From Flavobacterium taihuense (lineage in GTDB: Bacteria; Bacteroidota; Bacteroidia; Flavobacteriales; Flavobacteriaceae): DNA of 64,000 nucleotides. The position numbers and the translations under genes are program-made. Positions 1 to 64,000 of the stretch are shown here, piece by piece. A model generated the notes under the pieces. That model saw only the letters and a program-made list of their open reading frames with translations. It did not search any database and was not told the DNA's origin. The stretch spans positions 310,001 to 374,000 of the forward strand of contig NZ_JAHWYN010000002.1 of the NCBI RefSeq assembly GCF_019351435.1, given 5' to 3'. Position 1 is the first letter of the stretch, and each line of letters begins with the position of its first letter.

Positions 1-100
1 AATAGTTTTAAGTATATTAGTTTTGGTATAATAGTTGACTAAACTATTAAACTTATAGACTATTAAATTTATAAACTTCTTCAATTTTAAATAAAATACA

Positions 101-781
101 ATGGCAACACATTTCGAAATGGAACTAGATAACTTAAAAAGTATTATTAAAAAGATTGGGAAATTGGCTGAAGGTCAAGTGAGCGAAGCAGTCAAAATAC
201 TTTTACAGGAACCAGAAGCCGCTGAAGGAAAAATCATAAAAAAAACTGAAAACAAAATTGATAAATTAGATATCAAAATAGATGAGATTTGTCAAAGTAT
301 TTTTGCTTTGCAGCAACCTGTTGCTTCTGATTTACGTTTTATTATGTCGGCGATGCAAATCAGTAATGAGATTGAGCGAATAGGAGATTTGTCCATTAGC
401 ATTGTAAAAAAGGCAAAAAACATAAAGGAAAAACACGATTTGATTCTAAAATTTGATATTGCTGATATTGCCAGACAAGTTGAATTGATTACAGTTAAAA
501 CCAATAATTGTTTTGCCTCACAAGATGGTAATGCAACTGGAGTGATATTTGTTTTAAACAAGGACATTAGAAACAGCTGTGAAGATGCCATTCATGATAT
601 TATCAATGAAATGAAGGTGAATTCAAAAGCTGTGGTTTCAGGAACCAATCTGGTGATTGTTTTAAAACATTTGGAACGCATTTCGGAGCATTGTACCAAT
701 ATCGCGGAGTATGTTTATTTTACGGTTAATGCAAAAATTATCAAACACGATAAATCGGATGATTTAAAGGCTGAGGAATAA
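101..781 (+). CDS. phoU: PhoU-family phosphate signalling/uptake regulator
   Basis: A 226-residue helical protein of the usual PhoU length. It has two three-helix repeats, each with the acidic metal-binding signature of the family: EIERIGD near residues 90-96 and LERISEH near 191-197. In known systems PhoU is a cytoplasmic protein that links the PstSCAB transporter to the PhoR/PhoB kinase system and represses phosphate uptake when phosphate is plentiful. The pst genes would be expected upstream, outside the window; bases 1-100 are AT-rich and hold no gene I can see. The start ATG follows an A-rich leader typical of Bacteroidota. A hairpin terminator follows at 818-843. Confidence 0.9.
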   Translation: MATHFEMELDNLKSIIKKIGKLAEGQVSEAVKILLQEPEAAEGKIIKKTENKIDKLDIKIDEICQSIFALQQPVASDLRFIMSAMQISNEIERIGDLSISIVKKAKNIKEKHDLILKFDIADIARQVELITVKTNNCFASQDGNATGVIFVLNKDIRNSCEDAIHDIINEMKVNSKAVVSGTNLVIVLKHLERISEHCTNIAEYVYFTVNAKIIKHDKSDDLKAEE

Positions 782-817
782 TCGGCATTCAAACTTGAAT
801 ATTGTAAATAGAAAAGG

Positions 818-848
818 GTCGGAACAGTTATTTTTGTTCCGACTTTTT
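818..848. terminator. Bidirectional hairpin terminator between phoU and the glycosyltransferase
   Basis: GTCGGAAC (818-825) pairs with GTTCCGAC (836-843), loop of 10, followed by a T-run on the plus strand. It separates two convergent genes and can serve both. Confidence 0.75.
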
Positions 849-854
849 GTTTTT

Positions 855-1916
855 TTAAAAAACTTTAAATAACTCTTCCCAGTTAACATTAGTGTCCAGT
901 TGTGGAAGTCCTTTGAATTGTTCTATTTTCGAAAGGTTTTCAATTCTAAAGTTCTCTTGGGTTGCAAAAGGAACTAAACCTTCTTTTTGCAGTTTTTCAG
1001 CCAAATAGATTTGCTCGTATTGCCCCGGAGTTGGAATAAAAAATGCTTTTTTATTGAGTTTTACCAAATCCATAATCGTTGTGTAACCGGAACGGCAAAG
1101 CACTTTTTTACTTTCGTTGAAAGTTTGCTCGAGTTGGCGGGTTTTCATGAAATTATAGTAGGTTACATTTCCTATTTGTTCCTTTTTTTGTTCGGGTTGA
1201 ATGATTCCTTTTATGAAAACTACTTTTCCTTCAAACCGTTTGACTTCTTCGGTAAGATGGGTTTCCAATAATCCGCGTTGGGGTTCAGGTCCGGATAAAA
1301 TAATCATCAAGTCATACTGTATGGGAAGTGCCATTTTGTGCATGCGACTCAATGGTCCAAGGTATTGTAGTGTTAAAGAGTTGTTTTCTAAATGTCCCAA
1401 TTTACCTGTGAGATTCAGTTTTGCATTGACATCGGGAACCCAACATGCTGAATATTTTTTGATAATTTGTTGATGTAATTTACTGGTAATCCAAGTTGTG
1501 TTTCCTGTCATGACATTCAATTGATGGGTTATGAATACTGATGGAATTTTATTGCTGAAAACCCCCAAACGATTATCGGATATGATTCCGTCTATTTCAT
1601 ATTTTTGAATCCATTTTTTTACGATTCTTTTTTCTTCCCAAATAGCTTCTAGCATTTTGGGGAGGCTTTTTATCAATTTCCATTTAAAATTTTTAGCATT
1701 TTTGGCATATTCAATTTGGTAGGAAGGTAACTCAAGGGTTTTTAAATAAGGGAATTCTTTTCGAAGTAACTCAAGAGCAATTCCATCAGAAGCAATTATT
1801 GGGGAAAAATTATTTTCTTGCAATGCTTTGATAATAGGGATGCAGCGGGTAGCGTGACCCAGTCCCCAATTCAAGGGTGCTATCAAAATGGTTTTATTTT
1901 CGGAGTTCAAATTCAT
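855..1916 (-). CDS. Glycosyltransferase, MurG-like GT-B fold
   Basis: A 353-residue cytoplasmic protein. The N-terminal motif NWGLGHATRC (residues 16-25) is the glycine-rich loop of GT-B enzymes related to MurG and to archaeal MJ1255-type transferases. Near residues 275-300 there is a C-terminal donor-site-like stretch, CRSGYTTIMDLVKLNKK, followed by TPGQYEQ, comparable to the nucleotide-sugar pocket of MurG. There is no signal peptide or membrane segment. It is probably a UDP-sugar-dependent transferase acting on a lipid or envelope glycan; donor and acceptor cannot be told from sequence. It is not MurG itself, because the usual division-cluster neighbours are absent. Confidence 0.72.
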   Translation of the reverse strand: MNLNSENKTILIAPLNWGLGHATRCIPIIKALQENNFSPIIASDGIALELLRKEFPYLKTLELPSYQIEYAKNAKNFKWKLIKSLPKMLEAIWEEKRIVKKWIQKYEIDGIISDNRLGVFSNKIPSVFITHQLNVMTGNTTWITSKLHQQIIKKYSACWVPDVNAKLNLTGKLGHLENNSLTLQYLGPLSRMHKMALPIQYDLMIILSGPEPQRGLLETHLTEEVKRFEGKVVFIKGIIQPEQKKEQIGNVTYYNFMKTRQLEQTFNESKKVLCRSGYTTIMDLVKLNKKAFFIPTPGQYEQIYLAEKLQKEGLVPFATQENFRIENLSKIEQFKGLPQLDTNVNWEELFKVF

Positions 1917-2060
1917 GTGGCAGTCTTACTTAGTAGTTGTAAGTCTAAAGATAATGGATGCTTCTTTTTTAAATGTTTGCAATGTATTACTAAAAGATTA
2001 TTTAATTAAATAAAATAGGATTTTCCGTGCCGTAGTAATACAGATAATTGAAAGTAAATA

Positions 2061-2092
2061 AAAAAAGGCTAACCAATTTAGGATAGCCTTAA
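2061..2092 (-). terminator. Terminator of the 11-residue-repeat protein gene
   Basis: AAGGCTA (2065-2071) pairs with TAGCCTT (2084-2090); on the minus strand the stem runs into a T-run (complement of the A-run at 2059-2066). It lies just after the stop at 2112. The 195-bp gap around it (1917-2111) holds nothing else I recognise. Confidence 0.65.
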
Positions 2093-2111
2093 TAGTATTT
2101 CAAAAACAAAT

Positions 2112-2645
2112 CTATTGTTTGATATAGGTTTTGTTTCCGTTTGAATTGATGTAATATTTACCGCCTTGAGGCCCAGTATATACCTTTTTGCCGTTGTATT
2201 CTCCTGTTACTTTGTCGGCTGATTTGGCAGCAGATTTTGATTTGTCTGTGGATTTAGCGACTTCTTTTTTAACATCTTTTGTTGTTTTGTCAACAGTTGA
2301 CTTTGAATCTTTGGTTACTTTATCCGTAGTTTTTTTAACGTCTTTTGTTGTTTTGTCAACAGTTGCTTTCGAATCTTTGGTTACTTTATCGGTAGTTTTT
2401 TTAACATCTTTTGTTGTTTTGTCAACAGTTGACTTTGAATCTTTGGTTACTTTATCGGTAGTTTTTTTAACGTCTTTTGTTGTTTTGTCAGCAGTTGCTT
2501 TTGAATCCTTGGTAACTTTTTCTGTTGTTTTTTTGGTGTCTTTTGTTGCTTTTTCTGTAGCTGTTTTTGCTGTGGTCTTGCTTGTTTGTCCGTAAAAAGT
2601 ATTCGATACAATAAAGAAGAAGCTGAATAACAATAATTTTTTCAT
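2112..2645 (-). CDS. Secreted Lys/Thr-rich 11-residue-repeat (LEA-like) protein
   Basis: A 177-residue protein with a Sec signal peptide (residues 1-20, ending FYGQ). Residues 35-133 are nine consecutive 11-residue units without gaps, alternating KDSKxTxDKTT and KDVKKTTDKVT, so the higher-order unit is 22 residues (66 bp). Eleven-residue amphipathic periodicity with Lys, Asp and Thr is the hallmark of group 3 LEA desiccation proteins, but this is a resemblance of pattern, not proven homology. The C-terminus, YTGPQGGKYYINSNGNK (residues 156-172), matches the short basic-adaptor motif (PBCV-type, PF08789-like) found at the ends of many bacterial and viral proteins. Predicted periplasmic or surface location; function unknown. 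Monocistronic, with its own terminator. Confidence 0.75.
   Translation of the reverse strand: MKKLLLFSFFFIVSNTFYGQTSKTTAKTATEKATKDTKKTTEKVTKDSKATADKTTKDVKKTTDKVTKDSKSTVDKTTKDVKKTTDKVTKDSKATVDKTTKDVKKTTDKVTKDSKSTVDKTTKDVKKEVAKSTDKSKSAAKSADKVTGEYNGKKVYTGPQGGKYYINSNGNKTYIKQ
2247..2543 (-). repeat. 66-bp (2 x 33) in-frame coding tandem repeat
   Basis: Codes for the nine 11-residue units (residues 35-133) of the secreted Lys/Thr-rich protein. Neighbouring 66-bp units differ at only a few bases, so recent unit duplication or slippage is likely and copy number may vary between strains. Confidence 0.85.
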
Positions 2646-2711
2646 ATCTATATAATATTTAAATTGGAATTAAATTTACTACTTTTTTTTAAATGTAGGT
2701 TATCTAAGAGC

Positions 2712-5700
2712 TTAAAAATAAGCTCTTAATTCTACACTTCCTGTATGAATTGCATCACTTGTTTCACTTTTTCGGCCTTGGTACACAAAATTCAAATCCA
2801 AAAATTTAGTCAAATTCATTTGAAAAAGTGTTCTCCAGGTTACATTTTGTCCTCTTTGTAATCCTTCTAACATTTGATATCCAGCGGAGGAAAATTCATT
2901 TCCCACAAAATCATTTTCATACAAAGAAATCTCACTGTTTATGTTAAATTTTGAACTTCCAGTATAACTTAAAGTAGTACCAAATCGATTTTGTTTTAGA
3001 GTATCTAAACTACCAATTTTATTCTCTTTATTGATGTATTCATAAAAAAGATCCAAACTGACGTTCTTGGAGAATAGATAACTGATTTTTGGAGTCCATA
3101 AATAACCTTCAATTGTATAGTTTTTTTCGGCAAATGTTTTGGATTCAGTTGCAGTTTGAATGGTTTTGACAAGAGCATCAAATAGCCAGCTTTTTTGCAA
3201 TAAGTGCTGGTATTGCAGCTGATGAAAGCTGTTTTTGTTTTGAATTGTGCCAATAGACACTAAATTTTGTGTTTCATTTTTTGTAAATGTATAAGTAACG
3301 GAATGGTCCCTTTTTCCTCTGTTGTAAGATAAGCTGTTGGTAAAAGTTTTTATTAGTCCCAAAATATCTTCTTCTGTCGATTCAAATGGATTTAAGTCTA
3401 AATGTTCTCCGTCATTTTTAATTTTTCGATCCATAATAAAGGCAGTCTGCATATAAAAATAAGACAGTGTTTTCTTGAAATTTTTATCGTTTTGCCAAAT
3501 AATGGGGTTTATTATAAAAGACTGGGAGAATCTGTTTTGGTTGGTTTTAATATAAATTTGGTTCGGTAAAAAGATTTTGGTATAGGTCGCCAAGTCCGAA
3601 AAAGCTGCGATTTCAAATTCTTCCAAGTCCTTTATCCCATTGCCATTGTAATCATTCCAGGTGTATTTTCCTTGGCCAGCCGGAACTTCTACATAAGTAT
3701 AATCTTGAAAGGGCATGGTTCCCGAATTGGTTTGGTAAAGTGTATTGCTCTGAATCAATTTGTCAAAAAACTGATCGTTGTACTGCATTTTTGCATTTAA
3801 TGAAGGTGCAGTTTTTAAAGCAGGATCGGTATAATTCAACAGTCGGTAATTGATAAATAAGGATGCTTCCCGACTGTCTGTTTTGAATAGTTTGGATTGA
3901 AAATTATAACTCTTAGAGATGTTTACTCTTTGAAGGAGTCCGTTTTGAACACTGTCATTTATTCTTTTTATGTAACCCAATTGGACATAAACTTTGGTAC
4001 TATCCCCATGACCCGCATAGATTCCGTACTCCGAAAAGCGTTGGCTTAGCAAAGAGAATTGTTGGGTTACTTTATTTTTGTCTTGATTGTCTTCAAAACG
4101 TAAAGTACTACCAATCCAATTTTTTTTAGAATTGTAGCGAACATGTGAAAAGTTTCTCAAAAATCTTGATGTATTTTCCACGTCGTCACTTTTTAAATAA
4201 CTTCCATCACTCTTAATGTTCCAATTCTTAAATTCGAATCCTGCGTTTAGGTTGTTTTTTATACCTGAATAATTGTTGGCAAGAGCCAGTTTTTGAAAAG
4301 TATAGGTAATTGTAGCAGCGTTTGTAGAATCTTTATTTGGCATCAAACTAAAATTGAAGCCCGTTCCCAATAAGCTCTGATTACCCGTTATTGTAGTGTT
4401 GATATTCCAATCTCGATAGAATTCGATACTGTTAATGCGTTCTACGGGTTTAAATTCTGCTTGTACGCCTTGGAAATTGGCAAAAGCATCTATATTCCAT
4501 TTTTTGGAATACAGTCGTTGTTTGGCGTTGATTTCGCCTGACAATCCTTGGTTGTTGTTGTCGTCTATTGATGAGAATAAATTTTTATCATTGTTGCTAA
4601 TGGCCAATTCAAAATCGAGGTTAGTTTTGTCCGAAGGATTGTATTTTCCAAAGAAAGTGGCTACTTGAGCTTTTATGGGTGCTATTAATTGTATAATGGG
4701 TTCATAATTTCCTTGAGGAATCCCATTTGCAGGAGCGGCATATTCAAATATTCGATCTACGCTGGTTGGATTTGTTAGTATGTAATTTCCTTTGGCTTGA
4801 CCTACCAAAGTAAATTGTACATTGTATAATTCGTCATCAGGATTTGTAGAATATTCATAATAAGAGGTTGTCCCAAGGATCGTTTTTTTATACTGTATTT
4901 TCTTTTGATCATAGACATCAAGTGTTGCAGATGGAGCAATCATCAAATTGGGATTGTCTCCGGCATCCGCCAAAATTTGAGCTTGATCTTTGGAAAGGTT
5001 TTGCTGGACCGGCTGATTTTTCAAATCATTTTCGGAATAGACAGCGGCTCCAAAATTCCACTTTTTGTCAGTAAAACTTCCGCCGTCATAAGTGATAAAC
5101 CGGGTATAGTTGTTTTCAGAATATTGATATTCGACTACAATTCGCATTTCGGAGGTAATAGAAAATTGTGGGGTAAATATAATTTCACCCGAATTATAAT
5201 CGATGACGTAGTCGTTGTTTTCGCCTCTTTTTAATAGAACACCATTGACATAAACACGTTCAGAGCCAATGATGACCAATACATATAATTCACCATTTTT
5301 TCCAACTAACTTATAGGGCCCTTGATTGCCTTCTTGTCCTTTGAAATTACTGCTGGCATAATTCCCGGTCACGAGTCCGCCCGAGACAAAAACATTAGTT
5401 TTTTTGTCATCATTCCCGAAATTGACAGTGGCTGATAATCCTTGTATTTTTTTGTTGAAAGTTAGGAATCGCGTAGTACTGTTGCCAATAAAGACATCTC
5501 CCGCTCGAACATTCCAATTATCCGTAAAAAGTTCCATAAAAATGTTGTCGTATTGATTCAATCGCTGCGAGTAACTGCCTTCCTGAACGGGAATATTCGT
5601 GTCTTGAATGGAAGCTCGAATATTCACTTTTTCGGATATTTTTCCAGTAATTTGAAAGTCTAGATTCGAATTGACGACCGCATTTTGATTGTTGCCAACA

Positions 5701-6143
5701 GTAACACTTCTGGAAAGGCTTCCGGATGCGACAAGACCATCAAATGGAATGTTTTTTGGTATCGAGAAGGGTTCTATTTTGTATAAATTTTGATTGATTG
5801 CATCATTGTCCAGGATTTTGCTACTGTCGTAAATCGTATATTCTTTGGTGAGAACATCGGGTAGTTTTAGATAATGAACAGTAAGGGAATCATTTGGAGA
5901 CAGGTTTTGGTTTTTGAATAAAAGAAAGCCTTTGGGGAAATCAATTTGGTATAAAGTGCTGTCAACAACTTGGTTCTTGGCATCCAAGATTTTAAAAAAA
6001 CTGGAGTTGATACTTACGGATTCCAAATGAATAGTATCTGTTGTAAAAGCTACTTTTTTGGAGCTGTAGCCCGAATCTATTTCTTGCGCCTGAAGCCCAG
6101 AAAAATAAAAAACGACAATCCAAAATAATACTTTTTTTAACAT
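2712..6143 (-). CDS. Large outer-membrane beta-barrel protein, SprA-like N-terminal region
   Basis: 1143 residues with a signal peptide ending near residue 20 (GLQAQ). The first 300 residues contain motifs seen in SprA-type translocon and related Bacteroidota surface proteins: VASGSLSRSVTVG, then a tract on ASIQDTNIPVQEG, then RAGDVFIG. The rest is rich in alternating aromatic/polar strands (YEYS, FYEYINKEN, FRNFSHVRYN) and it ends in LRAYF, an outer-membrane barrel terminus with a final Phe. It is about half the length of SprA (about 2400), so it is a relative or a separate family, not SprA. Role unknown; a structural or export function in the outer membrane is plausible. It is flanked by terminators and appears monocistronic. 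Confidence 0.65.
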   Translation of the reverse strand: MLKKVLFWIVVFYFSGLQAQEIDSGYSSKKVAFTTDTIHLESVSINSSFFKILDAKNQVVDSTLYQIDFPKGFLLFKNQNLSPNDSLTVHYLKLPDVLTKEYTIYDSSKILDNDAINQNLYKIEPFSIPKNIPFDGLVASGSLSRSVTVGNNQNAVVNSNLDFQITGKISEKVNIRASIQDTNIPVQEGSYSQRLNQYDNIFMELFTDNWNVRAGDVFIGNSTTRFLTFNKKIQGLSATVNFGNDDKKTNVFVSGGLVTGNYASSNFKGQEGNQGPYKLVGKNGELYVLVIIGSERVYVNGVLLKRGENNDYVIDYNSGEIIFTPQFSITSEMRIVVEYQYSENNYTRFITYDGGSFTDKKWNFGAAVYSENDLKNQPVQQNLSKDQAQILADAGDNPNLMIAPSATLDVYDQKKIQYKKTILGTTSYYEYSTNPDDELYNVQFTLVGQAKGNYILTNPTSVDRIFEYAAPANGIPQGNYEPIIQLIAPIKAQVATFFGKYNPSDKTNLDFELAISNNDKNLFSSIDDNNNQGLSGEINAKQRLYSKKWNIDAFANFQGVQAEFKPVERINSIEFYRDWNINTTITGNQSLLGTGFNFSLMPNKDSTNAATITYTFQKLALANNYSGIKNNLNAGFEFKNWNIKSDGSYLKSDDVENTSRFLRNFSHVRYNSKKNWIGSTLRFEDNQDKNKVTQQFSLLSQRFSEYGIYAGHGDSTKVYVQLGYIKRINDSVQNGLLQRVNISKSYNFQSKLFKTDSREASLFINYRLLNYTDPALKTAPSLNAKMQYNDQFFDKLIQSNTLYQTNSGTMPFQDYTYVEVPAGQGKYTWNDYNGNGIKDLEEFEIAAFSDLATYTKIFLPNQIYIKTNQNRFSQSFIINPIIWQNDKNFKKTLSYFYMQTAFIMDRKIKNDGEHLDLNPFESTEEDILGLIKTFTNSLSYNRGKRDHSVTYTFTKNETQNLVSIGTIQNKNSFHQLQYQHLLQKSWLFDALVKTIQTATESKTFAEKNYTIEGYLWTPKISYLFSKNVSLDLFYEYINKENKIGSLDTLKQNRFGTTLSYTGSSKFNINSEISLYENDFVGNEFSSAGYQMLEGLQRGQNVTWRTLFQMNLTKFLDLNFVYQGRKSETSDAIHTGSVELRAYF

Positions 6144-6260
6144 AAATAGTATAACTCCAAAGTGTCAAAAATAGTGTTTATTATTTTATATTGTGTTAAT
6201 TAGTAGATGTCACAATTCAGGATGCAAAAATGATTTTAAGAATATGATTTTTAGAAAAAC

Positions 6261-6296
6261 AAAAAATGGAAGCCGAATTAACGACTTCCATTTTTT
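6261..6296 (-). terminator. Terminator after aspartate kinase
   Basis: AAAAAATGGAAG (6261-6272) pairs perfectly with CTTCCATTTTTT (6285-6296), giving a T-run on the minus strand just after the stop at 6317. Confidence 0.8.
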
Positions 6297-6316
6297 ATAA
6301 TTAACCTAAGCAATAT

Positions 6317-7573
6317 TTAATTCTCTTTGGTCACAATCTGCATCGTTTCTCTACTTACTTGTTTTAGCAGCACCGTTTTGTTTTCTTCAACCGTTTGAGC
6401 TGCGTTTTCGTTAAAATGTCTGATGGTGTATAAAGTCACATTTTCGGTAAAATCTACTTTGAATTTTTTAGAAAGGATCGCATTCAGCTCGTTGAAATTT
6501 CCAAATTTATCTTCTACACATACAGAGAAACTAATTGCCGAATTTTGGATTAAATTCACTTTAAGTTTGAATTGATGAAACAAACCAAAGATTTCGCTGA
6601 TGTTTTCTTCCATGATGAAAGAGAAATCTATCGAAGATAAAGAAATCAACAATTGATTTCTTTTTACAATAAAGCAAGGTAAATAAGGCTCCAGATCAGC
6701 TCCTTTGGCTACACGGGTTCCGGGCAACAAAGGATTGATAAATGATTTTACATACAACGGAATTTCTTTTTTCTGTAAAGGCTGTAATGTTTTTGGGTGA
6801 ATAACCGATGCTCCGTAAAATGCCAATTCGATAGCTTCACGATATGAAATTTGATTCAGCAAACTTGCATTTTCAAAATATCTTGGGTCGGCATTCATAA
6901 CTCCTGGAACGTCTTTCCAGATGGTTACGCTTTCGGCATTCAGGCAATAAGCAAAAATAGCGGCACTATAATCCGATCCTTCACGACCTAAAGTGGTTGT
7001 GAAATTATTTTCGTCAGAACCTAAGAATCCTTGAGTGATATTTAGTATTTTGCGTTTTATGTTATTGGCAATGTTCTTTTGCGTCAAATCCCAGTCCACT
7101 TCAGCATCACGATAAGTAGAATCCGTTTTTACAAAGTTTCTAACGTCCAACCATTGGGTTTGGATTCCTTTGAAAGACATGAAATGACTCAAAATAGTTG
7201 TTGAGATCAATTCTCCGTAGCTTACGATTTGGTCGTAAACAAAATTATAATTTGGAGATTTATTATGAGCTAAGAAATATTCTAAATCAGCAAACTGAGC
7301 ATTCACTGCTGCAAAAACTTCATTTTTATCGTTTTCGAACAAATCCAATAAGATTTGATTGTGGTATTTTTTAACTTCTTGTACCGATGAATTTAATTCA
7401 GGCGATTTGTCAAAATAGTTTTTAATAACCTCTTCAAGAGCATTAGTCGTTTTTCCCATTGCCGAAACAATCACTAATACATCTTCATAACCCACTTGTT
7501 GCAAAACGTCATAGACGTTTTTGATACCGGCTGCATCTTTTACGGAAGCACCACCAAATTTAAATACCCTCAT
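6317..7573 (-). CDS. lysC: Aspartate kinase (monofunctional)
   Basis: 418 residues. It phosphorylates L-aspartate with ATP, the first committed step to lysine/diaminopimelate, threonine and methionine. The N-terminal FKFGGAS (residues 4-10) is the kinase signature; TTLGREGSDYSA (193-204) and KDVPGVMNADPR (220-231) form the nucleotide and aspartate sites. The C-terminal third (about 300-418) corresponds to the regulatory ACT region, so feedback control by an end product is likely. No homoserine dehydrogenase domain is fused, unlike the thrA-type enzyme also common in Bacteroidota. The GNAT gene lies 58 bp upstream on the same strand and may be co-transcribed. The symbol is by family; the paralogue type cannot be fixed. 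Confidence 0.88.
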   Translation of the reverse strand: MRVFKFGGASVKDAAGIKNVYDVLQQVGYEDVLVIVSAMGKTTNALEEVIKNYFDKSPELNSSVQEVKKYHNQILLDLFENDKNEVFAAVNAQFADLEYFLAHNKSPNYNFVYDQIVSYGELISTTILSHFMSFKGIQTQWLDVRNFVKTDSTYRDAEVDWDLTQKNIANNIKRKILNITQGFLGSDENNFTTTLGREGSDYSAAIFAYCLNAESVTIWKDVPGVMNADPRYFENASLLNQISYREAIELAFYGASVIHPKTLQPLQKKEIPLYVKSFINPLLPGTRVAKGADLEPYLPCFIVKRNQLLISLSSIDFSFIMEENISEIFGLFHQFKLKVNLIQNSAISFSVCVEDKFGNFNELNAILSKKFKVDFTENVTLYTIRHFNENAAQTVEENKTVLLKQVSRETMQIVTKEN

Positions 7574-7631
7574 TTTAATTCAGATTTTTGATTTCAAATT
7601 TCAGAGTTTTAGTCCTAAACGAAATCGTATT

Positions 7632-8114
7632 TTATTTTCTTAATTTGTTATCTACAAAATAGGTAATTCCAGCTTCATCCATTTGAGCTACTCTCCATTC
7701 GTCTAGAACTTTTGCCCCTGATTTTTCGTAAAAATCAATTGCCGAGGTGTTCCAGTCCAATACATTCCAATCAATTCTACGAACTTGATCTTTTTTGGCT
7801 TGTTTAATTATTTCAGAATACAAAGCATAACCTAATCCTGTACCACGCATGCTGTCTTTGACAACTAAATCTTCCAAATGGATTGTTTTTCCTTTCCAGG
7901 TTGAATAACGATAATAATATAAAGCAATGCCTACGATTTCATTTTTAACTTCGGCAACAAAAACATGAAATAAAGGATTTGTTCCAAAACCATCACGGAC
8001 AAGATCTTCTTCGGTAATCAAAACGGCATCAGGCTCTTTTTCGAATACAGCTAGCTCCTTAATTAGTGTCAAAACACCATGCATGTCCTCTTTTTTTCCT
8101 TTACGTATTTTCAT
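7632..8114 (-). CDS. GNAT-family N-acetyltransferase (diamine/thialysine acetyltransferase-like)
   Basis: 160 residues, one GNAT domain. The acetyl-CoA pyrophosphate loop is RGTGLGYAL (residues 90-98), preceded by LEDLVVKDSMR (strand beta-4), and residues 104-145 carry the usual C-terminal half with NTSAIDFYEKSGA. Overall organisation, length and the EDLVV motif resemble spermidine/spermine and thialysine N-acetyltransferases. Substrate is not certain; a small amine is the best guess. It precedes the aspartate kinase gene by 58 bp on the same strand. Confidence 0.8.
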   Translation of the reverse strand: MKIRKGKKEDMHGVLTLIKELAVFEKEPDAVLITEEDLVRDGFGTNPLFHVFVAEVKNEIVGIALYYYRYSTWKGKTIHLEDLVVKDSMRGTGLGYALYSEIIKQAKKDQVRRIDWNVLDWNTSAIDFYEKSGAKVLDEWRVAQMDEAGITYFVDNKLRK

Positions 8115-8284
8115 GATATCGTATTATTATTCTTGAATTATATTAAAAAACAGTCAATTAGGAACTTGTTTTTATGAAATATGTAGCAAATATACAATAC
8201 TGATAAACTATCTAAGTATTATTCTTTTCATTTTCACAAAAAAAACGATATTTGTGACTTCAAACTAACTACATCGATTTCGTA

Positions 8285-9304
8285 ATGGAAGAACAAAACA
8301 AAACACTAGGAGAATTTATAATTGAAAACCAAAAAGCCTTTCAGTATTCCTCGGGTGAATTATCCAGAATTATCAACTCAATTCGTTTGGCAGCTAAAGT
8401 GGTCAATTATAAAGTTAACAAAGCTGGATTAGTTGATATAATAGGAGCAGCCGGAGAACAAAATATTCAAGGTGAAGACCAACAAAAATTGGATGTATAT
8501 GCCAATGAGATTTTTATTCAAACCTTAATTAATAGGGAAATTGTTTGTGGTATTGCTTCAGAAGAGAATGATGATTTTATTACGGTAGAAGGAAGTGATA
8601 GCAGCCATAATAATAAATATGTTGTTTTGATGGATCCTCTTGACGGATCCTCCAATATTGATGTGAATGTCACTGTTGGAACTATATTTTCGGTTTATAG
8701 AAGAATCACACCAATAGGGACTCCAGTAACTTTGGAAGATTTTTTGCAACCTGGAATTAATCAAGTGGCGGCAGGTTACGTAATTTATGGAACGTCAACT
8801 ATGCTTGTGTATACTACAGGTCATGGAGTAAACGGATTTACATTGAACCCCGCTATTGGAACTTTTTATCTTTCACATCCCAACATGAAATTCTCCGAAG
8901 ATGGCAATATTTATTCCATCAATGAGGGTAATTATGTTCATTTTCCGCAGGGAGTGAAAGATTATATCAAGTATTGTCAATTGGAGGAAGAAGATCGTCC
9001 TTATACTTCTCGATACATTGGAAGTTTAGTGGCAGATATTCATAGAAACATGATTAAAGGAGGTATTTATATTTACCCAACCAGTAAAAAAGCACCAAAA
9101 GGGAAATTGCGTTTGTTGTATGAATGCAATCCCATGGCTTTTATTGTAGAACAAGCAGGAGGGAAAGCTTCAGATGGTTTTGATCGAATAATGGAATTAC
9201 AACCAACAGAGTTACATGAAAGAGTACCTTTCTTTTGCGGAAGCTTTAATATGGTTGAAAAAGCAGAAGAATTTATGCATAAAGCAAAACTGAGTAAATA
9301 TTAA
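8285..9304 (+). CDS. fbp: Fructose-1,6-bisphosphatase, class I
   Basis: 339 residues, full length for class I FBPase. It hydrolyses fructose-1,6-bisphosphate to fructose-6-phosphate in gluconeogenesis. Metal and catalytic motifs are present: SEEND near residue 92, [13 protein letters not shown] (116-128), and the C-terminal substrate pocket with [17 protein letters not shown] near 275-292. It stands alone on the plus strand between divergent and convergent neighbours. Upstream is a near-consensus -7 element (GATATTTG about 30 bp before the ATG). A perfect palindromic terminator follows. Confidence 0.95.
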
Positions 9305-9324
9305 ACCAAAGAATTTAAACCAAA

Positions 9325-9353
9325 AAAATAGCTCCCAATTGGGAGCTATTTTT
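9325..9353. terminator. Bidirectional terminator, perfect palindrome
   Basis: AATAGCTCCC is followed directly by its exact complement and flanked by A- and T-runs. It lies between the convergent fbp and TerB-like genes. Confidence 0.85.
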
Positions 9354-9783
9354 ATTTGTACATGTTTTTCATTTCATAAATAAAAGTATCGAGATCTACA
9401 TGTTTATCGACTAATTTTAATGCTTTGTCCACAATATAATTCACGTTGGCAGGAGTAAATCCTAATGCTAATGCAAATTTAACCATTAGGTGTTCTTGTT
9501 GATCGCCCAGTTGATGATCTCGGCGAACTATTCTCGCTAGTTTGTGGAGGCTTTCCAGTCTTTCAATGTATAAATAAGGTGCGTTGATCGGGTACTTGTT
9601 CGGGTCTTTTAAAATCTCTTTGTATTCTTCATCAGAAATTTCAAGGTCCACTGCTAGTTTGTCCAAAAATTTTTGTTCTTGTTCTGTAATATTTCCGCCA
9701 GCATAGGCGACACGAACAATGGCTGAAAAATGACCTTTGTTTGCTTGGTTGAATTCGCTGCTAAATAAATCGGAGAATGGCAT
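9352..9783 (-). CDS. TerB-like (tellurite-resistance family) helical protein
   Basis: 143 residues, all-helical, matching the TerB family by its pattern of an N-terminal helix pair with GNITEQEQKFLDKLAVDL (about residues 30-47), a second acidic segment, and a C-terminal helix ending in DTFIYEMKNMY. In other bacteria TerB-type proteins bind metal at acidic residues and accompany ter stress operons; here no other ter gene is nearby, so tellurite resistance should not be inferred. Cytoplasmic, probably a stand-alone small protein. Confidence 0.65.
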   Translation of the reverse strand: MPFSDLFSSEFNQANKGHFSAIVRVAYAGGNITEQEQKFLDKLAVDLEISDEEYKEILKDPNKYPINAPYLYIERLESLHKLARIVRRDHQLGDQQEHLMVKFALALGFTPANVNYIVDKALKLVDKHVDLDTFIYEMKNMYK

Positions 9784-9964
9784 AATAGTGGTGTTTTAGG
9801 TTTGACATAAAGATAATTAATTTTTTAGGATTGGTTTTAATTTTGGTGATTTTTTTGTACGATTGACCTCTATTTTATTTTTCTTGAAGAATGATTTTTT
9901 ATTCAAATATTCCATTTTCAAAATTAATCGTAAGTTTACAACCCCATATCAATTTTATTAAATT

Positions 9965-10564
9965 ATGTCGATGTCAGAATTTTTAATTTACTTTCAAATA
10001 GGATTAAAACACGTATTAGATATACATTCCTACGATCATGTTTTGTTTTTAATTGCGTTGTCTGTTCCTTTCTCGTTCAATGATTGGAAAAGAATTTTAC
10101 TTTTAGTGACAGTGTTTACTTTAGGTCATACAACCGCACTGTTCCTTTCGGTTTTTGGAATCATCGCTATCAAAGTAAATGTGGTAGAATTACTCATTCC
10201 GATTACGATTTTAATAACGGCTGTGTATAATTTATTCACTGCAGGGAAGAATAGTAAAAACGGAAGTGTCAATTTGGTTTTTATAATTACGCTTTTCTTT
10301 GGAATCATTCATGGTTTAGGTTTTTCTAATTATTTTAAAACCATTTTAGGAGGAAGTCCAAGCTCGAAGTTATTGCCAATGGCCGAATTTGCATTAGGAA
10401 TCGAAGCCGCTCAAATTGTGGTGGTGATTGTTGTGTTGATTTTGTCGTATATTGTTCAAACAGTGTTTCGTTTTTCAAAACGTGATTGGACATTAGTGAT
10501 GTCGGCATTTATAATTGGGGTGGTGTTGCCTATGATACTGGAAAGTGAAATCTGGAAAAGATAA
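9965..10564 (+). CDS. HupE/UreJ-family membrane protein
   Basis: 199 residues with about five to six hydrophobic segments. The conserved histidine/aspartate motif HVLDIHSYDHVLFL (residues 16-29) is the hallmark of HupE/UreJ_2 proteins, and a second His pair lies in GIIHGLGFSNYF (about 115-126). HupE/UreJ proteins are nickel or cobalt permeases near hydrogenase and urease genes; the Bacteroidota branch is widespread without such genes, and none is seen here, so the substrate is open. It ends 8 bp before the dCMP deaminase gene, probably one transcript. Confidence 0.8.
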   Translation: MSMSEFLIYFQIGLKHVLDIHSYDHVLFLIALSVPFSFNDWKRILLLVTVFTLGHTTALFLSVFGIIAIKVNVVELLIPITILITAVYNLFTAGKNSKNGSVNLVFIITLFFGIIHGLGFSNYFKTILGGSPSSKLLPMAEFALGIEAAQIVVVIVVLILSYIVQTVFRFSKRDWTLVMSAFIIGVVLPMILESEIWKR

Positions 10565-10572
10565 TTCAATAT

Positions 10573-11007
10573 ATGAACAAAGTAAAGTTAAATAAATACG
10601 ACAAAGCCTATCTTAGGATTGCTACAGAATGGGGTTTGTTGTCTTATTGCCAAAGGAAAAAAGTAGGAGCAATCATTGTAAAAGACCGTATGATTATTTC
10701 AGATGGTTATAACGGAACGCCCTCTGGTTTTGAAAACTGTTGTGAAGATGAAGATGGATTGACGCGTTGGGATGTTCTCCATGCGGAAGCAAATGCTATA
10801 CTAAAAGTGGCCAGATCGACGCAATCCTGTGAAGGAGCGACTTTGTACATCACGCTTTCGCCTTGCAAGGAATGCAGTAAATTAATACATCAATCGGGGA
10901 TAAAAAGAGTAGTGTATCACAATGGATACCGAGATGATTCTGGAATACAATTTTTAATGAAGGCTGGTGTCGAAGTAGAACATATTCCAGTTTTGGAAGA
11001 AGAATAG
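10573..11007 (+). CDS. Deoxycytidylate (dCMP) deaminase
   Basis: 144 residues. It carries the zinc deaminase signature HAEANAI (residues 70-76; His70 binds Zn, Glu72 is the proton shuttle) and PCKEC (97-101; Cys98 and Cys101 bind Zn), with GYNGTPSGFENCCE (45-58), which is diagnostic of dCMP deaminases of the ComEB type. It converts dCMP to dUMP, feeding thymidylate synthesis. It follows the HupE-like gene by 8 bp and precedes the S41 protease by 87 bp, so the three may be co-transcribed. Ribonucleotide reductase and dGTPase, which act on the same pools, lie 4.3 and 12.8 kb downstream. Confidence 0.9.
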   Translation: MNKVKLNKYDKAYLRIATEWGLLSYCQRKKVGAIIVKDRMIISDGYNGTPSGFENCCEDEDGLTRWDVLHAEANAILKVARSTQSCEGATLYITLSPCKECSKLIHQSGIKRVVYHNGYRDDSGIQFLMKAGVEVEHIPVLEEE

Positions 11008-11094
11008 AAATGAAATCGCCATTAAAAACAAATTTGTTGCAAGCAAATGCAAATAAATAACATATATGATCTCTAATAAATAACTTTTGCATAT

Positions 11095-12690
11095 ATGAAA
11101 TTAGACAACAAATATCTACCCATACTTATTGGGGGCATTTTTGCACTTGGAATCCTTATAGGTAGTTTATCTGGAACTCCTTCGTCCAAATCTTTTGTAG
11201 CCAAAAAGAATACTAAGGAAAAACTCAATAAACTGATTGATTTTATAGACAATGAATATGTTGATGATGTCAATACAGATTCGATAGTAAGTCTAACCGT
11301 TAATAATATTTTGGCAAAATTAGATCCGCATTCAGTATATATTTCGCCGAGTGAACAAGCCGAAATTGCGGAGACTATGAAAGGTGATTTTGTGGGTATT
11401 GGAATTAATTTTTACATGTTTAAAGATTCTGTTGCCGTTATCAATCCGATTAAAAATGGGCCTTCGGCAAAAGCTGGAATCAAAGCGGGTGATCGTATTT
11501 TGTATGCGGATAAAACCAAGTTATTTGGTCGAAAATTGCCTAATGACAGTTTGTTTGCAACGCTAAAAGGAGAAGCAGGATCACAAATTGTTTTGACAGT
11601 TTATCGAAAAGCGGAACGCAAAAAAATGAAGATAACCATAAAACGTGATGTTATTCCTTTGAAAAGCGTTGATGTTGCCTTGCTTTTGGATAACACCACA
11701 GGTTATATCAAGATCAATCGTTTTGCCGAAACTACTTTTGATGAGTTTAAAACAGCTTTGACTTCTTTGAAAAAACAAGGAATTAAAACACTTGTGATTG
11801 ATGTTCGGGATAATGGTGGCGGGTATATGGAGGAAGCGATTGCTATCGCCGACGAATTTTTGAAAGACAAAGAATTAATAGTTTTTACCAAAAGCACAAA
11901 AGAACCTACCGAAAAAACATATGCAACTGAGCAAGGCAGTTTTGAAGCCGGAAATGTATTTGTTTTAATTAATGAAAATAGTGCCTCAGCAAGTGAAATT
12001 CTGGCAGGAGCCATACAAGATAATGACCGCGGAACTATTGTGGGTCGTCGTTCTTTTGGAAAAGGATTAGTGCAACGTGAAATGGATTTTAATGATGGTT
12101 CGGCTGTGCGATTAACTATTGCGAGATATTATACGCCAACAGGAAGATCCATTCAAAAACCGTACTCCAAAGGGAATGAGGAGTACTTCAAAGAATCGGA
12201 TAATCGTTTTTTACATGGGGAGTTGTATAAAAAAGACAGTATAAGAGTAGTCGATTCTCTAAAGTTTAAAACTAAAAAAGGTAAAATAGTATACGGTGGA
12301 GGCGGAATTGTACCTGATGTTTTTGTGCCTTTGGAAGCTGAACATGGGGCAGAAAATGTTTCCTATTTGCTGCAATCCGGAATTGTAGGTCACTTTGTTT
12401 TTGAACAATTGGACAAAAATAGAAATGTCTTTGCGAAATTGACTTTCGAAGAATTCCGAAGCAAAATCGATGCGACTGATTTGTATTTTAATTTTTTTCA
12501 AAAATACCTTTCGCAAAACGGTTTAGAGGTGAATTTAAGTAATTATAAAGTATTGGTCAAACGATATGTAAATGCCGAGTTTGCGAGACAATTGTATGGC
12601 GACAAATATTATTATGAAATGGTATTAAAAGAAGATGCTATGATAAAAGCCGTGTTGAAACAAAATTCAAAAGTTCAATCTTCAAAGTAA
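11095..12690 (+). CDS. S41-family C-terminal processing peptidase (CtpA/Prc-like)
   Basis: 531 residues. A single N-terminal membrane anchor or uncleaved signal (residues 9-26) places the body in the periplasm. A PDZ domain occupies about 90-185 (GDFVGIGINFYM, GIKAGDRIL). The S41 catalytic core has VIDVRDNGGGYMEEA (234-248), NENSASASEILAGA (293-306) holding the nucleophile serine, and FGKG (321-324) holding the general-base lysine. These proteases cleave C-terminal tails of periplasmic and secreted proteins. The C-terminal 130 residues (helical, charged) are typical of the Bacteroidota branch. It converges with the FAD protein gene; the 38-bp gap holds only a weak AAACAG/CTGTTT hairpin. Confidence 0.92.
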   Translation: MKLDNKYLPILIGGIFALGILIGSLSGTPSSKSFVAKKNTKEKLNKLIDFIDNEYVDDVNTDSIVSLTVNNILAKLDPHSVYISPSEQAEIAETMKGDFVGIGINFYMFKDSVAVINPIKNGPSAKAGIKAGDRILYADKTKLFGRKLPNDSLFATLKGEAGSQIVLTVYRKAERKKMKITIKRDVIPLKSVDVALLLDNTTGYIKINRFAETTFDEFKTALTSLKKQGIKTLVIDVRDNGGGYMEEAIAIADEFLKDKELIVFTKSTKEPTEKTYATEQGSFEAGNVFVLINENSASASEILAGAIQDNDRGTIVGRRSFGKGLVQREMDFNDGSAVRLTIARYYTPTGRSIQKPYSKGNEEYFKESDNRFLHGELYKKDSIRVVDSLKFKTKKGKIVYGGGGIVPDVFVPLEAEHGAENVSYLLQSGIVGHFVFEQLDKNRNVFAKLTFEEFRSKIDATDLYFNFFQKYLSQNGLEVNLSNYKVLVKRYVNAEFARQLYGDKYYYEMVLKEDAMIKAVLKQNSKVQSSK

Positions 12691-12728
12691 AGAATAATTG
12701 AAAACAGACTGTTTTTTTTGAGGTTTTA

Positions 12729-13334
12729 TTATCGAATGCTATCGTGAGAATGCGTCTGAATTCCCTCGTTCCATAGAGTAAGTAAATCTGTAGCGACAGC
12801 GGCACCACTTCCAGCGGCAATAGCCAATTGGCTTCGCCAGCCCGCAAGAGTTCCTATTACATAAATACCATCGGCGACTTTATGGTCAATATTCTTAAGT
12901 TGAATCCTTTGTTTTTCGGGAAGGGCTTTTTTATGCGGTTCCACAAACTGCGTTAAGCCTTCGATAGCAAAAGTATTGGCTGATCCAATGCCAATTACGA
13001 TAGTAGCAGTTTTATATGTGTTTTTGTTTGTAACAACTGTAAATTCGGGATAGAGACCTTCTATTTTCAATACTTTTTCCTCTGGGATTTGAATAATATG
13101 GGGATAAGTGTTGGATAAATGATCAATACTTTCTGTAAGTAATTCAGAACCTAGTTTGCCTGGAGCAATTCCATAGGCATTATTAAAAAGTGCTTCTTGA
13201 AGAGATGAAGTCTTTTGGTGGGTAAGGATTCCAATTTTTTTATCGGCAACAAATGTTTTGTTTTTGGCAGAACCCAATACCATTGCACATGATATACCTG
13301 AAACGCCACCACCTATAATTAATACGTCAAACAC
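12729..13334 (-). CDS. Short FAD-dependent oxidoreductase, thioredoxin-reductase-like
   Basis: 201 residues, about two thirds of a thioredoxin reductase. The FAD-binding Rossmann loop IIGGGVSGISCAM is at residues 6-18, and the second FAD motif GIYVIGTLAGWRSQLAIAAGSGAAVATDLL is split over about 156-186. The inserted NADPH domain and the CxxC redox pair of true thioredoxin reductases are absent, so it either takes electrons another way or uses a partner. This short form is common in Bacteroidota and is not obviously a broken gene. Its start lies 2 bp after the stop of the small membrane protein gene upstream, so the two form an operon. Confidence 0.7.
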   Translation of the reverse strand: MFDVLIIGGGVSGISCAMVLGSAKNKTFVADKKIGILTHQKTSSLQEALFNNAYGIAPGKLGSELLTESIDHLSNTYPHIIQIPEEKVLKIEGLYPEFTVVTNKNTYKTATIVIGIGSANTFAIEGLTQFVEPHKKALPEKQRIQLKNIDHKVADGIYVIGTLAGWRSQLAIAAGSGAAVATDLLTLWNEGIQTHSHDSIR

Positions 13335-13336
13335 TG

Positions 13337-13540
13337 TTAGGCGTTGTCGTTCATTTTTTCAACTATTTTTTTAGACATTCTAAAAATCAGAAGAATTAAA
13401 ACTGCACAAAATGATGCGACTACACCAACGAACGCCACTACGCTATCTCCTTTGAATGGATTTTGAAAATCGATTAAAGTAATGTTGAAGATAAGAAGCG
13501 CAACTGCCAAAAGCACTAAAATGTTAGTGAAAATTTTCAT
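13337..13540 (-). CDS. Small two-helix membrane protein
   Basis: 67 residues with two hydrophobic segments (about 5-22 and 35-53) and a charged C-terminus (RMSKKIVEKMNDNA). No recognisable domain. It lies 2 bp upstream of the FAD oxidoreductase start on the same strand, so it is almost certainly co-translated with it and may anchor it at the inner membrane. Function unknown. Confidence 0.6.
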   Translation of the reverse strand: MKIFTNILVLLAVALLIFNITLIDFQNPFKGDSVVAFVGVVASFCAVLILLIFRMSKKIVEKMNDNA

Positions 13541-13665
13541 AGGTTTAATTTTTTTAAAAGGGTCAAAGATTTTTTCGAGTCAAATTTTAAAATAAAAAAT
13601 ACTAAAAAAAGGGATGTAATCTTCAACTAATAAAATATTAGGGAGTAAATTTATAATTTTTTTTT

Positions 13666-14244
13666 CTAGACAAACAAACCTTTAACATTAGCGGCGAATA
13701 ATTTAACAGCTATTGCTAAAAGGACTACGCCAAAAGTCTTACGAATTACACCAAGTCCATTTTGTCCTAGCATTTTTTCAATTTTCCCCGATGATTTCAA
13801 AACGATATAAACCAATATAATGTTTAATACAATTGCAATGACAATATTTAGGGTGTGAAATTGGGATCGTAGAGAAAGCAAAGTAGTCATAGTTCCCGCT
13901 CCTGCAATTAATGGAAAGGCCAATGGTACAATGGAGGCGGAACTTGCTTCTTCGTCTCTATAAATCCGAATGCCCAGAATCATTTCTAAGGCTAAAAAGA
14001 ATAATACAAATGAACCTGCCACGGCAAATGAATGCACGTCAATCCCAATTAGACTTAAAAATTCCTCCCCGATAAATAAAAACAAAATCATAATCAATCC
14101 TGCCACCAATGCTGCTTTTTCTGATTCGATATGACCGTGTTTGGCTCTCAGTCCTACTATAATTGGAATAGATCCTACGATATCAATCACAGCAAAAAGT
14201 ACCATTCCTACAGTTATTATTTCCTTTAAATTGAAATCCATCAT
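13666..14244 (-). CDS. MarC-family integral membrane protein
   Basis: 192 residues with six predicted membrane segments. Family features include the N-terminal VDIVGSIPIIVGL region (about residues 19-31; usually D.iG..Pi) and PLAFPLIAGAGTMTTLL (about 107-123), the conserved glycine-rich PLa.PliaGPG motif. MarC/UPF0056 proteins were once linked to antibiotic resistance, which was later withdrawn; their substrate is unknown. Monocistronic. The 222-bp gap to DUF3109 holds only that gene's promoter. Confidence 0.85.
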   Translation of the reverse strand: MMDFNLKEIITVGMVLFAVIDIVGSIPIIVGLRAKHGHIESEKAALVAGLIMILFLFIGEEFLSLIGIDVHSFAVAGSFVLFFLALEMILGIRIYRDEEASSASIVPLAFPLIAGAGTMTTLLSLRSQFHTLNIVIAIVLNIILVYIVLKSSGKIEKMLGQNGLGVIRKTFGVVLLAIAVKLFAANVKGLFV

Positions 14245-14455
14245 AATATTTTGTTTTAATAAATAGTTGGGCTAAAACATTTTTATACTTCAAAAATACG
14301 TTTATTTTTTTATTTTAAGAGTTGTATTATTAAATCTGCTATGCTGGTTTTTAACAGGATTATCAATTTATGTAGGTAAAATTGTTGCAATGTGTTAATT
14401 CGGATAGTTTAGCGACTTATGTTTAAGAGAGTTTTTTATTTCTTGAATCTTTGGT

Positions 14456-14463
14456 TACCTTTG
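14456..14463 (+). promoter_or_regulatory. -7 promoter element of the DUF3109 gene, very close to the ATG
   Basis: TACCTTTG matches the Bacteroidota consensus TAnnTTTG exactly. Only 4 bases separate it from the ATG at 14468, so the transcript is predicted to start at or next to the start codon (leaderless). The -33 region is only TTTT. Confidence 0.5.
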
Positions 14464-14467
14464 CAAA

Positions 14468-15040
14468 ATGTTTCAACTAGGAAAAACCATCGTCTCAGAG
14501 GATATACTCGAAAAAGAATTTGTTTGTAATTTGTCAGCTTGCAAAGGAGCTTGTTGCGTCGATGGCGATGCAGGAGCACCATTGAGTTTGGCTGAAACAA
14601 AAATATTGGAGGAAATCTATCCAAAAGTAAAACCATTTTTAAGAAAACAAGGAATTGAAGCTATAGAAGCACTAGGAACTTGGGTAAATGGTGCAGATGG
14701 TGATCTTGAAACGCCGCTAATTGATAACAAAGACTGTGCTTACGTAATTTTTGATGGGAAGACCGCTCTTTGCGGGATAGAACAAGCCTATAACCAAGGT
14801 ATAATTGACTGGAAAAAACCAGTTTCCTGTCATTTATATCCAATACGAGTTAAAGATTTTACCGAGTTCGCAGCAGTCAATTATGATAAATGGGATATTT
14901 GTGATGCAGCCTGTTCTTTAGGGCAAGAACTCGAAGTTCCTGTATATAAATTTGTCAAAGAAGCTCTTATTCGTCGCTTTGGTGAAGATTGGTATTTGGA
15001 ACTTGAAAAGGTAGCCGAGGACTTAAAAAAAGGTTTGTAA
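14468..15040 (+). CDS. DUF3109-family cysteine-rich protein
   Basis: 190 residues, soluble. Cysteines cluster at the N-terminus ([11 protein letters not shown], residues 20-30) with further conserved ones in [24 protein letters not shown] and ICDAACSLG. This pattern is characteristic of DUF3109 and of related YkgJ-type CxxxCxxCC zinc or iron-sulfur proteins. A metal site, probably structural or Fe-S, is therefore likely, but the function is unknown. The start ATG is almost directly preceded by a consensus -7 element. No neighbour suggests a pathway; the 262-bp downstream gap carries nothing beyond the nrdB upstream region. Confidence 0.75.
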
Positions 15041-15302
15041 AAACAAACGGTTGAATTCTTTTTATTTCTTTTAAAATTCTGATGTTTTACAGGTGTTTGG
15101 TGCTTTGTGAAGCATTTAAATTATTGATAATCAATAAAATATATTTTGTATGAAAAGGATTCCCATTTTTATTTTTTGTTAAAAACTAAGAGGTATTGTG
15201 AATAAGTTTGACTTTTAATAACCGCATTATTTCACAATCTTTGTAATTCGCTTTTCGCATCTATTTTCAGTATAAAAAATCAAAATAAACAAACAAAATC
15301 TA

Positions 15303-16280
15303 ATGTCTCAAATAGAACCAATTTTACAAGAAAACAAAAATCGTTTCGTGATTTTTCCAATTAAACATCATGATATTTGGGAAAGATATAAAATGATGGA
15401 GGCCAGTTTTTGGACTGCTGAAGAAATTGATTTGTCACAAGATTTGAATGACTGGAATAATAAGTTAAATGATGACGAGCGTTACTTTATAAAACACATT
15501 CTTGCTTTTTTTGCAGCTTCGGATGGAATCGTTAATGAAAACCTAGCGGAGAATTTTGTAAATGAAGTTCAATATGCCGAAGCTAAATTTTTCTATGGAT
15601 TCCAAATCATGATGGAAAACATTCATAGCGAAACCTATTCGCTTTTGATTGATACTTATGTAAAAGACGAAAATGAAAAAGCAGATTTATTCAATGCTTT
15701 GGATGTTTTTCCTGCAATTAGAAAAAAAGCAGATTGGGCTTTGAAATGGATTGAATCTGATTCTTTTGCTGAAAGGCTAATAGCTTTTGCGGCGGTAGAA
15801 GGAATTTTCTTTTCAGGAGCATTTTGTTCTATTTATTGGTTAAAAAAACGTGGATTGATGCCAGGATTGACTTTTTCTAATGAGCTGATTTCTCGTGATG
15901 AAGGAGTTCACTGTGATTTTGCGGTGCATTTACACAATCACCATTTGATTAATAAAGTACCAAAAGAAAGAATAAGAAGCATTATTGTTGATGCTTTGAA
16001 TATAGAAAGAGAATTTATTACAGAATCGCTTCCTGTAAGTTTGATTGGAATGAATGCAGGTTTAATGACTCAATATTTAGAATTTGTAGCCGATAGATTA
16101 TTGGTGGAATTGGGTTGTGATAGAGAATACAATGTTGCCAATCCATTTGATTTTATGGATATGATCTCACTTCAAGGAAAAACTAATTTCTTTGAGAAAA
16201 AAGTTGCCGAATATCAAAAATCAGGGGTTAAAGTTACCGAAGGTGATTCCCAAAAAATTAGCTTCGATGCCGATTTTTAG
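15303..16280 (+). CDS. nrdB: Ribonucleoside-diphosphate reductase beta subunit (R2), class Ia
   Basis: 325 residues. It houses the di-iron/tyrosyl-radical cofactor of ribonucleotide reductase. By comparison with eukaryotic R2, the ligands are Asp74 ([11 protein letters not shown]), Glu105 and His108 (ENIHSETYS), Glu166 (AVEGIFF), Glu200 and His203 (DEGVHCDF), with the radical tyrosine at Tyr112. The eukaryote-like motif set is typical of Bacteroidota class Ia enzymes. A possible promoter lies upstream (TTTG at 15207, AATCTTTG at 15236), though the spacing is long. nrdA follows after 279 bp on the same strand; that gap contains two or three hairpins, so expression of the two subunits may be tuned separately. 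Confidence 0.95.
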
Positions 16281-16559
16281 AATACAGTTTTGATTTTAAA
16301 TACTTCCTACGGTATTTAATCGCACTAAAAAAATAAAAGTAAAAATAATAATTAAGTAGTTTTTTAAGATCCCCAAATCTAAAAACTAAGTTAATTCAAC
16401 CCAATTCATTTTGGGTCAAATGACGGCGTTTTGTTTCATCTCATTTATGCGATGAAACAAAATATCGAAATGGTTTATGGATTGACCGTGAGTAAAAAAT
16501 GATTTATGAATTCCTGCTATTCGTAAATCACAATTCATTAATTAAAAATTGATAAAAGT
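16281..16559 (+). other. nrdB-nrdA intergenic region with hairpins
   Basis: No gene is visible. Three stem-loops occur in order: AAATAC/GTATTT near 16299-16317, ACCCAA/TTGGGT near 16398-16416, and a perfect 12-bp stem TTTTGTTTCATC/GATGAAACAAAA near 16430-16462. The last two could stall or attenuate read-through from nrdB into nrdA, or stabilise a processed 5' end for nrdA. No NrdR box is apparent. Confidence 0.45.
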
Positions 16560-18983
16560 ATGTATGTAGTAAAAAGAGACGGCCACAAGGAGCCTGTAAT
16601 GTTTGATAAAATTACAGAGAGAATCAAAAAATTATGTTATGGCTTGAACGAATTGGTGGATCCAGTTAAAGTGGCTATGCGTGTTATTGAAGGGTTGTAT
16701 GATGGGGTTTCTACATCTGAACTAGACAATCTTGCTGCCGAAACTGCTGCGTCAATGACTATTGCTCATCCGGATTATGCACAATTGGCTGCTCGTATTG
16801 CGATTTCAAATCTACATTCAAATACAAAAAAATCGTTCTCAGAAACGATGAATGAAATGTTTCATTACATCAACCCAAGAACCAATCAAGAGTCACCTTT
16901 GTTAGCCGAAGAGGTTCATAAAGTGATTATGGAAAATGCAGAATTTTTAGATTCTCACATTATATATAATAGAGATTTTAATTACGATTATTTTGGTTTT
17001 AAAACACTGGAACGTTCGTATTTATTGAAAATAAACGGTAAAATAGTAGAACGCCCGCAGCATATGTTGATGCGTGTTGCTGTTGGAATCCACTTAGACG
17101 ATTTGAAATCGGTTATGGAGACTTATGACTTAATGTCTAAGAAATACTTTACCCATGCAACGCCAACGTTATTCAACGCAGGTACGCCAAAACCTCAAAT
17201 GTCTTCTTGTTTCCTTTTGGCCATGCAGGATGATAGTATTGATGGTATTTATGACACTTTGAAACAAACAGCAAAAATCTCGCAATCAGCGGGAGGTGTT
17301 GGACTTTCTATTCATAATGTTCGTGCAACAGGTTCTTACATTCGTGGTACAAACGGTACTTCAAACGGAATTGTACCAATGTTGAGAGTGTTTAATGATA
17401 CTGCTCGCTATGTGGATCAAGGTGGAGGAAAAAGAAAAGGAAGTTTTGCTATCTATATCGAAACTTGGCATGCTGATATCTTTGATTTCTTGGATCTGAA
17501 AAAGAATACTGGAAAAGAAGAAATGCGTGCCAGAGATTTGTTCTTTGCCATGTGGACATCGGATTTATTTATGAAACGTGTACAGGAAGATGCGACTTGG
17601 ACTTTGATGTGTCCTAATGAATGTCCAGGTTTGTATGATGTGTATGGAGAGGAATTTGAAGCTTTATATACCGATTATGAATTTAGAGGAAAAGGTAGAA
17701 AGACCATCAAAGCACGTGAATTATGGGAGAAAATTCTAGAATCTCAAATCGAGACCGGAACTCCTTATATGTTGTACAAAGATGCAGCCAACAGAAAATC
17801 AAATCAAAAAAATCTAGGTACGATTCGTTCGTCGAATTTGTGTACCGAGATTATGGAATTTACGTCAAGTGATGAGGTGGCTGTTTGTAATTTAGCTTCT
17901 ATTTCTTTGCCAATGTTCGTTGAAAACGGAAAATTCAATCACCAATTATTATACGACGTTACTAAACGTGTGACTCGTAACTTGAACAGAGTAATCGACA
18001 GAAATTACTATCCTGTAAAAGAAGCAGAAAATTCCAATATGCGTCACAGACCAATCGGTCTTGGGGTACAAGGACTTGCTGATGCTTTTATCATGTTGCG
18101 TTTGCCTTTTACATCTGATGAAGCCAAAGTATTAAACCAAGAAATATTCGAAACCCTTTACTTCGCTGCCTGTACCGCATCTATGGAAATGGCAATAGAA
18201 GAAGGACCATATTCTACTTTCAAAGGTTCTCCAATGTCAAATGGAGAATTTCAACACAATTTGTGGGGAATGAAAGACGAAGAATTATCAGGAAGATGGG
18301 ACTGGGCTGCTCTTAGAAAAGAAGTGGTAAAAAACGGTGTTCGTAACTCATTATTGGTTGCGCCTATGCCAACAGCTTCAACTTCTCAAATTTTGGGTAA
18401 CAACGAAGCATTCGAACCATATACTTCGAATATTTACACAAGACGTGTGTTGTCTGGTGAATTTATTGTGGTAAACAAGCATTTATTGCATGATTTAGTA
18501 AAACTTGGATTGTGGAATGACAACTTGAAACAAGAAATCATGCGTCACAACGGATCGGTTCAAAACATTGATATAATTCCACAAGATTTGAAAGAATTAT
18601 ACAAAACTGTTTGGGAAATGTCCATGAAAGACATCATCGATATGTCTCGTCAAAGAGGGTATTTTGTAGATCAATCACAATCATTGAACTTGTTTATGCA
18701 AGACGCCAATTATTCAAAACTGACGTCAATGCACTTCTACGCTTGGCAATCTGGTTTGAAAACAGGAATGTATTATTTGAGAACAAAAGCGGCAGTCGAT
18801 GCGATTAAGTTTACTTTGAACAACGATAAAAAAGAGGAAGTTATTCCAGATTCTAAACCACAAGCTAGAGTTCTTGAGGCGGTTGAAGTAGTAGAAACTC
18901 AAATGACTGCTGAAGAATACAGAGTAATGATTGAATTAGCTAAAAATGCTGGTCCAGACGATTGTGAAATGTGTGGATCGTAA
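16560..18983 (+). CDS. nrdA: Ribonucleoside-diphosphate reductase alpha subunit (R1), class Ia
   Basis: 807 residues. The catalytic subunit reduces NDPs to dNDPs. An N-terminal ATP-cone (about 1-90, beginning [12 protein letters not shown]) gives allosteric on/off control by ATP and dATP. Active-site cysteines are in [10 protein letters not shown] (about 218) and the NLCTE motif near 424-430, followed by [11 protein letters not shown]. The C-terminal redox pair Cys802/Cys805 in DDCEMCGS exchanges electrons with thioredoxin or glutaredoxin. About 70 residues between the core and the tail are low-complexity linker. The start follows an A-rich leader. A strong terminator follows at 19012. Confidence 0.96.
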
Positions 18984-19011
18984 TCAGAAAATAGATTAAA
19001 GAATATAGAGA

Positions 19012-19044
19012 AACAGCTGTCGATTATGATAGCTGTTTTTTTTT
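19012..19044 (+). terminator. Rho-independent terminator of nrdA
   Basis: AACAGCT (19012-19018) pairs with AGCTGTT (19031-19037), loop of 12, followed by a run of T to 19044. Confidence 0.85.
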
Positions 19045-19045
19045 G

Positions 19046-19127
19046 GGAGCTATTTCCCGCTTTTCGTTTCAATCTTTTTTTCGGCGAAAAGCCTCAAAAA
19101 AGGATTTTCACTTCAATCGGGGCTAGG
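19046..19127 (-). repeat. Family B intergenic hairpin repeat, copy B1
   Basis: Read on the minus strand it begins CCTAGCCCCGATTG and ends GGGAAATAGCTCC, with AATCCTTTTTT and AAAAAAAGATT flanking a variable tip (GGCTTTTCGCC). It is the most diverged of four copies (others at 28610, 37117, 56455). The CCCG/CGGG pair near the base of the stem is kept. Confidence 0.8.
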
Positions 19128-19155
19128 TGTTCTCGTTTCCATAATTTAATTTATC

Positions 19156-19163
19156 TAAATTTG
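19156..19163 (+). promoter_or_regulatory. -7 promoter element of the AAA ATPase gene
   Basis: TAAATTTG fits TAnnTTTG and would start transcription about 40 bases before the TTG start at 19207, consistent with that start. The -33 region is not recognisable. Confidence 0.45.
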
Positions 19164-19206
19164 CGGAATTCATTTCTAAAAGAAAATTATTTAAAATCCA
19201 ATCCTC

Positions 19207-19932
19207 TTGAGTTTATTATATTTTACAGACCGAAGTATTGTTTATCTCGAAGATGTAGTGTTCAACGAAGCCGTTTCTGAGCAGATCAATCAGTTCTTGA
19301 AGGAATATCAGTTTCGTCAGGTTTTGGAGCAATATGACTTGTCTGTGGTAAATAAAATACTGTTGCACGGTAAAACAGGCTGCGGCAAAACAATGACAGC
19401 CAAAGCGATTGCAAGAAAACTGGACAAAAAGCTAATCATTGTCAATCTTTCCCGAATTGTTTCTTCCAAATTGGGTGAAACCTCCAAGAATATAGAAGGA
19501 TTGTTTAAAGAAGTGCAATACGAAAGTTCGGTTTTATTCTTCGATGAATTTGATTCTTTAGGTCAAATTCGGGATTATGATAACAAAGACAGTTCCGAGA
19601 TGAAACGCGTAGTGAATTCGATTATCCAATTAATTGATAATTTTCCCAATCGTTCAGTCTTAATCGCCGCCACCAACCAAATAAATATGATTGATGAAGC
19701 TTTGGTGCGTCGTTTTGAAATGCAATTGGAATTTATGGCTCCTTCGAAGGAAGTTTTGGATAGTTATTACTCTAAATTACTATCGAAATATCCTGTAGAA
19801 TTCCAAAAAGTAACCCGTATTTATGATATCACTTTTGCGGAAGCGAAAAATCATTTACTCAAAGAGGTAAAAAACAATATCATTGAAGCAGAGATTAAAA
19901 AACAAAAGGCTTTGGACTCAAACCAATCTTAG
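19207..19932 (+). CDS. Small AAA-family ATPase
   Basis: 241 residues, TTG start (no in-frame ATG until deep in the domain; the promoter at 19156 supports this start). A single AAA module: Walker A GKTGCGKT (55-62), Walker B VLFFDEFD (109-116), sensor-1 AATN (154-157) and an Arg-Arg pair (168-169) in the arginine-finger position. It lacks a substrate-recognition domain at either end, so it is either a stripped AAA regulator or works with a partner. The ATPase core most resembles FtsH/Cdc48-type modules. No partner gene is adjacent: nrdA and a family B repeat lie upstream, an RDD membrane protein downstream. Confidence 0.8.
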   Translation: MSLLYFTDRSIVYLEDVVFNEAVSEQINQFLKEYQFRQVLEQYDLSVVNKILLHGKTGCGKTMTAKAIARKLDKKLIIVNLSRIVSSKLGETSKNIEGLFKEVQYESSVLFFDEFDSLGQIRDYDNKDSSEMKRVVNSIIQLIDNFPNRSVLIAATNQINMIDEALVRRFEMQLEFMAPSKEVLDSYYSKLLSKYPVEFQKVTRIYDITFAEAKNHLLKEVKNNIIEAEIKKQKALDSNQS

Positions 19933-20058
19933 TTTTTCGATTACTAAATAACAGGAGAATTGGAGGTTTCTTAATTCATAATTGTAAAAATAATTCCTTA
20001 TATTTGAGTGAGTTATAGTTTTAGTATGTTTTGTTTGTAGTGTTAAAAAACAGAAAAT

Positions 20059-20538
20059 ATGGAAAGTAAAAGATTTACAGTTACAGATGATTTACTGGCT
20101 TCAAGGGGACAGCGTTTGTCTAATTTTGTTATGGATTTGGCGATAGAATATGTGATTTGGATTAGTATTGGGACAACAATAGTCCTATTTTCCGATGTTG
20201 CCAATAGTTCTTTCCTGAAGACTTGGATTAGTTCTATGGGGATATTTGAAAAAGGGCTTTCTTTTGCCATCATTGCAGGGTTTTACTATTATTTGACCGA
20301 GCTGTATTTTTCACGATCTCTCGCGAAATTCTTAACCCAAACCTATGTGGTTATGAAAAACGGTTCAAAACCCAATTATAAAAGCATCTTGAAACGTACA
20401 CTGTGTAGATTCATACCATTCGAAGCTTTTTCTTTTTTGGGTGGTGAGCCAGGAGGATGGCATGATTCTATGTCAGAAACCTATGTGGTTAAAAAACATG
20501 AATTTGAAAAACAAAAGAAAATTATTATTTTGCCTTAA
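20059..20538 (+). CDS. RDD-family membrane protein
   Basis: 159 residues. The RDD motif region is SRGQRLSNFVMDLAIEY (residues 15-31), with a first hydrophobic segment about 27-48, a second about 68-86, and the conserved C-terminal half with LKRTLCRFIPFEAFSF (114-129), which is diagnostic of RDD proteins. Some members affect ion or sodium homeostasis; the substrate here is unknown. It ends 89 bp from the convergent metE gene with a shared terminator between. Confidence 0.8.
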   Translation: MESKRFTVTDDLLASRGQRLSNFVMDLAIEYVIWISIGTTIVLFSDVANSSFLKTWISSMGIFEKGLSFAIIAGFYYYLTELYFSRSLAKFLTQTYVVMKNGSKPNYKSILKRTLCRFIPFEAFSFLGGEPGGWHDSMSETYVVKKHEFEKQKKIIILP

Positions 20539-20572
20539 AGGTATTGTAAATAAAAATTTGAGATGAAAAAGG

Positions 20573-20608
20573 AACCCTAGTAAATTATCAAATCTACTAG
20601 GGTTTTTT
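20573..20608. terminator. Bidirectional terminator between the RDD gene and metE
   Basis: AACCCTAGTA (20573-20582) pairs perfectly with TACTAGGGTT (20595-20604), loop of 12, T-run after it. Confidence 0.85.
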
Positions 20609-20626
20609 AGTTGTAAATTATAGGTG

Positions 20627-22951
20627 TTAAACAATTGCAATGTCACTAACGGCAATTCGCATTTGTTGAGCGGCAGCAACCATTTCGATTAAGGCCTTTT
20701 TGGTTTCTTCCCAATGTCTCGTTTTTAGTCCACAATCGGGATTTACCCAAAGTTGGTCAACCGGAATAACCGCCGAAGCTTTTTCTAATAATTTCACCAT
20801 TTCGTTGCGTGAAGGTACACGCGGTGAGTGAATGTCATAAACTCCAGGGCCTATTTCGTTCGGGTATTTAAAATCGGCAAAAACATCCAGTAGTTCCATT
20901 TGCGAACGTGAACATTCTATAGTAATCACATCAGCATCCATATCGGCAATGTTTTGAATAATATCATTGAATTCGCTGTAGCACATGTGGGTGTGAATTT
21001 GGGTGTCGTCTCTTACGCCACTAGCCGAAATTCTAAAGGCTTTTATTGCCCAGTCCAGATAAGTATCCCATTCTTCTTTGCGTAATGGCAATCCTTCGCG
21101 AATCGCAGGTTCGTCAATTTGAATGATTTTGATTCCTGCTTTTTCCAAATCGACTACTTCATCACGAATAGCTAAAGCAATTTGTGTGCAGGTTTCAGAA
21201 CGTGGCTGGTCGTTACGCACAAAGGACCATTGCAAAATAGTCACAGGACCGGTCAGCATTCCTTTTACCCATTTTGGCGTAAGTGATTGTGCGAATTCTG
21301 CCCATTTTACGGTCATAGGATTTGGACGCGAAACATCACCATAAATCACTGGTGGTTTCACGCAACGGCTACCGTAACTTTGTACCCAACCATTTTTGGT
21401 AAAAGTGAATCCTTCCAATTGTTCACCGAAATATTCAACCATATCGTTACGCTCAAATTCTCCGTGAACCAAAACATCAATACCTGTTTCCTCTTGAAAG
21501 CGAATGGTTTCTTCGGTTTCTTTTTGAAGCAAATCATTATACTCTTTTTGATTCAATTCTCCTTTTTTGAATTTAGCTCTCCAGCTTCTTACTTCGGTTG
21601 TTTGAGGAAACGAACCGATTGTTGTGGTTGGAAACAAAGGAAGATTCAATACGTCTATTTGTTTTTTTCTTCGAATGGCGAAGGTGTTTTCTCTTTTTGA
21701 ATCCTTTGCAGTGATTGAAGATGCACGATTTTTTACGGAGGGGTTGTGTATTAGTTTGGATGTTTTGCGGTTTTCATTGGCAACAGTGTTTTCAATGAAT
21801 CGCAATGAGCTTTCAGCTTCTTGTTCATTCGAAGCAAAAGATTTTAAAAGTGTCACCTCTTCGATTTTTTGTTTGGCGAAAGCCAGCCATTGCTTGATTT
21901 CGGGAGTCAATGTTTTGTCATTGGTTTCCAGATCCAAATCGCATGGACTGTGTATAAGCGAGCAAGACGGCGCAATCATAATTCGATTTTTGCCCACAGC
22001 ATCGGTCGCTTTTTGGATTATGGCTAATGACTTTTTGAAATCATTTTTCCAAATATTTCTTCCGTCAACAACCCCAAGAGAAAGTGTAGTGTCTTTGGAG
22101 AAAAGTTTAGACTCTAAAATATCATCCAACTGAGACGAACAACGTACCAAATCCAAATGCAAAGTGTGTACCGGTAAGGCCAAAACAGTTTCTAGATTTT
22201 CTCCGTAACAGTCGAAATAATTGGTTAGAATTATTTTTAAGGAAGGAAATTTTTTGTTGATTTCATTGTAAACATGAGTGATGGCGTTACGTTCTTTATT
22301 GGTCAAATTCAATGCCAGAAATGGTTCGTCAAGCTGAATCCATTCTGCTCCTTCGGTTTGTAACGCACTAAGGATGTCAAAATATACTAGAAGCAATTTG
22401 TCGATAAGGTCAATTCTGTGAAAACCGTCTTCCTTTTCTTTTCCGAGCAATAAATAGGAAACGGGGCCAATAAGTACAGGCTTTGTTGTAATTCCTAGTT
22501 TTTTTGCCTCAATGAATTCGGCGATTATCTTGGTCGAAAACAATTCGAATTTTTGATTTTTTGTAAACTCAGGAACAATATAATGGTAGTTGGTGTCAAA
22601 CCATTTGGTCATTTCCATAGCCACAACATCTTGCCCCGCTTTTTGGGCACCTCTCGCCATGGCAAAATACAAATCCAAAGAATTGTTTGTCTTGGCAAAT
22701 TCTTGATAACGCTCCGGAATCGCGCCCAACATCAGAGTTAAATCCAATACTTGGTCATAAAGGGAAAAATCATTGGAAGGAATTAAGTCAATGCCTTTGT
22801 CTGCCTGCAATTGCCAATTTTGCTTTCGAATTGTTGCGGCAGTCGCCAATAAATCTTCTGCCGAAATTTTGTTGGCCCAATACAGTTCATTCGCTTTTTT
22901 TAATTCTCTGTTGCTGCCAATTCGTGGGTAACCTAAATTGTTTGTTTTCAT
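20627..22951 (-). CDS. metE: Cobalamin-independent methionine synthase
   Basis: 774 residues, full length. It transfers a methyl group from 5-methyltetrahydrofolate triglutamate to homocysteine. It has two homologous barrels; the C-terminal catalytic one carries the zinc ligands in THMCYSEF (His and Cys near residue 655), ITIECSRS (Glu near 677) and NPDCGLKTRHW (Cys near 740), and the N-terminal barrel begins KTNNLGYPRIGSNRELKKANE-type sequence (residues 2 onward). Monocistronic on the minus strand. The start is 5 bp from a palindrome that overlaps its promoter and resembles an Lrp site, and the lrp-type gene is divergent, 156 bp away. Confidence 0.97.
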   Translation of the reverse strand: MKTNNLGYPRIGSNRELKKANELYWANKISAEDLLATAATIRKQNWQLQADKGIDLIPSNDFSLYDQVLDLTLMLGAIPERYQEFAKTNNSLDLYFAMARGAQKAGQDVVAMEMTKWFDTNYHYIVPEFTKNQKFELFSTKIIAEFIEAKKLGITTKPVLIGPVSYLLLGKEKEDGFHRIDLIDKLLLVYFDILSALQTEGAEWIQLDEPFLALNLTNKERNAITHVYNEINKKFPSLKIILTNYFDCYGENLETVLALPVHTLHLDLVRCSSQLDDILESKLFSKDTTLSLGVVDGRNIWKNDFKKSLAIIQKATDAVGKNRIMIAPSCSLIHSPCDLDLETNDKTLTPEIKQWLAFAKQKIEEVTLLKSFASNEQEAESSLRFIENTVANENRKTSKLIHNPSVKNRASSITAKDSKRENTFAIRRKKQIDVLNLPLFPTTTIGSFPQTTEVRSWRAKFKKGELNQKEYNDLLQKETEETIRFQEETGIDVLVHGEFERNDMVEYFGEQLEGFTFTKNGWVQSYGSRCVKPPVIYGDVSRPNPMTVKWAEFAQSLTPKWVKGMLTGPVTILQWSFVRNDQPRSETCTQIALAIRDEVVDLEKAGIKIIQIDEPAIREGLPLRKEEWDTYLDWAIKAFRISASGVRDDTQIHTHMCYSEFNDIIQNIADMDADVITIECSRSQMELLDVFADFKYPNEIGPGVYDIHSPRVPSRNEMVKLLEKASAVIPVDQLWVNPDCGLKTRHWEETKKALIEMVAAAQQMRIAVSDIAIV

Positions 22952-22956
22952 TTTAT

Positions 22957-22975
22957 CTCAGTATTTATTACTGAG
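22957..22975. promoter_or_regulatory. Palindromic operator with Lrp-box similarity at the metE start
   Basis: CTCAGTA (22957-22963) and TACTGAG (22969-22975) form a perfect 7-bp inverted repeat around TTTAT. The core CAGTATTTATTACTG (22959-22973) agrees with the E. coli Lrp consensus YAGHAWATTWTDCTR at 13 of 15 positions by my hand count. It sits between the metE -7 element and the start codon, where bound protein would block transcription; as RNA it would be a 5'-terminal hairpin. Confidence 0.6.
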
Positions 22976-22983
22976 CAAAATTA
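22976..22983 (-). promoter_or_regulatory. -7 promoter element of metE
   Basis: On the minus strand TAATTTTG fits TAnnTTTG. Transcription would begin inside the adjoining palindrome, leaving a leader of about 20 bases. The -33 region is weak, as expected of an activated or regulated promoter. Confidence 0.55.
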
Positions 22984-23107
22984 TATTCTTTGGTAATTAA
23001 TATTAAATTATCTGTTTGTTTCAGTAAAATGATGTTTGTTTTGTAATTTTTGCAGTAATTTGTTCGAAATAAAATTTTGTGATTGAATTCTAACAGTAAA
23101 AAATACT

Positions 23108-23569
23108 ATGGAAAATATTGATAAGATCGATTTACAAATCTTAAAACAACTGCAGGAAAACTCCAATATCAACATAAAAGAGCTAGCCAGCAAACTATTC
23201 CTGACGGTAACTCCCGTTTATGAGCGTATAAAAAGACTCGAGCGTGATGGTTATATAATGAAGTATGTGGCTTTGTTGGACAAGAAAAAGATGAATCTCG
23301 GGATGACCGTTTTTTGTAATGTCCGGCTTAAGGAACATGCCAAAAACGTGGGGAGCAATTTTGTGAAAGACATAGTGGCGCTTCCGGAAATTATCGAGTG
23401 CTATAACATAGCTGGAGATTATGATTTTATGTTGAAAATCCTCGTTGAAGACATGTCGAGCTATCAGGATTTTGTGATGAACAAACTTTCTACTATCGAA
23501 AATATCGGGAATACCCAGAGCGTTTTTGTGATGGGCGAGATTAAGCACAGCACGGCATTGGCTATTTAA
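23108..23569 (+). CDS. Lrp/AsnC-family transcriptional regulator
   Basis: 153 residues, standard length. The N-terminal helix-turn-helix covers about 5-60 (KIDLQILKQLQENSNINIKE, then LTVTPVYERIKRLERDGYI), and the C-terminal RAM ligand/oligomerisation domain about 68-150 (GDYDFMLKILVEDM). Lrp/AsnC proteins form octamers that sense an amino acid and control amino-acid metabolism genes. It is divergent from metE with a shared 156-bp control region that contains an Lrp-like palindrome, so methionine or another amino acid is a reasonable effector and metE a likely target. That is inference from position and motif. Confidence 0.92.
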   Translation: MENIDKIDLQILKQLQENSNINIKELASKLFLTVTPVYERIKRLERDGYIMKYVALLDKKKMNLGMTVFCNVRLKEHAKNVGSNFVKDIVALPEIIECYNIAGDYDFMLKILVEDMSSYQDFVMNKLSTIENIGNTQSVFVMGEIKHSTALAI

Positions 23570-23585
23570 GTAATATAAATCATCT

Positions 23586-23699
23586 GGGCGTGACCGTATA
23601 GAGAAAGGGGCTCACTTTTAGCACCGCATATACAGCCCCTTTCCTCATTACGGTCGGGCTATCCGCGCTACTTCGGTAGCTTGCTTCTATCCCTCACGC
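23586..23699 (+). repeat. Family A structured intergenic element, copy A1
   Basis: From 5': GGGCGTG (closing-helix strand), a long hairpin with arms ACCGTA..AAAGGGGCT and AGCCCCTTT..TACGGT around a loop starting CACTTTTAGCACCG, then GTCGGGCTAT, the mini-hairpin GCTAC-TTCG-GTAGC, TTGCTTCTATCCC and TCACGC. GCGTGA pairs with TCACGC and closes the structure. It lies between lrp and dgt, both on the plus strand. Confidence 0.85.
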
Positions 23700-23761
23700 A
23701 AACAACAGTGGTAATAAGAAGATACTTGTGATTTTATAAGCATATGCACTTATTACAAAAC

Positions 23762-23800
23762 TACTTTTGTTTTTAAAATCTATCTATTTCTCTATCTTTG
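23762..23800 (+). promoter_or_regulatory. Two candidate -7 elements upstream of dgt
   Basis: TACTTTTG (23762-23769) and TATCTTTG (23793-23800) both fit TAnnTTTG. The second has TTTG 23 bp upstream and leaves a leader of about 20 bases before the ATG at 23824. Confidence 0.5.
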
Positions 23801-23823
23801 AAAACAAATCCGAAAAACACATC

Positions 23824-25161
23824 ATGAACTGGGAACAATTATTATCACTAAAACGACAAGGAGACACAGGTAAAAGATTAAGAATCGAGCAGGACGAAAC
23901 CCGTTTGGGCTTTGAAGTCGATTATGACCGAATCATATTCTCCTCTGCTTTTAGAAGTTTGCAGGACAAAACACAAGTGATTCCGCTTTCCAAAACTGAT
24001 TTTGTGCATACCCGTTTAACGCATAGTTTGGAAGTTTCGGTTGTTGGCCGTTCTTTGGGACGATTGGTAGGAAAAAAAATATTAGAGAAATATCCGTATT
24101 TGCAAGAAGTGCACGGTTATCAAATGAATGATTTTGGCGCTATTGTGGCCGCAGCATCTTTGGCGCATGATATAGGAAATCCACCTTTTGGACATTCGGG
24201 CGAAAAGGCAATTGGGGAATATTTTTCTATTGGAAAAGGGTTGAAGTACAAAGAGAAACTAACCTCCAAAGAATGGCAAGACTTGATTGATTTTGAAGGG
24301 AATGCTAATGGCTTTTCGGTTTTGAACAGTTCTCGTCCCGGAGTTGAAGGCGGAATTAGACTTTCATATGCCACACTTGGTGCTTTCATGAAATACCCAA
24401 AAGAAAGTTTGCCCAAAAAGCCAACTCAAAATATAGCCGATAAAAAATATGGTTTTTTTCAAACCGATAAAGCTTTCTTTCAGGAAGTAGCTTCAGATAT
24501 GGGAATGATTCCCAATAAAAAAGGAGATGATATTGGTTTTGAAAGACATCCATTAGCCTATTTGGTAGAGGCTGCCGATGATATTTGTTACACCATAATT
24601 GATTTTGAAGATGGAATCAATTTAGGTTTGGTCTCTGAGGATTTTGCTTTGGAATATTTAATCAAATTGGTAAAAGACAGCATTGATACTTCAAAATACA
24701 AAACTTTAGAAACTAAGGAAGATCGAATCAGTTATTTGCGTGCGCTGGCTATTGGAAGTTTAATTAATGATGCCGTAAAGGTTTTTATTGAAAATGAAGA
24801 AGCCATTATGCAAGGGAAATTTCCTTTTGCCTTAACCGATAAGAGCAAATACAAGGCCCAAATGGACGATATCATTAAAATAAGCGTCAAAAATATTTAT
24901 CAAAGCCGCGAAGTAGTAGAAAAGGAGATTGTGGGATATCAAATTATTCAAACGCTCTTGGATAAATTTATTACGGCTTTCAATAATAAATACGAAGGTA
25001 AAGTTTCTAATTACGATGGATTAATACTGAAAATGTTACCCGAAAAACATCATTTGGAAAAAGAAAATCTATATGAAAGGTTACTTCATATCTGTCATTT
25101 TGTTTCAATGCTCACTGATGGGAATGCCTTATTGTTTTATAAAACAATAACCGCTGTGTAG
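23824..25161 (+). CDS. dgt: Deoxyguanosinetriphosphate triphosphohydrolase (dGTPase)
   Basis: 445 residues from the ATG at 23824; an upstream in-frame extension of 19 residues overlaps the promoter elements and is unlikely to be translated. It is an HD-superfamily hydrolase: HTRLTHSLEV near 62-71, AHDIGNPPFGHSGE near 114-127 (the HD pair) and a later Asp in LVEAADDICY. The N-terminal MNWEQLLSLKRQGD and TRLGFEVDYDRI are typical of the Bacteroidota dGTPase. It releases tripolyphosphate from dGTP (and possibly other dNTPs), balancing the dNTP pool fed by the ribonucleotide reductase 5 kb upstream. A terminator follows at 25177. Confidence 0.93.
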   Translation: MNWEQLLSLKRQGDTGKRLRIEQDETRLGFEVDYDRIIFSSAFRSLQDKTQVIPLSKTDFVHTRLTHSLEVSVVGRSLGRLVGKKILEKYPYLQEVHGYQMNDFGAIVAAASLAHDIGNPPFGHSGEKAIGEYFSIGKGLKYKEKLTSKEWQDLIDFEGNANGFSVLNSSRPGVEGGIRLSYATLGAFMKYPKESLPKKPTQNIADKKYGFFQTDKAFFQEVASDMGMIPNKKGDDIGFERHPLAYLVEAADDICYTIIDFEDGINLGLVSEDFALEYLIKLVKDSIDTSKYKTLETKEDRISYLRALAIGSLINDAVKVFIENEEAIMQGKFPFALTDKSKYKAQMDDIIKISVKNIYQSREVVEKEIVGYQIIQTLLDKFITAFNNKYEGKVSNYDGLILKMLPEKHHLEKENLYERLLHICHFVSMLTDGNALLFYKTITAV

Positions 25162-25176
25162 ATTTTGATAAATCTG

Positions 25177-25214
25177 AAAATGCCCTAAAAGCTAGATACT
25201 GTTTAGGGCATTTT
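25177..25214. terminator. Bidirectional terminator after dgt and the DUF3078 gene
   Basis: AAAATGCCCTAAA (25177-25189) pairs perfectly with TTTAGGGCATTTT (25202-25214), loop of 12. It sits between two convergent genes. Confidence 0.85.
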
Positions 25215-25234
25215 ATTTGAGTTTCCTTTAGGAT

Positions 25235-26242
25235 TTAAAAAACATATTCTAGACCAATTCCCAATACTTGCTTTAATTGCACTTTTGGGCCTTCATTGAT
25301 TTTTACCCCATTTTCTTCTTTAATGACGTCAATATCTTCATCGTAGACTAAATTGCATCCAACATTAGCTTTTACATATTGGTTTACTTTTAAATCGGCA
25401 TAAAATTGCCAATCAACATCTATATTGCCAAAATTATGTAAATAATCGGTATACAAACTCAAACGGTTTTTTATCGTAATGTTCGTGAAAATCTCTTTTT
25501 CAATATAGGAAGTTACCAGAATACCAAGCTCAGTTTTCGATTGCTTTCCTTCTGAAATTAAATTTCCTTGTGCATCGTAAACTGCTTTTTTTACACCATA
25601 TGCACCGGCATTAGCTAGAGTTTGATCAAGTACAGCTGTGTTTTTTAACGTTAAAGGAGATAAATAGACATTTAGTTTTTCGGGTTTGTAAATATATTCA
25701 GAACCAATACCTAGAAAAGTGTAGGCAGGTGCAAAGGGTTTTGAAATTGGATTTTCTATATCTGGATAATTATAACCATTTGTGAATTGGGTATTGAAAT
25801 TTAATTTTGCCGAATGGTACCAATTGGATAAAGAATCTTTTCTAAAGCCATACGTAGAGTTGATTCTAAAAACATCATCTGTTTTTCTGAGTTGAATTCC
25901 TTCTTGTTTGTTCATACCATATCTAAAAAGTAGTTCGTTTGCCCAAACTTGATAATCATCTTTATAATCTCGTTTGAGATGTGCTCTCACAAGTCCTGTA
26001 ATTGCGCTTGTTCCTCCAGCACTCCAATTGACAAAAGCGATCTCTGAAATATCTACACCAAGAATATTTTTATTTGTCCAATGCGAAATAGTGTCTGGTT
26101 TAGCAGTTATAATGGTGTTAAGTGGTTGGTCGTTTTTTTTTACAGTAGTGGTATCAGCTACACTTGTAATTATTTTGATTTGCGAATAACTACTGATTGA
26201 TAATAATAATAATAATAAAATTGGTTTGGTAAAAAAAGTCAT
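25235..26242 (-). CDS. DUF3078-family outer-membrane/periplasmic protein
   Basis: 335 residues with a signal peptide (about 1-20, ending SSYSQ). The motif ISEIAFVNWSAGGTSAITGL (residues 66-85) is the defining NWSaGG signature of DUF3078. The remainder alternates aromatic and polar residues (YGFRKDSLSNWYHSAKLNF, NRLSLYTDYLHNFGN, DWQFYADLKVNQY) and ends in LEYVF, consistent with a small beta-barrel in the outer membrane. Function unknown. It sits 41 bp upstream of the dxs stop codon on the same strand (dxs is upstream in transcription), so read-through from dxs is possible but no functional link is known. Confidence 0.8.
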   Translation of the reverse strand: MTFFTKPILLLLLLSISSYSQIKIITSVADTTTVKKNDQPLNTIITAKPDTISHWTNKNILGVDISEIAFVNWSAGGTSAITGLVRAHLKRDYKDDYQVWANELLFRYGMNKQEGIQLRKTDDVFRINSTYGFRKDSLSNWYHSAKLNFNTQFTNGYNYPDIENPISKPFAPAYTFLGIGSEYIYKPEKLNVYLSPLTLKNTAVLDQTLANAGAYGVKKAVYDAQGNLISEGKQSKTELGILVTSYIEKEIFTNITIKNRLSLYTDYLHNFGNIDVDWQFYADLKVNQYVKANVGCNLVYDEDIDVIKEENGVKINEGPKVQLKQVLGIGLEYVF

Positions 26243-26282
26243 AGTAGGGCTGTGGTATTTTAAGGGCGCAAAATAATTTATT

Positions 26283-28064
26283 TCAACAACTTGAGAAAAT
26301 TATTTCTAAACTATCAACGGAAATTTTGCAATATTGTTGTAGTTCAGCAATAGAACCTTGCTCAATGAAGATATCCGGAATTCCTAATAACTGTATTTTA
26401 GAAGTGTAATTATGGGTGGCCGAAAATTCTAGAATCGCACTTCCAAAACCACCTTTTATTGCTCCGTCTTCAATAGTGATAATGGTTTCGAATTGGCTAA
26501 AAATAGCATGTAGCTCGTTTTCATCAAGAGGTTTGATAAAAGCAAAATCATAATGGGCAAAGTTTTCAGGATGTTGTATTTTGGATAGAGCCAAAGTGAC
26601 ATTGTTTCCAATTGCCCCAGTCGATAAAACGGCAACTTTTGCTCCACTTTGGAGTAGTTTTGCTTTTCCAATTTCAATTTTTTCGTATGTTCCTAAATGT
26701 GCAATTTTCCAATCTTTAGTGACACCTCTTCCTCGAGGATATCGTATGGCAATAGGATGATTTAAACCCAATTGGGCAGTATATAAAATATTTTGTAAAT
26801 CGATCTCATTCAAAGGGGCATAAACAATCATGTTCGGAATGCAACGCAAATAAGCCAAATCAAAGACTCCATGATGCGTAGCGCCATCTTCTCCAACTAA
26901 ACCTGCTCGGTCCAGGCAAAAAATTACTGGTAAATTTTGCAAAGCCACGTCGTGAATCACTTGGTCGTATGCGCGCTGCAAAAAAGTAGAATAAATGTTG
27001 CAATACACTACCATTCCTTGTGTAGCCATACCTGCGGATAATGTAACCGCATGCTGTTCGGCAATTCCAACGTCGAAAGCGCGTTTTGGAAAGGCATCCA
27101 TCATAAATTTCAACGAACTTCCAGATGGCATAGCAGGAGTAATTCCAACAATTTTGTCGTTTTTTTTGGCCAAATCCAAAATGGTCAAACCAAAAACATC
27201 TTGGTATTTTGGTGGTAAATTTTCTTCTTGTTTTGGAATAATTTCACCCGTTGATGCATCGAATTTACCTGGAGCATGATATTTTACCTGATTTTCTTCG
27301 GCTTGTTGAAGTCCTTTGCCTTTGGTGGTAATAATATGTAAAAATTTTGGTCCTTTTGTTTTTTGCAATCGCTTTAATTCTTTGATAACGGCATAAATAT
27401 CATTACCATCAATGGGTCCCGAGTAATCAAAATTCAATGACCGAATCATATTATTCTGTCTCGGGTTTTTTCCCTCTTTTACGGAAGTGAGGTATTTTTT
27501 TAGTGCACCAACGCTTGGATCAATTCCAATGGCATTATCATTTAGAATAACCAATAAATTAGCGTCGGTAACTCCAGCGTGATTCAAGCCTTCAAACGCC
27601 ATTCCAGAAGCTATCGAAGCATCACCAATAACTGCAATATGCTGTTTCTCGAAATCGCCTTTCAAATTGGACGCAATTGCCATTCCTAGCGCTGCCGAAA
27701 TAGAAGTGGAGGAGTGGCCTACGCCAAAAGTATCGTAAATGCTTTCGCTTCTTTTTGGAAAGCCGGAAATACCGCCCAATTGTCGGTTGGTATAAAAAAT
27801 AATTCTTCTTTCAGTCAGGATTTTATGCCCGTAGGCTTGATGACCCACGTCCCAAACCAATAAATCTTCAGGGGTGTTAAAAACATAATGCAAAGCAATC
27901 GTGAGTTCCACCACGCCAAGACTAGCGCCAAGATGACCTTCTTTGGTCGCGACAATATTGATGATAAAATCACGTAATTCTTGTGCCAATTGAGGAAGTT
28001 GTGCTTCTTCAAGCTGGCGCAAATCGATTGGGGAATGGATATGTTCGAGTAAGTTGCTTTTCAT
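26283..28064 (-). CDS. dxs: 1-Deoxy-D-xylulose-5-phosphate synthase
   Basis: 593 residues, close to the family length. It joins pyruvate and glyceraldehyde-3-phosphate using thiamine diphosphate, the first step of the MEP isoprenoid pathway and a branch to thiamine and pyridoxal. The TPP-binding GDASIASGMAFEGLNHAG (about 145-162) with following ILNDN, the early GHLGASLGVVELTIALHY (about 42-59) and DVGHQAYGHKI are all present, as is the C-terminal transketolase domain with EDGATHHGVFDL (about 393-404). It diverges from tadA. Isoprenoids made here would also feed the GGGP synthase 30 kb downstream. Confidence 0.96.
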   Translation of the reverse strand: MKSNLLEHIHSPIDLRQLEEAQLPQLAQELRDFIINIVATKEGHLGASLGVVELTIALHYVFNTPEDLLVWDVGHQAYGHKILTERRIIFYTNRQLGGISGFPKRSESIYDTFGVGHSSTSISAALGMAIASNLKGDFEKQHIAVIGDASIASGMAFEGLNHAGVTDANLLVILNDNAIGIDPSVGALKKYLTSVKEGKNPRQNNMIRSLNFDYSGPIDGNDIYAVIKELKRLQKTKGPKFLHIITTKGKGLQQAEENQVKYHAPGKFDASTGEIIPKQEENLPPKYQDVFGLTILDLAKKNDKIVGITPAMPSGSSLKFMMDAFPKRAFDVGIAEQHAVTLSAGMATQGMVVYCNIYSTFLQRAYDQVIHDVALQNLPVIFCLDRAGLVGEDGATHHGVFDLAYLRCIPNMIVYAPLNEIDLQNILYTAQLGLNHPIAIRYPRGRGVTKDWKIAHLGTYEKIEIGKAKLLQSGAKVAVLSTGAIGNNVTLALSKIQHPENFAHYDFAFIKPLDENELHAIFSQFETIITIEDGAIKGGFGSAILEFSATHNYTSKIQLLGIPDIFIEQGSIAELQQYCKISVDSLEIIFSSC

Positions 28065-28148
28065 TATAGTTTAAAAAGCGAATTTACGGTTTTGTTTTCT
28101 ATTTTTGTACGGCAACTTAATAATTCCCTTTGTGGGATTTGGGGACTT

Positions 28149-28592
28149 ATGGAAAATATTTTTACGGACGAGTACTTTATGAAGAAAGCTTTGCAGGAAG
28201 CTGAAATGGCTTTTGACAAGGGCGAAATTCCTGTGGGAGCCGTTATTGTGGTCAATAATACCGTTATTGCCAGAAGTCATAATTTAACCGAGTTGCTCAA
28301 TGATGTCACCGCTCACGCCGAAATGCAAGCCATAACTGCGGCTGCTAATTTTCTTGGCGGAAAATACCTTAAAGATTGCACGCTTTACGTTACATTGGAA
28401 CCTTGCCAAATGTGCGCCGGAGCTTTGTACTGGAGCCAGATTACCAAAATTGTTTATGGAGCCAGCGATGATCATCGTGGGTTTGTGAAAATGGGAACTC
28501 AACTGCATCCAAAAACTGTTGTTGTTCGTGGAGTTATGGCTAATGAAGCTTCGGAACTGATGAAACGGTTTTTTGCTGAGAGAAGAAAATAG
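28149..28592 (+). CDS. tadA: tRNA-specific adenosine deaminase
   Basis: 147 residues from the ATG at 28149; a 19-residue in-frame upstream extension is judged untranslated because it lacks family similarity. Zinc deaminase motifs HAEMQAI (56-62) and PCQMC (85-89) are intact, and the N-terminal FMKKALQEAEMAFDKGEIPVG is typical of TadA. It converts the wobble adenosine of tRNA-Arg(ACG) to inosine. Small nucleoside deaminases such as guanine deaminase have a similar core, but the length and GEIPVGAV motif favour TadA. Confidence 0.88.
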   Translation: MENIFTDEYFMKKALQEAEMAFDKGEIPVGAVIVVNNTVIARSHNLTELLNDVTAHAEMQAITAAANFLGGKYLKDCTLYVTLEPCQMCAGALYWSQITKIVYGASDDHRGFVKMGTQLHPKTVVVRGVMANEASELMKRFFAERRK

Positions 28593-28609
28593 TCTTTTTA
28601 ACCGAAATA

Positions 28610-28691
28610 CCTAGCCCAGATAGCAATGGAAATCCTTTATTGTTTTTCTTTAAAACAATAAAGATTGCAACGAATAGCTGGAAAAAGCTCC
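28610..28691 (+). repeat. Family B intergenic hairpin repeat, copy B2
   Basis: Begins CCTAGCCCAGATAGC, ends TAGCTGGAAAAAGCTCC. Tip hairpin TTATTGTTTT/AAAACAATAA around TCTTT is perfect and unlike the tips of other copies. The basal pair is CCAG/CTGG where B1 and B4 have CCCG/CGGG, a compensated change. The rest of the 266-bp gap to the A2M gene shows no gene. Confidence 0.82.
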
Positions 28692-28858
28692 TAAAAAAGA
28701 CCTTCAAATAATAATTTACCTCCAAAGAATTTTCTTCTTAAAATATTAATCAAAATACTATACTTTTACTACAATATAATGTATGCTTTTGCAGTTATGG
28801 TTTTGACTGTGAAATATTGCTATATTTTTAATTTGTAACCCATTAACTCTAGATAAAA

Positions 28859-31800
28859 GTGAAAACAAAAGGATTAATTTACGTGTTTTGTGTGTTTTTT
28901 TTGTTTCAAGCGTGTGGTAAAAAATCAGCCGCCGATTTTAATTCCGATTTTTCATTATTCAAAGAGTATATAGTCAGTTTTACGGGGGGAATAGTTTCGG
29001 CGCAATCCGATATTCGTGTGGTTTTGGCTTTCGATAACAATAATTGGAAAGTCAATCAGGTTTTGGACGATGATTTATTCGATATTTCTCCAAATGTCAA
29101 CGGAAAAGTGATTGCACTTTCCAGTAATACTATTGCTTTTATTCCCGAAAAAAAACTGGAATCGGGTACCGAATATCAGGTGACTTTGCATTTGGATAAA
29201 TTAAATTCAAAGGTTGCCGAAAAGGATAAAACACTTTCCAATTTCAATTTTACGGTAAAGACCATCAAACAGGACTTTATTGTCAATACGCTTGATTTGC
29301 AATCGTACAGCGCAGCATACCAATATTTGAATTGTGTATTGAAAACCGCAGACAATATGGATTTTGAAACTGCTAAAAAATTGGTGGAAGCCAATCATGG
29401 TGGAAACGATTTGAAAATTGTGTTTGAAAAATCGAATGCAGTTGGCAAAGAATTTAAATTTAGAATTGATAGTATTCAGCGATTGGATTCCAAAAGCAAT
29501 CTCGAAATTAAATACAACGGAACGGATTATGATATTGATCAAAAAGGGGCTGTCGATTTCCCGATTACGGCGCTAAATGAGTTTAAAGTTATAAAAACTG
29601 AAATAAGTGAAGGAAACAATCAATCCTTGACCATCAATTTTTCGGAGCCATTGGAAAAAGGACAGGATTTTAAAGGTTTGGTGGCGATTCAAAATACTAG
29701 TAATTTAAAATTTTCTACACAAGGCAATGTGTTGAAGGTTTATTTTAATAATGAGAAAGCCGTTGAAAAGCCTGTTGAGGTTGCTCCAGAAACAGTTGTA
29801 GAAGTTTTAGCTACTGATTCTACTGCTGTGGCTGTCGATACTGCTTCAGTTGAAGAACCGGAGGAAGTTGCCGTTGTCGAGCCTGAGCCAGTTGTGGGTT
29901 CACAAAAACTCACAGGAGAATTGCTGTTGGAGGTTTTTCAAGGGATTGAAAGTGAATACGGTAAAAAACTGAATGAGAATTACTCAGAGAAAATTTCGTT
30001 TGATGAAATAAAACCCAATGTTCGTTTCATCAAAAACGGAACGATTCTGCCAAGTTCGAGTAATCTGAAACTCAATTTTGAGGCTGTAAATTTAAGTGCT
30101 GTTGATGTAAAAGTGTATAAAATTTATAAAAACAACATTCTTCAATTTCTGCAGGATAACGAGTTAAACGGAACTCGAAATCTGAAAAGAGTTGGACAGC
30201 CCGTTGCCAAATCTACGCTTTATCTCAATGAAAACAACTTGGTAAATCCAAGTAAATGGAACACTTTTGCTTTGGATTTGTCCAAGATTATAACGCCAGA
30301 ACCCGGTGCGATTTACAGAGTGGAGTTCTCGTATAAAAAAGCCTATTCTTTATACAAATGCGAATCTTCAACTGCTGATGACAGTGAAAATGATGAGGAA
30401 GAAGATGTGGATGAAAATGATGTGAATTATAGTCAAAATGCATACGATGAGTATTATTATGACGATTATGAATGGAGAGAAAGCCAAGATCCTTGCTCGA
30501 GTTCGTATTATTACAATGCCAAGATTGGAACAAATATTTTAGCCTCGGATGTTGGGGTAATTGCCAAAAGAGGAGAGAATAAATCGTATTTATTTGCCGT
30601 AAACAATATTATTACTACTGAACCCATTTCGAACGCAAGAGTGGACTTGTATAGTTTTCAACAGCAAAAATTGGCTACAGGCACAACAAGCAGTGAAGGA
30701 ATTGCCAGTTTTCAGTTAGATACTTTTGCCTATTTTGCCATTGTTACTTACGGGACACAATCGACTTATGTCCGACTTGATGACGGAAATTCGTTGTCGG
30801 TCAGTAATTTTAATGTGTCGGGTGAAACCTTGCAAAAAGGACTCAAAGGTTTTATATATGGAGAACGCGGGGTTTGGAGACCAGGAGATAATTTGTATTT
30901 GTCTTTTATTTTGAATGATGCTTCGAATAAAATTCCATCCGGACATCCAATAAAATTTAGATTGAGCGACCCCAATGGTAAAGTAACGTATCAAACTGTT
31001 CAAAAATCGAATGAGTGGAATCACTATGCTTTTACCGTGCCTACAGAAATGGATGCGCCTACCGGAAATTGGGAAGCGATGGTAAGCGTTGGCGGAGCGA
31101 AGTTTTATAAAAGCATTAAAATTGAAACCATCAAACCCAATCGTTTAAAAATCAAAAACACTTTCAAACGATCAATACTTTCATCGTCTTATCCAAATAC
31201 CAGCAATCTCGAAGTGACTTGGCTTCACGGGGCTGTGGCCAAAAATTTGAATGTCGAAATGCAGGCTAAATTTTCGCAACAAGCTACGACTTTTAAGAAT
31301 TATGAAAAATATGTTTTTGATGATTTGGTACGAAAATTTAATACTGAAGAAGTTACGGTTTTCTCAGGGAAATTAGATGCCAATGGAAAAGCGAATACGT
31401 CTATAGATCCTAAAATTCAAGGAGTCGCACCCGGTATGCTGAAAGCTTCGTTCATTACCAAAGTATATGAAGAAGGAGGCGACTTTAGCACTGATGTTAT
31501 AGCAACTACATATTCTCCGTATAACACTTATGTTGGTATAAAATCACCAGAGCCCAACAAATACGGTATGCTCGAAACTCGCAAAGTGAATCAATTTGAT
31601 GTAGTCACAGTTGATGAAAACGGCATGCCAAAGTCAGTTAAAAATCTGGAAGTAAAAGTCTATAAAGTAGAATGGCGCTGGTGGTGGGATGCTTCAAGTG
31701 ATAATTTGTCTAATTATAATTCTGATGATGCGACGACTTCTTATAAAACCTTCCGAATAAATACCGATGCCAACGGAAAAGGGAATGTGCGATTTGCATT

Positions 31801-34525
31801 GACCGATGAAGAGTGGGGACGTTATTTAGTTCGGGTTTCAGATGAAGTTGGCGGACACGCAACGGCTTTAACAGTAAATATTGATTGGCCAATGTGGTCT
31901 GGAAAAACCAAAAATACCGATGCTTCAACGGCCAATATGTTGGTTTTTTCTACCGATAAGGAAAAGTATGCCGTGGGTGAAAACGCTCAGATTTCTTTCC
32001 CGTCAAGCGAAGGAGGCCGAGCTTTTATTTCTATCGAAAATGGTTCGAAAGTAGTTCAAACGCTTTGGGCGAAGACCCAAAAAGGAGAAACTAAAGTGAC
32101 TATCCCGATTACGGCTTCTATGGCACCAAACGTGTATTTTAATATTACATTGTTGCAACCGCACGCATCAACTAAGAACGATTTGCCAATCCGAATGTAT
32201 GGAATTGTGCCGATTGAAGTGGTTGATAAAAATACAATTCTAGCTCCCAAATTGGTGATGCCAGACGTGTTGCGACCGGAACAGTCATTTGCGATAAAAG
32301 TGAGTGAGCAATCTGGAAAGGAAATGACTTATACGATAGCTATTGTTGATGAAGGATTGTTGGATTTAACACGTTTTAAAGCGCCAAATGCGTGGGACAG
32401 TTTTTATGTTCGCGAAGCTTTGGGCGTGAAAACTTGGGATATTTATGATGATGTGATTGGGGCGTATGGTGGAAAAGTGAATCAGATTTTTAGTATTGGA
32501 GGTGACCAGGATTTAGGTGGAGGTAAAGCCAAAAAAGCCAACCGATTCAAACCAGTTGTGATTTATATGGGACCTTTTAAATTGGAGAAAGGACAAACTA
32601 AAACGCATCAGGTAAAATTACCGAAATATATTGGTTCGGTAAAAACTATGATTGTGGCTGGTGATGCGACTACGAGTGCTTATGGAAGTGTCGAAAAAGC
32701 AACTCCTGTTCGCAGTCCTTTGATGGTCTTGGCTTCGTTGTCTAGAAAAATATCTCCATCTGAGAAAGTGACGATTCCGGTTACTGTTTTTACAATGGAA
32801 AAAAACATCAAAAATGTTACGGTTCAAATTAAAACCAATAACGGATTAAAAGTTATTGGCAGTGCCGCTCAAAAAGTGTCATTTGCACAGCCTGATGAAA
32901 AAATGGTTTATTTCAATTTGGCCGTTGGTTCTGTAACCGGAATTGGAAAAGTGCAGATTGTGGCTACTTCTGGCAAAGAAAAATCGGTTTATGATGTAGA
33001 GATAGACATGACCAATCCTAATCCGGTTACCAATACGTTTACTGATGTGATTTTGGAACCGAGCAGTTCTAAAACTATTTCGTGGAAAACATTTGGTGTT
33101 TCGGGAAGCAATAAGGCAAAATTGGAAATTTCATCAATGCCAACCATTAATTTAAATGGGCGATTACAGTATTTGATTCAATATCCGCACGGTTGTGTTG
33201 AGCAAACGACTTCGTCTGTTTTTCCTCAATTGTATCTGAATGATATTGCCGATTTGGATGCCAATCGTAAAGATTTGATTCAGAAAAATGTTACGGCAGG
33301 AATTACCCGACTCAGAGGTTTTCAATTGTCGAACGGAGGAATAACATATTGGCAAGGTGGAACCATTGCTGACGATTGGGGTACTTCTTATGCCGGGCAT
33401 TTTATGATTGAAGCAGAGAAAAAAGGATACTTTTTGCCTATCAACTTTAAAACAAAATGGATTTCGTACCAACAAAAAGAAGCTAAACAATGGCGATTTA
33501 TGCCGAGTTACGGAAATGATTTTGCACAATCTTATCGCTTGTATACTTTGGCTTTGGCAGGGGCGCCCGATTTGTCTTCGATGAACAGATTGCGTGAAAC
33601 CAAAGGAATTTCGAACGAAAGCAAATTACGTTTGGCTTCGGCTTATGTATTGGCGGGACAAAAATCAGCAGGTTTGACGTTGTTGCTGAATACTTCTATA
33701 GATGATAATTCGAATTATAATTATTACTATTACGGATCTGGTGATAGGAATCGAGCAATGGCTCTAGAAACATTGTTATTGCTTGGGCAAAAGCAAAAAG
33801 CATTTGCAATGGCAGCAAAATTGGCTAAACATATGTCAAGTGACCAATGGATGAGTACGCAAACTACCGCTTATTGTTTGTATGCAATGGCTAAATTTTC
33901 CGTGAGTAATGGTCCGAAAGGAATAGATGTCCAGTTCAGTAAAGATGGAAAAGGACAATCTATTAAAACGATGAAAACCATTGCAGACCGAAGTTTGGTT
34001 GTCAAAACGGGTTCGAATAGTATGACTCTAAAAAACAACAGAAAGAACAGATTGTTTGTTCGTGTACTGAACACAGGAATTCTTCCTATCGGACAAGAGA
34101 AAGCGATTCAAAGTAATGTTTCGGCTTCGATTGTTTTCAAAAACAGAAAAGGCGGAGTTATCAATGTTTCTAAAATCAATCAAGGAACTGAATTCATTGC
34201 TGAGGTAACCGTTAGAAACCAAAAAAATGAACATGTAGAAAATGTGGCGTTATCACAGATTTTGCCTTCTGGATTCGAAATTGTAAATACTCGTTTCACA
34301 GATTATGGAGATGCAACCAATAATATTGCAGATTATATTGACATTCGCGATGACAGAACCAATTTCTATTTTGGATTGAAAGCAGGAGAAGTAAAAACGT
34401 TTAGAATATTGCTGAATGCTTCTTATTTGGGTACGTATTATTTGCCGGGACTGCAATGCGAAGCGATGTATGACAATACGTTTTTGGCCAGAACCAAAGG
34501 GTTTTGGGTTCAAGTTGTGAAATAG
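28859..34525 (+). CDS. Bacterial alpha-2-macroglobulin family lipoprotein
   Basis: 1888 residues, GTG start, lipoprotein signal with lipobox FQAC (Cys19). MG domains fill the first two thirds; the MG2 signature GFIYGERGVWRPGDN is near residues 663-677. The thioester motif GCVEQ (about 1445) is present, so the protein can trap attacking proteases covalently after bait-region cleavage. It is followed by the alpha/alpha terpenoid-like toroid and a C-terminal receptor-like domain. A Pro/Val/Glu-rich linker (about 300-350) and an acidic EEDVDENDVNYSQNAYDEYY tract (about 518-537) are unusual insertions. Its partner, PBP1C, follows 236 bp downstream, the conserved pairing seen in many bacteria, suggesting envelope defence plus wall repair. 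Confidence 0.92.
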   Translation: MKTKGLIYVFCVFFLFQACGKKSAADFNSDFSLFKEYIVSFTGGIVSAQSDIRVVLAFDNNNWKVNQVLDDDLFDISPNVNGKVIALSSNTIAFIPEKKLESGTEYQVTLHLDKLNSKVAEKDKTLSNFNFTVKTIKQDFIVNTLDLQSYSAAYQYLNCVLKTADNMDFETAKKLVEANHGGNDLKIVFEKSNAVGKEFKFRIDSIQRLDSKSNLEIKYNGTDYDIDQKGAVDFPITALNEFKVIKTEISEGNNQSLTINFSEPLEKGQDFKGLVAIQNTSNLKFSTQGNVLKVYFNNEKAVEKPVEVAPETVVEVLATDSTAVAVDTASVEEPEEVAVVEPEPVVGSQKLTGELLLEVFQGIESEYGKKLNENYSEKISFDEIKPNVRFIKNGTILPSSSNLKLNFEAVNLSAVDVKVYKIYKNNILQFLQDNELNGTRNLKRVGQPVAKSTLYLNENNLVNPSKWNTFALDLSKIITPEPGAIYRVEFSYKKAYSLYKCESSTADDSENDEEEDVDENDVNYSQNAYDEYYYDDYEWRESQDPCSSSYYYNAKIGTNILASDVGVIAKRGENKSYLFAVNNIITTEPISNARVDLYSFQQQKLATGTTSSEGIASFQLDTFAYFAIVTYGTQSTYVRLDDGNSLSVSNFNVSGETLQKGLKGFIYGERGVWRPGDNLYLSFILNDASNKIPSGHPIKFRLSDPNGKVTYQTVQKSNEWNHYAFTVPTEMDAPTGNWEAMVSVGGAKFYKSIKIETIKPNRLKIKNTFKRSILSSSYPNTSNLEVTWLHGAVAKNLNVEMQAKFSQQATTFKNYEKYVFDDLVRKFNTEEVTVFSGKLDANGKANTSIDPKIQGVAPGMLKASFITKVYEEGGDFSTDVIATTYSPYNTYVGIKSPEPNKYGMLETRKVNQFDVVTVDENGMPKSVKNLEVKVYKVEWRWWWDASSDNLSNYNSDDATTSYKTFRINTDANGKGNVRFALTDEEWGRYLVRVSDEVGGHATALTVNIDWPMWSGKTKNTDASTANMLVFSTDKEKYAVGENAQISFPSSEGGRAFISIENGSKVVQTLWAKTQKGETKVTIPITASMAPNVYFNITLLQPHASTKNDLPIRMYGIVPIEVVDKNTILAPKLVMPDVLRPEQSFAIKVSEQSGKEMTYTIAIVDEGLLDLTRFKAPNAWDSFYVREALGVKTWDIYDDVIGAYGGKVNQIFSIGGDQDLGGGKAKKANRFKPVVIYMGPFKLEKGQTKTHQVKLPKYIGSVKTMIVAGDATTSAYGSVEKATPVRSPLMVLASLSRKISPSEKVTIPVTVFTMEKNIKNVTVQIKTNNGLKVIGSAAQKVSFAQPDEKMVYFNLAVGSVTGIGKVQIVATSGKEKSVYDVEIDMTNPNPVTNTFTDVILEPSSSKTISWKTFGVSGSNKAKLEISSMPTINLNGRLQYLIQYPHGCVEQTTSSVFPQLYLNDIADLDANRKDLIQKNVTAGITRLRGFQLSNGGITYWQGGTIADDWGTSYAGHFMIEAEKKGYFLPINFKTKWISYQQKEAKQWRFMPSYGNDFAQSYRLYTLALAGAPDLSSMNRLRETKGISNESKLRLASAYVLAGQKSAGLTLLLNTSIDDNSNYNYYYYGSGDRNRAMALETLLLLGQKQKAFAMAAKLAKHMSSDQWMSTQTTAYCLYAMAKFSVSNGPKGIDVQFSKDGKGQSIKTMKTIADRSLVVKTGSNSMTLKNNRKNRLFVRVLNTGILPIGQEKAIQSNVSASIVFKNRKGGVINVSKINQGTEFIAEVTVRNQKNEHVENVALSQILPSGFEIVNTRFTDYGDATNNIADYIDIRDDRTNFYFGLKAGEVKTFRILLNASYLGTYYLPGLQCEAMYDNTFLARTKGFWVQVVK

Positions 34526-34539
34526 AAGATGGTAAAATA

Positions 34540-34643
34540 GCCACGGATGACACAGATAGAACGGATTTCACACAGATTGAAATTATAATTAATTGTGAAG
34601 TAAAAAATCTGTCTTAATCTGTTTAATCCGTGCAATCCGTGGC
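34540..34643. repeat. Large imperfect inverted repeat (CACGGAT/ATCCGTG type)
   Basis: GCCACGGATGACACAGAT at 34540 is mirrored by ATCTGTTTAATCCGTGCAA then ATCCGTGGC ending at 34643; the arms are about 38 nt with scattered mismatches and a loop of about 27. It sits between the A2M and PBP1C genes. It resembles short repeats widespread in flavobacterial intergenic DNA (from memory). Confidence 0.65.
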
Positions 34644-34662
34644 CAATATTAAGTATTAATAT

Positions 34663-34706
34663 TCTTCGCGAACTTTGCGTATAACTTTGCGACCCTTGCG
34701 GTTAAA
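34663..34706 (+). repeat. TTTGCG-type short direct repeats
   Basis: GAACTTTGCGTATAACTTTGCGACCCTTGCGG: three near copies of (A)CTTTGCG spaced 11 bp. It lies between the inverted repeat and the pbpC start and would be wrongly translated if the upstream TTG at 34675 were taken as the start. Confidence 0.6.
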
Positions 34707-34761
34707 TAAATCAGCTTTGAAAAATAAACTAATATTGTTCCTGCAACGCATCATCAATTGG

Positions 34762-37092
34762 ATGAAACTGAATAAAATTAAATCATCAATAGCTTTTTTG
34801 CTGTTGGTGGTTTATTATTTTTCGTTGCCAAGAACTTTGTTTCAAGAACCCTATTCTACGGTGATTGAAAGTAAAGAAGGAGAATTGCTTGGAGCCAAAA
34901 TTGCACTTGACGGGCAATGGCGATTCCCAGTACAGGACAGCGTTCCTGACAAATTCAAAAAGTGTATTGTCTATTTTGAAGACGAATATTTCTATAAACA
35001 CCCCGGATTCAATCCTGTGGCGATGGTCAATGCTTTTCAGCAAAATAGGAAAGCGGGCAAAGTCGTTCGTGGCGGAAGCACGTTGACACAGCAAGTTATT
35101 CGATTATCCAGAAATGGCAAAGGGCGAACTTATTTTGAAAAAATAATCGAACTCATTCTCGCCACGAGATTAGAGTTGGGATATTCGAAAAACGAAATTT
35201 TAGAATTATATGCCTCTCACGCTCCTTTTGGTGGAAATGTGGTGGGTTTGGAAATGGCTTCTTGGCGGTATTTTGGAGTGCAATCCCATCAATTGTCTTG
35301 GGCGGAGAGTGCAACTTTGGCCGTATTGCCCAATGCGCCCAGCCTGATTTATCCCGGGAAAAACCAAATTAAATTATTGAACAAGCGTAATCGACTTTTA
35401 TTAAAGCTAAGCCAAGAAGGAATTATCGATAATCAAACTTATGAACTTTCAATAGACGAACCGTTACCGCAAAAGCCGTATGATTTGCCTCAAATAGCGC
35501 CTCATTTATTAGAGCGTGTCGCAAAAAACCAACAAGGAACCCGAATTAAAACGACAATAGAAATTGGGTTGCAAAACAGAGTCAATCAAATTGCAAAGTA
35601 TTATTACAATCAGTACAAGCAAAACGAGGTTCATAATTTGGCTATTTTGGTTATCGATGTGTCTAATAGAAAAGTGATGAGCTATGTGGGCAATTCGCCT
35701 ACGGATGGTAATCATCAAAAAGATGTTGATATTATTGATGCGCCAAGAAGTACAGGAAGTATTTTGAAACCGCTCTTATACGCTGGTATGCTCGACGATG
35801 GAGAGTTATTACCCAATACGCTAGTGGCAGATATCCCGACGCAAATTTCGGGCTATACACCTCAAAATTTTAACCTGACATTTGACGGAGCCGTTCCGGC
35901 ACATCGCGCATTGTCGCGTTCCTTGAATATTCCGGCCGTATTGATGTTGCAGGATTTTGGGGTGAATAAATTTTATGAAGAATTGCAACGCTTCAAATTG
36001 CGGGATATTTCAAAACCGCCTGACCATTACGGTTTGTCGCTTATTTTGGGTGGTGCCGAAAGCAATTTGTGGGATCTGTGTAGAACTTACGCCGGTTTGT
36101 CCTCAACTTTGAATCATTTTACTAAAAATCAAGGGCAATACAGAACCAATGAGTTTGCTGAATTGAATTACGAAGATGATTTTCAAGTTGATTTTGGAGA
36201 CGAAACCAAACAAAAAAATATTTTGGGAGCAGGTTCGATTTGGCTTACGTATAATGCAATGGAACAAGTCAATCGCCCCGAAGGAGACGAAGCTTGGAAA
36301 TTCTATGACAGTTCGCTCAAAATTGCTTGGAAAACAGGGACAAGTTTTGGTAATCGTGATGCCTGGGCGATAGGAACTAATGCAAGATACGTTGTAGGCG
36401 TTTGGGTTGGAAACGCAACAGGTGAGGGTAGACCTACGTTGACAGGAGTCACCAGCGCCGCACCGATTTTATTTGATGTTTTTAATTTGTTGCCAAGACA
36501 GCGATGGTTTGATACGCCTTATAAAGATTTGGAAGAAGTTGAAGTGTGCAGTTTGAGTGGTTATTTGGCCAAAGACGGCTGTCCAAAAATTAAGCAACTT
36601 GTTTCGAAAAAAGGAAAAAACACTTCTATTTGTCCGTATCACAAAACGGTGCATTTGGATAAATCACTACAATTTCAAGTTAATAGTAGTTGTGAAAACA
36701 TAGAAAATATAGTGACCAAAAACTGGTTTGTTTTGCCCCCTGTGATGGCTTGGTATTACAAAAGTCAGCATATTGAGTACTTGTCGTTGCCACCATTTCG
36801 AAATGATTGTATGGTAACACAAACCGCAACAATGGATTTTATTTATCCCAAAACGAATAGCAAAATCTATCTTACCAAAAATTTCAATAGTGAAATACAG
36901 CCTGTGATTCTAAAAGTCGCTCATTCACAACGCGAAAGCAAACTGTTTTGGTATGTAGATAATGTGTTTATAGGTACGACGAAAACCTTTCACGAATTGC
37001 CAATATCTGCCACGAGTGGATTTCATTATATCACTGTGGTCGATGAATTTGGAAACGAAATTCGGAGAAAAATAGAGATTGTAAAAGAGTAA
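34762..37092 (+). CDS. pbpC: Penicillin-binding protein 1C (bifunctional peptidoglycan synthase)
   Basis: 776 residues from the ATG at 34762; the open frame extends to a TTG at 34675 but that stretch is repeat DNA. A short N-terminal membrane anchor (about 8-24) is followed by the GT51 glycosyltransferase with FEDEYFYKHPGFNP (about 71-84) and RGGSTLTQQVIRL (about 103-115), then the transpeptidase with SILK (Ser333-Lys336), SRSLN and WKTGTSFGNRDAW (about 524-536), and the C-terminal BiPBP_C domain (about 690-776). It polymerises and cross-links peptidoglycan in the periplasm. PBP1C is classically paired with alpha-2-macroglobulin, as here, and may repair the wall after attack. Confidence 0.94.
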   Translation: MKLNKIKSSIAFLLLVVYYFSLPRTLFQEPYSTVIESKEGELLGAKIALDGQWRFPVQDSVPDKFKKCIVYFEDEYFYKHPGFNPVAMVNAFQQNRKAGKVVRGGSTLTQQVIRLSRNGKGRTYFEKIIELILATRLELGYSKNEILELYASHAPFGGNVVGLEMASWRYFGVQSHQLSWAESATLAVLPNAPSLIYPGKNQIKLLNKRNRLLLKLSQEGIIDNQTYELSIDEPLPQKPYDLPQIAPHLLERVAKNQQGTRIKTTIEIGLQNRVNQIAKYYYNQYKQNEVHNLAILVIDVSNRKVMSYVGNSPTDGNHQKDVDIIDAPRSTGSILKPLLYAGMLDDGELLPNTLVADIPTQISGYTPQNFNLTFDGAVPAHRALSRSLNIPAVLMLQDFGVNKFYEELQRFKLRDISKPPDHYGLSLILGGAESNLWDLCRTYAGLSSTLNHFTKNQGQYRTNEFAELNYEDDFQVDFGDETKQKNILGAGSIWLTYNAMEQVNRPEGDEAWKFYDSSLKIAWKTGTSFGNRDAWAIGTNARYVVGVWVGNATGEGRPTLTGVTSAAPILFDVFNLLPRQRWFDTPYKDLEEVEVCSLSGYLAKDGCPKIKQLVSKKGKNTSICPYHKTVHLDKSLQFQVNSSCENIENIVTKNWFVLPPVMAWYYKSQHIEYLSLPPFRNDCMVTQTATMDFIYPKTNSKIYLTKNFNSEIQPVILKVAHSQRESKLFWYVDNVFIGTTKTFHELPISATSGFHYITVVDEFGNEIRRKIEIVKE

Positions 37093-37116
37093 TTGATGTT
37101 TTTGGAAACGAAATGT

Positions 37117-37196
37117 CCTAGCCCAGATAGAAGCGGCATCCTTTTTCTGGCTTCTTTAGCCAGGAAAAGATATAGCGGATAGCTGGAAATAGCTCC
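37117..37196 (+). repeat. Family B intergenic hairpin repeat, copy B3
   Basis: Begins CCTAGCCCAGATAGAAGCGG, ends GATAGCTGGAAATAGCTCC. Tip hairpin CTGGCT/AGCCAG around TCTTT. Basal pair CCAG/CTGG as in B2. Lies between the convergent pbpC and rng genes, upstream of their shared terminator. Confidence 0.85.
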
Positions 37197-37220
37197 TAAA
37201 ATCTATCAATGGCGCATAAA

Positions 37221-37257
37221 AAAACCGTCTCATTAAAAAAATGAGACGGTTTTTATT
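37221..37257. terminator. Bidirectional terminator between pbpC and rng
   Basis: AAAACCGTCTCATT (37221-37234) pairs with AATGAGACGGTTTT (37240-37253), followed by T-rich sequence. Confidence 0.88.
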
Positions 37258-38802
37258 TTATTCTTTGATAACATTTCCTTTTTTGTCGTAGAAATGATAC
37301 TCTAAATACGTGTAAGCGTCACGCGGTATGATTTTTACCCATTTTTTGTGTTCAAAAAACCATCTTGAACGCAATGATGGAAAACCTTTGCTGAGGTATG
37401 CAGCCACAAACGGATGTACATTAAGCACTACTTTATTGTGGGTTTTTAAAATTCTTTCCAGATCGGAAGCGATTCTGTCAATGATTAATATTGGCGCTTC
37501 AATTTCGCCATGTTCATTGTTTGGATCTTCTTCTCTAGTTTTAATGTTAACTTCAGGTCTTACGCGTTGTCTGGTAATTTGGACCAACCCAAATTTACTC
37601 GGTGGTAAGATTTTATGTTTCGCTTTATCGTCGCTCATTTCTTCTCTCAAGAAGTCGAACAAGACTTTGCGATTTTCAGGATTCGACATATCGATAAAAT
37701 CAACTACTATGATTCCGCCCATATCACGAAGACGCAATTGTCTGGCTATTTCGGCGGCTGCAATCATATTGACTTCCATGGCTGTGTCCTCTTGGTTGGT
37801 AGCTTTATTAGAACGGTTTCCGCTGTTTACGTCTATAACGTGTAGAGCTTCAGTGTGTTCGATAATAAGGTAAGCCCCTTTACTCATGGAAACGGTTTTT
37901 CCAAAGGAAGTTTTGATTTGTCTCTCAATATTGTATTTCTCAAAAATCGGAGTGTCTTTTGACTGATAGAACTTGACAATTGATTGTTTGGATGGTGCAA
38001 TCTCTTGCAGATAATCCTTTGTTTGGTTGTACAACTCTTCATCATCAATCTGAATACCACTGAAGGTATCATTAAATACATCTCTTAATATTGAAGAAGC
38101 TCTGTTGAGTTCTCCTAATACTTTGGAAGGATGATGAGCAGTTGGTAATTTTTTACACATTGCATTCCATCTGCTGAGCAGGTTCTGCAAATCTTTTTCT
38201 AATTCTACTGTACTTTTGCCTTCGGCTACTGTGCGAACAATAACACCAAATCCTTTTGGTTTGACTGATTGTACAAGGCGTTTCAAACGTTCCTTCTCTT
38301 TTTTGTCTTCTATTTTTTGTGAAATAGAAACACGGTCAGAAAACGGAACCAAAACAATAAATCTTCCGGCTAGAGAAAGCTCTGCGCTTATCCTTGGCCC
38401 TTTGGTCGATATTGGTTCTTTGACAACTTGTACCAAAACAGACTGATTAGCACTGATTACATCTGTAATCGTACCATTCTTATCTATTTCTTTTTCAAAC
38501 TGAAAGTTTTTTAGGGAGAAATCTTTTATTTTACCTGCGCTTACAAGTTTTATGAATTTCAGTTGGGAAGCTAAGTTAGGTCCTAAATCGTGATAATGTA
38601 AAAAGGCATCTTTTTCGAAGCCTACGTTTACAAAAGCAGCGTTAAGTCCGGCAACGGGTTTTCTTATTTTGGCAATAAAAATATCACCTACTTGAAAGTT
38701 GCTTTTCTCTTCTTCCTTGTGTAATTCAATTAGTTTTCCATCTTTTAATAAGGCAAAATCTACGAAATCAGAACTAGATCGAATGATTAATTCTTTATTC
38801 AT
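37258..38802 (-). CDS. rng: Ribonuclease E/G family endoribonuclease
   Basis: 514 residues, RNase G size (no long RNase E scaffold tail). N-terminal S1-like RNA-binding domain about 36-130; the catalytic DNase-I-like region contains HVIDVNSGNRSN (about 322-333) and GGIIVVDFIDM (about 352-362), whose aspartates bind the catalytic Mg. A zinc-link type segment follows near PPSKFGLVQITRQRVRPE. It processes rRNA and decays mRNA. It lies downstream of hup and the small basic peptide on the same strand, an arrangement common in Bacteroidota, although 277 bp with repeats separate it from them. Confidence 0.93.
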   Translation of the reverse strand: MNKELIIRSSSDFVDFALLKDGKLIELHKEEEKSNFQVGDIFIAKIRKPVAGLNAAFVNVGFEKDAFLHYHDLGPNLASQLKFIKLVSAGKIKDFSLKNFQFEKEIDKNGTITDVISANQSVLVQVVKEPISTKGPRISAELSLAGRFIVLVPFSDRVSISQKIEDKKEKERLKRLVQSVKPKGFGVIVRTVAEGKSTVELEKDLQNLLSRWNAMCKKLPTAHHPSKVLGELNRASSILRDVFNDTFSGIQIDDEELYNQTKDYLQEIAPSKQSIVKFYQSKDTPIFEKYNIERQIKTSFGKTVSMSKGAYLIIEHTEALHVIDVNSGNRSNKATNQEDTAMEVNMIAAAEIARQLRLRDMGGIIVVDFIDMSNPENRKVLFDFLREEMSDDKAKHKILPPSKFGLVQITRQRVRPEVNIKTREEDPNNEHGEIEAPILIIDRIASDLERILKTHNKVVLNVHPFVAAYLSKGFPSLRSRWFFEHKKWVKIIPRDAYTYLEYHFYDKKGNVIKE

Positions 38803-38824
38803 TTGTAAATTTTTATCCGTACTT

Positions 38825-38900
38825 ATTGGTTGTGGGTTGTGGGCTGTGGGTTGTTGGAAAATCCGTCAACTATCAACTATCAACCATCAACTTTTCAGCA
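38825..38900. repeat. Short direct repeats GTGGGTT / CAACTAT
   Basis: GGTTGTGGGTTGTGGG followed 40 bp later by CAACTATCAACTATCAACC: two low-complexity arrays of 7-8 bp units, partly complementary to each other (GTTG/CAAC). No gene. Probably slippage-prone upstream DNA of rng. Confidence 0.5.
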
Positions 38901-38949
38901 AGGATGGATTAAACAATAATTTAACAGGTATTGTACCCGGTAGGAATTT

Positions 38950-39016
38950 CAGACTGCAGATTTAAGTCCCGATAGCTATCGGGATAGACCGCAGTTTTAA
39001 ACTGCAATCTGAAAAC
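38950..39016. repeat. Nested palindrome upstream of rng
   Basis: An 18-bp perfect palindrome TCCCGATAGCTATCGGGA (38967-38984) lies inside longer imperfect arms (CAGACTGCAG to the left; CTGCAATCTG to the right). It can form a cruciform or strong hairpin. No promoter or gene is visible in it. Confidence 0.65.
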
Positions 39017-39059
39017 TGAATTCTGCTTACTGATTTTCCAAATTTCAATGAACTTAAAA

Positions 39060-39092
39060 AAGAAAAAAGTAGTTTAAAACTACTTTTTCTTT
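39060..39092 (-). terminator. Terminator of the hup-basic peptide transcript
   Basis: AGTAGTTT and AAACTACT form a tight stem within A/T runs at 39064-39090; on the minus strand a T-run follows. It overlaps the stop codon of the basic peptide. Confidence 0.6.
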
Positions 39093-39172
39093 TTGTGACG
39101 GTTAGCTCTCGCTCTTTTTTTACGTTTGTGCGTCGCTACCTTATGTCTCTTTCTTTTTTTACCACTTGGCAT
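39080..39172 (-). CDS. 30-residue highly basic conserved peptide
   Basis: Translated by hand from ATG at 39172: begins MPSGKKRKRHKVATHKRK and ends RANRHKKKK, stop TAG at 39080. Twenty of 30 residues are Lys, Arg or His. Small ORFs starting MPSGKKRKRHK occur in this position next to HU in many Bacteroidota (from memory of annotated genomes); its strongly basic character suggests nucleic-acid or ribosome binding, but no function is established to my knowledge. It lies 31 bp downstream of hup on the same strand, so it is probably co-transcribed. The stop codon overlaps a terminator hairpin. Confidence 0.75.
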   Translation of the reverse strand: MPSGKKRKRHKVATHKRKKRARANRHKKKK

Positions 39173-39203
39173 ATCTAATAGATTTTATGATTAATTAATA
39201 GTG

Positions 39204-39494
39204 TTATTTTGCTTCGTTGTTCACTTTAACTCCTTCAACAAAAACTTTTGCAGGTTTAAAAGCAGGGATGTTATGTGCTGGAATCTTGATAGTGGTGTTT
39301 TTGGAAATATTTCTTCCAGTTTTTTCAGCTCTTGTTTTAACGATAAAACTCCCGAAACCTCTTAAGTAAACATTGTCACCAGTTTCAAGTGAGTTTTTTA
39401 CTTCGTTCATAAAAGTCTCTACAGTTGCTTGCACATCTCCTTTTTCAAGGCCTAATTTTTCTGAAATCTTCGCTACGATATCTGCTTTCGTCAT
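39204..39494 (-). CDS. hup: HU-family histone-like DNA-binding protein
   Basis: 96 residues, standard HU length. It begins MTKADIVAKISEKLGLEKGD and holds the DNA-arm region with FGSFIVKTRAEKTGRNISKN (about 47-66) and the conserved IPAHNIPAFKPAK (70-82; usually P...p.FKpgk). It bends and compacts DNA as a dimer. Divergent from mutY, with a good promoter (TATATTTG at 39545-39538, TTG 21 bp further upstream). Confidence 0.95.
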   Translation of the reverse strand: MTKADIVAKISEKLGLEKGDVQATVETFMNEVKNSLETGDNVYLRGFGSFIVKTRAEKTGRNISKNTTIKIPAHNIPAFKPAKVFVEGVKVNNEAK

Positions 39495-39537
39495 TTTCTT
39501 TCCTTTTTATTATGTTGTAATAATTTTTTTGAGTTTG

Positions 39538-39569
39538 CAAATATATGAATTTAAAAAACAATAAATCAA
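39538..39569 (-). promoter_or_regulatory. Promoter of hup
   Basis: On the minus strand: TTG (39569-39567), 21 bp, TATATTTG (39545-39538), matching -33 and -7 elements of Bacteroidota. The leader is about 38 bases. Confidence 0.6.
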
Positions 39570-39602
39570 CCTAATTCGTTAAAATTTAATTACATAAACA
39601 AT

Positions 39603-39610
39603 TACTTTTG
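39603..39610 (+). promoter_or_regulatory. -7 promoter element of mutY
   Basis: TACTTTTG fits TAnnTTTG and lies 17 bases before the ATG at 39628. The -33 element is not clear. Confidence 0.5.
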
Positions 39611-39627
39611 TTTTCAAATTTTTTACG

Positions 39628-40665
39628 ATGAAATTTTCTAATATTCTAATTAAGTGGTACTTGCAAAATCAACGTGATTTGCCTTGGCGAAAAACAGTCG
39701 ATCCTTACCCGATTTGGCTCTCCGAAATCATGTTGCAACAGACGAGAGTGGCGCAAGGAATGCCTTATTTTTTGTCTTTTACTGCGGCTTTTCCGACTGT
39801 TTTTGATTTGGCAAAAGCCAATGAAGAACAAGTCCTGAAACTTTGGCAAGGATTAGGATATTATTCCCGTGCTCGCAATTTACACAAAACTGCTCAAACA
39901 GTCGCTCAAGAAATGAATGGCATTTTTCCCGATAATTATGCCGACTTGCTAAAGTTAAAAGGAATTGGCGAATACACTGCCGCTGCAATTGCTTCTTTTT
40001 CCTATAATGAATGTGTTCCTGTGGTTGATGGAAATGTGTTTCGAGTGCTTTCTCGCTATTTTGACCTAGAAACTGATATCGCTCAGGCCTCTGCCAAAAA
40101 AGAATTCGCCGCTTTGGCTTTCGAACTTATGCCAAAAGACAACCCAGCACAATTCAATCAAGCCATTATGGAATTTGGTGCACTGCAATGTGTTCCCAAA
40201 AGTCCCAATTGTTCTATTTGTGTATTCAACAGCAGTTGCGCAGCTTTGCAAAAAAAGAAAGTAGATCAGCTACCAGTAAAGTCCAAGAAAACCAAAGTCC
40301 GAAACCGCTACTTTAATTATATAATAGCCATCGATGATTTGGAGAACACCATTATCCAGAAACGCACAGCCAAAGGGATTTGGCATAATCTATACGAGTT
40401 CCCTTTGATCGAAACCGACAAAGTCGAAGATTTCGAAACCGTGGCTCAACAAATCAATCAGCAATTTTTCCAGGAAAACAAAATAGTGAGTTTGTTGGAA
40501 TTCAACGAAGAAAGCATCATTCACAAACTCTCGCACCAACATTTGCATATCAAGTTTTGGAAAGCAAATTTAAAAGGAACCATCGAAAACGGAATCGACC
40601 TGGAAACAGCCAAAACATTTCCGTTCCCAATAGTGATTCATAATTTTATAGAGGAGAAACTATAA
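39628..40665 (+). CDS. mutY: A/G-specific adenine DNA glycosylase
   Basis: 345 residues. It removes adenine mispaired with 8-oxoguanine. Catalytic Glu33 (LSEIMLQQTR, 31-40) and Asp134 (VVDGNV) are present, the helix-hairpin-helix is LKGIGEYTAAA (110-120), and the Fe4S4 cluster ligands are Cys188, Cys195, Cys198 and Cys204. A C-terminal NUDIX-like recognition domain (about 225-345) completes the protein. In the flavobacteria I know, mutY stands next to ssb-gldE-gldD; here a family A repeat and two secreted-protein genes are inserted between. Confidence 0.95.
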   Translation: MKFSNILIKWYLQNQRDLPWRKTVDPYPIWLSEIMLQQTRVAQGMPYFLSFTAAFPTVFDLAKANEEQVLKLWQGLGYYSRARNLHKTAQTVAQEMNGIFPDNYADLLKLKGIGEYTAAAIASFSYNECVPVVDGNVFRVLSRYFDLETDIAQASAKKEFAALAFELMPKDNPAQFNQAIMEFGALQCVPKSPNCSICVFNSSCAALQKKKVDQLPVKSKKTKVRNRYFNYIIAIDDLENTIIQKRTAKGIWHNLYEFPLIETDKVEDFETVAQQINQQFFQENKIVSLLEFNEESIIHKLSHQHLHIKFWKANLKGTIENGIDLETAKTFPFPIVIHNFIEEKL

Positions 40666-40700
40666 AATCATTTATTTCGTCAGTTCGCTAAGGCTCGTGT

Positions 40701-40815
40701 GGGGGTAACCCTATAAAACAACGGGGCCTACTTTTAGGAACGTGTATTCGGCCCCATTGTTTTATAGCGTCGGGCTATACGCGCTACTTCGGTAGCTAGC
40801 TGCTATCCCTTACCC
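40701..40815 (+). repeat. Family A structured intergenic element, copy A2
   Basis: Same architecture as A1 with compensated changes: closing helix GGGTAA/TTACCC (A1 has GCGTGA/TCACGC), perfect long-hairpin arms CTATAAAACAACGGGGCC and GGCCCC-A-TTGTTTTATAG, loop TACTTTTAGGAACG, inner helix GGG/CCC, mini-hairpin GCTAC-TTCG-GTAGC. Between mutY and the TPR protein gene. Confidence 0.85.
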
Positions 40816-40904
40816 AAGCCGTAAAACGAGATGTTTAGTCGAATAATGTTAAATATACATTAAACCGTTTTGACTGTTAAGTAGGATATTTCTATATTTC
40901 AAAC

Positions 40905-41726
40905 ATGAAAAAAATCTTCACTTTGAAAAAAATTATTCTTTTACTAAGTCTGCATTGCGGATTACTAACATTTGCACAAACAAATTCCGAAACAATTAAG
41001 AAAAATCAAGAAGCCATAATAGAGGAATTCGTTACCAATTGTGCCGAAAAATACAGTTATAATTCTCAAATGTCCGAGTGGCAACAATGTCTTGACGCGG
41101 GAATAAAAAAAGACAGTACAATCTCCTATTTATGGCAACAAAAAGCAATGCCGTATTTTAAAGCTAGAAAATACGAAATTGGAATGGTTTATTTGGACAA
41201 AGCGGTACAATTAAATCCGGAAAAACATCAGTCATATAGGGCTTTTATCAAATGTATTTTTGCTAAAACGTATAAGGAGTCCATTTCAGATTTTGAGGAT
41301 TGCATCAAGAAATTCGGGAATAGCTATGTGATGGATCATACCTACAATTTTTATATTGGCTTGTGTTATTTGCAACTCAATGAATATGCTAAAGCAGAGA
41401 AACTTTTTGGAGAATACAATGATGATATTTTTAAAAACCGACAAGGATTAGAACATCCTACCGCTTTGTTTTATTATGGAGTTTCAAAATATGAACTAAA
41501 AAAATGGGAAGAAGCAATTGTTGTTTTTGATAAAGCGCTAAAATTGTATCCCAATTTATCGGATGCTAAATACTATAAAGCGATTTGCTTAGCTCGATTG
41601 AATAAAAAAGAAGAAGCCAAAAAGATATTAGAAGAAGCAAAACAAGACGGAAAATCGGGTTATACTATTAATGAGGATAATGTAATTTATGAAACCTATC
41701 CTTATCAAGTACGATGGAAGTCGTAA
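40905..41726 (+). CDS. Secreted tetratricopeptide-repeat protein
   Basis: 273 residues with a signal peptide (about 1-24, ending LTFAQ). Three to five TPR helix pairs follow: SYLWQQKAMPYFKARKYEIG (about 84-103), NFYIGLCYLQLNEYAKAEKL, LFYYGVSKYELKKWEEAIVV and DAKYYKAICLARLNKKEEAK. TPRs are protein-binding scaffolds; the partner is probably periplasmic. Four cysteines lie outside the signal. A near-consensus promoter (TTG, 20 bp, TATATTTC ending at 40900) sits only 4 bp from the ATG, hinting at a leaderless transcript. The next gene, also secreted, starts 38 bp after the stop. Confidence 0.75.
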   Translation: MKKIFTLKKIILLLSLHCGLLTFAQTNSETIKKNQEAIIEEFVTNCAEKYSYNSQMSEWQQCLDAGIKKDSTISYLWQQKAMPYFKARKYEIGMVYLDKAVQLNPEKHQSYRAFIKCIFAKTYKESISDFEDCIKKFGNSYVMDHTYNFYIGLCYLQLNEYAKAEKLFGEYNDDIFKNRQGLEHPTALFYYGVSKYELKKWEEAIVVFDKALKLYPNLSDAKYYKAICLARLNKKEEAKKILEEAKQDGKSGYTINEDNVIYETYPYQVRWKS

Positions 41727-41763
41727 AACAATGTTAAGTTCAATATCAATATCAAACAATAAT

Positions 41764-42939
41764 ATGAAATCAAAACAATTCTTACTAATCGGATTACTCT
41801 TTATTACTGCTCTATCTTTTGCACAAATCAATCCCTTAATTGTTCCTGCAAATGTCATTTTGCCAAAAGATACTTTGGTTGCCAAACAACTGGTAAAATC
41901 ATTAAATGGCTTTTTGAGTCAAAAAGAAAGCCCTAATAAAGAGAACGTTTTTGTTTTAAAAGAAGACCTGCTAGAAACGTCAATCCTTCTTGACGAAATG
42001 AAAGGAATCGAGAAAAGCCCAAAGGTTAAAGACGATAATTTCTATAAAGGCTATTTAACCAACATCGTGCAAATCGACAAAAGTAATTTCATAATTCAGA
42101 TTTCATATATAGGTATAAACGAAAACACGCCGATTTTGAACGCCAGTTTTGAAATTCTAGCCAAATATATAGACGACAAATTCTATTTCTTATCGCCTTT
42201 GCAACGCAATACTTTTTCTTGGCAAACCAAAAAAATAGGAAATACTACCTTTCATTTCAAAAAAGAATTGAACACCAAAGTCGCCAGTGAGTATGTAAAA
42301 GATGTCTCATTGTTTGACAAAAAACTAAATGCCCCGCAGGACAATATTGTATGGTACGGTTGTAATGATATGCCAGAACTGTTGAAAAACATTGGAGTTT
42401 TGTGCAAATTAGAATACAATGGACGCTCCGTTAGTACTTTCGATGCTAATGAAAACAAAACCACTTTGTTAGTCAATGGAACTTACAATACGAGTTTCAA
42501 TAGTTTTGACCCGCACGATTTATGGCACGAAAGAGCCAGAAATGTTATTCCAAAATACACAATCAACAAACCGGTTGATGAAGGATGTGCTTATCTTTAT
42601 GGTGGAAGTTGGGGTATCAGTTGGTCTCAAATCCTAAAAACATTCAAAGAAAAAGTAGCCAACAATCCAAAATCAGATTGGCTGAGTTTGTATGACGGTT
42701 TTTATAATTTTGGCGAAAGCAAAGAAAAACACCTTATCGTGAGCTATTTGATTAACGCTTTAATCGTTGAAAAAATCGAAAAAGAAAAAGGTTTTCCTGC
42801 CGTTATCGAATTGCTTAGTTGCGGTAAATATGAAAAAAGCAATGATAATTATTTTAAGGTTCTTGAAAAACTGACAGGAATCAACAGAGGTAATTTTAAT
42901 GAAAACGTTTGGGCATTAATCAAAAAAAGCGGGAAGTAA
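41764..42939 (+). CDS. Secreted protein of unknown function with a WHER motif
   Basis: 391 residues from the ATG at 41764, which starts a clean signal peptide (KSKQFLLIGLLFITALSFAQ; cleavage near 21); an upstream in-frame ATG overlaps the TPR gene and is rejected. I do not recognise the family. Features: VWYGCNDMPELLKNIG in the middle, then SFDPHDLWHERARNVIPKY, YLYGGSWGISWSQI, and a C-terminal half with helical segments and GINRGNFNENVWALI. The H-x-x-x-HE-type cluster and the tail resemble gluzincin-like (peptidase MA) proteins, but no full HExxH is present, so enzymatic activity is not claimed. Probably co-transcribed with the TPR gene. Confidence 0.6.
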   Translation: MKSKQFLLIGLLFITALSFAQINPLIVPANVILPKDTLVAKQLVKSLNGFLSQKESPNKENVFVLKEDLLETSILLDEMKGIEKSPKVKDDNFYKGYLTNIVQIDKSNFIIQISYIGINENTPILNASFEILAKYIDDKFYFLSPLQRNTFSWQTKKIGNTTFHFKKELNTKVASEYVKDVSLFDKKLNAPQDNIVWYGCNDMPELLKNIGVLCKLEYNGRSVSTFDANENKTTLLVNGTYNTSFNSFDPHDLWHERARNVIPKYTINKPVDEGCAYLYGGSWGISWSQILKTFKEKVANNPKSDWLSLYDGFYNFGESKEKHLIVSYLINALIVEKIEKEKGFPAVIELLSCGKYEKSNDNYFKVLEKLTGINRGNFNENVWALIKKSGK

Positions 42940-43021
42940 CAAATGTAATTTTGGCTTTGCAGTGCTAAGTTGACAGAATTATTTATTAGGAATTCAACAA
43001 AAATAGTTTTCAAAAATAATG

Positions 43022-43029
43022 TACCTTTG
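43022..43029 (+). promoter_or_regulatory. -7 promoter element of ssb
   Basis: TACCTTTG fits TAnnTTTG, 19 bases before the ATG at 43049; it likely drives ssb-gldE-gldD separately from the secreted proteins upstream. A small TTTGGTA/TACCACCAAA hairpin overlaps it. Confidence 0.5.
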
Positions 43030-43048
43030 GTAGAAATACCACCAAATC

Positions 43049-43489
43049 ATGAATGGAACATTAAATAAAGTGATGCTAATAGGCCACCTTGGCGACGATG
43101 TCAAAATGCATTATTTTGACGGGGGAAACTGTATCGGAAGATTTCAATTGGCTACCAATGAAGTGTACGTCAATAAAACGACCAACGAGAAAATCACTTC
43201 AACCGAATGGCATAATTTGGTTGTGCGCAATAAAGCCGCCGAAATATGTGAAAAATACCTTTCTAAAGGAGATAAAATATATGTTGAAGGGCGTATCAAA
43301 TCCAGACAATGGCAAGCCGAAGACGGTTCTACCAAACATACGATGGAAATTCAGGTAACTGAGTTTACTTTTTTGACCACAAAAAAAGATACTGAAAGCA
43401 ATAAAGCATTAAATTCCCAAGAATCCACAAAAAACACTAACTTTGACCCTCAAAATAACGGTTTGCCTATCAACGACTTGCCGTTTTAA
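43049..43489 (+). CDS. ssb: Single-stranded DNA-binding protein
   Basis: 146 residues. OB-fold about 1-110 with NKVMLIGHLGDDVKMHYF, STEWHNLVVRNKAAEICEKY and KGDKIYVEGRIKSRQW; a short disordered linker, then the acidic tip NDLPF that docks SSB-interacting proteins. It coats ssDNA in replication and repair. This may be a second, shorter paralogue, as flavobacteria often have more than one. It is followed 23 bp later by gldE. Confidence 0.93.
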   Translation: MNGTLNKVMLIGHLGDDVKMHYFDGGNCIGRFQLATNEVYVNKTTNEKITSTEWHNLVVRNKAAEICEKYLSKGDKIYVEGRIKSRQWQAEDGSTKHTMEIQVTEFTFLTTKKDTESNKALNSQESTKNTNFDPQNNGLPINDLPF

Positions 43490-43512
43490 TTGTTTAACTA
43501 ATTTATAAGAAT

Positions 43513-44808
43513 TTGGACCCAGAGCCCAGTTTACAGATTGCTTCTCAAGTTGACCTTACTTTAGTATTTGGTTTTATCGGAATTATTATTTTGCTGTTTT
43601 GCTCAGCAATAGTTTCGGGTGCCGAAGTCGCTTTGTTCTCTTTATCGCAAAAAGATTTGGAGGATACTATTCTAGAAAACAATTCAAAAGGGAAAATTAT
43701 AGCCCAGCTTCTTGAAAAACCAAAAAAACTTTTAGCCACATTACTAGTTGCCAATAATTTTATAAACATAGGGGTTGTTATTTTGTTTTCTTTTGTTGGA
43801 AAAGAAATTTTTGAAGCTATAGGTTCGCCGCTATTAAAATTCATTACCGAAGTAATTTTGGTAACTTTCCTGTTGTTGCTTTTTGGTGAAGTTTTGCCCA
43901 AAGTATATGCTAGTCGAAACAATATAAAATTTGCTCAATTGATTGCTTACCCTATTTCTGGATTGGATAAATTATTGTCGCCAGTAAGTATTCCGATGCG
44001 TTCTGTGACCTTGTATTTGCAAAATAAATTGGGAAAACAAAAAACAAATTTCTCGGTAGATCAACTTTCACAGGCTTTAGAGCTGACTGATACTGGCGAA
44101 ACTTCAACCGAAGAGCAAAAGATATTGGAAGGAATTGTCTCTTTTGGGAATACCGATACCAAGCAGGTAATGAGTCCGAGAATTGATGTTTTTGCTCTGG
44201 AAATCACTGAAACATTTGCGGAAATCTATACCAAAATAATAGAAAAAGGATTCTCTAGGATTCCTGTATATAGAGATAATATTGACCAAATAGAAGGCGT
44301 TTTGTTTGTCAAAGATTTACTTCCATATATCAACGACACCGAGTTTGATTGGACAGCTTTATTACGAGAACCTTTTTTTGTACCTGAAAATAAAAAACTG
44401 GACAATTTGCTCAAAGACTTTCAAAGTATGAAAAGCCACTTGGCTATTGTTGTTGATGAATACGGCGGAACCTCAGGATTAGTTTCGCTAGAAGATGTTA
44501 TCGAAGAGATAGTAGGTGAAATCAGTGATGAATTTGATGATGCACCCGTTAATTTCTCCAAAATTGATGATAAAAATTATATTTTTGAGGGCAAAATAAA
44601 CCTGAAAGATTTCTATAGGATTATTGATGTGGATGAAGATTTATTTGAAGAACGAAAAGGGGAAGCAGAGACTTTGGCTGGATTTATTCTTGAAATTTTG
44701 GGTAACTTCCCCAAAAAAGGTCAGAAGATAGTTTTTGAAAACTGTACGTTTGTCATTGAATCGGTTGATCAAAAACGTGTCAAACAAATTAAAGTAACGA
44801 TTGAATAA
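43513..44808 (+). CDS. gldE: Gliding-motility-associated protein GldE (CNNM/CBS family)
   Basis: 431 residues with a TTG start. N-terminal CNNM/DUF21 transmembrane domain (about 15-180; three hydrophobic segments), then a CBS pair (about 215-345, with SPRIDVFALEI and IVVDEYGGTSGLVSLEDVIEEIVGEI), and a C-terminal CorC_HlyC domain (about 350-431). This domain order matches GldE and Mg/Co efflux-type hemolysin-like proteins. In F. johnsoniae gldE supports gldD function in gliding and type IX secretion. It is co-transcribed with gldD (8-bp spacing) and probably ssb. Confidence 0.92.
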   Translation: MDPEPSLQIASQVDLTLVFGFIGIIILLFCSAIVSGAEVALFSLSQKDLEDTILENNSKGKIIAQLLEKPKKLLATLLVANNFINIGVVILFSFVGKEIFEAIGSPLLKFITEVILVTFLLLLFGEVLPKVYASRNNIKFAQLIAYPISGLDKLLSPVSIPMRSVTLYLQNKLGKQKTNFSVDQLSQALELTDTGETSTEEQKILEGIVSFGNTDTKQVMSPRIDVFALEITETFAEIYTKIIEKGFSRIPVYRDNIDQIEGVLFVKDLLPYINDTEFDWTALLREPFFVPENKKLDNLLKDFQSMKSHLAIVVDEYGGTSGLVSLEDVIEEIVGEISDEFDDAPVNFSKIDDKNYIFEGKINLKDFYRIIDVDEDLFEERKGEAETLAGFILEILGNFPKKGQKIVFENCTFVIESVDQKRVKQIKVTIE

Positions 44809-44816
44809 ATTACAAT

Positions 44817-45380
44817 ATGCTTAAAAAATTTACTGTCATAGCACTACTCTTTACATTCTTCTTTTCTGTAGTGGGATGTAAAAATGATGTTTTGCCAAAA
44901 CCGTCGAGTTATTTACGACTGGATTATCCCGAAGCGGAGTACATTACGCATAAAGGACATTGCCCATTTGAATTTGATGTCAATTCGAAAGCAATTGTCA
45001 AAGAAGATAAGGGATGTGGCTACTCGATTACGTATCCAAAGATGAAGGCTACTATTTATTTGACTTATAAACCAGTAAGTAATAATATGAATAAATTGCT
45101 TAGAGACGCTCAAAAACTTACGTACGAGCACGTTATAAAAGCCGATGATATATTGGAACAGCCTTATATAAACCCGGATAAAAAAGTGTACGGTATGTTT
45201 TATCAGGTAGATGGAAATGCGGCTACAAATTCCCAGTTTTATGCCACCGATAGTATTAAACATTTTGTTACGGGTTCGGTTTATTTTTATGCCAAACCCA
45301 ATTTTGACTCCATCATGCCAGCGGCCAGTTATATCAAAAATGATATGCAGCGGTTGATGGAAACCTTGAAGTGGAAGTAA
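44817..45380 (+). CDS. gldD: Gliding motility lipoprotein GldD
   Basis: 187 residues with a lipoprotein signal; lipobox VVGC (Cys21). The conserved core starts LPKPSSYLRLDYPEAEY (residues 26-42) and continues GYSITYPKMKATIYLTYKP. GldD is required for gliding, chitin use and phage sensitivity in F. johnsoniae, in the T9SS/gliding machinery at the cell envelope. It directly follows gldE. No other gld or por genes are in the window. Confidence 0.93.
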   Translation: MLKKFTVIALLFTFFFSVVGCKNDVLPKPSSYLRLDYPEAEYITHKGHCPFEFDVNSKAIVKEDKGCGYSITYPKMKATIYLTYKPVSNNMNKLLRDAQKLTYEHVIKADDILEQPYINPDKKVYGMFYQVDGNAATNSQFYATDSIKHFVTGSVYFYAKPNFDSIMPAASYIKNDMQRLMETLKWK

Positions 45381-45483
45381 GATAAAAATGCTTGACTGAA
45401 ATAGTGCATAGCTGCCGAAATGGTACACTGATTATACGCATTAAACTGAATGGGGCAGTTTTTATTATTGCGCATTGAAACAT

Positions 45484-45522
45484 AAAAAAAAGCATTCGCC
45501 AGCGACGAATGCTTTTTTTTTA
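45484..45522. terminator. Bidirectional terminator between gldD and the HMA lipoprotein
   Basis: AAAAAAGCATTCG (45486-45498) pairs with CGAATGCTTTTTT (45506-45518), loop of 7, T-run to 45520. Confidence 0.85.
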
Positions 45523-45536
45523 GAAATAAGTCAGTT

Positions 45537-45914
45537 TTACGACTTCATATCTGAAACTTTATATGTTTTTCCGTCACCGGTTGCTTGAACTACTTTGGTT
45601 AAGCTTTTTGGAGTTTGAACCGTTTTGTCAAAAGTTACCGTTGCTAGTTTTTTGTCAAAATCGACTTTGGCAGTTTGAACACCATCTAATGCCGTTAATT
45701 CCTCCTGAATTGTTGCGGCACAACCTATGGCGCAAGTCATTCCTTCTATTTTGAAGCTTGCTGTTTGTAAATTGGCAGCAGCAATTTCCTTTTTAACTTT
45801 AGGTGCTGCGGTTTCTGAAGTAGTTTCGGCTTTCACTTCGGCTTTATTGTCTTTGCAGCTTGCAAAAAGTAAACCTGAAAGTACTGCCATTGCGATTGAT
45901 TTTTTGAAATTCAT
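45537..45914 (-). CDS. Heavy-metal-associated (HMA) domain lipoprotein
   Basis: 125 residues. Lipobox FASC (Cys20), an Ala/Lys/Glu linker (about 22-48), then one ferredoxin-like HMA domain (about 52-121). The metal site reads EGMTCAIGCAATIQ: Cys61 and Cys65 are spaced CxxxC, not the CxxC of copper chaperones and P-type ATPase HMA domains. This places a metal-binding lipoprotein on the periplasmic face of an envelope membrane; it may buffer copper or another soft metal. No copper ATPase or regulator is adjacent. Monocistronic with a terminator. Confidence 0.8.
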   Translation of the reverse strand: MNFKKSIAMAVLSGLLFASCKDNKAEVKAETTSETAAPKVKKEIAAANLQTASFKIEGMTCAIGCAATIQEELTALDGVQTAKVDFDKKLATVTFDKTVQTPKSLTKVVQATGDGKTYKVSDMKS

Positions 45915-46022
45915 TATGATATGATTTTAAATGATTTAGTTTCTAATAATTGGTTGCAAAATTAATAAAAAAAGAAGCTGTAGTTTCTAAAATTATTACA
46001 ATTTTGCATCAAAAAAGTGTTT

Positions 46023-46889
46023 ATGATGACAAAGCAGTTGAAATGGGTTTATTTGTTGGTTCTTTCCCTAATTTGGGGGAGTTCGTTTATATTGATCAAA
46101 AAAGGATTAGTCGGATTGACCGCTTTTCAGTTGGGTTCTCTGCGTATTATTTTTGCTGCACTTTTTTTATTTCTTATTGGATTTAAGAGTTTGTTGAAAA
46201 TTCCAAGTCATCAATGGAAATATGTTGCATTAACTTCCCTGTTTGGAACATTTGTTCCTGCTTACCTTTTTGCGATTGCCGAAACCCAGATCGATAGTTC
46301 GATTACGGCCATTTTAAATTCTTTGACTCCTCTGAATACCTTGATTCTGGGCGCTGCTTTTTTTGGTATTACTTTCAGGAGAAGTCAGATTTGGGGAGTG
46401 ATCATCGGACTTTTGGGAAGTATGCTTTTGGTTTTTAACGGAGCGGTGAACCATCCTGAACAAAACTATTATTATGCTATTCTGGTTTTGATTGCATCGA
46501 TTTGTTATGCTGTGAATGTCAATTTGATTAAAAAATATTTATCAGATTTGACGCCTTTAAGTATCACTACTGGGAATTTTTTCATCTTACTTTTTCCAGC
46601 TTTGGGAATTTTGTTTTTTACCGATTTTTTTAATGTGGTTCATGTCGAAAAAGTGCAGCATTCCCTTTGGTTTATATTGGTTTTAGGAGTACTCGGGACA
46701 GGAATTGCTAATGTGATTTTCTTTAAACTGATACAAGTGTCATCGCCTGTTTTTGCTACATCGGTTACGTATTTAATTCCAATTGTTGCTTTCTTTTGGG
46801 GATTGCTGGACAATGAGATGTTGACGTTTGTGCAATGTATTGGTGCTTTTGTGATTTTGATTGGGGTTTATTTGTCGGCTAAAAAATAG
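46023..46889 (+). CDS. EamA/DMT-family transporter
   Basis: 288 residues from the ATG at 46023 (a GTG at 46017 is also possible). Ten hydrophobic segments in two EamA repeats (about 5-138 and 150-287). The N-terminal LVLSLIWGSSFILIKKGL is the family signature, and each half ends with the usual glycine-rich last helix (VIIGLLGSMLLVFNG; VQCIGAFVILIGVYLS). DMT carriers export amino acids, metabolites or drugs; the substrate cannot be predicted. Monocistronic. Confidence 0.9.
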   Translation: MMTKQLKWVYLLVLSLIWGSSFILIKKGLVGLTAFQLGSLRIIFAALFLFLIGFKSLLKIPSHQWKYVALTSLFGTFVPAYLFAIAETQIDSSITAILNSLTPLNTLILGAAFFGITFRRSQIWGVIIGLLGSMLLVFNGAVNHPEQNYYYAILVLIASICYAVNVNLIKKYLSDLTPLSITTGNFFILLFPALGILFFTDFFNVVHVEKVQHSLWFILVLGVLGTGIANVIFFKLIQVSSPVFATSVTYLIPIVAFFWGLLDNEMLTFVQCIGAFVILIGVYLSAKK

Positions 46890-46934
46890 TTTTTGATTTT
46901 GAAATGCAGTAATATACTTCTATTTCGTGAAGCT

Positions 46935-47049
46935 GCGTGAGGGATAGAAATAAGCTACCAAAGTAGCATGAATAGCCCGACCCTGTTGCGTAAAGTGGCT
47001 TTGTAAGCGGTACTATAAGTAAGCCACTTTGCTCAACTGGGGCACGCCC
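46935..47049 (-). repeat. Family A structured intergenic element, copy A3
   Basis: Minus orientation. Read on that strand: GGGCGTG, long hairpin arms AAAGTGGCTT/AAGCCACTTT extended by GTTG/CAAC and CCC/GGG, loop TACTTATAGTACCG, GTCGGGCTAT, mini-hairpin GCTAC-TTTG-GTAGC, TTCTATCCC, TCACGC. Lies between the convergent DMT transporter and M16 genes. Confidence 0.85.
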
Positions 47050-47065
47050 AAAAAATAGGAATGAA

Positions 47066-48436
47066 TTATTTTTTATATTCGGGTTTTGATGCGGGATTTC
47101 CATAAGTGTCAAAATAGAACATCGGAATTTTTAGTTTTTCCAATTCTGGGGCAATCTCAGATCCTTTTCCGGCAATTACGATTCGGATGTTGTCGATTAG
47201 GAAATAGGTGTTGGCCACACGCAATACATCGTCGGCATTTACATCATTTATGGTTTGGATGTATTTTTCGTAAAAGTCGGCAGGCAGTTTTTCGGTTTCG
47301 ATGTTTAGTGCATATCGAGCAACTGCTTGTGGTTTTTCTACCTGCATGACAAATCTCCCGATATAACCCGCTTTTACAGTTTGCAGTACTTCGTTGGTTA
47401 CTTTTTCGGTTCTGATTCTTTTTATTTCTTTGATGAATTCTGCCACGGCTCTATGCGTAACTGCATTTCTAACGGCAGATTTGGCAAAGAATTTGGTTGT
47501 GTATTTTCCGGCTCCTATGCTTGATCTAGCGCCATACGTCCAACCATGTTTTTCGCGTAAATTCATGTTCAAGTAACTGTTGAAATCTCCTCCTAGGATT
47601 TGATTGGCAATTACAACAGGGAAAAAATCAGGATCTCCCATTTTTAAATTCACGGTATTGATCAACGTGATTTCTGACTGAACGGCATTGGGGACATCAA
47701 CTAAGTTGATTTGCAGATTTGAAGCATTTATCGGAGTGTCATAAGATGTCTTAAATGTGTTTCTTTTTTCCCAAGTGCCAAATAATTTTTCTACAGCAAC
47801 TTTTACATTGTTGAATTTTACGTCGCCCACAACTACTAGATAAGCGTTTTCCGGGACAAAATGATTATGGTAATTAGCTTCTACATCACCAATTGTTATG
47901 TTGTTTAAGGTTGTCTCAGTCATGAATTCGCCCGAGGGATGGTTCTTGCCAAAAGCTAAAACATCTGCAACGCGGCTGGCAATTGCGGGAACACTTTTTT
48001 CTTCGGCTTTCAAGCCTTCTATTAATTTGGCTTTTTCTTTGTCGAAATCTTCTTGAGTGAAATTTGGGTGTAAGGCACCTTCGGCCATTAATTCCAAAAC
48101 TCTTCCACTGTATTTGGAAAGCGAATTTGCGGTAGCGCCATGGGAACTAAAATTGATGTCAACGCCCCAAAAGTCAATTTCTTCATTGAAAGATTTCTTG
48201 GTTGTTTTCTTGCTGCCATTTCCAATTAAGTTACTGGTTAGCTCATCGACTCCTTTTTTGTTACCTTCCACAAAGGGAGCATTGTCTAGGGTTAGGTTGA
48301 AAGATACTCTTGGTAATTTATGGTTTTCCACGACCAGTACTTTCATGCCATTTGCTAAGACAAAGGTTTGTGGTTTTTTGATATTTATTATAGGTGATTT
48401 TCCGGGTTTGGGTTGCGTGCGATTTTGTGCTTGCAT
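47066..48436 (-). CDS. M16-family peptidase-like protein, non-catalytic partner; signal peptide lies upstream of the first ATG
   Basis: 456 residues from the first available ATG (48436). The M16 zinc motif HxxEH is missing (the position reads VDELTSN), while the C-terminal substrate-binding half is kept, as in the inactive subunit of paired M16 proteases. The frame stays open upstream to 48493 and codes for HKKSTVFILSLLTGIMQAQ (through residue 4), a typical signal peptide with cleavage after AQ, yet this stretch contains no ATG, GTG or TTG. The real start must be non-canonical, or the start codon is lost or misread. The catalytic partner ends about 60 bp upstream, so the two are co-transcribed and probably form a periplasmic heterodimer. 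Confidence 0.75.
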   Translation of the reverse strand: MQAQNRTQPKPGKSPIINIKKPQTFVLANGMKVLVVENHKLPRVSFNLTLDNAPFVEGNKKGVDELTSNLIGNGSKKTTKKSFNEEIDFWGVDINFSSHGATANSLSKYSGRVLELMAEGALHPNFTQEDFDKEKAKLIEGLKAEEKSVPAIASRVADVLAFGKNHPSGEFMTETTLNNITIGDVEANYHNHFVPENAYLVVVGDVKFNNVKVAVEKLFGTWEKRNTFKTSYDTPINASNLQINLVDVPNAVQSEITLINTVNLKMGDPDFFPVVIANQILGGDFNSYLNMNLREKHGWTYGARSSIGAGKYTTKFFAKSAVRNAVTHRAVAEFIKEIKRIRTEKVTNEVLQTVKAGYIGRFVMQVEKPQAVARYALNIETEKLPADFYEKYIQTINDVNADDVLRVANTYFLIDNIRIVIAGKGSEIAPELEKLKIPMFYFDTYGNPASKPEYKK

Positions 48437-48497
48437 AATTCCTGTTAATAATGAAAGGATGAATACTGTGCTCTTTTTGTGATATCGGTTTCTTTAA

Positions 48498-49799
48498 TTA
48501 AGAGGTTTTTGCCGGTATGTAATCTAAAAGTAAACGTTGATTTGGATTTAGGTATTTTTTAGCTACCGCTCTAATTTCTTCCCGTGTGATAGAATGGTAC
48601 AGTTCAATTTCGGTATTGATCAGGTTGATGTCTTTGTAAAGCAGGTAATACGTTGCCAGATTACTGGCAATTCCTTCAATTGTAGCATTAGTGTTTACGA
48701 AGTTGTTGTCAAATTTGTTTTGTAATTTTTGATAGTCACTTTCGCAAATCAAATCGGTTTGGATTTTTACGATTTCTTCGTCGATTTCTTTCAGTAGGTC
48801 ATTGATGGTGAAGTTGCCCATCGGCAAGCCGTATACGATGTACATGCCGTAATCTTCCTGACTAAAACCTACCGCTCCAATTTGCAAAGCCATTTTTTTA
48901 TCATCTACCACTTTCTTGTATAGTTTGGAGCTTTTTCCATCGCTCAGATAAGAAGAAATTAAATCCAATACTCTAGCATCCCTGCTTTTCATGGATGGAG
49001 TGCGGTAACTGGCGACCAACATCGGGATTTGAATATTGGGATCTTCATAGGAGGCTTTGATAGTTTGTGTGATGGGTTCTTCCAGATATGTTTTTTTAGG
49101 AACTATTTCACCTTTAGGAATTGGCCCAAAGTATTTTTGAATCCATTCTTTGGTTTGTTTTTTTTCAAAATCGCCTGCAACTACCAAAACAGCATTGTTG
49201 GGTAAATAGAATTTTTTATTGAATGCCTGAAATTCTTCCAGTGTTGCAGCATCTATATGTTCCATTGAGCCTATGGTTGTCCAGCGGTATGGATGGTTTT
49301 TGAACATGTTTTCCTTTACAGCGGCCAATATGTTTCCATAAGGGCGATTGTCATAGCTTGTTCTTTTTTCTTCTTTTACGACTTCGTTTTGGGTATCCAC
49401 TCCAATTTTATTTATGATAGGATGCATTAATCTTTCGGATTCCATCCAAAGTCCTAATTCTAGATTGTTTGATGGGAATATTTCATAATAATAGGTTCTG
49501 TCATCTGTAGTGTTGGCATTATTGGTTCCTCCGTTTGAAGTTACAATTTTAAACCATTCGCCTCTTTTGATATTTTTGGTTCCTTCAAATAATAAATGTT
49601 CAAAAAAGTGAGCAAAGCCAGTTCGGTCAGGACTCTCGTCTTTCGCTCCTACGTGGTACATAGCTGAGGTGATAACAACTGGAGCAGAAGCGTCATGGTG
49701 TAAAATTACATGTAGCCCGTTGTCTAAATCGTATTCCTCGAAAACTACTTTTTGGGCCGAAGCCACTCCTCCTAACATTAATGCAGCACTTGACATCAT
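48498..49799 (-). CDS. M16-family zinc metallopeptidase, catalytic subunit
   Basis: 433 residues from ATG 49799 (the frame extends to an ATG at 49886, but the promoter at 49848 lies inside that extension). The signal peptide MMSSAALMLGGVASA precedes Gln. The inverted zinc motif HFFEH lies in GFAHFFEHLLFEGT (about 56-69), with the downstream glutamate ligand in ENEVVKEE-like sequence (DTQNEVVKEEKRTS). It is an inverzincin (pitrilysin-type) protease in the periplasm, cleaving peptides. It pairs with the non-catalytic M16 gene immediately downstream. Confidence 0.87.
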   Translation of the reverse strand: MMSSAALMLGGVASAQKVVFEEYDLDNGLHVILHHDASAPVVITSAMYHVGAKDESPDRTGFAHFFEHLLFEGTKNIKRGEWFKIVTSNGGTNNANTTDDRTYYYEIFPSNNLELGLWMESERLMHPIINKIGVDTQNEVVKEEKRTSYDNRPYGNILAAVKENMFKNHPYRWTTIGSMEHIDAATLEEFQAFNKKFYLPNNAVLVVAGDFEKKQTKEWIQKYFGPIPKGEIVPKKTYLEEPITQTIKASYEDPNIQIPMLVASYRTPSMKSRDARVLDLISSYLSDGKSSKLYKKVVDDKKMALQIGAVGFSQEDYGMYIVYGLPMGNFTINDLLKEIDEEIVKIQTDLICESDYQKLQNKFDNNFVNTNATIEGIASNLATYYLLYKDINLINTEIELYHSITREEIRAVAKKYLNPNQRLLLDYIPAKTS

Positions 49800-49840
49800 T
49801 ATTTGTTTTTTATTGGTAACTGTTTTTTGATTTTGTAGCA

Positions 49841-49848
49841 CAAAAGTA
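49841..49848 (-). promoter_or_regulatory. -7 promoter element of the M16 pair
   Basis: TACTTTTG on the minus strand fits TAnnTTTG and lies 41 bases before the ATG at 49799. It falls inside the longer open frame, which argues against the start at 49886. Confidence 0.5.
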
Positions 49849-49987
49849 CTTTTTTTTATCCTGAGGAAAGTAAGTAAATTCAGCATTAGGAATATATTAA
49901 CGTTATTTTGTTTTACATCGGTAACTATTTCAAAAATAGGATGAAATAGACTTTTAAAAAGGTGTAAAATATTTTTTCGGTAAAGAA

Positions 49988-50017
49988 TTGCAGGGTAAAT
50001 ATTTAATTGTATATTTG
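49988..50017 (+). promoter_or_regulatory. Promoter of rplU-rpmA
   Basis: TTG (49988-49990), exactly 19 bp, TATATTTG (50010-50017): a textbook Bacteroidota -33/-7 pair. The leader to the ATG at 50048 is about 25 bases and A/T-rich. Confidence 0.75.
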
Positions 50018-50047
50018 CAACCTTAAAAATTATTAAAACAATTCAGT

Positions 50048-50482
50048 ATGTATGCAATCGTAGAGATAGCAGGGCAACAGTTTAAAGTAAGCAAAGACCT
50101 AAAGGTTTACGTTAATCGTTTGGTAAATGAAGAAGGATCAAAAGTTTCTTTTGATAAAGTTTATTTAGTAGATGACAACGGTTCAATCACAATAGGCGCC
50201 CCAGCTATAGAAGGTGCTTCAGTAGAAGCTAAAGTGTTACAACACTTAAAAGGAGATAAAGTTATCGTTTTCAAAAAGAAAAGAAGAAAAGGATACAAGA
50301 AAAGAAACGGTCACAGACAATATCTTACTCAAATTGTAATTGAAGGTATTACTACTGGCGGAACTGTAAAGAAAGCAGCTGCTAAAAAAGCGGTTGTTGC
50401 TGAAGCTACTACAGAAGAAGTAGAAGCAGCTCCAAAAGTAAAGAAAGCTCCAAAGGCTAAAAAAGAAGATACACAAGAATAA
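50048..50482 (+). CDS. rplU: 50S ribosomal protein L21
   Basis: 144 residues; the conserved L21 body is about 1-102 (MYAIVEIAGQQFKVSKDLK at the start; KKRRKGYKKRNGHRQ rRNA-binding motif at 78-92), followed by a 40-residue Ala/Lys/Glu-rich tail (KKAAAKKAVVAEATTEEVEA) absent from E. coli L21 (103 residues). It binds 23S rRNA in the large subunit. Operon with rpmA, 22 bp downstream, under a consensus promoter. Confidence 0.97.
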   Translation: MYAIVEIAGQQFKVSKDLKVYVNRLVNEEGSKVSFDKVYLVDDNGSITIGAPAIEGASVEAKVLQHLKGDKVIVFKKKRRKGYKKRNGHRQYLTQIVIEGITTGGTVKKAAAKKAVVAEATTEEVEAAPKVKKAPKAKKEDTQE

Positions 50483-50504
50483 TAACAAAATAAACTAATA
50501 CGTC

Positions 50505-50765
50505 ATGGCTCACAAGAAAGGTGTCGGTAGTTCCAAGAATGGTAGAGAATCAGAATCAAAACGTTTAGGCGTTAAGATTTTTGGTGGACAAGCTGCTATC
50601 GCAGGGAACATCATCGTAAGACAAAGAGGTTCAAAACACAATCCAGGTGAAAACGTTTACATCAGTAAAGATCACACCCTACACGCAAGAGTAGATGGAG
50701 TTGTTCAGTTCCAAAAGAAAAGAGATAATAAATCTTATGTTTCTATACTTCCATTCGAAGCATAA
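50505..50765 (+). CDS. rpmA: 50S ribosomal protein L27
   Basis: 86 residues, standard length. It begins [20 protein letters not shown] with no N-terminal extension of the Firmicute type, so no special protease is needed for maturation. The N-terminus reaches into the peptidyl transferase centre. It ends the rplU-rpmA operon and is followed by a strong terminator. Confidence 0.98.
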
Positions 50766-50788
50766 TCATAAGAATTAAATATTATTGC

Positions 50789-50820
50789 AAAACCCGTTTC
50801 GAAAGAAACGGGTTTTTTGT
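50789..50820. terminator. Terminator of rplU-rpmA
   Basis: AAAACCCGTTTC (50789-50800) pairs perfectly with GAAACGGGTTTT (50805-50816) around a GAAA tetraloop, followed by T-run. Confidence 0.92.
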
Positions 50821-50846
50821 TTTAGGATTGTTTTTAATTGTATCGA

Positions 50847-51779
50847 TTAATTTAGTCTATTCGCTATTTGATTAAATGCGTCAATTTGATTGGCATGCTG
50901 TAAAGGAGTAATATTTGATCGCAAACTTAATCTTGTGAATACATGGATATCAGAATCCATTAATTGTGCGTCAATGTGAGCTCCTGTGCTTGTTTTTAAT
51001 CCTTTGTAGATTAATACAGTACTTGTTGTGCTTGCTACTGGATCATGTAATGAATGAAATACTTTTAAATAGGTTTCAGTTGGGAGTGTCATCCCGTCTT
51101 CCAATCCTTTGCGCACCGTTTTCATTACGGCGTTAAGCTCATTGATTGTTTGATAGGGTCTAAATCGATACCAGTATTTATTTTCTTCTGAAGTCTGGTC
51201 CGATTCAACATAAACCAACATTGGACCAATAATACCGCTAATAGATTGAAGTTTGTTGGAAGGGACAACAATTGGGTCAATTAAAAATAAATTTTTTGGA
51301 GGTAGATGAGAATTGAAATACCCTGATTTTACTAATTCCAGAATTAGGGTTCCTCCTGTTGACGAACCTACAATGCTGATTTTGGTATAGCCAAGTGCTA
51401 TTAATTTCTCATATTCGTCCGTAATGGCAGAGCGCCAGTCTTCCCATCTGGAAGCTTTAAATGATGCGTAATCTCTGCCGTGTCCATCAAGTAATACTTG
51501 TGATATTCTGTAGGTAGAAGAGCTGTTTGACCAATCTTTAAATTCCTGCCATTCAAAAGTGGTTGCGGAATACCCGTGAATGGCAAGTATAATATGCTTG
51601 CTTAAATCTGTGGGTGTTGGGGTAGGGTATTTTGCCGAAACTAAAAATTCTTCAGGATTATATAATGAAGGATCAAAGATGACATTGCCATCTAGCAAAT
51701 CATCTGTGATGTTGGGGTTGCTACACGAGTAGAATAAGGCTGCAATCGCAAACAGGAGAAATAGTTTTGATTTATTCAT
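50847..51779 (-). CDS. Alpha/beta-hydrolase lipoprotein (esterase/lipase-like)
   Basis: 310 residues, lipobox FYSC (Cys19). The alpha/beta fold has the oxyanion loop AIHGYSATTFEW (66-77), the nucleophile elbow GSSTG (Ser140), a later Asp near IDPIVVP and His in FHSLHDPVASTT or SDIHVFTR. It is predicted to hydrolyse esters or lipids at the envelope. The start overlaps the stop of the outer-membrane protein gene upstream by 8 bp, so the pair is translationally coupled; the two probably act together at the outer membrane. Confidence 0.78.
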   Translation of the reverse strand: MNKSKLFLLFAIAALFYSCSNPNITDDLLDGNVIFDPSLYNPEEFLVSAKYPTPTPTDLSKHIILAIHGYSATTFEWQEFKDWSNSSSTYRISQVLLDGHGRDYASFKASRWEDWRSAITDEYEKLIALGYTKISIVGSSTGGTLILELVKSGYFNSHLPPKNLFLIDPIVVPSNKLQSISGIIGPMLVYVESDQTSEENKYWYRFRPYQTINELNAVMKTVRKGLEDGMTLPTETYLKVFHSLHDPVASTTSTVLIYKGLKTSTGAHIDAQLMDSDIHVFTRLSLRSNITPLQHANQIDAFNQIANRLN

Positions 51780-52311
51780 TGCATTGCTTTTTAAACAGTG
51801 TGTAATAAATGTCGAGATGAAAGTATAGGGGTTGTAAGGTTCCTGGCGAATAGCCTTCTTTTTCGGTAATAATATAATATCCGGCCCCTAAATTCAATGA
51901 AAGTGGCACTTGTGGTATATCGAAAGTGAAACCAATTTCAGGTGAAAAGAGAAATGCTGTATTTGGGATTTCATCAAAAATGTCCTCTTCTAAATCCGAG
52001 TAAAAATAACCAGCGTTTAATCGAGTTACAAAACGAAAGGTTTTGTTTCGGTTAAATAGCCAACTGCCGGAAAAGATATAATTGTCTTGCTTAATAGCAT
52101 TCGAATTATACGCAGATCCCAATCTTGAAGTTACGTAATCAAAGCCGACAAAAAATTGGTCAGGCTTAAATTTCGCGAATGAATATTGTGCCGAAATTCC
52201 ATTTTCCCAATACATTTCTTGCGTCTTTTGAAAACGTCCACCTAATTTGAGAGTTTGCGCCTGTGCAATGAAACTGTAAAATATCAACGAAAAAAGTATT
52301 GTCTTTTTCAA
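51772..52311 (-). CDS. Small outer-membrane beta-barrel-like protein
   Basis: 179 residues, signal peptide ending FIAQAQ (about 18). Alternating pattern with YSFAKFKPDQFFVGFDYVTS, FRFVTRLNAGYFYSDL and LSLNLGAGYYIITE suggests six to eight strands; close to OmpA/porin-like small barrels. No recognised family. The stop overlaps the start of the lipoprotein esterase gene by 8 bp. Function unknown. Confidence 0.6.
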   Translation of the reverse strand: MKKTILFSLIFYSFIAQAQTLKLGGRFQKTQEMYWENGISAQYSFAKFKPDQFFVGFDYVTSRLGSAYNSNAIKQDNYIFSGSWLFNRNKTFRFVTRLNAGYFYSDLEEDIFDEIPNTAFLFSPEIGFTFDIPQVPLSLNLGAGYYIITEKEGYSPGTLQPLYFHLDIYYTLFKKQCNE

Positions 52312-52463
52312 TAGAAATGGTTTGTATTAATATTTGGTTTTTTTGGGTAATTTCATATGTAAGTTGTTTTAAAACAATGGTTTGTGATTCTGTTATTTCA
52401 AAACTGAAACAGGAATGTAAATCCAGTAACAGCTGTTAAACTTCCATTTTGATTATGATTTAA

Positions 52464-54791
52464 CTATAAGTTTGATGGATTGAATGAAAATCCAACACTA
52501 AAAAACAATCTCATTTTGTCGATGTTGTTTATCCATGAGGTGTCAAAATGAATAGGTCCCAAGATAGATTGGTAAGACAGGGCGGCTCCTCCTGATAACA
52601 GTAGACTAGTTTGAGTGGACTTATCCCAATTTCCTTTTGGAGAAAAAGCATCGTCAATGTATTCGTTGAAATTTTTAAAACCAACGGACGCCATATTGAA
52701 ATGCGGAGTTATGTAGATCTTGCCTAGTGGGTTTATTTGGGCTCCTAATCTTACTCCCATAAATTGCGAAACGTTGACTTCGTCTTCGTGTAAACCTGGA
52801 AAAGAAAAACGGTTGTTTCCTGAACTAGGTAGGATACCTCCAAGAAAGTATTTAGCGGCATAGCCGTATTCAGAAAACGACACGTCATTGTTTTGGAGTT
52901 TGTCTTCGAATATAAAGTTGGCGTCAAAACCTATCATGCAAGTGATTTTCTTTTGTAATAGCATTCTTTTTTCAATCCCGAACCCTAATTTGGTAAATCC
53001 GTTTGTTTGCCCCGAATAGTTGGTTAAATTAGGATCTGTAAAGGATGCATTGGCATTGCTAAATAAGGAACGGTTTACATTGGCCCTTATAATTGTTCCA
53101 GTTGTTGCAAAGAAAACTTTATCCATATCATTGTACGAATAATGTGCATTTACTTCTGCGTCTTGAAAGTTGTAGTTCTTAAGCAATAATACATTCGGAT
53201 TCAAATAAGGGTCGTTTTTTGGTTTTACTTCGGTGTAATGGTAATCTAATCCAATGCCAATAAAACTTTTTAAGGAATTCAAGTTTCTGTTTGCCTGATT
53301 GTTGAACTCAAAGGCATTATAAAGCATGTTGTCTGCCGATTTTCCGTCGATGAAGAGTTCCTGTTTTAAAAAGGCACCATAAAGCTCAGAACTCCACCAC
53401 CAGTCTTTGTTTTTTCCAAAACTTTTTTGGAAATTAACTCTTCCTTTTGGCTGTTCGGCTATATCGGCGGTAATGATAAGGCGGGAAGATGGCGCGAGGA
53501 TATTTCGTCCCGTATAATTAAGAATCAATCCAACTCCACGGTAAGTGTCATAGTGAAGTGATGCATTGACTAAGTTTTTGGAGTATTCGAAGCCATTTAA
53601 GGTTAGTCCTATTTTGTTTTCATTGGTTATGAAATAGTTGTAAGTTATTTGGTGGAAAAGGTTGGTTCCCATGGCTCGATTAATGCCTTTAATCAAATCT
53701 TTGGTTGTGTATTGTGCTTTTGGTTTAATGTTTGTTCTTGCTAGTACAAGAGGGATGTTTTCCTTGCTTATGCCTTTATAAACAATGGTGTCTACAAAAA
53801 AATCATTCGCCATTTTAGGGAGCTCATGAGTTCGCTGTTGAAAGCCTTGCAGTTTTTTTGCCAACTCGGCTAATGCTGGGAGGTTTTGGACAGTTGCAAT
53901 TTTACCGTCTTTGTAAATTTCGTTGCTTTTATTAAAATCGCCTGTAGAGAATCTCAAGTTGGGTAAGTGATCAACAAGGATTGTGCAATTTTTTCGATTT
54001 TCCGGATTTTTGATGTTGCTTGGAAACATACTGGTCTGCATCAATATGGTCACAAAACTGTCTAGTTTTTCAACAGGTTCCATTCCTCCACCCACATCAC
54101 TACCAATTATGATGTCGGCACCCAATTGTTTGGCAACATCGGTTGGAAAATTGTTCATTACGCCTCCATCCACGAGAAGAGTTCCCTCGTAGGGCATTGG
54201 TTTGAAAACTGCCGGCAACGACATGCTTGCTCTCATGGCAAATGCCAAACTTCCTTTGTCGAGAATCACTTCTTTTCCGTTTACAACATCGGTGGCCATC
54301 GCTTTAAATGGAATTGAAAGCTTGTCAAAATCTTTGACATTATAAACCGGAAAAGTCAGTTCAGAAAGGTATTCCCTTAAATTTTGATCGTTTAATATCG
54401 AAGTCATGTTGGTGGGTTTTCCGTCTTTGATACCTATGCCTGCCAAATATCTTTGAAATTCGCTTTTTTCCTCAACACCAACATCTTTTAGAGACATGCT
54501 ACCACCCAGCAATTTGTCCCAGTCAATGTTTTTTGTGAGTTTTGCTATACTGTCGCCCGAATATCCCATGGAATATAAGCCTCCCATGATGCTTCCCATA
54601 CTGTTTCCAATAACGACATCTGGAACGATATGTAAAGAGTCTAGTGCTTGTAAGAGTGGGATGTGTGCTACTCCTTTGGCACCACCACCACTTAATACTA
54701 ATATGACTTTTGGTTTTTTTTCTTGGGCAAAATTGATTTGACTAGTGATAAAAAAAATAAATAAAAGGTAAAGGGGGAAATGTTTTTTCAA
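52464..54791 (-). CDS. Patatin-like phospholipase fused to a BamA-type barrel
   Basis: 775 residues. Signal peptide (about 1-23, ending INFAQ). The patatin domain (about 28-310) has the oxyanion hole GGGAKGVAH (35-43), nucleophile GNSMG (Ser64) and dyad aspartate DGG (Asp208). A POTRA-like segment follows (about 335-395), then a 16-strand Omp85 barrel (about 400-775), ending SFNPSNL. This patatin-POTRA-barrel architecture is that of type Vd secretion/PlpD-like proteins, except that in this branch the patatin may stay periplasmic. It would hydrolyse phospholipids at the outer membrane. Monocistronic. Confidence 0.9.
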   Translation of the reverse strand: MKKHFPLYLLFIFFITSQINFAQEKKPKVILVLSGGGAKGVAHIPLLQALDSLHIVPDVVIGNSMGSIMGGLYSMGYSGDSIAKLTKNIDWDKLLGGSMSLKDVGVEEKSEFQRYLAGIGIKDGKPTNMTSILNDQNLREYLSELTFPVYNVKDFDKLSIPFKAMATDVVNGKEVILDKGSLAFAMRASMSLPAVFKPMPYEGTLLVDGGVMNNFPTDVAKQLGADIIIGSDVGGGMEPVEKLDSFVTILMQTSMFPSNIKNPENRKNCTILVDHLPNLRFSTGDFNKSNEIYKDGKIATVQNLPALAELAKKLQGFQQRTHELPKMANDFFVDTIVYKGISKENIPLVLARTNIKPKAQYTTKDLIKGINRAMGTNLFHQITYNYFITNENKIGLTLNGFEYSKNLVNASLHYDTYRGVGLILNYTGRNILAPSSRLIITADIAEQPKGRVNFQKSFGKNKDWWWSSELYGAFLKQELFIDGKSADNMLYNAFEFNNQANRNLNSLKSFIGIGLDYHYTEVKPKNDPYLNPNVLLLKNYNFQDAEVNAHYSYNDMDKVFFATTGTIIRANVNRSLFSNANASFTDPNLTNYSGQTNGFTKLGFGIEKRMLLQKKITCMIGFDANFIFEDKLQNNDVSFSEYGYAAKYFLGGILPSSGNNRFSFPGLHEDEVNVSQFMGVRLGAQINPLGKIYITPHFNMASVGFKNFNEYIDDAFSPKGNWDKSTQTSLLLSGGAALSYQSILGPIHFDTSWINNIDKMRLFFSVGFSFNPSNL

Positions 54792-54940
54792 AGCTTTTTG
54801 TTTAGAGTTGGTGATTAAGGGTAAATAGGTTGGTTTTATTTAATGATAATACTAAGATATTGAAAATTATATTTTTAAAGCAATAAAAAGAATATTAAAA
54901 ATAAGGTTCTTTTTGGCTGTCGTCATTTTTAGGCAAACAA

Positions 54941-54970
54941 AAAACCCTCACATTTCTGCAAGGGTTCTAA
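54941..54970 (-). terminator. Terminator of ahcY
   Basis: AACCCT (54943-54948) pairs with AGGGTT (54960-54965); on the minus strand the stem is followed by TTTTTTG. The rest of the 216-bp gap 54792-55007 holds the short repeats ATCATAAATCGCTAATCAG near 54978 and no gene. Confidence 0.65.
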
Positions 54971-55007
54971 ATCTGAAATCATAAATCGCTAATCAGCAAT
55001 CTAAAAT

Positions 55008-56324
55008 CTAGTATCTGTAGTATTCTGGTTTGAATGGACCTTGAACTTCAACTCCAATATAAGCAGCTTGATCGTCACGTAAAGTTTCCAATTCAACTCC
55101 TAATTTTGCTAAGTGTAACATTGCCACTTTTTCATCTAAATGTTTTGGTAACATATAAACTTCATTGTTGTAAGCAGCGCTGTTTTTCCACAATTCGATT
55201 TGTGCCAAAGTTTGGTTGGTGAATGAGTTACTCATTACAAAACTTGGGTGACCTGTAGCACAACCAAGGTTTACCAAACGACCTTCAGCCAAAATGATGA
55301 TATCTTTTCCTGCGATAGTATATTTGTCAACTTGCGGTTTGATTTCGATTTTTGAAGCACCGTGGTTTTTGTTCAACCAAGCCATGTCAATTTCGTTGTC
55401 AAAGTGTCCAATGTTACAAACGATAGTCTTGTCTTTCATTTTTTCGAAATGAGAACCCAAAACGATATCTTTATTTCCGGTTGTGGTGATGATGATATCA
55501 GCATTAGCTACAACAGTATCTAATTTTTTAACTTCAAAACCGTCCATTGCAGCTTGTAAAGCACAAATTGGGTCAATTTCAGTAACAGTTACAATAGAAC
55601 CAGCACCTCTAAAAGAAGCAGCAGTTCCTTTTCCAACATCACCGTATCCACAAACGATTACTCTTTTTCCAGCCAACATAATGTCTGTAGCACGACGAAC
55701 CGCATCAACAGCAGATTCTTTACATCCGTATTTGTTGTCAAATTTAGATTTAGTAACCGAGTCATTTACGTTGATAGCAGGCATTGGCAATGTTCCAGCT
55801 TTTACTCTTTCGTATAATCTGTGTACACCAGTTGTAGTTTCTTCAGACAATCCTTTGATTCCGGCAACCAATTCCGGGTAACGGTCAATAACCATGTTAG
55901 TCAAATCTCCACCGTCATCAAGAATCATGTTCAATGGTTTTCTGTCTTCACCAAAGAATAATGTTTGCTCGATACACCAGTCAAAATCCACTTCGTTCAA
56001 ACCTTTCCAAGCATAAACTTGAATTCCGGCAGCAGCAATAGCAGCAGCAGCTTGATCTTGAGTAGAGAAAATGTTACAAGAACTCCAAGTCACTTCAGCA
56101 CCAAGAGCAATCAATGTTTCTATCAAAACGGCAGTTTGAATCGTCATGTGCAAACATCCTGCAATACGAGCACCTTTAAGAGGTTGTTCGTCTTTGTATT
56201 CTGCACGAAGCGCCATTAATCCTGGCATTTCAGCTTCAGCTAGTTCAATTTCTTTTCTTCCCCAGGCTGCTAGAGAAATGTCTTTTACTTTGAAAGCCAC
56301 AAAAGGCATAGTCGTTGTACTCAT
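55008..56324 (-). CDS. ahcY: Adenosylhomocysteinase (S-adenosylhomocysteine hydrolase)
   Basis: 438 residues, full length. It splits SAH to adenosine and homocysteine, closing the methyl cycle together with metE (30 kb upstream). NAD-binding motif [19 protein letters not shown] (about 219-237), the substrate region [15 protein letters not shown] (about 83-97) and [14 protein letters not shown] near 370-383, and the C-terminal [24 protein letters not shown] are conserved. No SAH riboswitch is visible upstream (bases 56325-56454). Monocistronic with a terminator. Confidence 0.97.
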
Positions 56325-56454
56325 TTATAGTATATTTGTATTGTAAAATTTTTTGCAAATTTAGGCAATAAGTTTAGAAATAAACTAATTTATGCGAGAT
56401 TTGTGATTTGTTTAATGTCTTAATCTTTTGAACATTAGATAAATAATTTTTTTT

Positions 56455-56532
56455 GGAGCTAATCCCGCTATCCGCTATATCTTTTTCCGTGCAAAAAAGC
56501 ACGAAAAAAGGATGCCGCTACTATCGGGGCTA
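56455..56532 (-). repeat. Family B intergenic hairpin repeat, copy B4
   Basis: Minus orientation: begins TAGCCCCGATAGTAGCGG, ends GATAGCGGGATTAGCTCC. Tip hairpin CGTGC/GCACG around TTTTTT. Basal pair CCCG/CGGG. Between divergent ahcY and the phosphopantetheinyl transferase gene; no promoter is obvious in the 228-bp gap. Confidence 0.85.
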
Positions 56533-56552
56533 AAAATCACCACAACAACATC

Positions 56553-57209
56553 ATGCCATTATACAAAGCCATAGTCTTAAATCCATCTACCCAAATCCTC
56601 GTTTGGGAAATAACCGAATCTTATCAGGAGCTTTTTGAGGCAGTCGTTCTCAATGATAGTAATATGAATCGATTGAACGGCATGAAGTCCGAAATACATC
56701 AACGTGCTTTCTTAAGTGTTCGCAAACTGTTTCAGATAGCAGGTTACACGGATTTTGATTTGTATTATGACGAATTCGGAAAACCGCATTTGCATGATGG
56801 TAAACATATTTCAATTACCCATTCCCATCAATTTTCGGCCATTATTTTAAGTGATGAAGTGGTTGGAATCGATATCGAACTACAACGCGAAAAAATCATC
56901 CGCATTGCCGATAAATTCGCCGATACAGAGTTTTCTTTTTTAAATCCAGACGAAAAAACAGAATACATTAGAAAGCTAACCGTGATTTGGGGTGTCAAAG
57001 AAGCGATATTTAAAATTAGAAACGAAAAAGGAATTAGTTTCAGAGATCATATTAAAGTCGAAGCTTTTGAAATGAACGATCTGAAAACCAAAAGCGAACT
57101 TCACTTTGACAGTATAATCAAAGAGTTTAATGTATGTTTTGAAGAATTTGAATCAAAAGACAATAATGGTTTAGAACAAAATTTCACTCTGGTTTATGCT
57201 TTTGAATAA
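56553..57209 (+). CDS. 4'-Phosphopantetheinyl transferase superfamily protein
   Basis: 218 residues, Sfp-like. The two signature motifs are VVGIDIELQREKI (about 109-121; Mg and CoA binding Asp/Glu) and VIWGVKEAIFKI (about 147-158; W-x-x-KEA). An N-terminal half (about 1-100) with HISITHSHQFSAII carries the conserved S-H pair. It transfers phosphopantetheine from CoA to carrier proteins of fatty-acid, polyketide or non-ribosomal pathways. No carrier-protein gene is adjacent. GGGP synthase follows 65 bp downstream. Confidence 0.85.
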   Translation: MPLYKAIVLNPSTQILVWEITESYQELFEAVVLNDSNMNRLNGMKSEIHQRAFLSVRKLFQIAGYTDFDLYYDEFGKPHLHDGKHISITHSHQFSAIILSDEVVGIDIELQREKIIRIADKFADTEFSFLNPDEKTEYIRKLTVIWGVKEAIFKIRNEKGISFRDHIKVEAFEMNDLKTKSELHFDSIIKEFNVCFEEFESKDNNGLEQNFTLVYAFE

Positions 57210-57274
57210 TCAGGAATAATTTTAAATCTTTGATTAGCTTTGTCACTTCTTAGTTAATCTTTGTGTAACTGTGT

Positions 57275-58018
57275 ATGACAAATATTTATAATGCTATAAT
57301 TCAGGCCAAAACGGAAAAACGAAAATTACTTGCCATTCTTCTCGATCCCGATAAAATTGTTTGGGAAAATTTGGGATATTTAATCGAAAAAATTAATCAA
57401 TCACCTGCAACACATATTTTCATTGGCGGAAGTCATGTTCAAAATAATATTTTGGATGAATTGATCATTCGTCTAAAACAATTCCCCCCTTTAGTAGATC
57501 GAGGGGTTTTGCCTATTGTCCTTTTTCCTGGAAATCCATCTCAGATTTCTGCCCACGCAGATGCAATTCTATTTCTTTCCTTAATATCAGGCCGGAACCC
57601 CGATTATCTGATAGAGCATCAAGTAGATGCAGTGCCAATTTTGAAAAAAACTGAACTCGAAATTATTTCGACAGGTTATATGTTAATCGAAAGTGGCAGT
57701 GAAACAGCTGTGGCCAGAGTGAGTAACACTAAACCATTGGACAGAAATAATAGCGATTATGCGATGCACACCGCCCAAGCAGGGGAAATGTTGGGACATA
57801 AACTCATTTATCTCGAAGCGGGAAGTGGTGCAAAAAAAGCAGTTCCTTTTGAAATGATAAAAAAAGTATCAAATAATATTGAAATTCCTCTAATTGTTGG
57901 TGGCGGAATTATAGATTTGCAAGGCATTCAAAAAGCCTACGAAGCTGGAGCCGATTTGGTAGTTATTGGTACCGCTTTTGAAAATGATCATAATTTTTTT
58001 GAATCAAGCCCAATCTAA
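57275..58018 (+). CDS. Geranylgeranylglyceryl/heptaprenylglyceryl phosphate synthase family
   Basis: 247 residues, a TIM-barrel PcrB/GGGPS enzyme. Landmark motifs: LLAILLDPDKIVW near 18-30 (Asp binds Mg), THIFIGGSHVQ near 46-56, HKLIYLEAGSGAKKAVP near 176-192 and PLIVGGGIIDLQGIQKAYEAGADLVVIGT split over about 206-234 (phosphate loops). It joins a polyprenyl diphosphate to sn-glycerol-1-phosphate, making an archaeal-type ether lipid precursor. GGGPS homologues are known in Bacteroidota. No G1P dehydrogenase gene is in the window. Upstream of pnuC by 29 bp, probably the same transcript. Confidence 0.88.
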   Translation: MTNIYNAIIQAKTEKRKLLAILLDPDKIVWENLGYLIEKINQSPATHIFIGGSHVQNNILDELIIRLKQFPPLVDRGVLPIVLFPGNPSQISAHADAILFLSLISGRNPDYLIEHQVDAVPILKKTELEIISTGYMLIESGSETAVARVSNTKPLDRNNSDYAMHTAQAGEMLGHKLIYLEAGSGAKKAVPFEMIKKVSNNIEIPLIVGGGIIDLQGIQKAYEAGADLVVIGTAFENDHNFFESSPI

Positions 58019-58047
58019 AATCGTTAATCATAAATCTAAAATTTTAA

Positions 58048-58683
58048 ATGTTAGACTATTTTTTTTCCCAATACAAAGGTTACCCGATTCACGAAGTTTA
58101 CTTAGAATTGATTGGCGTTTTTTTTGGCCTTTGGAGTGTTTGGTGTGCCAAGAAAGACAATATTTGGGTTTTTCCAACGGGTTTAATTAGTACGTCTATA
58201 TATGCTTATTTGCTTTGGCAATGGAGTTTATTGGGAGATTCCATGATTAATGTGTATTATTTTATAATGAGTATTTATGGGTGGTATCACTGGACGCGAA
58301 AAAAAGGGGATGTCGATGAATTTCCAGTATCTGTGATGACTAATAAGGAAAAAGTGATGGCGGTTGTTATTTTTGTATTGACCCTCATTTTTGTAATTAT
58401 AGTCTATCTTTATTTTAATAAATTTGCAAGCTGGTATTCGTACGTTGATACCTTTTTGACTGCAATATTTTTTGTGGGTATGTGGTTGATGGCCAAAAGA
58501 AAAATTGAAAATTGGATTTTTTGGATTGTAGGAGATTTACTTTCCATACCGCTTTATTTTACAAAAGGTTATACTTTTACCTGTTTTCAATATATAATAT
58601 TTACAATTATTGCCGTTTATGGCTATTTAGAATGGAAGAAAATCTTGAACAGCTCGCAAAATCTGGAGCTTCGCCAATTATAA
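58048..58683 (+). CDS. pnuC: PnuC-family transporter (nicotinamide riboside or related vitamin)
   Basis: 211 residues with seven hydrophobic segments. Family features include WSVWCAKKDNIWVFPTGLIS (about 31-50, the N-x-W-x-FP motif), SMINVYYFIMSIYGWYHW (about 66-83, the conserved WYxW) and WIFWIVGDLLSIPLYFTKG. PnuC carriers take up nicotinamide riboside; close relatives PnuT carry thiamine in Bacteroidota. It overlaps the NadR-like kinase gene by 52 bp, which supports nicotinamide riboside and trapping by phosphorylation, but the TPP-riboswitch receptor 2.9 kb downstream leaves thiamine open. Confidence 0.87.
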   Translation: MLDYFFSQYKGYPIHEVYLELIGVFFGLWSVWCAKKDNIWVFPTGLISTSIYAYLLWQWSLLGDSMINVYYFIMSIYGWYHWTRKKGDVDEFPVSVMTNKEKVMAVVIFVLTLIFVIIVYLYFNKFASWYSYVDTFLTAIFFVGMWLMAKRKIENWIFWIVGDLLSIPLYFTKGYTFTCFQYIIFTIIAVYGYLEWKKILNSSQNLELRQL

Positions 58684-60758
58684 AAATTGCCATTTTTGGA
58701 CCAGAATCTACTGGAAAAACTACTTTGGCAACACAACTAGCCGAATATTATAAAACGGTTTGGGTTCCCGAATTCGCACGTGATTATCTACAGGAAAAAT
58801 TAGATAGCGGTCGCGGTATTTGTGATATTGATGATATGTTGCCTATTGCATATGGACAAACCAAATTGGAAAACGAAAGTGCCTTAATTGCGAATAAGTA
58901 TCTTTTTTGTGATACAAATTTGTTGGTAACCAAAGTGTTTTCTGAATTGTATTATAATTTTTGTGATTCATTATTGGATAAAGCGGCGCGTGCCCATCAA
59001 TATGATTTGTTTTTCTTGACAGATATAGATGTGCCATGGGAAGATGATGGTTTGAGAGACAGTCCAGAGGGAAGAGAAAGTGTTTTTGAGGTATTCAAAC
59101 AATCGTTGATTGATAATAAAAAACCTTTTATTACCATTTCAGGTGATAAAGAAACCCGTTTAAAGAAAGCAGTTGCAATCATTGAGGATTTGACGATGGC
59201 TTTTCAGATGGGGTTTACTTCTCTTGATTTTTTACAAATTTATGAACATGGTGTTCCTTTAGAAAATATAAAAACACAGTTTGATATTTTTAAAAAAGGA
59301 ATTCAAAAAAGTGTTCTGGTCAATCCAGCGACTTTAAATAATGGAATCCTAAAATTATCAGATGCCGATTTTGAACAAAAAGCTAATTATTTTGATGCTA
59401 ATATATCAAAACTAAAACTAAAGAAATTTGTTCCGGCTTCTGGTGCGGCAACAAGAATGTTTAAGTTTTTGAGTGCTTTTTTGAATGAGTTTGATTTTGA
59501 AAATGAAAGTATCAATGCCTACATCAATAGAAAAAAAGATACTGAACTGGCTCTTTTTATTATTGGAATGGATAAATTCCCATTTTTTGAAGCTGTAGAT
59601 AAAAAACTGAAGGAAATATATCCCGATTTTAATACTTTGGGGCGTGATTATAAAAATTATTATTTTATTAAGACTCTCTTGTCTCCAGAATATTTCGACT
59701 TTGCCAATAAGCCAAAAGGTATCCTTCCATTTCATAAATATGCAACTCATATAGCACCTCCTATTCAGGAACACTTGTATGAATGTGCGTTTTATGCCAC
59801 TTCAAATAATCAGTCCAATTTGCATTTGACGGTTTCCGAAAATCATCAAGCGCAATTTGAGGAAATTATTGAAAATGTAAAAGGAGAAATTGAGTCTAAA
59901 TCAAATTCAACAATAGCAGTCAGTTATTCGTATCAAAAGAAAGAAACCGACACCGTTGCTGTTGACAATGAAAATAAGCCTTTTCGAAATGAAAAAGGGA
60001 TGCTGGTCTTTAGGCCTGGAGGTCATGGCGCTTTGATAGAGAATTTAAATGCAATTGACGCCGATGTTGTTTTTATAAAAAATATTGATAATGTAAGTCA
60101 AAATAACATTAAACAGATTTCTTTTTATAAGAAAGCATTAGCAGGTGTCCTGATAGAGTTACAACATCAGATTTTTGAATATTTGAAAGCATTGGAGAAT
60201 CATGAAATCAGTTCAGAAAAAATAAGTGAAATTTTAGTTTTTCTGAAAAAGCAATTAAATATCGAGTTAAATGATGATTTTCATAAATTCAAATTGAAAA
60301 ACCAAATCAGAAAATTAAAGGAAATGCTAGACAAGCCTATCAGAGTTTGTGGAATGGTAAAAAATGAAGGAGAACCGGGTGGTGGCCCATTTTGGGTAAG
60401 GGGAATGGATGGAGAATTGACGTTGCAAATTGTTGAGACTTCACAGATTGATTTGAATAATGCTGCACAATTGAAAATTCTGGGTAATGCTACTCATTTT
60501 AATCCAGTGGATTTAGTTTGCGGATTGAAGAATTATCAAAACCAAAAATTCGATTTAAAGGAGTTTGTAGATCCTAATAGTGGCTTTATAGTGCATAAAA
60601 ATAGTGGAGGAATGGATTTAAAAGCCTATGAATTACCTGGTTTATGGAATGGAGCGATGGCCAATTGGCTGACTGTTTTTGTAGAGGTTCCTTTGTTTAC
60701 TTTTAGTCCTGTAAAAACTGTAAATGATTTATTAAAACCAGCACATCAACCGATATAA
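58632..60758 (+). CDS. Fusion protein: NadR-like nucleoside kinase + DUF4301
   Basis: 708 residues from the ATG at 58632 (inside pnuC by 52 bp). Residues 1-190 are a NadR-type P-loop kinase: GPESTGKTTLATQLAEYY (23-40, Walker A), WVPEFARDYLQE, FLTDIDVPWEDDGLRD. From about 193 on it is DUF4301 (516 residues): LQIYEHGVPLENIKTQ, KKFVPASGAATRMFKFL (about 257-273, reminiscent of nucleotidyltransferase GxGTRM loops), VFRPGGHGALIENLN (about 457-471), CGMVKNEGEPGGGPFWV. Two in-frame ATGs at the junction (59196, 59208) suggest former separate genes now without a stop between. Co-transcribed with pnuC and the ArfB-like gene. Probable role in nicotinamide riboside or other vitamin salvage; the DUF4301 reaction is unknown. 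Confidence 0.85.
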   Translation: MEENLEQLAKSGASPIIKIAIFGPESTGKTTLATQLAEYYKTVWVPEFARDYLQEKLDSGRGICDIDDMLPIAYGQTKLENESALIANKYLFCDTNLLVTKVFSELYYNFCDSLLDKAARAHQYDLFFLTDIDVPWEDDGLRDSPEGRESVFEVFKQSLIDNKKPFITISGDKETRLKKAVAIIEDLTMAFQMGFTSLDFLQIYEHGVPLENIKTQFDIFKKGIQKSVLVNPATLNNGILKLSDADFEQKANYFDANISKLKLKKFVPASGAATRMFKFLSAFLNEFDFENESINAYINRKKDTELALFIIGMDKFPFFEAVDKKLKEIYPDFNTLGRDYKNYYFIKTLLSPEYFDFANKPKGILPFHKYATHIAPPIQEHLYECAFYATSNNQSNLHLTVSENHQAQFEEIIENVKGEIESKSNSTIAVSYSYQKKETDTVAVDNENKPFRNEKGMLVFRPGGHGALIENLNAIDADVVFIKNIDNVSQNNIKQISFYKKALAGVLIELQHQIFEYLKALENHEISSEKISEILVFLKKQLNIELNDDFHKFKLKNQIRKLKEMLDKPIRVCGMVKNEGEPGGGPFWVRGMDGELTLQIVETSQIDLNNAAQLKILGNATHFNPVDLVCGLKNYQNQKFDLKEFVDPNSGFIVHKNSGGMDLKAYELPGLWNGAMANWLTVFVEVPLFTFSPVKTVNDLLKPAHQPI

Positions 60759-60759
60759 A

Positions 60760-61161
60760 GTGGAAATCCAAACTATCCTCTCAGAGGTGAAATATAAGGC
60801 AGTAAGAAGCAGTGGTGCCGGTGGACAAAACGTGAATAAAGTTTCGTCCAAAGTAGTGCTGACTTTTGATTTGCATAATTCACAGGCATTTTCAGATGAG
60901 GAGAAATTGTTGCTGGAAACCAATTTACAGAACCGTCTAACAACAGATTTGATTTTGGTTTTAAACTGCGATGAAGATAGAAGTCAACTAAAAAACAAGG
61001 AAATCATCACTAAACGGTTTTTGGAAATTCTAAAAAAAGGATTGTATGTTCCCAAAGAGCGTAAGGCTACCAAAATTCCAAAATCTGTTATTCGAAAAAG
61101 AATCAAGGATAAAAAAAATGTATCTGAGATAAAGAAAACAAGAAGGAAACCAGAGTTTTAG
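60760..61161 (+). CDS. arfB: ArfB/YaeJ-type alternative ribosome-rescue peptidyl-tRNA hydrolase
   Basis: 133 residues, GTG start 1 bp after the preceding stop codon. The release-factor GGQ motif lies in SSGAGGQNVNKVSSKV (18-33), and the C-terminal tail is strongly basic (KEIITKRFLEILKK, then KERKATKIPKS and KKTRRKPEF), as needed to enter the mRNA channel of stalled ribosomes. It hydrolyses peptidyl-tRNA on non-stop complexes. Its tight placement after the kinase-DUF4301 gene indicates co-transcription, although no functional link is known. Confidence 0.9.
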   Translation: MEIQTILSEVKYKAVRSSGAGGQNVNKVSSKVVLTFDLHNSQAFSDEEKLLLETNLQNRLTTDLILVLNCDEDRSQLKNKEIITKRFLEILKKGLYVPKERKATKIPKSVIRKRIKDKKNVSEIKKTRRKPEF

Positions 61162-61171
61162 AATTATGGTT

Positions 61172-61341
61172 AAAGTATTAAGATGGAAGAATTAAGTATT
61201 AAGACAAATGTATTGGGTATTTTAGAGGTACAGTCTAAAAATACCCAATGTTTTTTTCTATAATATCAAATTTTATCAGCTACAGACTTATTTCTTTGCA
61301 TTGAAAAATCTTAATACTTAATTCTTCCATCTTAATACTTT
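61172..61341. repeat. 33-bp perfect inverted repeat flanking a terminator
   Basis: Left arm 61172-61204 (starts AAAGTATTAAGATGGAAG), right arm 61309-61341, exact reverse complement over 33 bp. Each arm contains the unit AAGTATTAAGA twice. The 104-bp interior contains the terminator at 61209. The right arm overlies the -33 region of the TPP-riboswitch promoter. Confidence 0.85.
61209..61258 (+). terminator. Terminator after arfB
   Basis: ATTGGGTATTTTAGA (from about 61211) pairs with TCTAAAAATACCCAAT (to about 61249) around a short loop, followed by a run of T. It lies inside the 33-bp inverted repeat. Confidence 0.8.
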
Positions 61342-61346
61342 TTTTC

Positions 61347-61354
61347 TACCTTTG
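61347..61354 (+). promoter_or_regulatory. -7 promoter element upstream of the TPP riboswitch
   Basis: TACCTTTG fits TAnnTTTG; transcription would begin at about 61360, at the first bases of the aptamer. Confidence 0.6.
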
Positions 61355-61359
61355 CACTG

Positions 61360-61434
61360 TCTCAAAGGGGTGCTCCAAATAACGAGCTGAGATCATACCC
61401 AAAGAACCTGGGCGGGTAATGCTGCCAAGGGAAA
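61360..61434 (+). ncRNA. TPP (THI-box) riboswitch
   Basis: All THI-box landmarks are in order: AAAGGGGTGCTCC (P1/P2 strand), GAGCTGAGATCATACCC (the CUGAGA T-loop core), GAACCTGGGCGGGTAATGC (the conserved ACCUG..GGNUAAUGC), then GCCAAGGGAA closing P1. It binds thiamine pyrophosphate and represses the downstream TonB-dependent receptor. About 105 bases separate it from the ATG; they contain AATTCCCCC close to the start codon, which can pair with the 3' P1 strand (GGGAA) and may be the switching partner. Confidence 0.95.
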
Positions 61435-61538
61435 AAACGACAAAAAATAGCGTGCACACTATCTATTTGTTGTAGAACAATCATTTATTAATTTAAACAA
61501 AAGAATAATTCCCCCTTTTATTCGTAAACTATTTACGG

Positions 61539-63755
61539 ATGAAAATTTCAATTCAATTTATTGGCTTTAAAAAAGTCAGAACGAAAACGGCTCAATTCTC
61601 AAAACGTTTTCTATTTTCTATTTTCTTTACTTTAACATCTTTTCTCTCTTTTTCTCAAGTAAAAGACACTACAAAGATTAATCAACTCGATGAAGTATTG
61701 GTTTCGGCCATACGTGTAACCACAAAAACGCCAGTTACGTTCAGTAATTTGGATAAAAAAGACATCAAGACACGAAATTTAGGTCAAGACATTCCTATTT
61801 TAATGAATTATTTGCCTTCAGTAGTAACAACTTCGGATGCTGGGAATGGTGTTGGTTATACCGGTATTCGTGTGCGTGGTAGTGATGCTACCCGCGTGAA
61901 TGTAACTATCAATGGAATTCCGTACAATGATGCTGAAAGTCAAGGGACATATTGGGTAAACATGCCTGATTTTGCCTCTTCGGTTCAGAGTTTGCAATTG
62001 CAACGTGGAGTAGGGACTTCTACAAATGGGGCTGCAGCTTTTGGGGCTAGTTTGAATATGTTGACCGATTCCTATTCAGATAAGGCTCAGGGTGAAATTT
62101 CCAGTTCCTATGGAAGTTTTAATACATTTAAAAATACCGTAAAATTCAGCACCGGTTTGATGAATGATCATTTTGAAATTGCAGGTCGTTTGTCTGTTTT
62201 GAAATCGGATGGATATATTGACCGTGCGAGTTCTGATTTGAAATCGTATTTCTTGCAAGGAACTTATGTTGGGAAAACAACCTTAATCAAAGCTCTTGCT
62301 TTTGGTGGAACCGAAAAAACATATCAATCTTGGTTTGGTGTTGATGCGGTAACTTTGGAAAGCGACAGAACTTTTAATGCAGCCGGAATGTTTACAGATG
62401 AGTTTGGCAACATTCGTTTTTATGACAATCAAACCGATAATTACCAACAAGACCATTATCAATTGCATTGGAGTGAAAAGATTTCAGAAAACTGGAGCAC
62501 AAACTTAGCATTTCATTATACCAAAGGGAATGGATATTATGAAGAATATCAAGAAGACCAAGATTTTGCTGAATATGGTTTAACACCAATTATAGCAGCG
62601 CCTACTGTAAACACGACTGATCTTGTGCGTCAAAAATGGTTGGATAATGATTTTTACGGAACTACTTTCTCAGCCAATTATAAAAAAGAAAATTGGGATG
62701 TTATTCTCGGTGGTGGATGGAATAAATATGAAGGAGACCATTTTGGAAAAGTTATTTGGGCAAGATATGCTTCGACAAGCGAGTTGGGAGACCATTATTA
62801 TGATGATTTCTCGACGAAAACAGATGGTAATGTTTTTGCAAAAGCAAATTATAAAGTAGCTGATAAATGGAGTTTGTTCGGGGATCTGCAATTGCGAAAT
62901 GTGACTTATAAAGCGAATTCAACAGAAACAGGTTTGGTTGATGATAATTTTAATTTCTTTAATCCGAAAGCGGGAGTGACTTATCAATGGAATGAAATCA
63001 ATAGTTTGTATTTTTCATATGCGAGAGCCAATAGAGAACCTAATAGAACAGATTATGAAAATGGAAGTCCAAAACCTGAAAAGCTAAATGATTTTGAATT
63101 GGGCTGGCGTTATCTTTCGGATAAAATAAAGTTGAATGCCAATGCGTATTATATGAAATACCAAGACCAATTGGTTTTGACTGGAGAGTTGAATGATGTG
63201 GGTGCGCCAATAAGAGCCAATAGCGGTGATAGTTACAGACTTGGTTTGGAATTGGATGCAACTTTTCAGCTTTCGGAAAAATGGGTGTTACAACCGAATG
63301 TGACTTTGAGCCAAAACAAAAACAAAGATTTTTATTTTACAAGAGACGGCGTTTTGCAAAATTTGGGAAACACCAATATTGCTTATTCACCTGATGTTGT
63401 GGCTGGAAATCGTTTAGGATTTACACCTATTAAAGATTTTCAAATATCCTTGTATTCCAAGTTTGTTGGGGAACAGTATATGGCAAACATCGATTCGGAA
63501 GGGTCAAAACTGGATAGTTATTTTGTAAATGACTTGAATGTGTCTTATGAGTTTAAGCCAAAAAGTATATTTAAGTCTATTCTGGTTTCGGCTTTGATTA
63601 ACAATATTTTTGATTTGAAGTATGTGAGTAATGGTTATTTCTATACTTATGATGATGATTACAGCAATCCGCCAGCAATTACAACAATTGAAGGAGCTGG
63701 ATATTATCCTCAAGCGGGGGTTAATTTCTTGATTGGACTGAGCTTGAAGTTTTAG
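61539..63755 (+). CDS. TonB-dependent outer-membrane receptor, thiamine uptake (TPP-regulated)
   Basis: 738 residues. Long signal region (about 1-40, ending FLSFSQ), TonB box-like LDEVLVSAIRVTT (about 49-61), plug domain (to about 180) with VGYTGIRVRGSDATRVNVTINGIPYND split over about 105-131, then a 22-strand barrel ending in GLSLKF with terminal Phe. Control by the TPP riboswitch 105 bp upstream identifies thiamine or a thiamine precursor as the likely ligand, as in other Bacteroidota where TPP-riboswitch TonB receptors pair with PnuT. No SusD partner is adjacent. A family A repeat follows. Confidence 0.93.
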   Translation: MKISIQFIGFKKVRTKTAQFSKRFLFSIFFTLTSFLSFSQVKDTTKINQLDEVLVSAIRVTTKTPVTFSNLDKKDIKTRNLGQDIPILMNYLPSVVTTSDAGNGVGYTGIRVRGSDATRVNVTINGIPYNDAESQGTYWVNMPDFASSVQSLQLQRGVGTSTNGAAAFGASLNMLTDSYSDKAQGEISSSYGSFNTFKNTVKFSTGLMNDHFEIAGRLSVLKSDGYIDRASSDLKSYFLQGTYVGKTTLIKALAFGGTEKTYQSWFGVDAVTLESDRTFNAAGMFTDEFGNIRFYDNQTDNYQQDHYQLHWSEKISENWSTNLAFHYTKGNGYYEEYQEDQDFAEYGLTPIIAAPTVNTTDLVRQKWLDNDFYGTTFSANYKKENWDVILGGGWNKYEGDHFGKVIWARYASTSELGDHYYDDFSTKTDGNVFAKANYKVADKWSLFGDLQLRNVTYKANSTETGLVDDNFNFFNPKAGVTYQWNEINSLYFSYARANREPNRTDYENGSPKPEKLNDFELGWRYLSDKIKLNANAYYMKYQDQLVLTGELNDVGAPIRANSGDSYRLGLELDATFQLSEKWVLQPNVTLSQNKNKDFYFTRDGVLQNLGNTNIAYSPDVVAGNRLGFTPIKDFQISLYSKFVGEQYMANIDSEGSKLDSYFVNDLNVSYEFKPKSIFKSILVSALINNIFDLKYVSNGYFYTYDDDYSNPPAITTIEGAGYYPQAGVNFLIGLSLKF

Positions 63756-63774
63756 GGAATAATGTCTTGGTCAC

Positions 63775-63889
63775 GCGTGAAGGATGGGAGCAAGTTACCG
63801 AAGTAACGCGGACAGCCTGACAGCATAAAGAAAAGGGAGCGACTCACCAGTACGATGAGTAGCTCCCTTTTCTTTATGGTGACACGCCC
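63775..63889 (-). repeat. Family A structured intergenic element, copy A4
   Basis: Minus orientation, the most diverged copy but fully compensated: closing helix GCGTG/CACGC, 17-bp perfect long hairpin CATAAAGAAAAGGGAGC/GCTCCCTTTTCTTTATG, loop TACTCATCGTACTGG, inner helix AGG-C-TG/CA-T-CCT (other copies GGG-C-TA/TA-T-CCC), mini-hairpin GTTAC-TTCG-GTAAC (others GCTAC/GTAGC). Confidence 0.87.
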
Positions 63890-63897
63890 AAAAAAAT

Positions 63898-64000
63898 TTA
63901 ATTATAAATGCGAATAAGGTTTTCGTTTATTACCTGTACGCGGTATTGTTTTAAAGGGTAAGGCATTCCCCCTTGACCAGTAAATAAACTATATTCTTTT
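63898..64000 (-). CDS. 3' end of a minus-strand gene cut by the window edge
   Basis: Reading from the right edge, the minus strand is open for 33 codons to a TAA at 63898; the C-terminus contains GGMPYPLKQYRVQVIN and ends IRIYN. The regular, non-repetitive composition suggests a real coding end converging on the TonB receptor gene, with the family A element between. The protein is not recognisable from this fragment. Confidence 0.5.
   Translation of the reverse strand, partial: KEYSLFTGQGGMPYPLKQYRVQVINENLIRIYN

Follow-up and report, generated by a model that had tools for sequence, protein, structure and literature searches.

The kinase domain of NadR, a ribosylnicotinamide kinase, is a P-loop kinase with a Walker A motif and a W-x-x-D-[DG]-x-R signature (chains 1lw7, 8x7f and 9x6f), and NadR additionally carries an NMN adenylyltransferase domain. 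The UDPGP family (PF01704) includes the eukaryotic Ugp1p, AGX1/UAP1 and USP proteins, which are UDP-glucose, UDP-GlcNAc and UDP-sugar pyrophosphorylases, and its glycine-rich loop consensus contains GGxGT. In Bacteroides, the thiamine operon OMthi-pnuT-tnr3 is described as bringing together a TPP riboswitch, a TonB receptor, a Pnu carrier and a thiamine-phosphorylating enzyme (PMC5613172). A locus in a 64,000-nucleotide stretch of the Flavobacterium taihuense genome (hereafter referred to as the window) likewise joins a TPP riboswitch, a TonB receptor, a Pnu carrier and a putative thiamine-phosphorylating enzyme, but differs from it in that the carrier is accompanied by a NadR-like kinase joined to a DUF4301 domain, the thiamine pyrophosphokinase (TPK) of the genome is encoded elsewhere and pnuC is not preceded by a riboswitch. 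The features of the locus are:

56553..57209, + strand: 4'-phosphopantetheinyl transferase (Sfp-like; PF01648), an upstream neighbour whose order is kept in many relatives
57275..58018, + strand: GGGPS/PcrB-family prenylglyceryl phosphate synthase (PF01884, NF003198), upstream and often conserved
58048..58683, + strand: PnuC-family vitamin transporter, ATG start, 211 aa (PF04973, 3.8e-56; TIGR01528)
58632-60758, + strand: fused kinase-DUF4301 frame, from ATG at 58632 to TAA at 60758, 708 aa
58632..59195, + strand: NadR-like (ribosylnicotinamide-kinase-type) kinase half (PF13521, NadR chains, motifs)
59196..60758, + strand: DUF4301 half (PF14134, alignments, AlphaFold and PDB comparisons)
60760..61161, + strand: rescue factor of the ArfB type, with a GTG start and the motif GAGGQ (NF006718, 117.6 bits)
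61173..61340: exact inverted repeat with 32-bp arms at 61173-61204 and 61309-61340
61356..61449, + strand: TPP riboswitch aptamer (RF00059), preceding the TonB receptor gene
61539..63755, + strand: TonB-dependent receptor gene (PF00593, PF07715)

A sequence-only reading of positions 58048-61161 had reported a 52-bp overlap of pnuC with a single kinase-DUF4301 frame and an ArfB-type gene starting 1 bp later, and these coordinates were confirmed: the overlap spans 58632-58683, the GTG at 60760 lies 1 bp past the stop of the fused gene and ArfB scores 117.6 bits against the NF006718 cut-off of 100. The two in-frame ATGs that it placed at the junction are present at 59196 and 59208. The TPP riboswitch and the TonB receptor gene lie downstream of that span. 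A PADLOC search gave no match.

The fused protein is composed of an AAA_28 domain (PF13521) at residues 18-176 (1.9e-39) and DUF4301 (PF14134) at residues 199-706 (3.5e-202), with a confidently predicted helix (residues 173-192) at the junction. No stop codon is present near 59195 in the window sequence. A fused-length frame occurs in 36 of the 61 genomes of the genus, the genome of the window counted, with the DUF4301 frame short in 13 and intermediate in 2; the frame is likewise fused in relatives, beginning for example with MEENL or MEKNL, and fusions are also found in five other genera checked. In the rest of the family, the kinase and DUF4301 are mostly separate adjoining genes in unchanged order. 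Because the fusion is widespread within the genus and is met again in other genera, the recent loss of a stop codon, one of the two origins offered in the sequence-only reading, is set aside, and the other is retained: the frame is almost certainly a true and old gene fusion. An assembly or sequencing artefact merging two genes into one frame has a negligible probability and is already refuted by this spread, the kinase Walker A motif being in frame at 19 of the 29 loci titled Flavobacterium. In comparison with one close relative, dN/dS is ~0.045 for the kinase half and ~0.063 for the DUF4301 half, and both halves look selected.

The kinase half scores 136 bits with PF13521 (cut-off 27), carries the Walker A motif GPESTGKT and the lid motif WEDDGLR, and has the NadR ribosylnicotinamide kinases (9x6f, 1lw7, 8x7f) as its closest characterised relatives. 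It shares with the NadR kinase domain the P-loop kinase character, as judged from sequence, and both motifs. Unlike NadR, however, it has no NMN adenylyltransferase domain, and the score with the NadR model TIGR01526 is 97.9 bits against a cut-off of 341.15, the kinase part alone matching; it also stands beside a TonB gene with a TPP riboswitch, and its distribution tracks that of TPK. Because of these last two features, it is likelier to be a thiamine kinase than a nicotinamide-riboside kinase, and action on thiamine is judged somewhat more probable than its opposite. Tblastn showed no match between the fused kinase and a second AAA_28 protein of the same genome (in L201), which was therefore not counted as NadR-like.

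In many relatives the kinase has been deleted or has decayed with PnuC and DUF4301 kept, and such losses all fall in TPK-bearing genomes wherever TPK was searched. Of 199 family genomes, sampled at nearly one per genus, 186 carry the kinase and 13 lack it, and TPK was identified in 7 of the 13 kinase-less and 11 of the 186 kinase-bearing genomes (Fisher p 1.8e-5, ignoring descent). When kinase loss and TPK were compared in a paired test on the DUF4301 tree, about one pair was informative, which left the test without power. In a hand-picked set of 40 genomes, TPK is present in 28/28 genomes of the genus and in 0/9 other genomes of the order, all nine of which carry the NadR-like kinase, while ThiL is above cut-off in 39 of the 40; the three TPKs checked pass TIGR01378. 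Kinase-like remnants with stops, judged by eye, are seen at L229, in a TPK-bearing genome, and at L227, where pnuC is also gone, and the kinase of the TPK-bearing genome G253 (L233) carries three in-frame TAA codons. Three genomes (G002, G005 and G050) retain PnuC although none of their proteins matches AAA_28 above the Pfam cut-off. Absence of the kinase is associated with presence of TPK. The thiamine reading is weakened, however, by the 11 of 18 TPK-bearing genomes that keep the kinase (with stops in G253) and by the 6 of 13 kinase-less genomes without TPK; among these six, two loci were inspected, one without pnuC or the TonB gene (L231) and the other cut by a contig end (L232).

The PnuC protein scores 101 bits with the TIGR01528 equivalog model (cut-off 42.45), matches 4qtn in sequence (1.3e-9) and is the only PnuC-family match in the genome of the window. 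The TPP riboswitch scores 39.9 bits with RF00059, under the Rfam gathering threshold of 54.3, with an E-value of 2e-5 and a full-length alignment; TPP aptamers precede the TonB gene in the relatives L084, L101, L116 and L164 as well, and the scores in relatives are 36-52 bits. Judging from the riboswitch, the TonB receptor probably serves thiamine. For the carrier, a PnuT-like thiamine specificity would be favoured over nicotinamide riboside. No TPP riboswitch was found in the window directly 5' of pnuC, the arrangement looked for in PnuT-type carriers, and the search around free pnuC-kinase pairs (L213-L215) also found none at E-values up to 0.1. Three genomes of the genus (G018, G040 and G057) encode a second PnuC besides the locus copy, placed behind a TPP aptamer in G018 and G057, so that a thiamine carrier at the locus would be redundant in all three. 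The missing riboswitch, these second copies and the NadR relatives of the kinase all count against the thiamine reading. The motif WxxWxxxD was rejected as a thiamine-specific marker because it is shared by the PnuC of the window and that of L217, which adjoins a gene with the two-domain layout of NadR (TIGR01526 over residues 1-309, 225.8 bits, cut-off 341.15).

Such an arrangement at L217 supports a different interpretation, in which PnuC imports nicotinamide riboside, the kinase half converts it to NMN and NAD is then completed by a distinct enzyme of the NadD type, with DUF4301 a passenger and the TPP-TonB gene merely a neighbour. The NadR domains nearest to the kinase and the naming of the transporter family by TIGR01528 point in the same direction. 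However, riboside salvage leaves unexplained why the kinase is so much more often absent, with pnuC kept, from TPK-bearing genomes, and why PnuC persists in the three genomes left with no AAA_28 match over the cut-off; this interpretation is considered unlikely. The locus is viewed, by a narrow preference, as a flavobacterial thiamine-uptake locus holding an old fusion, with DUF4301 as a separate enzyme. Thiamine would enter through the TonB receptor controlled by the TPP riboswitch, pass the inner membrane through the PnuC-family carrier and then be trapped as thiamine monophosphate by the kinase half, with ThiL converting the monophosphate to TPP; in genomes with TPK, the kinase would be redundant and hence often deleted or decayed. 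DUF4301 would be a distinct enzyme that shares its fold and catalytic motifs with the eukaryotic-type UDP-sugar pyrophosphorylases, and the fusion may have arisen because DUF4301 lay just downstream, rather than through action on the kinase product.

DUF4301, a domain of ~500 residues, is present in 167 of the 199 genomes of the family. Its conserved motifs are PASGAATRM (residues 268-276 of the fused protein), PKG, RPGGHG, KNIDN and FxPVKTxxDLL; the last, with an invariant K507 (55/55 alignment rows), we take to be the second catalytic lysine motif of the UDPGP family. The AlphaFold model (pLDDT 90.5, pTM 0.89) retrieved UDPGP-family enzymes as the first 40 Foldseek matches (best E 3.6e-10; TM 0.34-0.50 by query length), and VIA aligned it with yeast Ugp1p at Z 23.4 (rmsd 3.4, 322 of 520 residues) and with structures of the family at Z-scores of 17-23 (302-351 of 520 residues); NMN adenylyltransferase is absent among the Foldseek and VIA matches listed, although such an absence is no proof. 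PF01704 matched 7 of 19 DUF4301 members (E up to 10, best 1.1e-4) and 9 of 23 in a partly overlapping set (E up to 1, best 0.0015); the Pfam scan gave no such match for the window protein, and the one genome match scored 18.5 bits against a cut-off of 22. The DUF4301 profile A3 matched an Entamoeba UAP (E 0.0074) through GHG...NxDN and a UGP (E 0.51) through FxPVKTxxDLL, both UGP alignments of this motif being weak in E-value, and a PDB sequence search with a single DUF4301 protein gave a designed protein as its best match (0.026) and none that was convincing. DUF4301 thus shares with the UDPGP family the fold, on the predicted model, the motif order, N-x-D-N and FxPVKTxxDLL, but differs in a sequence score under the PF01704 cut-off, in having PASGAATRM in place of a GGxGT loop and in the ~85 mostly helical residues that separate this loop from PKG. 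The nucleotidyltransferase likeness first suspected from the loop is borne out by the model; DUF4301 is very probably a UDPGP-like nucleotidyltransferase, with the predicted chemistry NTP + sugar 1-phosphate -> NDP-sugar + PPi.

It had further been proposed that the two halves act jointly, the kinase making a mononucleotide from a riboside and DUF4301 extending the same substrate to a dinucleotide or a sugar-nucleotide. The true fusion with its junction helix, its recurrence in five other genera and the nucleotidyltransferase-like fold would suit two successive steps. Nevertheless, stretches around 22 distant DUF4301 loci in the phylum (mostly 8 kb on each side, shorter at L062 and L072) gave no tblastn match to PnuC or the kinase at E-values up to 1e-3, DUF4301 persists without an intact kinase in the genus (13 short and 2 intermediate against 36 fused frames) as in many other relatives, the distribution of the kinase tracks a thiamine enzyme instead, and the predicted fold resembles enzymes of the UTP:sugar-1-phosphate type. 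A joint route is accordingly regarded as very improbable.

Slightly short of an even chance is given to the wider proposition that the NadR-family kinase is the unrecognised thiamine kinase of most Flavobacteriaceae, where it acts with ThiL instead of TPK, that TPK has displaced it several times independently, and that DUF4301 represents an unrecognised Bacteroidota branch of the fold of UDP-sugar pyrophosphorylases. In the open-licence PMC literature searched, no NadR-like thiamine kinase was found, nor 'ribosylnicotinamide kinase' together with 'thiamine kinase', nor PnuC with nicotinamide riboside and Flavobacter; PF14134 was absent and DUF4301 was mentioned in a single paper. If the kinase traps thiamine, taking these PnuC-kinase pairs for nicotinamide riboside salvage on the strength of family names would be mistaken family-wide, and models of vitamin exchange resting on such names would change. 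DUF4301, for its part, gains a predicted fold and predicted catalytic residues.

A role of DUF4301 in making UDP-glucose or another NDP-sugar for polysaccharide, for instance for a GT3 glycogen synthase, concerns this half alone and is compatible with the thiamine-uptake interpretation, its place beside pnuC and the kinase being historical. A Glycogen_syn (PF05693) gene directly precedes DUF4301 at all four loci read (L083-L086), which belong to two further families within the order, and the UDPGP fold would fit. The idea is nonetheless doubtful, since PF05693 matches occur in only 20 of 395 genomes of the phylum (17 over cut-off), 7 of the 20 with DUF4301 and none in Flavobacterium or its family, and the glycine-rich loop departs from the UDPGP consensus; as an obligate partner of DUF4301, GT3 glycogen synthase was ruled out over the 395 genomes. 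A Pfam scan of ten DUF4301 neighbours revealed no common theme. Among the neighbours at 28 loci (L061-L088), only three other clusters reach five loci (one 9, two 5); two of these are not regularly adjacent, and the third, a RelA/SpoT gene, adjoins DUF4301 in L061-L065.

Domain searches of the window bore out the positions that the sequence-only reading had assigned to three consecutive genes:

58048-58683, PnuC gene
58632-60758, fused frame of 708 residues, with AAA_28 (PF13521) at residues 18-176 and DUF4301 (PF14134) at 199-706
from the GTG start at 60760, ArfB gene

The overlap of 52 bp with pnuC is formed by the kinase start MEEN, and similar starts are found in the relatives; the best match among the named loci is that of Flavobacterium granuli (69% identity). 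In the predicted model of the fused protein (708 residues, pLDDT 89.4, 30 sequences in the alignment), the two halves are joined by a confident helix (173-192) and the confidence is low mainly at residues 131-150 of the kinase half, a stretch that may represent the kinase lid. Rough dN/dS estimates against the close relative L025, with synonymous sites near saturation, are about 0.045 (0.048/1.08) for the kinase and 0.063 (0.095/1.50) for DUF4301.

The kinase-DUF4301 fusion is old. A recent stop-codon loss or a true fusion had been proposed; the latter holds and recency does not, as DUF4301 frames of at least 718 residues occur in 36 of the 61 genomes of the window's genus (the window's included). 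The remaining genomes carry frames of 512-555 residues (13), frames of intermediate length (652 and 671 residues; 2), partial matches (2) or no DUF4301 (8). Sequence checks found Walker A in frame with DUF4301 in 19 of 29 Flavobacterium-titled loci (10 without) and in 17 of 32 further genus loci (15 without), the latter ratio being biased by seven loci picked for a short frame. Since the two locus sets also share some genomes (e.g. L013 and L121), only the 61-genome count provides a fair ratio of fused to unfused genes. Five other genera were also confirmed to carry the fusion in frame; separate kinases were observed in 40 of 80 named loci, all 40 outside Flavobacterium-titled records, and DUF4301 is present in 167 of 199 family genomes, mostly as frames of 510-545 residues. 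A record titled Klebsiella pneumoniae MAG (L138) holds a Flavobacterium-type fused locus and is probably a mislabelled or contaminated bin.

The nucleotidyltransferase-like fold suggested earlier for DUF4301 was recovered in its AlphaFold model (pLDDT 90.5, pTM 0.89, 55 sequences), which resembles the enzymes of the UDPGP family. These occupy rows 1-40 of the Foldseek results (best E-value 3.6e-10, TM 0.34-0.50), and the predicted model superposes on yeast Ugp1p (VIA) with Z 23.4 and rmsd 3.4 over 322 residues at 18% identity. A single-sequence search of PDB chains with DUF4301 gave no convincing match, and sequence profiles agree weakly: PF01704 matches 7 of 19 DUF4301 members (best 1.1e-4), 9 of 23 in a more distant set that overlaps the first in part (best 0.0015) and, in 40 genomes, only one gene, itself a DUF4301 gene (5.5e-4, 18.5 bits, below the cut-off). 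In profile-to-PDB comparisons, GHG and N-x-D-N are matched to UAP (E 0.0074), and FxPVKTxxDLL, weakly, to UGP (E 0.51 and 0.89). Residues S82, G83, R87, P173, K174, H277, D298, N299 and K507 (numbered from 59196) are fixed in all 55 rows. Judged from motif order and the UDPGP consensus, PASGAATRM would be the nucleotide loop and PKG would carry the first lysine.

The kinase half is similar to the ribosylnicotinamide kinase of NadR (9x6f, 1.5e-22; 1lw7, 3.7e-15) but, unlike NadR, is without an adenylyltransferase domain. The two intermediate-length genes (L022 and L027) retain a shrunken N-terminal kinase vestige, devoid of Walker A and still in frame with DUF4301. Five further genus loci (L203, L204, L208, L210 and L211) contain pnuC, arfB, a TPP motif and a TonB gene; neither kinase nor DUF4301 was found there, and DUF4301 is absent from the genomes. 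In three sampled genomes (G002, G005 and G050), which encode PnuC, nothing matched AAA_28 above its cut-off. Joint action of the two halves in one salvage route, as had been envisaged, was not borne out, and a common substrate is unlikely, because DUF4301 persists without the kinase. At 22 distant loci, all outside the window's order and spread over further orders, classes and families (mostly 8 kb on each side, two shorter), DUF4301 was the sole match of the window's proteins (tblastn, E up to 1e-3, fetched stretches). It occurs in 66 of 395 phylum genomes and, at three Aquimarina loci, lies close behind an Sfp gene with no match to pnuC, kinase or arfB. A GT3 glycogen synthase gene directly precedes DUF4301 at four loci (L083-L086) from two other families of the order.

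The usual gene order in the family is Sfp, GGGPS, pnuC, kinase, DUF4301, arfB, TPP motif and TonB gene, with exceptions in which GGGPS or arfB is missing or the TonB gene lies several kb away. The TPP aptamer scores under the curated cut-off of its Rfam model (39.9 in the window, 36-52 in four relatives) and precedes the TonB gene each time, lying between arfB and TonB in three relatives (L101, L116, L164) and between DUF4301 and TonB in L084. An exact 32-bp inverted repeat (61173-61340) lies between arfB and the aptamer, its arms some 100 bp apart; no further copy was detected within the window with up to three mismatches.

Thiamine fits the locus as substrate, since PnuC outlasts the kinase where the latter is lost, TPK is present in those cases of loss in which it was searched and the adjoining TonB gene is TPP-controlled. 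PnuC carriers are described as operating by facilitated diffusion, with NadR phosphorylation trapping the substrate (PMC7221760), and a TonB-pnuT-tnr3 grouping is described in Bacteroides (PMC5613172). TonB gene, Pnu carrier and TPK are likewise adjacent in L216 and L239, the latter cluster (L239:4353-7828) belonging to a family genome without NadR-like kinase. Nicotinamide riboside may instead be the substrate: the kinase is kin to NadR, no riboswitch stands in front of pnuC, L217 has a PnuC next to a two-domain gene resembling NadR, and some genus genomes hold another PnuC under TPP control. This second kind, 32-35% identical to the window's PnuC, directly follows a TPP riboswitch in four genus genomes (L202, L205, L206, L209). 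Weaker second PnuC-family matches (61-65 bits, frames of 237-260 aa) were noted in four genomes of the genus (G013, G031, G060 and G376).

The distribution of TPK (PF04263) bears on the thiamine reading. In a set of 40 genomes chosen by us, TPK occurs in 28 of 28 genus genomes, in none of nine other order genomes, all nine of which have the NadR-like kinase, and in three more distant genomes (G511, G475, G419); the three TPKs examined score above the threshold of TIGR01378, and ThiL exceeds its cut-off in 39 of 40. Among the 199 family genomes (same draw, compared by handle), TPK is present in 18 and the kinase missing in 13: seven lack the kinase and have TPK, six lack both, 11 have both and 175 have the kinase only (Fisher p 1.8e-5, with descent ignored and some genomes incomplete). 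One TPK-bearing genome (G253) was scored as kinase-present though three in-frame TAA interrupt its kinase. The DUF4301 locus was read in five of the seven; four retain pnuC and DUF4301 without kinase, and the fifth (L227) has lost pnuC as well. The two loci looked at among the six comprise one (L231) with neither pnuC nor TonB gene within 18 kb and one (L232) cut by a contig end. Since the TPKs of the window's genome and of G101 (one of the seven) share 32% identity and other fetched family TPKs are nearer to that of G101, TPK is likely to have been acquired more than once. The combination of missing kinase with TPK requires 10 changes on a quick DUF4301 tree (63 rows, enriched for kinase loss and TPK, two long branches flagged), at least six of them forced by well-supported branches.

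Four copies of the Flavo-1 RNA (RF01705; 74.6-78.9 bits) were also found in the 64 kb:

19049-19128, minus strand, Flavo-1 RNA
28609-28688, plus strand, Flavo-1 RNA
37116-37193, plus strand, Flavo-1 RNA
56457-56535, minus strand, Flavo-1 RNA
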